This document shows positions 1-28,514 of a DNA stretch of 28,514 nt, piece by piece (the first letter of the stretch is position 1; every line of letters begins with the position of its first letter). The position numbers and the translations under genes were made by a program. This stretch comes from a virus. The stretch lies in the IMG/VR virus record IMGVR_UViG_3300009788_001588, positions 1-28,514 of that record. One strand, written 5' to 3'. A model generated the notes under the pieces. The model saw nothing but the letters and a program-made list of their open reading frames with translations. It was not told the DNA's origin and made no database searches.

Positions 1-672
1 CGTAGCTACCACTATGCGCACACCCTACCATGGGAGTGGAAAGGGGCACAACTGCTACCTGGGGACTTCTTCATGGAGTACACCAAGAGGATCGCCACGC
101 TCATCGGAGAGTTTGAGAGAGAGATCGACGTCTTCTGTGACCCTGCGTACTACCAAGGTGCCATCCAGGCAGCGCAGATCGAACTGAAAGACGCGTTCAA
201 CGCAGCAGACTATCCGCCCGCACATGAAATCCGCAACCAATTCGGGGCCACGATCGACTACGACCCGGTACCAAGCGCAGGGGACTTCCGCGTAGACGTC
301 CACGCAGAGGAGATCGCCAAGCTGAAAGCTGCATGGACCGTCAGAGAGAAGGCGATCGCTCGCAACTGCACCGAGCACCTGTGGGGCAAGCTGAAAGGCT
401 TGATGGAGCACGCACAAGAGCGCCTGGACGACCCTGACAACGTCTTCCACGACACCCTGCCGCAGAACATCAAGGACTTCACGGATATCCTGGGCAAGAT
501 GAACATCGGCCAGGACTTCAACCTCGATGCGTTGGGCAAGGAAGCGGCCGTCATCGGCGACCTGGACCCACAGGCCCTGAGAGATGATCCGCAGGCCCGA
601 CAGGACGCAGCTGACCACAGCCAGTCGGTACTCGACAAGATCAAGAACCAGATGGGGGCATTCAATGACTAA
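1..672 (+). CDS. DUF3150-like protein, 5' end cut off by the window
   Basis: The reading frame is open from base 1, so the ATG at 73 is probably internal. The residues encoded before it (HTLPWEWKGAQLLP, then FMEY) resemble the HTLPW...dGyriLp...F pattern I recall for DUF3150 phage proteins, and no Shine-Dalgarno precedes 73. The rest is mostly helical, charged and soluble with no membrane segment. It overlaps the next gene, a zinc-peptidase/VWA protein, by 8 bases. DUF3150 and VWA-peptidase genes often sit beside a MoxR-type AAA+ ATPase gene, which would be expected just upstream of the window. The molecular function of DUF3150 is unknown. Family assignment is from motif memory and moderately sure. 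Confidence 0.75.
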   Translation, partial: RSYHYAHTLPWEWKGAQLLPGDFFMEYTKRIATLIGEFEREIDVFCDPAYYQGAIQAAQIELKDAFNAADYPPAHEIRNQFGATIDYDPVPSAGDFRVDVHAEEIAKLKAAWTVREKAIARNCTEHLWGKLKGLMEHAQERLDDPDNVFHDTLPQNIKDFTDILGKMNIGQDFNLDALGKEAAVIGDLDPQALRDDPQARQDAADHSQSVLDKIKNQMGAFND

Positions 673-2224
673 GGTGACATGGTCGGAGCAAGTTGGGCCG
701 CAGGAAACCATTGACCTAGACAATCCGCCAGTGATGGTGGACTATATGGGCAAGGCAACCGAAGATCCAGACTGTGCAATAGGCTGGTTCAACCCGGCAA
801 CCGGCAACGGCAAAGACTTCGACATTTGGACATTGAAGAAAATAAGAGGGGACACCAAGCCCCTACCGCATACGCAGGCCAATTACGATACGGCCAAGCA
901 TTGGCTCCTGCGTCACCACGCGTTCTACGGATCATTCCTGGTCTCGTTGGCGTGTGAGTGGATGTACGGCATACCCGTGGCAGCGACCGATGGCAGTCGC
1001 ATTCTGTACAACCCCGAAACGTGTGCTGACCTGACGCAGGCTGAGTGGCGTTTCCTAATGGCCCATGAGGTCATGCACGTCGCTCACCTGCACTCCTTCC
1101 GTAAGAGAGAAAGGAACCATAAACTATGGAACATCGCTACTGACATCACGATCAATGAACTGATCACGGAGGGGAAGAATTTCCAACCCGTGAAAGGTGC
1201 CCTCCTCCCCATTGACGATCCCAACACTGGGATGATGTGGGCCAAGTATGCCGGACAGAGTCCAGAATGGATCTACAAGGACCTGTACGACAATGCAGAG
1301 GTGGTTGACGGCGGACAACCAGATACCGGCGGCGGAAGCGATGGTGATAAGAAGGGCAACAGCACCGCTGGCGATGACGATACGACGGATGGCTCCGCAC
1401 AAGGCAAAGACCAAGCAGGCGACCAAACCGACGCTAACGGTAATCTGGACCCCGACAAGCTAGGTGACCGCGGACGAGCCGGTAACCAAGCTGGGACGGC
1501 GAAGCGACATGTAAAGATCGATTGGCTCCACGGGGATGTGCTGCCACCGTGTGACCTGACCGATGCCGAGCGTAATGCTGCGGCAACCAAGATCAAGCAA
1601 CTCGCTGCCAAGGCGGCCTATCACGCACAAGCGATGGGCAGCGATGAACAGCTAGCGAAAGACGTACTAGCTGGTACCGTGCCACCAGGTTCCTGGCAGA
1701 TGAAGCTCAGGAACTTCGTGTCATCAGTGGTTGAGAAAGACGACTACTCATGGGCTAAGCCCAATAGGCGATACGTGGACCAGGGCATCTACTATCCAAC
1801 CCTCACGGGAAACAAGCCACCGAAACTGATGGCAATCGTCATCGATATCAGTGTGTCCGTCAGCATCGACCAACTGAACAAGATGTGGGAAGAGGTAGCT
1901 GGGGTGATCGCAACGCACCCTAACCTGACCTTTGAAACCTTCTTCGTCAATACGCAGGTAATGGAGCGAAGGAAGATTGGCATAGCCGACCTGCCGTTGG
2001 AGTTTGATGTCAGAGGATGTGGGGGAACGTGTTTCAGACCCGCATTCGAAGTCATCGAAGAAGAGGGATTGGAAGTCTCAGGGTTGGTGTACTTCACAGA
2101 CATGGAGTGCTACTCATACGCACCTGAACCATGCTTCCCTGTGATCTGGTTGAATTTCGATCATCCGATTCACATGGGAGCAACAGAATATCCGCCCTAT
2201 GGCGAGGTGGTAAACATGATATGA
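665..2224 (+). CDS. Zinc-metallopeptidase-like / VWA-like protein (DUF2201 type)
   Basis: 519 aa from the ATG at 665; the frame is open further upstream, but that part lies inside the previous gene, and a G-rich Shine-Dalgarno (GGGGG) precedes 665. The N-terminal half has a zinc-binding HEVMH at residues 134-138, inside AHEVMHVAH. An acidic Gly/Asp/Thr-rich linker runs from about 218 to 278. The C-terminal part is VWA-like with a MIDAS set: DISVS at 394-398, a Thr in GGTCF near 454 and the Asp of TDME near 479. This domain order is that of DUF2201 proteins, which are thought to work with MoxR AAA+ ATPases as chaperone-like remodelling complexes. Peptidase activity is unproven; the role in a phage is inferred only. 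Confidence 0.85.
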   Translation: MTKVTWSEQVGPQETIDLDNPPVMVDYMGKATEDPDCAIGWFNPATGNGKDFDIWTLKKIRGDTKPLPHTQANYDTAKHWLLRHHAFYGSFLVSLACEWMYGIPVAATDGSRILYNPETCADLTQAEWRFLMAHEVMHVAHLHSFRKRERNHKLWNIATDITINELITEGKNFQPVKGALLPIDDPNTGMMWAKYAGQSPEWIYKDLYDNAEVVDGGQPDTGGGSDGDKKGNSTAGDDDTTDGSAQGKDQAGDQTDANGNLDPDKLGDRGRAGNQAGTAKRHVKIDWLHGDVLPPCDLTDAERNAAATKIKQLAAKAAYHAQAMGSDEQLAKDVLAGTVPPGSWQMKLRNFVSSVVEKDDYSWAKPNRRYVDQGIYYPTLTGNKPPKLMAIVIDISVSVSIDQLNKMWEEVAGVIATHPNLTFETFFVNTQVMERRKIGIADLPLEFDVRGCGGTCFRPAFEVIEEEGLEVSGLVYFTDMECYSYAPEPCFPVIWLNFDHPIHMGATEYPPYGEVVNMI

Positions 2225-2310
2225 GAGCACAATTAAGCCGTGATCTCTGGTCAGTATGGCCAATCCCGCTGACTTGTTTCTTGTGGATTGTGTACATGCT
2301 GTTCGGATAA
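2221..2310 (+). CDS. Candidate 29-aa membrane microprotein
   Basis: The ORF begins at ATG 2221, sharing ATGA with the stop of the VWA gene, and ends with TAA six bases before a strong terminator. It encodes a charged N-terminus (MRAQLSRD) followed by a hydrophobic, Trp-rich stretch (WPIPLTCFLWIVYMLFG) long enough for one membrane crossing. A GGTGG lies about 10 bases upstream. ATGA coupling, the fit to the terminator and a sensible hydrophobic profile argue for a real gene. Against it are the very small size and the weak ribosome binding site. No homolog is recognised. Confidence 0.45.
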   Translation: MRAQLSRDLWSVWPIPLTCFLWIVYMLFG

Positions 2311-2315
2311 CGACT

Positions 2316-2348
2316 CCCGGATGAGCTACGGCTTGTCCGGGTTTTTTT
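2316..2348 (+). terminator. Rho-independent terminator with UACG tetraloop
   Basis: An 11-bp stem (CCCGGA, two G-U wobbles, AGC) closes a C(UACG)G tetraloop, one of the unusually stable UNCG loops, and is followed by seven T. It ends the operon holding the DUF3150, VWA and microprotein ORFs. Confidence 0.92.
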
Positions 2349-2437
2349 ATGAGTGTGCGTTTGGATAAGAGCTTCACAGGGGGACTCTACTACGAATAGA
2401 GGTATGGAGAGCGCGGGAGGTAAGGTTGAGGACCGCC

Positions 2438-2467
2438 TTGACAGCGGGCGGCGATCTGTGCTATAAT
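2438..2467 (+). promoter_or_regulatory. Consensus sigma70 promoter
   Basis: Exact TTGACA (2438-2443) and exact TATAAT (2462-2467) are separated by 18 bp, one more than optimal. Transcription should start near 2474, about 25 bases before the ATG at 2499. It lies just after a strong terminator, so it opens a new unit. A near-perfect host promoter implies expression by unmodified host RNA polymerase, probably early in infection. Confidence 0.88.
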
Positions 2468-2498
2468 GCAATTGGACATCTGAAAGGAGTTGAGAACT

Positions 2499-2693
2499 AT
2501 GGAACTACGTAAATTGGAAGAGCGCCCCAGAGGGATGATGTGGGCGACGACAATTATGCCGCAGGATGCCGGGGGGTGGCACTGCACCAGGATGACCCAC
2601 GATCACGGAGGGGTGTATATCAAGAAACACAGGTGGCAAAACCACCGCAGGCAACCTTACCTGACCGAGTGGTACGAGCAGGTGGCGGCATGA
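2499..2693 (+). CDS. Small unknown protein, His/Trp/Arg-rich, probable early gene
   Basis: 64 aa. The start is ATG 2499 rather than the in-frame TTG at 2490, because AAAGGAG (2483-2489) sits 9 bases before it. The protein is basic and rich in His, Trp, Arg and Met (GGWHCTRMTHDHGG in the middle), with no membrane segment or known domain that I recognise. It is the first gene behind the consensus promoter and shares ATGA with the next gene. Position, size and promoter fit an early host-interaction gene, but that is inference only; no function can be assigned. Confidence 0.7.
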   Translation: MELRKLEERPRGMMWATTIMPQDAGGWHCTRMTHDHGGVYIKKHRWQNHRRQPYLTEWYEQVAA

Positions 2694-2977
2694 GCAGGTG
2701 GAAGCGAGCGCGGATCGCCCGTCAGTGGGATTGGCCGCAGTCGAACGGACGAGTGCCGTGGTTCATAGCTGCGTTGCGCTGGTTGGGATTCGACGAGGGG
2801 GTGTCAAGTCAGAAGGATCTCGACTTCGAACAGAGTGAGTTCAGTCGCAAGGCGTCCAAGGCAGAATACGACCTCATACTCTCCTGGTTCCACGCTACGG
2901 ATTCAGAAATTGCTGAGTTTCCGGCTGCCACACCAAATTCACCGTCCCAGTCGGACCATGACGATTCTTCTCAATGA
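2690..2977 (+). CDS. Small unknown protein, second gene of the promoter-driven pair
   Basis: 95 aa from ATG 2690, which shares ATGA with the stop of the preceding gene. The frame is open further upstream, but that region is inside the preceding gene. The N-terminus is basic and Trp-rich (MSRWKRARIARQW), the middle acidic, and the C-terminus is Ser/Asp-rich and looks disordered. The last 83 bases overlap the convergent dnaB-like gene tail to tail. Because the dnaB C-terminus there looks normal for its family, the end of this small protein may be the less constrained partner. No homolog is recognised. Confidence 0.6.
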   Translation: MSRWKRARIARQWDWPQSNGRVPWFIAALRWLGFDEGVSSQKDLDFEQSEFSRKASKAEYDLILSWFHATDSEIAEFPAATPNSPSQSDHDDSSQ

Positions 2978-4169
2978 GCAGTTGGGTTAGGCCGTTGGTG
3001 GTATCGACCTCCTGATAGTACCCCTTCCGATAGATCATAATCACCGAGTCAGCATCCTGTTCGATAGACCCTGATTCTCGTAGGTCCGAGAGTCGGGGTC
3101 TTTTGTCTGGGCGGCCCTCCACAGCTCGGTTCAGTTGGGACATCGCAACGATGGGGACATCCAGTTCTTTCGCCAGCACTTTGAGCCCTCGGGAGATGGC
3201 GGACACCTCTTCTTGACGGTTAGCGCTCTTGGACACTCCGCCCATCAGTTGTAGGTAATCGACGTAGATAATGTCCACGCCCTTCACGTTCTGTATCTCA
3301 CGCGCCTTAGAAGAGAGCTGGTCGATACTGACACCGCAACTGTCCTCGATGAGGAGAGGGAACTTGCCGATCGATCGCCGGGCCTCGTGTATCTCTCGCC
3401 ACTCACTCTGTCCCAGTGCTCCCACCTTGATCTTCTGGGCGGGGATCTCGGTCTCCGCGGTAAGCAGCCGAATAGCGACCTCTTCTGAGGACATCTCCAA
3501 CGAGAAGAATAGCACCTGCTTGTCGTCCGCAGCCAGCTGCTGGTGCGCCATGTTGATCGCTAAGGAGGTTTTCCCCATACCCGGACGAGCAGCGATAACG
3601 ACGAGGTTGCCCGGCCGCAACCCGGAGAGCTGGACATCCAGGCTGGTGTAGTGCGTGGGGATACCGGGGTCCCAGCCCTCGTCGAGTTGGTGACATAATT
3701 CGTCGATCGCTTGCTGAGCGGTTGTGATCCGCATGGACCCCTCCGCCATCGCCACGACCTCCTGCACCTGTTTGTGCATCTCCGTCATCAGCTGATCTGT
3801 CGTAAACGTGCCGTCAGGGATTCGCGCCATCGCCTTACCGGCGGAAACTACTCGACGGCGTACACCAGCCGATCGGACGCTATCCACATATGAATCAAAA
3901 TGACCCACAGCAGGCAGGTCGAGATCAAGAGAGCTGAGGTAGGCGACATCGCCAACAGAAGTGAGGTGACCTCGGGCGCCCAGAGCGTCCCGCAGCGTGA
4001 TAAGATCGATAGGTGTTTCAGAGCGCACCATCTCAACCATGATTTCGAAGATCTTCGCATTGGCTAGGCTCCCGAAGTGCTTGGGGGATATGCCTCCACC
4101 CAGGGCATCGTGCATTAGACTCGGCTGCTCCATGATGCAGGCAAGTACGGCTTTTTCTGTATCGCTAAT
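2895..4169 (-). CDS. dnaB: DnaB-family replicative DNA helicase
   Basis: Ring helicase that unwinds DNA at the fork. The N-terminal helical domain opens with SDTEKAVLACIME, matching the usual DnaB start. The C-terminal RecA-type ATPase has Walker A ARPGMGKTS (Lys near residue 200), FFSLEMSSEE, the Walker B region IIYVDYLQLM, the MSQLNRAVE segment and the diagnostic DLRESGSIEQDAD. The gene is 424 codons if it starts at the ATT at 4169-4167, which overlaps the upstream stop (ATTAG) and has GGAGG six bases before it. The only upstream standard start with open frame is GTG 4226, which has no Shine-Dalgarno and adds a non-DnaB-like leader; a TTG at 4202 is poorly spaced. It is the last gene of the - strand replication operon. 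Function is near certain, the start is not. Confidence 0.95.
   Translation of the reverse strand: MSDTEKAVLACIMEQPSLMHDALGGGISPKHFGSLANAKIFEIMVEMVRSETPIDLITLRDALGARGHLTSVGDVAYLSSLDLDLPAVGHFDSYVDSVRSAGVRRRVVSAGKAMARIPDGTFTTDQLMTEMHKQVQEVVAMAEGSMRITTAQQAIDELCHQLDEGWDPGIPTHYTSLDVQLSGLRPGNLVVIAARPGMGKTSLAINMAHQQLAADDKQVLFFSLEMSSEEVAIRLLTAETEIPAQKIKVGALGQSEWREIHEARRSIGKFPLLIEDSCGVSIDQLSSKAREIQNVKGVDIIYVDYLQLMGGVSKSANRQEEVSAISRGLKVLAKELDVPIVAMSQLNRAVEGRPDKRPRLSDLRESGSIEQDADSVIMIYRKGYYQEVDTTNGLTQLLIEKNRHGPTGTVNLVWQPETQQFLNP
3067..3104 (+). terminator. Candidate + strand terminator buried in the dnaB-like coding sequence
   Basis: A 14-bp stem (GACCCTGATTCTCG with CGAGAGTCGGGGTC, two G-T wobbles) with a 6-base loop is followed by TTTT. 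It lies 90 bases after the end of the small + strand gene pair, antisense to dnaB, where it would stop + strand transcripts. The site also encodes a conserved DnaB motif (RPRLSDLRESGSI), so the pairing could be partly fortuitous. Confidence 0.5.
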
Positions 4170-4380
4170 GGTGCACCTCCGACTTGTACTGATAGAAATC
4201 AAACTCCAACTGGAACCAGCGGTCACAGTCGAGGCAGATCCGCTCGTTGTAATACCCAGTCAGGACCTCGCCGTTCTGGATCACCTGGGCGGGGAATCTG
4301 ACGGTGACTCGGGCTTGGTCGTTGCAACACACGTCGCAGCGGGCTCCTGCCTCAGGAGGGCTAGGGCCTCCGCCGCCCAC
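4165..4380 (-). CDS. Small zinc-ribbon protein
   Basis: About 71 aa. Two CxxC pairs (CDVC near residue 16 and CLDC near residue 51), separated by a beta-rich segment, form a classic zinc ribbon, followed by an aromatic acidic tail. The frame is open far upstream, but that part is out of frame with the better supported 90-aa gene. I chose GTG 4380 because it keeps both CxxC pairs and has GGGAG nine bases before it; the exact start is uncertain. It overlaps the 90-aa gene by 100 bases and its TAG overlaps the proposed dnaB start. It may bind nucleic acid or a replication protein. Confidence 0.6.
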   Translation of the reverse strand: MGGGGPSPPEAGARCDVCCNDQARVTVRFPAQVIQNGEVLTGYYNERICLDCDRWFQLEFDFYQYKSEVHH

Positions 4381-4553
4381 TCCATCCCGCTCCCGTTGAT
4401 GATCATCGTCGCAATCAGTCCTCGCCTCCCGTATTTCATCCTCAGCTGAGAGCGCTCCTTTGGGGTCGCTCCCACTGCTATCAGCAGGCGCTCCGCAACA
4501 GCGTATTCCAGATCCTCCGCGATCCTTTGCTCGCTGACGTTCATTCGGGTCAT
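4281..4553 (-). CDS. Unknown small helical protein of the replication operon
   Basis: 90 aa, starting at ATG 4553, which shares ATGA with the stop of the upstream gene. It is mostly helical and charged (EQRIAEDLEYAVAERLLIAVG, then a basic RSQLRMKYGRRG) with a Ser/Pro-rich end. No membrane segment or catalytic motif is visible. A second Met three codons in (4544) is a possible alternative start. Its position between a ribbon-helix-helix-like protein and the helicase suggests a replication or regulatory accessory role; no homolog is recognised. Confidence 0.65.
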   Translation of the reverse strand: MTRMNVSEQRIAEDLEYAVAERLLIAVGATPKERSQLRMKYGRRGLIATMIINGSGMEWAAEALALLRQEPAATCVATTKPESPSDSPPR

Positions 4554-5224
4554 TCACTCTTCGCTCCCATCTTGGCAATGTACTTGTCCAGCTGCTTGTC
4601 AAGGGCAGCTGAGATGATTTCATGTACCTGCTCCTGAGTCTTAGCCTCTTGGATGAGGTCATAAGCCACGCTCTGCATGTCGGCATCCGCGAACTCTTTC
4701 AAGTCCTGCACCGCCTTGGGTTTGACGGTGCCGCGTAGATGTAGCTGGCGTGCTACCTCGGCCTTCTCCTCCGTGCTGTCGATGAGCGGCAGCATGCGGC
4801 CAATCATGGCCTCTGAGAGCAGTTGGTGTAGCCGGGGGGTATCGCCCTGCTGGACCTTCTGTTGCACCCAGGGGTCAAGCGGGGCCACGGACACGATGCC
4901 TATCAGGTCCGCGTCTGACACGCCCTTCTCCTGCGCGGCGCGTATGGTGCTGATGACGCTAGGCCAGAAGACACGGTGGTGATCATCGAAGACCTCTTGG
5001 TAGTGATCCACCAAGCGGTGATCGAAGTCGGTCGCCTTCCGTGCCTGCTTCTTACGCACCGCAGGCTTGGCAGCATACTCGCGCATGCGGGTGACACTGC
5101 TGCACAGCTCGATACACTCCCGCACCATGTCGGAGATGTTCAGCTCATTCGTCTTGCACAAGTCGTCGAGGTTCCACGCCTCGCTCTGACTCAGCTTCAC
5201 GGTGATCGTCTTTGGCTGATCCAT
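4550..5224 (-). CDS. Unknown protein with ribbon-helix-helix-like N-terminus
   Basis: 224 aa from ATG 5224, which overlaps the previous stop as TAATG; an ATG four codons upstream (5236) touches the AGAGG sequence directly and is less likely. Residues 1-40 (KTITVKLSQSEAW, then NISDMVRECIEL) have the beta strand plus two helices seen in ribbon-helix-helix DNA binders. The remaining 180 residues are helical and charged, with a basic patch (RKKQARKATDF) near 57-70. It could be an operon regulator or a replication accessory factor. The fold call is by pattern only. Confidence 0.65.
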   Translation of the reverse strand: MDQPKTITVKLSQSEAWNLDDLCKTNELNISDMVRECIELCSSVTRMREYAAKPAVRKKQARKATDFDHRLVDHYQEVFDDHHRVFWPSVISTIRAAQEKGVSDADLIGIVSVAPLDPWVQQKVQQGDTPRLHQLLSEAMIGRMLPLIDSTEEKAEVARQLHLRGTVKPKAVQDLKEFADADMQSVAYDLIQEAKTQEQVHEIISAALDKQLDKYIAKMGAKSE

Positions 5225-5628
5225 TATTGCAAGCATCCTCTCTGGTTGACCGTCTGCATGGGCCGCTCGGCGTCTTGAAGAAATTGATCTGTCATGATCT
5301 GACAGCTCTCATCCAGGATGGTTTTGAGTGCATCGAAATTGGTTTCACCCATGGGGAGAGCATACCGGCACGCACGCTGCCAGTCGCCCACCCGGATGGC
5401 GATACCAACCGACCTGTCGTAGTCGAAGCTTTCCACCATCACGTCCTGCGCCCAGGGCAGCTTCGCCTGCACGTATTGTTGAGCATTGCCCAGGCTGGCC
5501 ATGGCCGAGGAATAGCCACCGGGTTGAACGTTAGCTACGGTCTTATTCACCACTTCGGCCCACCACTTGTTCAGCTGGCTCTGCGCATCGGCCTTGGTCT
5601 GATGGGTTATGCTTTGAGGAAGCTCCAC
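5224..5628 (-). CDS. Unknown 134-aa protein of the replication operon
   Basis: The chosen start is GTG 5628, which has GGGAGG nine bases before it and overlaps the exonuclease stop by 22 bases. The frame is open farther upstream, but that region is inside the exonuclease in another frame. The protein is soluble, with a Trp/Lys-rich helix early (QLNKWWAEVVNKTVANV) and a later beta-rich part. The stop forms TAATG with the next gene. Gene order (exonuclease, this protein, RHH-like protein, helicase) suggests a recombination or replication partner of the exonuclease, such as an annealing or loading factor; no motif proves it. Confidence 0.6.
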   Translation of the reverse strand: MELPQSITHQTKADAQSQLNKWWAEVVNKTVANVQPGGYSSAMASLGNAQQYVQAKLPWAQDVMVESFDYDRSVGIAIRVGDWQRACRYALPMGETNFDALKTILDESCQIMTDQFLQDAERPMQTVNQRGCLQ

Positions 5629-6434
5629 TTGTTCGGACCTCCCATGATCCACTTGTAGGTATCGAGTAGCGTCAGAAACTGGCGGTAGTCGGCACTCAGA
5701 CCGTACCCAGTCAACTTGGAACTTATTCTCGCTTCGTCCCATAATTTGGCCTTTCCGTTGTTGATGTCCAGGTGGATGATGTCCCGCACAGTCTGCCCAT
5801 CGACAAAGGGCCAGTCCATCTCGTAGCTGAGAGCAGCTGCGTATGAAGAGAGTTGGAGTGCGGCCTCGGGCCAGATGCCCGACCCGGTCTTGAAGTCCAC
5901 GTAGTGGATGATGTCTAGGGCACTCTTCTGACGCCATGCAGCGTCGATGGTGCCGCAGTGCCCGTTCTCCCTATGGTATGTAATACGCTCTGACATCAAC
6001 CACTGGATGTCATCGGGTAGTCCTGCCACCCAGCCCTCAAACGCACGAAAGCCGTTCAAGACGTGGGGGTTGACCGGGTCTTTTGGATAGGGGTTGAGGC
6101 CCATGTAGTGGTTGATCGCCTCCTCACACAGGTTATGTACGAGGGTGCCGATATTGCCACGGCCTCCGGTGTACGTCTTGTGTGCCAGCTTGGCATTCTC
6201 CAAGATGGTCTCGCACTGCACCTCATCCAGGACCTCGCCGGGGGTCACCGCGTCGTACCAGTGCTCGGACGCCATGCGGGCTGCCCACCCTATGAGCTGT
6301 GGTTTCGCTAAGGCTTTCAGGACGCCCGTTGCATTGGGCAGGATGTCCTTGGGGTGACCGTCAAGCCAGTAGGTGTGATTCCGCGGATTGAAGCAGAGGA
6401 CCACTTCACCGCCGTATAAAGGTATTTTTTCCAT
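5607..6434 (-). CDS. RecB/Cas4-like PD-(D/E)XK exonuclease
   Basis: 275 aa from ATG 6434. The RecB-family nuclease motifs are in order: GTLVH (96-100), a Glu in SERITY (149), GTIDA (Asp164), VDFKTG (Asp180, Lys182) and QLSSY (194-198). This set defines the metal-dependent nuclease core of phage recombination exonucleases and Cas4-like proteins. It likely trims DNA ends for recombination-dependent replication. It is first in the - strand operon that ends with dnaB. The open frame extends upstream to about 6698 through low-complexity sequence that is not protein-like, so the ATG at 6434 is preferred although its Shine-Dalgarno (GGGG) is weak and close. Confidence 0.85.
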   Translation of the reverse strand: MEKIPLYGGEVVLCFNPRNHTYWLDGHPKDILPNATGVLKALAKPQLIGWAARMASEHWYDAVTPGEVLDEVQCETILENAKLAHKTYTGGRGNIGTLVHNLCEEAINHYMGLNPYPKDPVNPHVLNGFRAFEGWVAGLPDDIQWLMSERITYHRENGHCGTIDAAWRQKSALDIIHYVDFKTGSGIWPEAALQLSSYAAALSYEMDWPFVDGQTVRDIIHLDINNGKAKLWDEARISSKLTGYGLSADYRQFLTLLDTYKWIMGGPNKWSFLKA

Positions 6435-6444
6435 GCCCCATCGT

Positions 6445-6479
6445 AGCACGCGTAGCGTGGTGGTTGAAACCCGCGTGCT
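6445..6479. repeat. 8-bp perfect inverted repeat upstream of the exonuclease gene
   Basis: AGCACGCG (6445-6452) and CGCGTGCT (6472-6479) are exact reverse complements with a 19-base spacer. An alternative inner hairpin, CACGC-GTA-GCGTG, shares its left arm. It sits 11 bases before the exonuclease start, where it could be an operator, an mRNA leader hairpin or an origin element. Confidence 0.65.
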
Positions 6480-6492
6480 CAGCGGGAGAGAA

Positions 6493-6532
6493 GGGGGGAG
6501 GGGAGAGGGGGTCGGGGGAGCGGGGTAGGGGG
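6493..6532 (+). other. Putative G-quadruplex tract (six G runs)
   Basis: Six runs of four to six G are separated by loops of 1-3 bases (A, AGA, TC, AGC, TA), which meets the usual criteria for a very stable G-quadruplex on the + strand. The - strand is a C-rich, G-poor pyrimidine tract, so the leader RNA of the exonuclease operon could also act as an i-motif or Rho-loading (rut-like) element. Confidence 0.75.
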
Positions 6533-6591
6533 TTGAGAGGGGAATAAAACGACACTGTCTTCCTGTTATATATATATAGAAGGAGTTCATC

Positions 6592-6996
6592 ATGGAAGAA
6601 GACGAGTATATTGCCAAGTACAGTGAAGTGAAAGCACAGCGGGATGCTGCCCAGGTTAAGATCGACGACCTCATCGACGTGGTGCGCACGATGCGCAACG
6701 AACCGCGCGACGGTCAGAAGTTCACATGGTCGGAGGGCTTCGCCCAGGCACTGCGTGAGATCACGATGGGCATGGGTGAGAACGATGCACTCCTACGGTC
6801 TGAGTGTGAGGAGTGTGCGGGGATCTTCTACGCGGACTACCCCGGTGACCTGTATTGTGAGGACTGCGTAGGCCTGATGACCGTGACGCTGGCCGATACA
6901 GACCCAGCGGTACAGTCAGCCATCGATATACTCAAAGAGTCCCTGCACCGCGACCTCGGCATAGACTACTACAAAACGGGAGGCAAGGATGGATAG
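6592..6996 (+). CDS. Unknown protein with a C-terminal zinc-ribbon-like CxxC pair
   Basis: 134 aa, ATG 6592 with AGAAGGAG (6578-6585) six bases before it. The N-terminus is an acidic helix that may form a coiled coil (MEEDEYIAKYSEVKAQRDAA). CEEC near residue 72 and CEDC near residue 89 are spaced like half of a zinc ribbon. The C-terminal third is helical. It overlaps the next gene by 8 bases and opens the + strand block downstream of the divergent region. Zinc binding is likely; the role is unknown. Confidence 0.75.
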   Translation: MEEDEYIAKYSEVKAQRDAAQVKIDDLIDVVRTMRNEPRDGQKFTWSEGFAQALREITMGMGENDALLRSECEECAGIFYADYPGDLYCEDCVGLMTVTLADTDPAVQSAIDILKESLHRDLGIDYYKTGGKDG

Positions 6997-7570
6997 ATTT
7001 AGGCTACCACCACCACTGCGAGTCAACCTGGACACGTACCCCACGGGGGACAGGTACACCGTCCCGATCCACAAGTGGGTGCATGGGGGGAACCGCCCTC
7101 ACCCGATCCAGTTCGGGAACATCCTCCTCGACCGCTGGACCCTACTTGCGCTGACCTTCATGCGCTGGGGTCTACCGGCCATCGAGTTGGACACGGCCTT
7201 CAACCAGGGCAAGATACACAGCAACACACACTGGCCTGATAACGAGATCATGATACCCAAGGCCCTGCACTGGTTGGCTAGGGATGTGATCGTTGACTCC
7301 CTGGACGAGCGTCTGCGAGGCCACCTCCCTGGAATCGCCTTGCCATTGCCACTGTGTCCTGATATAATGGGTGATGTGGAAGAAGAGTTACCCGCACTGT
7401 GTCAGGTACAAAGGATCATTACAGCCGTGAACAACACCAAGCTAGCACAACACCCGCAGCGCCTCAACGAGGTTGTAGACTTGACGATCTACGACCGCAT
7501 GTGGTGGCTCAGAGAGATCTACCGAGTCATCGGGCGTACCGGGTTGCAATTCGACAGGAGTCAAGCATGA
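6989..7570 (+). CDS. Unknown 193-aa protein
   Basis: Starts at ATG 6989, with GGAGG five bases before it, and overlaps the previous gene by 8 bases. It is Trp-, His- and Pro-rich (for example KWVHGGNRPHP and HSNTHWPDNE), with hydrophobic helices but no clear membrane segment or catalytic signature. It shares ATGA with the following small ORF. I do not recognise a family. Location in a block of nuclease and SSB-like genes suggests a DNA-metabolism or host-takeover role, which is only inferred. Confidence 0.7.
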   Translation: MDRFRLPPPLRVNLDTYPTGDRYTVPIHKWVHGGNRPHPIQFGNILLDRWTLLALTFMRWGLPAIELDTAFNQGKIHSNTHWPDNEIMIPKALHWLARDVIVDSLDERLRGHLPGIALPLPLCPDIMGDVEEELPALCQVQRIITAVNNTKLAQHPQRLNEVVDLTIYDRMWWLREIYRVIGRTGLQFDRSQA

Positions 7571-7998
7571 GACTTGGGACTCTATTGCTGCCCCTGTTAC
7601 TCTTATCACCCGTACTCGTCCGAGGGGGCGAGGAAGCAGAGAAAGGAAGCTCAACGGTTGATGTATCAGATCAGGTGAGGGGTACCTCCCCTCGCCGTTC
7701 CTCTGATCCGTACGCCGGGCTAATCGACTATGGGCAAATATTCCCGAGACAAGGGACAGAGGGGCGAGCGCTGGCTCCGGGACCGCATCATGGACAGGGG
7801 CTACTTGGCTCACCGTGGTCGCCAGTTTCGGGGTGGGCCAGACAGCCCGGACGTGATCTCACCCGACTTACCCGTCCAGTGGGAGATGAAGTACGGTTAC
7901 CAGCGCCTCTCTATACGCTCGGTTATGGACAAGCTACGTTCGGAAGCCCCCGATGGGGTTATCCCTATTGCCGTATGGCGCCAGGAGAGAGAGACTGA
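7567..7998 (+). CDS. Doubtful small ORF with signal-peptide-like N-terminus
   Basis: ATG 7567 shares ATGA with the upstream stop. The first 20 residues (MRLGTLLLPLLLLSPVLV) look like a signal peptide or single membrane anchor, followed by a charged GGEEAEKG segment. The frame stays open for 143 codons, but from 7730 it overlaps a convincing nuclease gene, and its Pro/Gly/Arg-rich second half looks like a shadow. It is kept because it is coupled and fills an otherwise empty 160-base gap. A real product may be the N-terminal part with whatever tail the frame allows. Confidence 0.3.
   Translation: MRLGTLLLPLLLLSPVLVRGGEEAEKGSSTVDVSDQVRGTSPRRSSDPYAGLIDYGQIFPRQGTEGRALAPGPHHGQGLLGSPWSPVSGWARQPGRDLTRLTRPVGDEVRLPAPLYTLGYGQATFGSPRWGYPYCRMAPGERD
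7665..7707 (+). repeat. Long imperfect hairpin before the nuclease gene
   Basis: The inner stem GGTGAGGGG/CCCCTCGCC (7674-7682 with 7688-7696, one G-T wobble, loop TACCT) is flanked by ATCAGA (7665-7670) and TCTGAT (7702-7707), which also pair. No T tract follows, so it is more likely an mRNA leader or processing structure than a terminator. It ends 22 bases before the ATG at 7730. Confidence 0.55.
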
Positions 7999-8086
7999 GA
8001 TGGAGGCACTCGCAATCCTCCCGCTCGCCTGGTTGCTCACCCTGCTCACCGCGAAGTACGACCCCTATGAGGACATGAAATGCTAG
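7730..8086 (+). CDS. Small PD-(D/E)XK endonuclease, resolvase-like
   Basis: 118 aa. The layout is RGERWLRDRI (Glu13), then SPDVI (Asp41), then WEMKYG (Glu52, Lys54), followed by a basic helix and PIAVWRQERE. This is the E...D...ExK core of small phage nucleases related to Holliday-junction resolvases and VRR-NUC domains. It probably cuts branched DNA during recombination or before packaging. The Shine-Dalgarno is weak and a hairpin lies just upstream, so translation may be controlled. It overlaps the next gene by 7 bases. Confidence 0.75.
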   Translation: MGKYSRDKGQRGERWLRDRIMDRGYLAHRGRQFRGGPDSPDVISPDLPVQWEMKYGYQRLSIRSVMDKLRSEAPDGVIPIAVWRQERETEMEALAILPLAWLLTLLTAKYDPYEDMKC

Positions 8087-8448
8087 CCACAGACTACATG
8101 GATACCACCGCCTGGTTACTGGCGGCAGCAAAAGAGATCGAGGAGAGCAAGCGCCCCTCGTACACCATCGGCAGCACGGACGTACTCGCCAACTTCAAGC
8201 GGGTCGCCAGTGCATCTGGCATGACCCCTGCCCAGTGCTGCTTGGTCTACATGTTGAAGCATGTGGACTCCATCAGCTCCCTCGTGAGCAACCCAAGTGC
8301 CAGGGACCCCGAGCCAGAGATAGGCCGGTTCGCTGACCTGATCAACTACACCAAGCTTCTCTTCGCCATCCGGGTGGAAGAGAAGAGAGTATTCGACGCG
8401 TTAGATAACCTTGACGCCTCACTAAACAACGGAGAAGAAGATGACTAA
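8080..8448 (+). CDS. Unknown protein resembling DUF6378-type phage proteins
   Basis: 122 aa, starting at ATG 8080 in a 7-base overlap with the nuclease. The pattern NFKRVASASGMTPAQ, then YMLKHVDSI, then DLINYTKLL resembles small phage proteins of the form NF..iA......p.dv...mlK..R......D..gY..L, which some databases link to nucleotide modification. It is helical, soluble and ends in an acidic tail. Assignment is by remembered pattern only and could be wrong. It overlaps the following SSB-like gene by 8 bases, so the two are probably co-translated. Confidence 0.65.
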   Translation: MLATDYMDTTAWLLAAAKEIEESKRPSYTIGSTDVLANFKRVASASGMTPAQCCLVYMLKHVDSISSLVSNPSARDPEPEIGRFADLINYTKLLFAIRVEEKRVFDALDNLDASLNNGEEDD

Positions 8449-8806
8449 TCCTACTTTCGAAGCCATCCCTGAGTACGACCCACTGCCCAAGACCGCAGCA
8501 GGCCGGGGCCCCGGAATCTCGGCGGACCTGACCAAGACCAAGGCCAAGGATCTGATCGATGCTGACATCGCAGTGACCGGATTCATGATCATCCCCAACC
8601 AGTTCATCGAGAGCGACAGTGACCCCAAAGAGGTTACGATGATCGAGATCATGGACGCAGCCGGTGACAGCTTCTACTTCGTCCACGGCAGCAAGGTGCT
8701 CATGCAGGCCGTCGAGGCTCGACAAGAGCTGGGCCAGATCCCTTTCAAGACCCGCCTCACCTTCGAAGAGGGCAAGAACGGTCGTAGCTACTACGCATTC
8801 GCGTAG
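8441..8806 (+). CDS. SSB-like / OB-fold DNA-binding protein (tentative)
   Basis: 121 aa from ATG 8441, with GGAG a few bases upstream. The order is: a helical leader (TKTKAKDLIDADIAVTGF), a beta strand, EVTMIEIMDAAGD, FYFVHGSKVLMQAVEA, then a terminal IPFKTRLTF...SYYAFA. This resembles small phage proteins proposed to be ssDNA-binding, where a core strand pair is followed by a SxvL helix and a closing YYtFA strand. It would coat single-stranded DNA during replication. It is the last gene before a terminator-like hairpin. Similarity is by pattern; function is inferred. Confidence 0.55.
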   Translation: MTNPTFEAIPEYDPLPKTAAGRGPGISADLTKTKAKDLIDADIAVTGFMIIPNQFIESDSDPKEVTMIEIMDAAGDSFYFVHGSKVLMQAVEARQELGQIPFKTRLTFEEGKNGRSYYAFA

Positions 8807-8813
8807 CACCACG

Positions 8814-8852
8814 GGCTCCCAGGGTACCGCTCCTCCCCTGGGGGCCGCTTTT
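8814..8852 (+). terminator. Probable Rho-independent terminator after the SSB-like gene
   Basis: An 11-bp stem GGCTCCCAGGG/CCCTGGGGGCC with one G-T wobble and an 11-base loop is followed by GCTTTT. The T tract is short, so termination may be partial, which suits continued + strand genes just downstream. Confidence 0.65.
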
Positions 8853-8863
8853 CAGGAGGTCGC

Positions 8864-9169
8864 ATGGCAACGGAACCACAAGCGTACTACGACCACATGA
8901 ACGAACTGCTGGCTCAGAACGAGCAGCTACGCTATCAAATCGAACACAACAACCAGCTGATCGAGGCCCTGCGAGGTAAGATTGGTCGAGTAGAATGGAG
9001 GTACGAGAAAGATGCCAGAGAAATGGTACAAGAACCCGCTGCCGGGTTACTCAGTGATGGACAACGAGGAAGTGGTGATCCTCCCGAGGAAACAGGGGTC
9101 GGACAGTGTTCCGGCGACCAGGGAGTACTCGGGCCTAGTGCTGGAAGAGGTGGAGCGCTTGAAGGATGA
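8864..9169 (+). CDS. Unknown coiled-coil protein, C-terminal half overlaps next gene
   Basis: 101 aa, ATG 8864 with AGGAGGT three bases before it. Residues 8-50 form a Gln/Asn/Glu-rich helix with leucine heptads (NELLAQNEQLRYQIEHNN), a probable short coiled coil. After residue 49 the gene overlaps the well-supported 9012 gene in another frame, and its sequence becomes Gly-rich and less protein-like. It may really be about 50-60 residues of structured protein with a tail set by the overlap, or be joined to the next frame by frameshifting. No homolog is recognised. Confidence 0.5.
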   Translation: MATEPQAYYDHMNELLAQNEQLRYQIEHNNQLIEALRGKIGRVEWRYEKDAREMVQEPAAGLLSDGQRGSGDPPEETGVGQCSGDQGVLGPSAGRGGALEG

Positions 9170-9671
9170 GGGTTGGACTGGCTTCATCGCACCAGAGGCA
9201 CACCAGGCAGACAAGGGCGCAGGGGATGCGTGGCACTGGGATGTGGACAACCCAGGCCCCTTCCTAGAAGCCATCTACTTCGGGGAGAACGCCTCCCTAG
9301 AAGAGGTACGGGAGCAGTACACCATGCACAACGGTCAAGCCTGGCAGTTCCCGATCCTGTTCTGCTTTCCCTTCCTGCCCAACGATGCCATCATGAGCTA
9401 CCTGAGTCAGGGTCAATGCCCCGTCGCGCTCATGAACGAGATGGACGTGGAGTACGAAGAAGACGAGGCACCCGACGACGAGATCGACTGGCAGACCATC
9501 GCCATTAGGCGACTGATACACATAGGAGACATGCAAGATGGAATTACAGACGTCGTTCGTGACGCGGTTTATCTCCGTTCGAATTTCCGTTCGATGCGGA
9601 AGCGGCGGAAGTACATCCGACAGTTCATCATCGAGCCCCTCAGAGAAGCCATCAACCTCCCACCGCGGTAA
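9012..9671 (+). CDS. Unknown acidic 219-aa protein
   Basis: ATG 9012 has GGAGG ten bases before it. The protein is soluble and strongly acidic in the middle (EYEEDEAPDDEIDW), with a Trp/Phe-rich central part and a basic C-terminal helix (RSMRKRRKYIRQFI). The stop forms TAATG with the next gene. The acidic-then-basic layout recalls phage proteins that mimic or bind nucleic acid, but no motif is diagnostic. I do not recognise a family. Confidence 0.7.
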   Translation: MPEKWYKNPLPGYSVMDNEEVVILPRKQGSDSVPATREYSGLVLEEVERLKDEGWTGFIAPEAHQADKGAGDAWHWDVDNPGPFLEAIYFGENASLEEVREQYTMHNGQAWQFPILFCFPFLPNDAIMSYLSQGQCPVALMNEMDVEYEEDEAPDDEIDWQTIAIRRLIHIGDMQDGITDVVRDAVYLRSNFRSMRKRRKYIRQFIIEPLREAINLPPR

Positions 9672-10201
9672 TGAGCAAGGCGAAGTGGACTTCTTCGACC
9701 AAACGCACCCCCAAGAGTACCCCTGTGGACCCCTCAGCGGGCCTCTCTCTCAAACAACAGTTAGTCAACTGTTCCGGGACGCGAGAGAGGAACAGGATCG
9801 TCTCATTGATCTACGAGGAGATGAAGAAGCTGCCCCGCTACGAGATGCTGCTCCTACCTACGTCGAAGACGACGTGGAAGAGCAAGGACAATACGTCCCT
9901 GGTAGCATGGAGACAGATGAAAGGGTTCACGACGAACGTCACAGTTCCGCGCTTTGGCCCGCACCAGACCGTGTGTCGGTTATGCGGGGAGGTTTTAGGT
10001 ATCCCTCCAAGAACTATGAAGGTACCCGTGATGACGGACGCAGAACATCAGTTGACGTGTACCGAGGTGATCGATGACCCGCGCGTCGCAGAAGTATGCG
10101 AAGTCTTCGGGGGGAAAGCCACAGCAGTTCGGCACCCAGCTCCCGAAGGGGACACCGAAGCCGAAGGTACCCAAGCACTACAAGACAGCGCATTTGATTG
10201 A
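9671..10201 (+). CDS. Unknown protein with zinc-finger-like motif
   Basis: 176 aa, beginning in a TAATG overlap with the previous stop. The N-terminus is basic and Ser/Thr/Lys-rich. A CRLCGEVLG...HQLTC arrangement (near residues 102-130) is a CxxC...HxxxC zinc site. The last 43 codons overlap the next gene in another frame. A third frame (9538-10077) is also open over this stretch, but it is Ser/Arg/Asp-rich and unstructured; the zinc motif and TAATG favour this frame. Nucleic-acid binding is plausible. Confidence 0.65.
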   Translation: MSKAKWTSSTKRTPKSTPVDPSAGLSLKQQLVNCSGTRERNRIVSLIYEEMKKLPRYEMLLLPTSKTTWKSKDNTSLVAWRQMKGFTTNVTVPRFGPHQTVCRLCGEVLGIPPRTMKVPVMTDAEHQLTCTEVIDDPRVAEVCEVFGGKATAVRHPAPEGDTEAEGTQALQDSAFD

Positions 10202-10508
10202 CAAGGTAGTCGATGAGTTCCTCCACGACAACGAGGAGGTGGTAGACATCGCCTACCGTGGGTGGCAGACCAAGATGGGCCCCGAGGGGTGGGGTATCAT
10301 CATCGCCATCAAGTTCATGGGTGAGATGAAGACCTGTGGCATCCGGATACCGCTCATGATAAAACCCTCCGCGAAGATTATCCGGGAGGGTTTGAAGGGT
10401 GTTCGGAAGATACTGGACAGCGCCACCTTTGAGTCTCAGCTGGCTCCCAAGCCTGGCGAGATGGCTAGATTGAAGGGTGCTTCGCCCGTCGATCCATCGA
10501 CACCGTAG
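10074..10508 (+). CDS. Unknown basic protein, last gene of the + strand block
   Basis: 144 aa from ATG 10074. The first 45 residues are Lys/Pro/Gln-rich and probably flexible; the compact part starts near residue 40 (HLIDKVVDEFLH) and contains alternating beta strands (GWGIIIAIKFMGEMKTCGIRIPL) and a basic helix. An internal TTG at 10194 is a possible later start, avoiding the long overlap with the 9671 gene. The 3' end overlaps the convergent - strand nuclease gene by 44 bases. A - strand terminator is buried in the coding region. Function unknown. Confidence 0.65.
   Translation: MTRASQKYAKSSGGKPQQFGTQLPKGTPKPKVPKHYKTAHLIDKVVDEFLHDNEEVVDIAYRGWQTKMGPEGWGIIIAIKFMGEMKTCGIRIPLMIKPSAKIIREGLKGVRKILDSATFESQLAPKPGEMARLKGASPVDPSTP
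10361..10393 (-). terminator. Probable terminator of the - strand virion operon
   Basis: Read on the - strand, AAACCCTCC and GGAGGGTTT form a 9-bp stem with a 14-base loop, and the run of T extends to four. It lies 72 bases past the end of the last - strand gene (10465) and inside the convergent + strand gene, so it is well placed to stop the long structural transcript. Confidence 0.65.
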
Positions 10509-11088
10509 CTGCTGGCAACCGCTTCACAAACGCCTCCATGGAGATGAAACACTCCTTGGGGGCGCTTTTGTATGAGCAGTACCCAGACAGGAACTCGTCC
10601 TCACCCTCGCTAATCAGGGTGTCATTGTCGATGAACATCATGCTGTTGTTGCGGCTGCTCACGATGGCCCACCAGTCGGGCTTGACCTCACGCTTCTCGT
10701 ACCTGCTGACCGGGTCAACTGTCACCGTGTCGAAGGGCCAGGTGTCAGGGGTAGAGAACTGGTAGGAGCGTGCTTTGACGTCAAGATGGAGCTGCCAGGA
10801 AGCACTGATCGCGGTGCCTGGTTGGCTGCCGAGTAGGATATCGTAGGGATCTGAGTAGTCCTTGGCCGAGACACGGTCAGGACGCGTCCGTAGGGGGTGG
10901 ATCGCACACCAGTAACCGTACATCTGCAACTGCCCCAATACATACAGCTCCCATCTGTACCCATCCAGCATACTGTTGAGGAACGTGTTGTCGGAACCAC
11001 GGGCATTCCCCATGGCGGTGTCTAGTTCGTCCATGGACTGCTTCGGTAGGTTGAACGGTATGGTCTCACACATACGTAATGCTACCAT
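10465..11088 (-). CDS. PD-(D/E)XK nuclease-like protein, last gene of virion operon
   Basis: 207 aa. RWELYVLGQL (Glu47), then PYDILL (Asp83), then HLDVKAR (Asp103, Lys105) make the E...D...DxK core of a PD-(D/E)XK nuclease. The strand-rich part after it (PDWWAIVSS, then MMFID) is normal for the fold. It is transcribed last in the virion operon, so it is probably made late, when a nuclease could act in packaging or clean-up of DNA ends. Alternatively it is an exclusion nuclease against other DNA. It overlaps the convergent + gene by 44 bases. Family fairly sure, role inferred. Confidence 0.7.
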   Translation of the reverse strand: MVALRMCETIPFNLPKQSMDELDTAMGNARGSDNTFLNSMLDGYRWELYVLGQLQMYGYWCAIHPLRTRPDRVSAKDYSDPYDILLGSQPGTAISASWQLHLDVKARSYQFSTPDTWPFDTVTVDPVSRYEKREVKPDWWAIVSSRNNSMMFIDNDTLISEGEDEFLSGYCSYKSAPKECFISMEAFVKRLPAATVSMDRRAKHPSI

Positions 11089-11098
11089 AGATCAGTCC

Positions 11099-11701
11099 CT
11101 AGACGCCACCCGATAACACCGCCCTGAGAACCTCCGCTAGGGGGACGCCCTGTTGGAGCATGCTTGCGGCCTCAGGGGGCAGCATCTGTAAGATCTGGTC
11201 TAGCGAACCACCGGCCTGGCTGCCCATCTGGGGGCCACCACCTAGTCCGACGTTGCCTCCGCCGAAGTCAGGCGCTGGGCCAGCGGGGGGTGGTCCTACG
11301 GGGCCTGCTGGGGCCTGTGGGGGTCCTCCCATAGGGATGGCCTCATCTCCGAAGCCTGCCATGGCGCCTGCTAGGCCCTGCGAGTTCCGAGCGGCGGCCG
11401 GTGCGGCGTTTTCCAAGGTCTCACGACCGAAGCCCAGACCAGCCTTGATGCGACCAGCTAGGCCAGCTGCACCACGCATACCGGTGGCTATACCGGATAC
11501 ATCACCGGGTGTCATAGGCATCTGACCCAGCATCATATCCTCGGGGTTCATCCCCTGGATGGGGTTCACGCCAGGCTCTGACTCACCGATGTACTGCCCA
11601 ACGGGCTGTTGTCCGATGGCTTCCTGGATGTACTGATTGAGCATCTCTGAGATTCCACCACCTGAGGGGGTTCCCAGCATACCGTAGGGTGACATTGGCA
11701 T
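11099..11701 (-). CDS. Gly/Pro/Met/Gln-rich low-complexity protein, probably virion-associated
   Basis: 200 aa, starting in a TAATG overlap with the protease stop. It is rich in Gly, Pro, Met, Ala and Gln, with Pro-Ala repeats near 127-145 (APAGPVGPPPAGPAP), and no catalytic motif. Only the ends look helical (ISEMLNQYIQEAIGQ at the start; LDQILQMLPPEAASML near the end). Such composition is shared with the internal virion proteins upstream in this operon (18013 and 19264 genes), so it is likely a scaffold-like or internal structural protein. No family recognised. Confidence 0.65.
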   Translation of the reverse strand: MPMSPYGMLGTPSGGGISEMLNQYIQEAIGQQPVGQYIGESEPGVNPIQGMNPEDMMLGQMPMTPGDVSGIATGMRGAAGLAGRIKAGLGFGRETLENAAPAAARNSQGLAGAMAGFGDEAIPMGGPPQAPAGPVGPPPAGPAPDFGGGNVGLGGGPQMGSQAGGSLDQILQMLPPEAASMLQQGVPLAEVLRAVLSGGV

Positions 11702-12294
11702 TACTTCTTCTCCTTCGTTTTGCGCTGGGCTATCTCAGGCACAGGCGCGTTAGTGCAGGCACCGGCTATGCGGTACGCTGAGTATTCTAGTTCCTGCTCA
11801 TACTTGATGGCGATGCCTCGCTTGACGGGGCGAAACTTGTCGCGCTGGATGTGGGTGAGGTTCGCATACGTGCCCCACATCTCGAAGACTTCCTTGCATT
11901 GGAGGATGTGGACAAATTCATGCACCAGGGTGGTGGAGTACTTCTTAGCGCCACCCCAGCCTATCCAGTACTCGGACACTAGGACCGTACCACTGGACAC
12001 GTCGCAGTTCACGGCCCCCTTGATTGAGTTGTTGGAGAACATCGGGATGGGCATGATCTCCACCATCTCAAAGGCGTCGCGTAGGAAGATCTCCTTTACG
12101 TTGTTCAGTTCGTGGAACTCTAACTGAAACGCCTTCTCGCACTTCTCTGAGTCCAGGGCAGTCTTGGCATACACCAGCCCCGCGTTCTTCACGGCGTCCA
12201 TGTTCACGTACTGGGGGTCGAGTGGCATCGCCCCTAGGGTCGTCGCTACGGTGACCAGCAGGACGAGTAGATGAGTAAGCACCTTACTCAGCAC
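11701..12294 (-). CDS. Secreted zinc metalloprotease-like protein (HExxH)
   Basis: 197 aa. The first 22 residues form a Sec signal peptide (Lys4, then a hydrophobic LLVLLVTVATTLGA core), so the product should go to the periplasm. Zinc motif HEFVH is at 125-129, and a likely third ligand Glu lies in the EQELEYSAY helix (166-174), as in gluzincin peptidases. Four Cys (51, 97, 133, 180) could form disulfides. The start is GTG 12294; a GTG at 12282 follows the previous stop and is an alternative. It sits among small membrane proteins of a lysis-like cassette. It may act on cell-wall-linked or outer-membrane proteins; substrate unknown. Confidence 0.75.
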   Translation of the reverse strand: MLSKVLTHLLVLLVTVATTLGAMPLDPQYVNMDAVKNAGLVYAKTALDSEKCEKAFQLEFHELNNVKEIFLRDAFEMVEIMPIPMFSNNSIKGAVNCDVSSGTVLVSEYWIGWGGAKKYSTTLVHEFVHILQCKEVFEMWGTYANLTHIQRDKFRPVKRGIAIKYEQELEYSAYRIAGACTNAPVPEIAQRKTKEKK

Positions 12295-12514
12295 GCTTCT
12301 CGGCCAGTCCGCGTAAGAAAGCTACGTCAGTCTTGATCTGGATCACATCGCTCTGGATGCCCCGGATCTGCTCGCTGGTAATGAGCTTCCCTGCACTGAG
12401 GGATTCGTCTTCGTTCTCCATCGTGGTGGCCCATACGGTACCACCCACTAAGAGGCTGATGACCAGCCAGTTGGCCTTTAACCAGCACCCGACGGGTCCG
12501 GGTCTACTTTTCAT
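12284..12514 (-). CDS. Small single-membrane-span protein with coiled coil, lysis-like
   Basis: 76 aa. A membrane segment at about 12-31 (WLKANWLVISLLVGGTVW) follows a basic N-terminus, then a soluble helix with heptad pattern (SEQIRGIQSDVIQIKTDVAF). The layout matches inner-membrane spanin or holin-partner proteins (N-in, C-out). It overlaps the protease gene by 11 bases and the holin-like gene by 11 bases. A spanin or holin-accessory role is inferred from layout and neighbours; a true Rz/Rz1 overlap is not seen. Confidence 0.65.
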   Translation of the reverse strand: MKSRPGPVGCWLKANWLVISLLVGGTVWATTMENEDESLSAGKLITSEQIRGIQSDVIQIKTDVAFLRGLAEKRAE

Positions 12515-12710
12515 GACTACCTCCCTGTGGCCAGAAGAGGTGCCCTGTGAGGATGCCCCATGCTACTGCCACGACAGGCGCAAACCTGGCCGCTTTGAGG
12601 AGCACCTCGGAGATCGTGTCACCGCTCTTCTGGTTCGCTGCGGGGATGACGTCGTACGCCGACACGGCGAGGATAGTGCCCACGATGACTGCTATGGTTA
12701 CCTTCTTCAC
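12504..12710 (-). CDS. Putative holin
   Basis: 68 aa, starting at GTG 12710 (GTGA overlap with the upstream stop) with AGGAGG eight bases before it. Two membrane segments, at about 4-20 (VTIAVIVGTILAVSAY) and 44-57 (PVVAVAWGILTGHLF), are joined by a short polar region. The end GILTGHLFWP and the DTISEVLL segment recall small phage membrane proteins called holins. It would make lesions in the inner membrane at lysis. Length, topology and neighbours fit; no endolysin is seen next to it. Confidence 0.65.
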   Translation of the reverse strand: MKKVTIAVIVGTILAVSAYDVIPAANQKSGDTISEVLLKAARFAPVVAVAWGILTGHLFWPQGGSHEK

Positions 12711-12922
12711 CAGTCATCCCTCCTGGCTGCCTTCCGGGCTTTCTTCCGAGCCTTCCGGCTTGCCTTAGCCGCCTTCTTGTACGCCTTGGTCAGGTACTTC
12801 GTACCGTCGCGCTCCTTCTTGCCGAGGAGGCTACGGTTGGCCTTCCTCAGACCCCACTCCAACCCGAACACCAGCAGTTGCCTGGCAAAGGGGCTCTTCA
12901 ACAGTGCTAACAGCGCGTGCAT
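12707..12922 (-). CDS. Small highly basic protein with hydrophobic N-terminus
   Basis: 71 aa. Residues 1-22 are hydrophobic (MHALLALLKSPFARQLLVFG) and 46-68 are a Lys/Arg/Ala repeat (KKAAKASRKARKKARKAARR), as in histone-H1-like or DNA-condensing tails. AGGAG lies seven bases before ATG 12922. It sits between the large ejection protein and the holin. It may be a virion-associated DNA binder or a membrane-active cationic peptide; no family recognised. Confidence 0.65.
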   Translation of the reverse strand: MHALLALLKSPFARQLLVFGLEWGLRKANRSLLGKKERDGTKYLTKAYKKAAKASRKARKKARKAARRDDW

Positions 12923-12923
12923 G

Positions 12924-15900
12924 TTAGTCTCCTAGAAGACCTGAGATCTGCATCATCAGGTCAGGGTCAGTACGCATAGCGAGGTAGGCGTTCATGATCT
13001 GGTATGCGTACGTGGTCATTGCTTGATCGAGCTGGAACAGCTGGTCTACCCTAGTCTCTTGGGTGAGGGACTCATCTGCCCTGATCGCACGCCGTGCCTT
13101 GTGCATGGCGGATAGTTGTTTGGTGGCCGTCTCCAACAGCTGGGCGGGGACGAACTCGGGGTGCTTATGGACAATGTCTCTGATGCGCTCCGGGCGCATG
13201 GCTGCCTGGTTGTACTGCATGCTGCCCAGTACCTTCTTGTCCATCTCCCACTGGTCGTACAGCTCCCGCACAGGGGCGGAGTTGCTACCGAAGGGCTCGC
13301 GGCCGTACAGACCACCGGCACCGGGTCGATCCGTGATGTCACTGATGTGACTGGGACGCTCTGGGATGAGGCCCAGGTCCTGCATGCCCATGTCGGCAGT
13401 GGTCATCAAGCCAGCTCCGAGGGAGCCCGTGTAGCGCCTGATCAGGTAGCCCATCTGGATGGGGTTGATGTTCAGGGCCTCAGGGGTGAGGTGGTTGAGC
13501 ATCTTGCTCAGGGAGCGCTCCATAGGAGTCGTGGACTCGGTGTAGATGTCCTGCGGTTGTAGCTCACCGGTCATGAACCGGGGTGGAACGATCGGTGCTT
13601 TGAAGAACGGGTCCCAGTTGGCGTTGATGTGCAGCAGGGGGGCAATGAACTGAGGTGCTAGCGTGGCCCCTAGGGTGTTCTCCTTGGTGGGCATAGCGTA
13701 CCTGGCGACCATGTTAGTCGTAGCGTACTCTGTGACCTGCTCTTTCAAGTAGTTGAAGGGAGTGGTCCCTTGCAGCAGTGGGTCTCCGGCGGGCAGTTGG
13801 TTCTCTGCCGCTCCGCCGCCCTGTCCCGTAGGTGAGGTTGCCATTCCCATCGACAGCAGAGCGACCAGGGCTTGTGGAATGCCGCCCATCTCCTCATGCA
13901 CACCCTTCTTGGTTTCGTACATGGTCTCTTGGAAGTTGTCCCGAGCCTCCCGAGCCGCTCCTCCGGGCCACAACATCTCTTCGATGGCTCGCACCATGGC
14001 GGGATCATTGGCTGCGATGTAGTCCATGAACTTGTGTGCAGCCAAGCCAAACACGCCATTGACCATGCCCAGAGGGCGTGGTATACGTCCGAACTTCTTG
14101 TATTCAGAGTCGAAGCCGAACGGGTGCAGGTACAGATCCTTCTCGATCTCGCTCTGGGCCTGGTAGTTTGGGTCGTCAAAGTTCAGGTACCAGTTCGCTA
14201 TGGCGGGGATGGTGATGTAGGTGAACGCCTTGGTCATGGTTGACAGCGGGCTCTCCTTCATCGCCTTGGTGAAGCGCCACATGTCTTGCAGCTCTGCGTT
14301 GAAGAAGGGGTACAGCCCGTTGAGGGCCTCACCGTATTTGCCGTGTCGGGCAAAGTCCAGAGTGATGTTGCGCATCTCGTCGATGACCGCGGAGTCCACC
14401 CAGTTACTCTTGGCCAGTCTCTCCATGGTAGCGTCATCCAGGAAGCGTGCCTCTTTGACCCTGCCGAAGAAGCCCTTGCGAGCCTTGCGGGAGTAGAGCA
14501 TCTTGCCCCAACCGGTAGCCCCACCAGCAGCGTCATCTAGGGCTGCCATGAGGGTCATCCTCTTGCCCTTCTTCATGCGGGCACGCATACCAGCTGCGGC
14601 TCCTACGCGGGTGCCTTCTTCTAGGGCCTCCGAGATCTTAGCCAGGGGTGCCAACCAGCGGTCGAAGCGAGACACTTCGGGGCTGGTCTTCTTGCTCATG
14701 TCAGACACGTAACCCCGGTAGCTCCCCTTGAACCTTTTCGCTAGCAGGCTCATAGGCTCGTCGGTACGGTGGATACCAAAGGGCACAGTGGCGTCACGTA
14801 CGACACCGATCGGGTCTGGGTCCTTCCCCAGCCTGGATATGTCGGAGAGTCTCTCCCCGGTGCCGATGTCTACTTCGAAGTTCTTAGTGCGCTGGTAGAT
14901 ATTACCAACGTGCGTGGACTGTCCACCACCGCTCGCTTTGAGCGTGTTGTAGAAGTCGCTCTTGGTGATAACGTGAGCCATCCCGCGCCAGAAACTAAGC
15001 ACGGGCTTGTAGCCGTATTTGGAGAGGGTTGCGGCCATGAATTGGTCACGAATCGGATTACGGAGCATGAAGTTGAGGCCGAGCACTGTGCCCTTACGGA
15101 ACACACTGGTAGGCCCGCTCATGAATTTGAGCATCTTATGCAGCGTATCTGCCTGCGTTGGTTGCAGCGCCTTGTTGGCGATGATCATGCTGGGATCGTC
15201 GAACTGGTAGGCGATGCGCTGTACGGAGCCGTCCGCCTGCTTGTGGAAGGCTACCATCACATCGTCCGGGGTGTGCTTCATCAACTGCTTGACAGCCCGT
15301 GCGTCAGTGATGGCGTTCACACCCTTCATCAGGTGGGGGTTCTCCATCAGCATGTCACCGGTCAGGTTGCGTACGCGCTGCCGGGTAGCCCACTTGTTGA
15401 TGGCTACGCCACGGGCGATGAACTGGTCTAGGGGGTTGACGACCTTGCGACGTCCCCCACCCAGGCCGTGCTTACGACCATGCAGTGGGACCGGGTCGGC
15501 CTTGGGGCGCCCGAGTGAGCCACGCGCCTTCTTCACCTCGGCCACTGTCTGGGACAGCTGTTCTAGGGTCTTGATCTCATCGACTGCGTCTTGTCCGATG
15601 ATGCTGACAAGAAAGTCGTCGCTCTGGTGACGGCCCCAGGGAGCGAACCATGACTCCATGTACTCCATCACTTGCTGCTTGCCCTTGGCATTGATCCCAC
15701 CTACGTCCACTATCTGGTCGAAGGTGGCGCGTTGCAGCCAGGACCGGGCCCTGGTCGCTTTATCCAGGAGCTGTGCATGCTGTTCCTTACCAGCCACACG
15801 GTACAAGTCTTCCAACTCACGTTCCATGCGGAAGAGTTCAGGGATCTCGTCCAGGTCGAAGTCAACGAACTTCTCACCGGCGTCCTTGGCCATCTTCTGT

Positions 15901-18011
15901 GCCTTAGTCAGGTCACCACCGGCTAGCCCCATCCACTTGGTGAACCGGGGGATCTCCACCTTGGTGGCCATCTGTAAGGTCATAAGGCGCAATACAGCGT
16001 CAACGTCGTCCATCTCTACGCCTTGGAAGACGTCGGTCAGGGCCTCACCGGTCTCCACCATCTGGACGGTACCGTCTGCGCCACGGCTCGCTATGGTGGT
16101 GACATTGCTAATCATGGAGCGAGCGAATTCATCGCCTGCGTGGAGCTGGTTGAGGTAGGCCGTCAGCTCGCGGAACTCTACTTTGCCCGCCGCCTTGCCC
16201 AGTCGTGTCAGGCCGGTGTACTGGTCGAAGGTGTGTGCAACGAACGTCTTGGCGAAGCGCTTGGTCCACTGCACCATGGTCTCGCCCTTGTTGGCGGGCA
16301 TGTGGTCCAGAATGATCTGACGTCCTTCTCCCTTAGACTTAGCCGCACGACCGATGATGTCATCAGCTACCTTGATAGAGTCCTCGGTGTTTCCTAGCGT
16401 ATTGATCAGGGTTTTCCGAATCCTGGCTAGGTCCTTTGCTGAGGCTGTTCCTGCGGCAATGGAGTCTACCTGGCGCATCATTGTAGCTGCACGCCGCCCT
16501 GCACGTATAGCACTCACGGCCTTGCCTGCTACTCCGGCTATACCGAATGCGTAAGCGGTGGCTGTGCTACCTGCACGAATCAGCTCGCCCACTGAGACGT
16601 TGCCGACGAAGGGTAGATCATAAGTAGTGCGATCGGGGTCGTAGTCACCTGTGACAAAGTCGATCTGTCTCTGGTGCCACTTGGCGTCTAGGCCGTCAGC
16701 CCACTGATAGATCTTGCTGTTCTCGTCGGGGTCTCCATCGGCCACCCAGTCATAGATGTCCTCGGGGAGCATCATCAGCTCGGGGGCCTCGCGCATCGCG
16801 GAAGAGATCAAGGTGCCGATAGCACCGGCGTCTACTCCCTCGTACGTGGTCAGCTCACCCGTCAGGTCGTCAGGGGCGGACATGTCCACGACGTGCCCTA
16901 CCATGCTGGGCAGGAAGACCTTGCCCAGAGGGCGATCGTACTTACCCTTCCACTCACTACCCTTAGTGGTGACGGTGACCTGGGTGCCCACCTTGTAGCG
17001 TGACATGAGGTCAGCCTCGGCAGCGGCACCCTCAGGGGTGTCGGACTCAGGTGCGTCGATGTCAGGGAGACGTATCCAGCGCTCCTCGCCGGTACCCATC
17101 TCACGGACCTGGATAGTGTCCGCATCCTCGATCTTCAAGATGCGGGCCTTGTAATGGATCGGGTAGTCCTGCTCAATCTGGTTGCCGTACTTGTCTAGCT
17201 CAGACCCAGCATAGGGGGAGCCTTTCAATACTCGGGAGGGGGTAAGCGAGGGTTTCCCCCCATACTGGGTAACATGCTCTGCCATCGCCTGGGAGCCGAG
17301 GGGGATGCCTAACCTGCGTGCTTCCAGCGATACATCGTCGAGCTTGTCTTCGTCAGGCTGGGAGTCCTTGCGCAACCCGGCCATGTACTCTTCGTACGGC
17401 GCGACTTCCATGTTCTCTGGTTGCTGGACGTTGGACCCAGCACGCAGCTGCGCTATGTAGTCTTCGTAGTTGTCCTCTACTCCTGCTCGCTGCTCAGGCT
17501 GAGGGTTAGACTCTGCCCGCAGCCGGGACACGTAATCTTCGTACTTCTCTGGGCCACTTCCCCCTCCACCGGATAGAAGAGAGGGATCTCTTGCCTCCGA
17601 AGGTGGTAGCACATATCGCTCGTTGTAGCGTCTGCGGTACTCTTTGGGCTCATCCCAGTCGTAGGCACCGTGTCGCTCGATGTTGCCCATGCCTGCGTTG
17701 TACGCAGAGAGGGCCCGCTGCTCGTCGCCATTGTAACGGTCGATTAGGACTCGCATGTACTGAGCCTGCGCAGCGATACTCTTCTCCGGGTTGAAGAAGT
17801 CTTCGTCATCGACTAATCCGTAGTCACCTCCTGTGGCTCTCATGAACTGCGAGATGCCCATAGCGCCCTTCGGACTCACAGCCCGAGGGTTGAAGTTGCT
17901 TTCGATGCCTGCCTGAGTACGCAGCATACCGGGGTCGATCCCGTACTTCGCACCGGACGCTTGGAAATACGCGTCGTACGGAGTAGGGTCATACCCATAG
18001 ATGGGGGGCAT
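12924..18011 (-). CDS. 1695-aa polyvalent ejection-type protein: lytic transglycosylase + SNase-like nuclease
   Basis: A very large virion protein, with AGGAGGT just before ATG 18011. Residues 1-130 form an SLT-type lytic transglycosylase: Glu37 in AGIES, GAMGISQFM (49-57) and SAYNAG (102-107). A Gly-rich linker (147-155) leads to three copies of a YEDY-type repeat (157, 182, 206). Residues 287-372 match a staphylococcal-nuclease domain: DADT (296-299), RLPDIDAPE (Arg314, Asp319, Glu322, at the same 8-residue R-to-E spacing as SNase) and KYDRPLG (Arg360). A small hydrophobic helix lies near 483-505. From about 975 to 1280, RNPIRD and PFFNAELQD resemble the LPD38-type region of large polyvalent proteins. 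It probably opens the cell wall and enters with the DNA. Confidence 0.8.
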   Translation of the reverse strand: MPPIYGYDPTPYDAYFQASGAKYGIDPGMLRTQAGIESNFNPRAVSPKGAMGISQFMRATGGDYGLVDDEDFFNPEKSIAAQAQYMRVLIDRYNGDEQRALSAYNAGMGNIERHGAYDWDEPKEYRRRYNERYVLPPSEARDPSLLSGGGGSGPEKYEDYVSRLRAESNPQPEQRAGVEDNYEDYIAQLRAGSNVQQPENMEVAPYEEYMAGLRKDSQPDEDKLDDVSLEARRLGIPLGSQAMAEHVTQYGGKPSLTPSRVLKGSPYAGSELDKYGNQIEQDYPIHYKARILKIEDADTIQVREMGTGEERWIRLPDIDAPESDTPEGAAAEADLMSRYKVGTQVTVTTKGSEWKGKYDRPLGKVFLPSMVGHVVDMSAPDDLTGELTTYEGVDAGAIGTLISSAMREAPELMMLPEDIYDWVADGDPDENSKIYQWADGLDAKWHQRQIDFVTGDYDPDRTTYDLPFVGNVSVGELIRAGSTATAYAFGIAGVAGKAVSAIRAGRRAATMMRQVDSIAAGTASAKDLARIRKTLINTLGNTEDSIKVADDIIGRAAKSKGEGRQIILDHMPANKGETMVQWTKRFAKTFVAHTFDQYTGLTRLGKAAGKVEFRELTAYLNQLHAGDEFARSMISNVTTIASRGADGTVQMVETGEALTDVFQGVEMDDVDAVLRLMTLQMATKVEIPRFTKWMGLAGGDLTKAQKMAKDAGEKFVDFDLDEIPELFRMERELEDLYRVAGKEQHAQLLDKATRARSWLQRATFDQIVDVGGINAKGKQQVMEYMESWFAPWGRHQSDDFLVSIIGQDAVDEIKTLEQLSQTVAEVKKARGSLGRPKADPVPLHGRKHGLGGGRRKVVNPLDQFIARGVAINKWATRQRVRNLTGDMLMENPHLMKGVNAITDARAVKQLMKHTPDDVMVAFHKQADGSVQRIAYQFDDPSMIIANKALQPTQADTLHKMLKFMSGPTSVFRKGTVLGLNFMLRNPIRDQFMAATLSKYGYKPVLSFWRGMAHVITKSDFYNTLKASGGGQSTHVGNIYQRTKNFEVDIGTGERLSDISRLGKDPDPIGVVRDATVPFGIHRTDEPMSLLAKRFKGSYRGYVSDMSKKTSPEVSRFDRWLAPLAKISEALEEGTRVGAAAGMRARMKKGKRMTLMAALDDAAGGATGWGKMLYSRKARKGFFGRVKEARFLDDATMERLAKSNWVDSAVIDEMRNITLDFARHGKYGEALNGLYPFFNAELQDMWRFTKAMKESPLSTMTKAFTYITIPAIANWYLNFDDPNYQAQSEIEKDLYLHPFGFDSEYKKFGRIPRPLGMVNGVFGLAAHKFMDYIAANDPAMVRAIEEMLWPGGAAREARDNFQETMYETKKGVHEEMGGIPQALVALLSMGMATSPTGQGGGAAENQLPAGDPLLQGTTPFNYLKEQVTEYATTNMVARYAMPTKENTLGATLAPQFIAPLLHINANWDPFFKAPIVPPRFMTGELQPQDIYTESTTPMERSLSKMLNHLTPEALNINPIQMGYLIRRYTGSLGAGLMTTADMGMQDLGLIPERPSHISDITDRPGAGGLYGREPFGSNSAPVRELYDQWEMDKKVLGSMQYNQAAMRPERIRDIVHKHPEFVPAQLLETATKQLSAMHKARRAIRADESLTQETRVDQLFQLDQAMTTYAYQIMNAYLAMRTDPDLMMQISGLLGD

Positions 18012-18012
18012 G

Positions 18013-19260
18013 TTACCTCCTACGTTTCTTGATTTCCAGTACGATGAGCATCATGGCGTCTTCGTCATTCTCTGCCTGTGCCCGTGCGTAGTGCTGCTTC
18101 TCTGCTGGGGTACCATGGGTCATGACGTCTCTGATGCCAGAGCGTGCGGTTTCCTTGTAGATGCGACGGACATCCTCAGGGCTAGCTTCGATGCCCTTGG
18201 CCAGGAAGTCCATGTCCACCATGCGTGCGATTACATCGTCCGAGGTGCCAGGCAGGATGGACCTGACGTGGTCGATACCGGCCTGCCTGTCGGCTTGTGC
18301 GACACCCTTCTTGGCCGACTCTTCCTTACCCTTGTACTCCAAGAGGCGCTGCTCACCAGCGTCCATGGCTGAGGAGTGGTCCATCCATAGACCATCGACG
18401 TTGAACTCACGCGACCCATCCTCGTTGACGCGGTACTGAGTTTGGCCCAAGCCCCTCACGTTGGTGAAGAGTCTCTTGGTGTGCTTCTCCTTCATCTTGG
18501 CCTGGCCTTCCTCCTTACTCAGGCTGTTCCAATAAGCCGTCTCATGGGCCGCCTCGCCGTACGTACCAGGAGAAGGGGCGTTGAGGGCCTTGATCTTAGC
18601 CAGGACACCGAGACGCTCTTCCTTCCGGGAACGCCTCATCTCTTGCAGGGGGAGCTGGCTCATAGGGCCTGCCATGCCCTGACTGGCATCACCTAACATA
18701 CCGAGTATGTCACCTGGGTTGTTGGCGGCTCCTGCGAAGAGGGCTTGGAGGATGCCCTCCTTCTGATCGTGTCGTAGTGCGTCCTCCTGCTGGGCTGTGT
18801 CCGTCTCCCAGGCGCGATTGAATTGTGCCTCTGGGCTGTGGTCTACGCCGCCATCAGGGGGGAACGCTCCTGGCATAGGTGACATCTGCACCTGGCCGGG
18901 GTCTACCCCACCTTCCGGGAAGGGGAGGACAGTGCCACGGCTCTGCACGATCTCGTCCGCGAAGGACTGGTACGGGAAGCCCTCACCTGGGAGGGAGGGA
19001 GCAGGTGGCTGCATTGGCCCCTCTGGGCCCATAGGCTCGTTGAAGAGCGCATAGTCTCCCGGCGCTACCACCTTAGGGTCAAAGCTGGGGCCTGGGGAGG
19101 GCATAGGCATCGGACTGCCCTGCACCGGCTCATTGATAGGCTGGGGCAGTATCGTTGACCTGGGGCCGAACTGACCGCCTCCGGGTGGCGCCAATTGGTA
19201 GTCGGGGAGATACTTGGCTATGAGCCCTGCGAGACCAGGGACTGAGAATGGATTTGGCAT
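18013..19260 (-). CDS. Pro/Gly/Met-rich internal virion protein
   Basis: 415 aa, ATG 19260 with AAGGAG seven bases upstream. Residues 1-150 are Pro/Gly/Met-rich and disordered; the rest is helical and charged, with a probable long helical stretch (RRSRKEERLGVLAKIKAL and a KEEGQAKMKEKH segment). No enzyme motif. It lies between a Gly-rich protein and the 1695-aa ejection protein and ends with TAG/TAA signals right before the latter, so the three are probably co-assembled as an internal core. Known podoviruses carry similar internal protein sets; the match is by position and composition. Confidence 0.7.
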   Translation of the reverse strand: MPNPFSVPGLAGLIAKYLPDYQLAPPGGGQFGPRSTILPQPINEPVQGSPMPMPSPGPSFDPKVVAPGDYALFNEPMGPEGPMQPPAPSLPGEGFPYQSFADEIVQSRGTVLPFPEGGVDPGQVQMSPMPGAFPPDGGVDHSPEAQFNRAWETDTAQQEDALRHDQKEGILQALFAGAANNPGDILGMLGDASQGMAGPMSQLPLQEMRRSRKEERLGVLAKIKALNAPSPGTYGEAAHETAYWNSLSKEEGQAKMKEKHTKRLFTNVRGLGQTQYRVNEDGSREFNVDGLWMDHSSAMDAGEQRLLEYKGKEESAKKGVAQADRQAGIDHVRSILPGTSDDVIARMVDMDFLAKGIEASPEDVRRIYKETARSGIRDVMTHGTPAEKQHYARAQAENDEDAMMLIVLEIKKRRR

Positions 19261-19263
19261 CGT

Positions 19264-20397
19264 CTAGCTCCTTGCCCACGGTTGGTTACCGTCTGAGCCG
19301 GTGCCGAAGTAGTTGCCAAGGCCCCTACCCACGCCCGCTCCTGTGGTTCCACCGGTTACGGCACCCTGCCATCCACCTGGTGATCCAGGCGTGGTGCCGG
19401 TCTGCTGCTGTGTCTGACTACCGAAGGACTGCTGGTAGGGGTGCTGTGCTGCACCGTAGGCCGCTGTGAGGCCAAACTGTCCAAGGCCAGCGCCCTGTTG
19501 TTGCATGCCTGCCATCTGGGAACCAAGGCCGAATACGGCCATCTGGTTGTTGAATGCTTGCTGCTTGGCACTCCCTCTGGCAGCAGCAGCGGCCTGGCGC
19601 TCCTGGGACTCGATGCCTGCCATGACGCCTTGAAGCTGCATACGCGCTGACGCCTTAGTGGCGTCGTTGCTGAACGCCCCGGTGTCATACGAACTCTCCC
19701 TGCCGGACCATGCCTGGTTAGCGGCGGCCTGCTGGGCGCGGAGCTGCTGATCGTAGTTGGTGATGAACTGACCCTGCTGGATGCCCAGGTTCTCACCGAA
19801 GTCGTCGGCTAGCTTGCCTCGACCTGCGGCCATCATACCGGTCATGCCCATGGTGCCACCGGCGCCTGCGAACTGCCCGAATGCCTGTGACATCGCCTCA
19901 CGCTGTGACTCGTCGGATTCCAGGCGCATGCCTGCCAAGCGCTGGGCCAACTGAGGGTTGTTCTCCCAGTCCATGAAGCCAGGATCTAGGACGCGGGTCT
20001 CGTAGTCGTTGAAGGCTACGTTGTTGCCAGCGAGGCGCTTCATGATACCACCACCGCCTCCACCGCCACCACCGCCTCTGCCTTGCATCTGACTCCCCAT
20101 ACCAGCGCCACCACCTCCACCGCCGCCTCCTTGACCACCATAGGCGGATGAGTACAGGCTGTCAAACATCGCGTTCTGGTACCCAGTGGGGCCGAAGTTG
20201 ACGTTGTTCATGGCCTGGTTGTAGGTACCCTCCATGCTCTGACCCCAACGGTCAGCCATGCCTGGGTTCCACGCCTGGTTCTGGGTATTAGTCTCGGTCG
20301 ATTGCACCTGGTCTGGACCACCCTTGCTACCCATGAGGGCGCCGAGGACGGGAGGACCGAACTGCATTGCTGCCATTGCTGCGACTGGGGGTGCCAT
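19264..20397 (-). CDS. Gly/Ala/Gln-rich internal virion protein
   Basis: 377 aa, AAGGAG five bases before ATG 20397, which overlaps the previous stop as TAATG. It has a hydrophobic N-terminus (AAMQFGPPVLGALMG), poly-Gly tracts near 90-117 and a long Gln/Ala-rich helical region (about 205-300). Small-residue and Gln-rich proteins of this layout occur as internal core proteins in marine-type podoviruses, roughly as T7 gp14 does. It is next to other likely ejection proteins. No sequence motif proves the role. Confidence 0.7.
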   Translation of the reverse strand: MAPPVAAMAAMQFGPPVLGALMGSKGGPDQVQSTETNTQNQAWNPGMADRWGQSMEGTYNQAMNNVNFGPTGYQNAMFDSLYSSAYGGQGGGGGGGGAGMGSQMQGRGGGGGGGGGGIMKRLAGNNVAFNDYETRVLDPGFMDWENNPQLAQRLAGMRLESDESQREAMSQAFGQFAGAGGTMGMTGMMAAGRGKLADDFGENLGIQQGQFITNYDQQLRAQQAAANQAWSGRESSYDTGAFSNDATKASARMQLQGVMAGIESQERQAAAAARGSAKQQAFNNQMAVFGLGSQMAGMQQQGAGLGQFGLTAAYGAAQHPYQQSFGSQTQQQTGTTPGSPGGWQGAVTGGTTGAGVGRGLGNYFGTGSDGNQPWARS

Positions 20398-20807
20398 TAT
20401 AGCTCCTTGATATATTCAACGTAGCGTGGACGGTAGCCACGCCGGTTTGCGATCGATGCAAAGCGAGGGTCGCTGCTGATGAACTTGGTTGCTGCGTAGC
20501 CCCATGCAGCGGCGACGGTTTCGAACTTGTCCCATGCCGCTATTAAGCTACGGATGCTGTTATCGCGTATACCGCAGAAGGGTACATTCAGGTGCCACCC
20601 TTTCTGGGTCTTGATGTTCTCGGTGATGAATGTCCCGTTCACGTCCCCGTCTTGGGCGATGAGCCAGCACTGACAGCAACCGCTCCGTATCGAGCGATAG
20701 ATGTCATACAGGGACACCATGTCTTCTGAGGCGGAGACTGACGCGGCGAGGTGGGGCCTGATGGCGAACCAGAAGTGCGCCAGCTGGCTGGGGTTCTCTA
20801 CTCGGAT
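20397..20807 (-). CDS. GNAT-like acyltransferase, apparent ATC start
   Basis: The frame has ATG at 20720 (107 aa), but a sensible protein sequence continues upstream in frame (NPSQLAHFWFAIRPHLAASV) and the 86-base gap before the ATG would be unusual here. At 20807-20805 an ATC overlaps the previous stop as TAATC, exactly where neighbouring genes have TAATG. With it the protein is 136 aa. The pattern WFAIRPHL, LYDIYRSIRSG, CWLIAQDG, FETVAAAWGY, NRRGYRPRYVEYIKEL resembles small phage GNAT-type proteins. No conserved acetyl-CoA motif is clear, so activity is uncertain. The upstream TAG near 20830 limits the start region. Confidence 0.65.
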   Translation of the reverse strand: MRVENPSQLAHFWFAIRPHLAASVSASEDMVSLYDIYRSIRSGCCQCWLIAQDGDVNGTFITENIKTQKGWHLNVPFCGIRDNSIRSLIAAWDKFETVAAAWGYAATKFISSDPRFASIANRRGYRPRYVEYIKEL

Positions 20808-21388
20808 TACTGAGACTGAGATGGTCTATACTCAATTCTGGCGCCGTAGAAGTAGGCGTCCTGTGTATCCATAGTGTCGAGTGGGTCGGTGAAGAGCCGC
20901 TTAACGCGAAGGGAAATCAGATCGTAGATGCCCCATGCCTGCGGAGTAGTCAAGATGTATGAGGTCGAGACCACGACGAAAGCGCCATACCCCTCCTGTG
21001 CTACGGTGTTGATCGCCTGCCCGGTCTCTGCGAGGATGTCAGTGAACCCCACCCCAACCTGGGCACCCTTCACCCTCACCTGGATGAAGTACTCTTCATC
21101 GCTCGCCCCGGAACCATCCGAGGTGTAGACGGTGACCTTACAGGTACCCTTGCGCCAATGGCTCGGCTTGTTGAAAGAGTAGTCGATGAAGTCCGAGGTG
21201 TCCTTACGCAGGATGTACGCTGGGAAGCCGCCCAGTATAACGGTGCCACCACCTGAGCTGCGTCCTTGGTCAACGGAGAAGTTCTGCTGAGCGGTGAAGT
21301 ATTGGTCCTGGACATAGTCGTTTATGCCCTGGCCCTCATTCTTGGTCTTCATCCGATCGCCATCGGCCATGTACTCAGTGATGGGCAT
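20807..21388 (-). CDS. Unknown virion protein, beta-rich
   Basis: 193 aa, AGGAG seven bases before ATG 21388, which forms TAATG with the nozzle stop. It is beta-rich with Gly and Thr (GGGTVILGGF, KGTCKVTVYTSDG, FVVVSTSYILTT) and few charged runs. No signal peptide or catalytic motif. Its place between the nozzle-like protein and the GNAT-like gene suggests a tail or head-completion component. I do not recognise the family. Confidence 0.65.
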   Translation of the reverse strand: MPITEYMADGDRMKTKNEGQGINDYVQDQYFTAQQNFSVDQGRSSGGGTVILGGFPAYILRKDTSDFIDYSFNKPSHWRKGTCKVTVYTSDGSGASDEEYFIQVRVKGAQVGVGFTDILAETGQAINTVAQEGYGAFVVVSTSYILTTPQAWGIYDLISLRVKRLFTDPLDTMDTQDAYFYGARIEYRPSQSQ

Positions 21389-24300
21389 TAGTAGTCTCCT
21401 GCCGCGCGGATCTGCAACTGGACCCCAAGGAACTCCTTGACCTGGATCTCGTTGACTGAGGGAAATTTCACTGTCAGGCGATGGAACTCCCCAACGGTCA
21501 GCCGGTTGAGGTGCAGCCAGCCATCCCTATCGACGCGCCTGTGGTCCACGGTCTGAGTTTGCAACCCGCGATACATGTTGGGGTCCTGTGCTGACTCCAC
21601 CTGGATGGCGAAGTTTGGAGGGTTGCTAGACGCGGGCTGGGAGCGGAAGATGGGGCGTGCTGCATGGATCTCGATGTCCCGTCCGTCCTGGTAGTCGAAT
21701 GACCGAGGGGAAATGATCTTAGTCGTGAGCGTGGCCGTGTTAGTCTCAGCGTCGTTGAACTTAGCGTACCCGGCGTTAGTGCCATCGTAGGTCATGACCT
21801 CTAAGCCACGATTGACACCCAACTCTTTGAAGCTCACGTTCGACTTGCCCATCACCACGGCGACGTTGAGGTCGTCGATCTGACCATGCGAGAAGCGATC
21901 CTCGCGCGGGTTGTAGACGATGAAGTGAGAGAGCTTGTGATCCAGATCGAGGGGGCCTTTATAGAACCACCACACCAGGCCGGTGTAGGAGTCGTACGCA
22001 CCCTGGACCATGGACTCGTTGATGACTGTGTCAGGAGAGTAGTCCGACTGCAAGGCGTAGGGCTCAAAGCGGGTGTCGAAGATCAGCTTCTCTACTCGTC
22101 CTCCGCTGAGCCGCTGGATGGACTGTCCTTGGTTGACTCGGAAGATGCCTCCGTTGCCCCAGAAGTACACGTCCGAATCCACCTGAACAAGTGATTGGGG
22201 GAAGGGAGTACCCTGCCCAATAGAGATCGTGTCGAACTTGAAGACAACAGGTAGGCCCACATAAGACATGCGCCAAATAGAATTACGCTTGAAAATGATT
22301 CCATACTCGCCTCCGATCAGACCAGTGATGCCACCCGGCTGGGCGATGAGGGAGAAGATGGCGGACTGGGTGTCATAATCTGCCGCCTTGAAGGATGTGG
22401 GGTCCAGGATGCCAGATGCCCAGATCGAGTAGGGCTTGCCATCGGTGTAGGCGTCGCCGTCCGCCGAAGCGACGGGGTTGATGTCAGCCAAGATCAGCTG
22501 CGCACCGACCACCGCGCAGAATCGTGCCATGGGGATGATGCCACTGGATATGAGGTCAACGAACTTCGAGGTGCCGACGACGAGACGCTGAGGCTCATCG
22601 GCATAATTGACCGCGATAATGTCGTCGCCCCAACTGGTGAAATCCCAGACGCGGGAGGTGGCTAGCGAATCATCCCCGTACGCATCTGCGTTCCGGGTAG
22701 CGTCTACCCAGTCCTGGCTGCCGAGCAGGTAGAGAGAGGTCTTGGTGCCGACGTAGGATTCAACCCTGTCCACTTGATTCAGATTGACATCAGTCTCGGC
22801 GTCTAGGTAGGCGTGTGAAATAGCCACCCCACGCCCTACCGGCTGCGCCTGTCCGAAGGCTGCACCGTAGACCTTAGGCTTGGCTGAGTCACCCTGGTAC
22901 TGGTAGGAGGCGAAGAGGACCTGAGCACCCGCCGAAGAGGTACCCTGCCCCATCATGACATGCAGCTTGACCGTGTCGTGCGCCAGGAAGCGCCCACCGA
23001 AGGTCGCTGTCCAGACCCCGTCGGAGTCGAAGCTCTGCTGCTGAGACGGGTTGGTCCACTGTTTGATGTTCTCTTCCAACCCAGTATTGGGGTTGATGCC
23101 GCGGAGCTGGATACCGATGTCCTCACCGGCCGTACCCTTGATAATGAGTACGCGTCCAGCGTTCACTGACGGATCTTCCTCGGTGGCGATATCCACCACC
23201 ATCTCACGATGGGACCCGTTGGTCCAGGTGATACCTTGATCGTTGTCGTCGGCCAGGTCAGTAGCGTCCCCGGTCAGGCCCGAGATAGCGATGGGATCTG
23301 GCCCCGAGGGGTACAGGATCACCGTGGAGCCACCCGTACTGCCGTCTCCGGCGTACGTCGGGGTGAAGGCTAGGTAGAACTTCTCGTTGAAGTTGGGCTC
23401 GTTGAGGGCCGATTCCAGGACGGCGTCAGTGACATGCGTGGAGCTAGCTGACTCCTCCGTGGTGCTCACGTTGTCCTCGTTCCATGTGTAGACGATGCGA
23501 TAGGTCAGCTCGCCGTACAGTACGAAGGCTTCGGCGTCGGGGTCATCTGCACCCGATGCGTCTACTTGGAGCAGTTCAACTTTGAAGGAAGTGTTGGCCT
23601 TGTCCGAGGAGAACGCGAAGGCGGGTACGATGGACCCCACGTTTCCCCAGGTGGTGATCAGCTCTGTATGTTCTACGATGAGGGTACGCGAGGCACCCTT
23701 AGGGATGGAGGCGTACGCGTACGAGTCTAGGTAGTCGTTGCCACCGGCATGAGTCCGTGCCAGGTTGGGGTAGATGTTGTCCTCGTCTACCGGTGTGTCG
23801 CCATCGACGAGCCAGCCCGTGGTGAGCAGGTCTGCGTCTGGGTTCTGCATGTCACCGTCTGAGAGCAGGTCTGCGATGTCACCACGTAGACCGAGTTCTA
23901 GGGTGGTCCAGTCGGCGTTGAGCAGAGCCGTTTCCTCGGTCCCGTCCAGCGTGTAGGACAGCTCTTCGAACTCATCGGCGCCAGCAGCTTTCGTGATCTC
24001 CACTGAGCGAGGGGATGCCTCTGAGCCTACGAGATCGTCGGTGTCATCGGCCAGCCACAGTTCAACAATCGGAGTAGTGGTTCCCGTGGGGTTCTTGTAC
24101 TTGGCACGAATAGTGATCTTGACTGGCTCGTTGAACGAGCTGGGAGTCACGCGTGGAGTGTTGAGGAGCCAGACCTTCCAGTTAGATGGGTTGGTTCCAT
24201 CGCAGTCATTGGTGAAGACGAACGACTCATCGTCCCCCGAGAAGCCCGACAGCCTGATAGCACCCTCATCGTCCAGGGTGTGGAGGTCGGTACCTTCATC

Positions 24301-24579
24301 GTCAAACCACCCAGTAGCGTCCGCGTCCGAGTATGTCTCGGGAGCCCCCAGGGGCGTGATGTGCTGCTGGGGGGCGGCAGACGACACCAGGTGAGCATAG
24401 CCACCTGTGATCGGGTCACTGTCAGCTTCGTTGGAGATCTCACGCAGCTTGTTGAGGGGCCGGTGAGCACCATACACAGGAATGACGTTCTCAGAGGTTT
24501 CCAGGTCGGGGCTGTCAAACTCCACCCCGTCTGGGTTCCACTGACCGAAGAACACCATCTTCTTTTGCAGCGAACTCAT
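21388..24579 (-). CDS. Tail-nozzle / beta-propeller-like structural protein
   Basis: 1063 aa from ATG 24579; an extension to 24627 is open but would overlap the adaptor gene and reads as filler. The N-terminus (FFGQWNPDG, then SENVIPVYGAHRPL) resembles the opening of podoviral nozzle/stabilisation proteins (W.PD......NV.P..gYrP). The centre is beta-rich with Asp/Gly/Ser, and near residue 770-860 has WRMSYVGLP, FWGNGGIF and YDSYTGLVWWFY, repeats typical of a propeller. It would close the portal and form the tail tip. Family assigned by pattern and by its adaptor neighbour. Confidence 0.75.
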   Translation of the reverse strand: MSSLQKKMVFFGQWNPDGVEFDSPDLETSENVIPVYGAHRPLNKLREISNEADSDPITGGYAHLVSSAAPQQHITPLGAPETYSDADATGWFDDEGTDLHTLDDEGAIRLSGFSGDDESFVFTNDCDGTNPSNWKVWLLNTPRVTPSSFNEPVKITIRAKYKNPTGTTTPIVELWLADDTDDLVGSEASPRSVEITKAAGADEFEELSYTLDGTEETALLNADWTTLELGLRGDIADLLSDGDMQNPDADLLTTGWLVDGDTPVDEDNIYPNLARTHAGGNDYLDSYAYASIPKGASRTLIVEHTELITTWGNVGSIVPAFAFSSDKANTSFKVELLQVDASGADDPDAEAFVLYGELTYRIVYTWNEDNVSTTEESASSTHVTDAVLESALNEPNFNEKFYLAFTPTYAGDGSTGGSTVILYPSGPDPIAISGLTGDATDLADDNDQGITWTNGSHREMVVDIATEEDPSVNAGRVLIIKGTAGEDIGIQLRGINPNTGLEENIKQWTNPSQQQSFDSDGVWTATFGGRFLAHDTVKLHVMMGQGTSSAGAQVLFASYQYQGDSAKPKVYGAAFGQAQPVGRGVAISHAYLDAETDVNLNQVDRVESYVGTKTSLYLLGSQDWVDATRNADAYGDDSLATSRVWDFTSWGDDIIAVNYADEPQRLVVGTSKFVDLISSGIIPMARFCAVVGAQLILADINPVASADGDAYTDGKPYSIWASGILDPTSFKAADYDTQSAIFSLIAQPGGITGLIGGEYGIIFKRNSIWRMSYVGLPVVFKFDTISIGQGTPFPQSLVQVDSDVYFWGNGGIFRVNQGQSIQRLSGGRVEKLIFDTRFEPYALQSDYSPDTVINESMVQGAYDSYTGLVWWFYKGPLDLDHKLSHFIVYNPREDRFSHGQIDDLNVAVVMGKSNVSFKELGVNRGLEVMTYDGTNAGYAKFNDAETNTATLTTKIISPRSFDYQDGRDIEIHAARPIFRSQPASSNPPNFAIQVESAQDPNMYRGLQTQTVDHRRVDRDGWLHLNRLTVGEFHRLTVKFPSVNEIQVKEFLGVQLQIRAAGDY

Positions 24580-24580
24580 A

Positions 24581-25336
24581 TTAGACTCTCGTCGGTTGTC
24601 TGCCGAACTCGGCGGTCTGTGCGGCACGCCTGGCGCGGAGTTGACCCATGGCTTCTATGCAGGCACCGTACATCTTGTCAGCATTCTCCTGGTCATCATA
24701 GTAGTTGAGGTACAGATCGTACTTCGCCCGGCTACGAATCAGGACCTCTGCCTCTTCCAACCAGCGGTTCGTAAAGTCGTCGTTCAAGGGGGCTCGGGTC
24801 TCAGGGGCGTAGAATACCCACTCGGAACCGGACCACACGTAGGTGGGGATACCGACGTCTTGTACGTAATCGATGCGGACTGTGGTGGAGGTGGAGATGT
24901 TGGGGATGGGGGTGAGCCAGATCTGCTCGTCGAACCAGGCATAGTAGCTAGGCACGCCGACCACTTCGTCCGTGGGGGTCAGCCAACGCACGTCGTCTAT
25001 GTCCGCACCTGTGATCTTCAACCAGCGCTCTCCGCCTACCAGGATGTAGGTGTCGATGATGCGCTCGATGTCCACCGGCCAGCTCTCGGTGTACTGCCCA
25101 TCGTCTGTTTCTTGCGGATAGTTCTGCTGATCCGTGGTGAGTTCGAAGGTGTGGGTGGCCTCGTTGAACCAGAAGCGCTCATGCTTATACCAGTTCATGG
25201 CCGTGATCATAGCGATCGAGATCTGATCTGAGCCGCCCGGCTTGTGGACCTCTTGCTCGATGCGCTCACGCATGGTGCCCCAGCCGTACAGGTAGGATGC
25301 GGAGGTAATGAGTGTGACTTCTGAGAATTGGCTCAT
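24581..25336 (-). CDS. SU10-type head-tail adaptor protein
   Basis: 251 aa, starting with an ATGA overlap with the fibre-like gene. The pattern AMNWYKHERFWFNEATHTF (46-64), then QQNYPQ, then VPSYYAWFDEQIWLTPIPN (128-146), with a helical C-terminus (LEEAEVLIRSRAKYDL), matches phage adaptor proteins of the SU10/podovirus type that join portal and nozzle. The next gene is the nozzle-like protein, which is the expected order. The end is basic (RARRAAQTAEF). Good confidence on family, by sequence pattern. Confidence 0.8.
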   Translation of the reverse strand: MSQFSEVTLITSASYLYGWGTMRERIEQEVHKPGGSDQISIAMITAMNWYKHERFWFNEATHTFELTTDQQNYPQETDDGQYTESWPVDIERIIDTYILVGGERWLKITGADIDDVRWLTPTDEVVGVPSYYAWFDEQIWLTPIPNISTSTTVRIDYVQDVGIPTYVWSGSEWVFYAPETRAPLNDDFTNRWLEEAEVLIRSRAKYDLYLNYYDDQENADKMYGACIEAMGQLRARRAAQTAEFGRQPTRV

Positions 25337-26025
25337 GATAGGATCTGCGCAGTAAAGGTGGCTCCGTTGGCCATGGTGAGGTTGCCACTGCCAGCCCCGA
25401 TCGCAGTCATCACGGAGAGGGTTTCACCGGTCTTGACCTCCACGATGCGGGTAATACCGAACTGGTATGCGGCAGTGGCGGCGAGCATGCTATATGCCAG
25501 GGGGCGCTTGGGACTCAGGATGGCTCCGTCTATGGCGAAGATGAAGAAGTAGGCGTTGTCGGCACTCACGGACACCAGAGCATGAAAGTTGAGGAGGACC
25601 ATCTGAGTAGCATCCCCGATGTAGGTCAGGATGCCATTAGTGCCAGCGTGCGTGAACACCCCCGAGGAGATCTCGCCGCTGGCCCAGGTACCACCTACGG
25701 GGAGATAAGAGGGCTCAACGTTCTGCGCTACGGCACCGGCCGTGGCGAGGTAGGTCTCGCCGTAGAGAGGACCGATGGCCGTGTCAGTGAGGATAACCGT
25801 GTCGAACCCAGTGGCTGCGATGTAGAGGTCGTAGATCCCGGAGTCCACGTAGAACTCGTAGACGCCGTCAGAGCCCGTTATGACGGGGTTGCTGAGCGCT
25901 ACATCCAGGGCTGGATTGGACCACAGGGTGGCCTTGGTGGTGGTGCCTTCTAGGTAGACGAAGACGCTGGCGTCGGTGATGGCGTTGCCGTTCACATCTC
26001 TTGCTACGCCTCTATGGTATGGCAT
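25333..26025 (-). CDS. Fibre-like protein, copy 2 (Ig-like N-terminus, jelly-roll-like C-terminus)
   Basis: 230 aa, AAGGAG four bases before ATG 26025. Residues 1-75 (HRGVARDVNGNAITDASVFVY, PVITGSDGVYEF, GIYDLYIAATGF) look like the beta-sandwich regulatory-like domain common at the start of phage tail fibres. The C-terminal half (residues 115-230), with alternating hydrophobic strands, could be a TNF-like or jelly-roll trimer. It shares an almost aligned N-terminal half with the next gene upstream, so they are tandem paralogs. Probable fibre or decoration protein. Confidence 0.75.
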   Translation of the reverse strand: MPYHRGVARDVNGNAITDASVFVYLEGTTTKATLWSNPALDVALSNPVITGSDGVYEFYVDSGIYDLYIAATGFDTVILTDTAIGPLYGETYLATAGAVAQNVEPSYLPVGGTWASGEISSGVFTHAGTNGILTYIGDATQMVLLNFHALVSVSADNAYFFIFAIDGAILSPKRPLAYSMLAATAAYQFGITRIVEVKTGETLSVMTAIGAGSGNLTMANGATFTAQILS

Positions 26026-26033
26026 GTGTCTCC

Positions 26034-26717
26034 TTACAGAATAAACATACTGATCGTGGTACCGAGGTGCCAGGTGAGAGTGGGCGTACCGGCGCCGACC
26101 TTAGTGCCGATGGTGATGACACAGTCCTTCTCGACGTCGATAATGTTCTGGAATCCGATGGTCTTGGTGGGGTCAGCGCTCTTGACTTGGAAGCCATCCC
26201 ACTCCCTGCCAGACACTGGACTGCCGTCAATGAGGATAGCCAGGGACACATCCACGCTGCCTGCGCTGGTGTTGATGGAGCCGTTGATGTTGACCAGGGC
26301 TCGCTCTGTGGAGTCCGCGATGTACGTGAACGCTCCACCGCTGTGCGTGAAGCCACCCTGGGTGACGACACCGGTGACCCAGGTACCGCCCATGGGGGTG
26401 TAGGTGGAGCTGTTCTGTGCCACTGCCGCCTCCACCGAAGTGTACGCATCGGCAAACAGGTGACCTATGAGGGTGTCTTCCAGTGTGACAGTCGCAAACC
26501 CGGTGGCTGCGATCTGAATGTCATAGACACCATCCTCAACCCAGAACTCGTACAGGCCGTTCGATCCGGTGATGATGGGCTGGGCGAGTTCCGTGGTGAG
26601 GGTGGGCTCAGAGAAGAGGCTAGCCTCGTTCTTGACCCCCTCGTGGTACACGATGACACTAGCCCCGCTCAGAGCGTTGCCGTTCACGTCGCGTGCTGTA
26701 CCTCTGTGCCTGGGCAT
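26034..26717 (-). CDS. Fibre-like protein, copy 1 (paralog of the next gene)
   Basis: 227 aa. Same architecture as the following gene: HRGTARDVNGNALSGASVIVY, ITGSNGLYEFWV, VYDIQIAATGF and GGTWVTG all match in order. The C-terminal halves differ more (here DSTERALVNINGS...). A short gap separates it from the third MTAAGAVL paralog. Divergence in the distal half with a conserved N-terminal anchor is what is expected for receptor-binding or heterotypic fibre subunits. Role inferred. Confidence 0.75.
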   Translation of the reverse strand: MPRHRGTARDVNGNALSGASVIVYHEGVKNEASLFSEPTLTTELAQPIITGSNGLYEFWVEDGVYDIQIAATGFATVTLEDTLIGHLFADAYTSVEAAVAQNSSTYTPMGGTWVTGVVTQGGFTHSGGAFTYIADSTERALVNINGSINTSAGSVDVSLAILIDGSPVSGREWDGFQVKSADPTKTIGFQNIIDVEKDCVITIGTKVGAGTPTLTWHLGTTISMFIL

Positions 26718-26720
26718 GGC

Positions 26721-27242
26721 TTACAGGTTGGTCGATGAGACAGTGATGTTGACGAAGTTCTCGATCCACGAACCGTAAACTACGACGGTGCCATCTGCGG
26801 GGGTGGCCGCCTTGACGCGCACGATGAGCTGCAAGTAGAGGCTGCCTGCTGCGAAGTACGTACCCTCTGTCAGGGCCGTCCCGCGTGCGTAGTCTGCTGA
26901 TCCACCGACCTCTGCGATCACCGAACTGGCGCCAGAGAGGAGGAGTTGATCGGCTGCGCCGTCAGAGCCACCTACGGCCAGGTCGAGTTCTAGCGTCTCT
27001 GTGCCGTGGGTATCGAAGTCGGCGTCACTGTCGAACGTAATACCGTAGGAGCCATCGTGCAGTGGCACCCAGGCTCCGACTGGATACTGGAAGACCAGGA
27101 CCGCATCATCAACATGGTCCACGTCCAGCAGATCCAGGTTCACCGTGGCTTTGAAAAACTTCTGGTTGAAACCTCGGCTTCGGGGTGGCAGCTGCACTGC
27201 CGCCAGCGAAGAGAGGTCGAGTACTGCGCCTGCTGCTGTCAT
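26721..27242 (-). CDS. MTAAGAVL-family virion protein, copy 3
   Basis: 173 aa, AGGAG seven bases before ATG 27242. Shares MTAAGAVL at the N-terminus with two upstream genes, and the pattern D(V/H)DHxDDAVLVFQ, LDLAVGGSDGAAD and SLYLQLIVRVKAAT. It is beta-rich, soluble and without enzyme motif. The three paralogs lie directly after the capsid gene, the usual site of head decoration proteins. The three share a pattern rather than close identity. Structural role inferred. Confidence 0.7.
   Translation of the reverse strand: MTAAGAVLDLSSLAAVQLPPRSRGFNQKFFKATVNLDLLDVDHVDDAVLVFQYPVGAWVPLHDGSYGITFDSDADFDTHGTETLELDLAVGGSDGAADQLLLSGASSVIAEVGGSADYARGTALTEGTYFAAGSLYLQLIVRVKAATPADGTVVVYGSWIENFVNITVSSTNL
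27219..27242. repeat. 24-bp near-identical repeat at start of three tandem genes (copies also at 27775-27798, 28327-28350)
   Basis: The start-codon region encoding MTAAGAVL is nearly the same in three genes: 27219-27242, 27775-27798 and 28327-28350, differing at a few positions. This is the remnant of tandem duplication or a site for homologous exchange. Confidence 0.7.
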
Positions 27243-27252
27243 GATCTAGCTC

Positions 27253-27798
27253 CTAGACTTGGGGAAAGGGAATGGGATCTTTGGTGAAGGGCAGGTTGGT
27301 TGACCTGACCACTGGGGTGACGATGTTCTGGGTGTAGAAACCAGCGATCGTCACGTCACCATCAGCAGCGGTTGCTGCGGCGGTACGCACGATGAGCTGT
27401 AAGTACAGGTTGCTGACGTCTAGCCAGGCACCGACGCCTGATGTGGCGATCACGCTGGAAGTGGCTACTCCGCCTGCTTGGGCGTGATCCTGGGATGCCG
27501 AGGAGATGAGCAAGAAGTCTGAGGCTCCATCGACTCCACCTACGGCGATATCGACTTCGAGGGCTGGGGTGCCAGTGTCTAGGTCGTCGAAAGACGCTAC
27601 TAGCAGACCGTCGCCGTTGAGCAGATATGCTCGACTGGGGAACTGAAAGAGAAGGATGGCGTCATCTGCGTGGTCCACATCAGTCGAGTCCAGCTCGACC
27701 GTGATGGAGAACGGGATCAGGCCAATGTTGTTGCCAGCAGGCGGAAACGATGATGGCACCTGCGAGGTAAGATTGAGTACTGCACCTGCTGCGGTCAT
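27253..27798 (-). CDS. MTAAGAVL-family virion protein, copy 2
   Basis: 181 aa with a near-perfect AAAGGAGGT seven bases before ATG 27798. Features shared with its neighbours: MTAAGAVLNLT, FPPAG, DVDHADDAILLFQFP, LEVDIAVGGVDGASDF and LYLQLIVRTAAAT. It has an extra C-terminal tail (LPFTKDPIPFPQV). It lies just after a terminator that follows copy 1, so it may be expressed at a lower level, or from read-through. Likely decoration or head-associated protein. Confidence 0.75.
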   Translation of the reverse strand: MTAAGAVLNLTSQVPSSFPPAGNNIGLIPFSITVELDSTDVDHADDAILLFQFPSRAYLLNGDGLLVASFDDLDTGTPALEVDIAVGGVDGASDFLLISSASQDHAQAGGVATSSVIATSGVGAWLDVSNLYLQLIVRTAAATAADGDVTIAGFYTQNIVTPVVRSTNLPFTKDPIPFPQV

Positions 27799-27823
27799 TG
27801 GAATGACCTCCTTTGATTGAAAG

Positions 27824-27856
27824 AAAAACCTGGGGGACTCTTCGGAACCCCCCAGG
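27824..27856 (-). terminator. Intra-operon terminator between MTAAGAVL copies 1 and 2
   Basis: On the - strand, CCTGGGGG and CCCCCAGG form an 8-bp stem with a 12-base loop followed by TTTTT. It lies between two structural genes, so it probably attenuates rather than ends the transcript, as is common after highly expressed capsid genes. Confidence 0.88.
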
Positions 27857-27864
27857 GGGAATGC

Positions 27865-28350
27865 CTAAGTAGCGACGTCGTGTTTGAGTACGTTCTGCGT
27901 GTAGTCGAACCCGATCTCGATAACTCCTGCTACCGAGGTCGTCGCTGCGGCGATGATCTCCATGATCACGTACAGCCCGCCGATGTCCAGCCAGGGGTCA
28001 GACAGCGCGACTTGCGCACTCTGTCCCACGAAGGCCTTCTGTGAGTCGGTCGTGCCAACATTGATCATAGTGAAGTCGAGAACCCCGTCAATGCCACCAA
28101 AGCCAAGATCGAAATCGAGGCCGGTGGAACTATCGAGGTCATCCCATCGAGCAACAAAGACACCAGCACCGTTCTTAATGAACGCGACGGGAGGCAGTGG
28201 ACCAGCGATGAGAATGGAGTCATCGGCATGGTCGGTCGCCGTGGTAGGAATAGTCGCGCTAAGAAAAACGGGAATGGTACCCTTGTCAGAGCCAGCGGGA
28301 GGGAAGGATGCGGGCGTGGTCAGATTGAGTACTGCACCAGCTGCGGTCAT
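27865..28350 (-). CDS. MTAAGAVL-family virion protein, copy 1
   Basis: 161 aa, AAGGAGGG seven bases before ATG 28350. First gene after the major capsid protein. It has MTAAGAVLNLTTPASFPPAG, ATDHADDSILIAG, LDFDLGFGGIDGVLDF and GLYVIMEIIAAAT, matching copies 2 and 3. Position next to the capsid gene, strong ribosome binding site and a terminator right after it suggest a high-copy virion protein such as a head decoration or cement protein. Confidence 0.75.
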   Translation of the reverse strand: MTAAGAVLNLTTPASFPPAGSDKGTIPVFLSATIPTTATDHADDSILIAGPLPPVAFIKNGAGVFVARWDDLDSSTGLDFDLGFGGIDGVLDFTMINVGTTDSQKAFVGQSAQVALSDPWLDIGGLYVIMEIIAAATTSVAGVIEIGFDYTQNVLKHDVAT

Positions 28351-28363
28351 AGCCTAGCCCTCC

Positions 28364-28514
28364 TTAACTAAGTACCGAGGCGATCGAATAGGTCGAAATG
28401 CAGATCGTCGAAAACGGTAGTGAGTTGAACTGGGTCTGCTTGATGCCTCCCAGGAAACCAGCGGCGACGCCGTACTCCCGGTCGTAATCAAACTGCTTCT
28501 CGGTCCAGCGGAAG
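28364..28514 (-). CDS. Major capsid protein, C-terminal end only (partial)
   Basis: The frame enters the window at its right edge and ends with TAA at 28364-28366. The last 49 residues include FRWTEKQFDYDREYG, VAAGFLGGIKQTQFN and PFSTICISTYSIAS, which resembles the end of HK97-fold major capsid proteins (FdYgnE.G.a.G...GI.k..fn...f..i...TY). Its place just upstream of the decoration-type genes fits. Only the end is visible, so identity is inferred from a short tail. Confidence 0.65.
   Translation of the reverse strand, partial: FRWTEKQFDYDREYGVAAGFLGGIKQTQFNSLPFSTICISTYSIASVLS

Follow-up and report, generated by a model that had tools for sequence, protein, structure and literature searches.

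A staphylococcal nuclease-type domain in an LPD38 polyvalent protein, probably an ejection protein of an HTVC010P-type podovirus

Results

An SNase-type domain in a 1695-aa viral protein

We find that a 1695-aa protein, encoded by an ATG-initiated minus-strand ORF (12924-18011) in a 28.5-kb IMG/VR virus fragment, carries a real staphylococcal nuclease (SNase) domain at about residues 283-377, with every catalytic position present. Judged by its domains and gene order, the protein probably belongs to an HTVC010P-type podovirus and fills the gp16 position among its ejection proteins. The window, by which we mean the whole stretch of DNA analyzed (28,514 nucleotides of record IMGVR_UViG_3300009788_001588), had previously been described from its letters, and this first-pass annotation had singled out the interval 16890-18011, which corresponds to residues 1-374 of the protein. 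The features discussed below are collected in Table 1.

Table 1. Positions of features in the window and, for the last three rows, in other viral contigs.
Feature	Position	Strand	Basis
LPD38 polyvalent, gp16-position ejection protein (probable), 1695 aa	12924-18011	-	PF18857; synteny with HTVC010P-type phages
SLT lytic transglycosylase domain, residues 15-122	17646-17969	-	PF01464; T7 gp16 structures
Catalytic Glu37 of the SLT domain	17901-17903	-	Sequence
Variable linker, residues 138-225	17337-17600	-	Sequence; 30% identity to L009
Segment before SNase, residues 226-282	17166-17336	-	63% identical to L009
SNase domain core, residues 283-377	16881-17165	-	Profiles, predicted fold, alignment
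D296 of DADT (SNase D19 position)	17124-17126	-	Invariant in 40 SNases
D298 (SNase D21 position)	17118-17120	-	Invariant in 40 SNases
R314 (SNase R35 position)	17070-17072	-	Invariant; kept in L009
D319 (SNase D40 position); Asn in L009	17055-17057	-	Alignment
E322 (SNase E43 position)	17046-17048	-	Invariant; kept in L009
R360 (SNase R87 position)	16932-16934	-	Invariant; kept in L009
Hydrophobicity maximum, residues 484-502, C-terminal to SNase	16506-16562	-	Kyte-Doolittle scan
LPD38 best stretch, residues 1441-1545	13377-13691	-	PF18857
Upstream trio of ORFs (415, 377 and 107 aa) where gp14/gp15-like internal virion proteins are expected	18013-20720	-	Gene order, conserved in L009 and parallel in HTVC034P, HTVC204P and Lederberg
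Virion protein at the tail-tubular-B position, 1079 aa	21388-24627	-	phrog_3287 (virion structural protein), E 9e-32
SNase protein near terminase large subunit gene, 1566 aa	L124:3063-7763
SNase protein near terminase large subunit gene, at least 934 aa	L163:2-2806
SNase protein near terminase large subunit gene, at least 527 aa	L098:8234-9817

The Pfam model PF00565 gave 12.9 bits for the whole protein and 17.4 bits for the isolated SNase domain, under the cut-off of 21, which is a detection threshold and no biological property. PHROG 452 (SNase-type endonuclease) matched residues 285-367 with E 2e-8, or 6.5e-10 for the isolated domain, and an HMM trained on 38 stand-alone viral SNases from the RLxGIDAPE scan described below, with the window protein and its homolog L009 (see below) left out, scored 44.1 bits against the 1695-aa ORF (E 1e-11), compared with a maximum of 9.6 bits for shuffled domains (n = 10,000). 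Profile-profile comparison returned a probability of 98.4 (E 9e-15). In an alignment of 40 SNases, D296, D298, R314, I318, E322, G328 and R360 occupy invariant columns and D319 an almost invariant one; the catalytic set of the window protein, comprising D296, D298, T299, R314, D319, E322 and R360, is complete. The first-pass annotation had proposed an SNase-like domain with the full catalytic set, which these data bear out, and its residue numbers and motifs (DADT, RLPDIDAPE, KYDRPLG) were correct. The C-terminal helices of classical SNase have no recognizable counterpart in the sequence of the window protein.

Residues 285-376 are predicted to adopt the SNase OB-fold core. Most of these residues have pLDDT >90 in the AF2 model, in which they follow the order beta-beta-beta-alpha-beta-beta; beyond approximately residue 380 the model is weak. 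When the AF2 core was searched against the PDB with Foldseek, all 50 of the matches listed were staphylococcal nuclease, and VIA-align superposed the predicted core on SNase with Z 11.0 (101 residues, rmsd 2.8), with Tudor-SN chains close behind at Z 10.8. Because its input alignment included stand-alone SNases, the model does not count as evidence separate from the sequence match; AF2 run from two sequences on residues 1-470, intended as an unbiased control, had too low a confidence for that purpose (pLDDT 40), although strands appear at 284-314. An OB-fold SNase core, which the first-pass annotation had suggested looking for by structure prediction, was thus obtained.

A full-length homolog keeps most of the catalytic residues

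One close homolog was available, L009 (IMGVR_UViG_3300027881_000068), which is likewise 1695 aa long and collinear with the window protein over the full length at 48% identity, and whose upstream genes resemble those of the window in size and are conserved in order. Identity between the two proteins is 73% for the SLT part (residues 1-137), 30% for the linker, 58% for the SNase core and 36% for the mid region. Since the core is better conserved than the linker and mid region, and dN is below dS in the comparison of the two (0.39 vs ~1.1), the SNase domain is under selection. D296, D298, T299, R314, E322 and R360 are kept in L009, among them the three residues (R314, E322, R360) whose conservation in close homologs had been put forward as a check on the domain. 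The segment directly before the SNase core, residues 226-282 (TPSRV..GSPYAG..D..GNQ), is 63% identical to L009, above the core itself, and belongs to no known family.

The D40 residue of SNase is a metal ligand, and the equivalent position, D319, is Asn in L009; this caution was absent from the first-pass annotation. Nuclease activity therefore may not be universal, and in L009, one of two known members, the sequence suggests that the chemistry may be weakened or altered.

The N-terminus resembles T7 gp16

The SLT-type domain with Glu37 reported in the first-pass annotation was confirmed: PF01464 matched residues 15-122 (E 2.3e-24; 85.6 bits vs a Pfam cut-off of 21.3), solved T7 gp16 chains matched residues 9-112 (E 4e-12), and the catalytic residue Glu37 is present. 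The match to PHROG 342, the family of T7 gp16-type internal virion proteins, runs over residues 9-204 and so takes in the SLT domain as well as the linker that follows. Within the linker (residues 138-225) are three imperfect YE(D/E)Y(V/I/M)xxLRxxS motifs (YEDYVSRLRAESN, YEDYIAQLRAGSN and YEEYMAGLRKDSQ), possibly with three degenerate counterparts at the same position in L009. The SNase domain comes about 160 residues after the SLT domain. In location and length, this linker resembles the 'molecular tape' of T7 gp16 (residues 157-228), and by analogy its motifs may be docking sites for a tunnel protein.

In T7 gp16, the periplasm holds residues 1-156 (SLT, Glu37) and 157-228 (the tape, which lies on the gp15 tunnel), whereas subsequent parts of the protein go into the membrane and the cytoplasm (PMC8954989). 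The window protein shares with T7 gp16 the N-terminal SLT domain with Glu37, the tape-like linker next to it and a similar place in the ejection cluster. It differs in that T7 gp16 has no described nuclease, and the C-terminal body of gp16 is unmatched in the window protein, whose body is of the LPD38 type.

The LPD38 body and gene order place the protein in an ejection cluster

LPD38 (PF18857) was detected with E 5.6e-18 and 66 bits, compared with a Pfam cut-off of 27. The C-terminal 1,300 residues align at 19-25% identity to LPD38 proteins of the Pelagibacter phages HTVC034P, HTVC204P and Lederberg and of ct8d5349, a podovirus from an environmental sample. In these genomes, the genes are ordered tail tubular A, tail tubular B, acetyltransferase, putative internal virion protein, hypothetical gene and LPD38 gene, with the LPD38 gene in the T7 gp16 place. 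The order in the window matches, and synteny puts both the window gene and that of L009 inside the internal virion protein cluster. The HTVC010P-type synteny, the T7 gp16-family match over residues 9-204 and LPD38 all support the earlier suggestion that this is an ejection protein.

A scan of viral contigs for relatives gave 80 loci. Pfam detected LPD38 in all 37 sequences of a set comprising the window protein, L009 and 35 diverse relatives, and SLT in two of them; the 35 relatives (1,186-1,384 aa) have neither SLT nor SNase. By local search among the loci collected at that point, a high-scoring match to the window-type SLT, or any match to the SNase region, was found only for the window protein and L009. 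Single-sequence queries of IMG/VR with the whole protein or the SNase domain returned no relatives, tblastn and blastn found no relatives of the SNase domain among 50,697 phage records, and searches with the two-sequence alignment for further SLT-SNase-LPD38 proteins returned L009 only as having both domains. Genome contigs yielded no SLT-SNase-LPD38 protein, and RLPDIDAPE had no match in viral contigs outside the window's own record; the scans for such relatives used exact peptide patterns, by which relatives may be missed.

One LPD38 protein met in this work, MW202898.1 (L005:7382-11224), is labelled 'type I restriction enzyme methylase'. The label looks unfounded, because Pfam gives LPD38 alone.

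SNase domains in other large viral proteins

Among the matches listed for a scan of viral contigs with the pattern RLxGIDAPE, several SNases reside in large proteins. One of these, L126:7555-9501 (IMGVR_UViG_3300001765_000124), is a 648-aa protein with a C-terminal SNase domain and an N-terminus related to phCDa_8, the product of a gene adjoining the virion RNA polymerase gene of an N4-like phage. Like the window protein, L126 has an SNase fused to a podovirus virion-module protein; it differs in its carrier protein, the C-terminal position of the SNase and the lack of SLT. This N4-like virion-module protein is apparently an independent case, which suggests that SNase has been recruited more than once. 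Pfam or local search found no SLT in L126, L098, L124, L163, L171, L195, L200 or L208. L098, L124 and L163 were set aside as comparable cases, given that the nearby terminase large subunit gene marks a different setting.

Discussion

Comparison with known polyvalent and nuclease proteins

Phage polyvalent proteins were defined by Iyer et al., 2017 (PMC5512222), and effector and lysozyme domains are already known in the LPD38 class, whose members (PF18857; HTVC010P-type phages included) have the LPD38 body and the late-gene location in common with the window protein. The same paper describes an Acinetobacter prophage polyvalent protein with a lysozyme and a DdrB-like ParB DNase; this protein likewise joins a wall-cutting enzyme and a DNase within one predicted injected protein, but its DNase belongs to the ParB/sulfiredoxin superfamily, whereas the window protein has a predicted SNase OB fold. 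In a term search of that paper, SNase did not come up among the polyvalent-protein domains. Another giant protein, JC1 gp69 of a Bcep22-like podovirus, combines an N-terminal LT-like domain with a C-terminal LPD38 (PMC9144972); it differs in its size (>4,400 aa) and its helicase and methylase-type domains, and none of the domain rows consulted for it is an SNase. Stand-alone phage thermonucleases (PHROG 452, PF00565) share the SNase domain and identical catalytic motifs with the window protein, but are small, separate and unlinked to any ejection protein.

The first-pass annotation knew of no description of a fusion of this kind. Likewise, no paper with an SNase in an ejection or polyvalent protein was found in open PMC text; a nuclease in an injected protein is, as an idea, already known from PMC5512222. 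SLT with LPD38 and lysozyme with a ParB-type DNase are known combinations, and what appears to be new is SNase as an effector domain of an LPD38 ejection protein. A putative metal-dependent, probably non-specific nuclease thereby joins the effectors that seem to travel with podovirus genomes, in a class for which the main survey reported no SNase.

A possible role at entry and alternative explanations

We favor, with a confidence slightly better than even and by analogy with T7, a polyvalent ejection protein in which a Ca-dependent nuclease is delivered together with the wall-opening module, at the channel's periplasmic side. The 1695-aa protein would be packaged in the head and exit together with the genome. 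Its SLT domain would then breach the peptidoglycan, with the linker tethering the protein to the tunnel in the manner of T7 gp16. Because the SNase lies between the periplasmic SLT and linker and the first hydrophobic segment (residues 484-502, possibly the first membrane-inserting part, with an equivalent in L009 that is the top hydrophobic peak there too), its location would be periplasmic and external to the channel. This placement depends on the T7 analogy, and a different topology would put the SNase in the cytoplasm.

SNase-type enzymes require Ca2+ at levels absent from the cytoplasm, so that the nuclease would be restrained there and allowed to act in the envelope. Low cytoplasmic Ca2+ would silence it during assembly, and periplasmic Ca2+ would then permit it to cut DNA or RNA outside the tunnel, candidate targets being released host nucleic acid and the DNA of another invading element; the phage's own DNA would pass within the tunnel and escape. 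A broader proposal, which we think rather unlikely, is that the ejection machinery of podoviruses has acquired an SNase on repeated occasions, and that this enzyme works only where the envelope is rich in Ca2+, destroying nucleic acid outside the channel, for instance that of competitor phages or of the host, and sparing the phage's own DNA. If true, the wall-opening protein would also destroy nucleic acid beyond the DNA channel. The window protein raises the question of how a phage packs a nuclease beside its own DNA, and residues 270-400 offer a compact construct for testing if nucleic acid is a target of ejection proteins during entry.

The D319N difference in L009, the missing or unrecognized C-terminal helices and the almost equal match to Tudor-SN chains (Z 10.8) would also suit a nucleic-acid-binding module, such as a DNA clamp or tape of the ejection apparatus, that has lost most or all catalysis, like several SN domains of Tudor-SN. 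We regard such a module as unlikely, if a serious contender: the catalytic set of the window protein is complete, six of its residues (D296, D298, T299, R314, E322 and R360) recur in L009, whose domain is 58% identical, and a pure binding domain would have no need of both arginines and the glutamate. An outright artefact, in which the motifs match by chance or misassembly has fused two genes, has in its favor the Pfam SNase score under the gathering threshold; we give it next to no credence and rejected it on the SNase profiles, the fold, the invariant residues and the existence of L009, a separate IMG/VR record with identical domain order and length.

Distinctly improbable, in our estimation, is action of the nuclease in the host cytoplasm once the whole protein has been translocated, where it would degrade a competitor element or the DNA or RNA of the host. 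The Ca2+ requirement would be unmet in that compartment, the nuclease would have access to the phage DNA as it enters, and the SNase follows directly on the SLT and tape-like part and precedes the first hydrophobic segment. Cytoplasmic action has, however, been proposed for the DdrB-type ParB DNases of polyvalent proteins by Iyer et al., 2017 (PMC5512222), and the C-terminal part of gp16-type proteins does get to the cytoplasm (PMC8954989).

An HNH-type ORF elsewhere in the window

The window also contains a 546-aa ORF at 584-2224 (+), the C-terminal part of which strongly matches PHROG 1314 (HNH endonuclease). The helicase, exonuclease and virion genes are encoded on the other strand from this HNH-type ORF.
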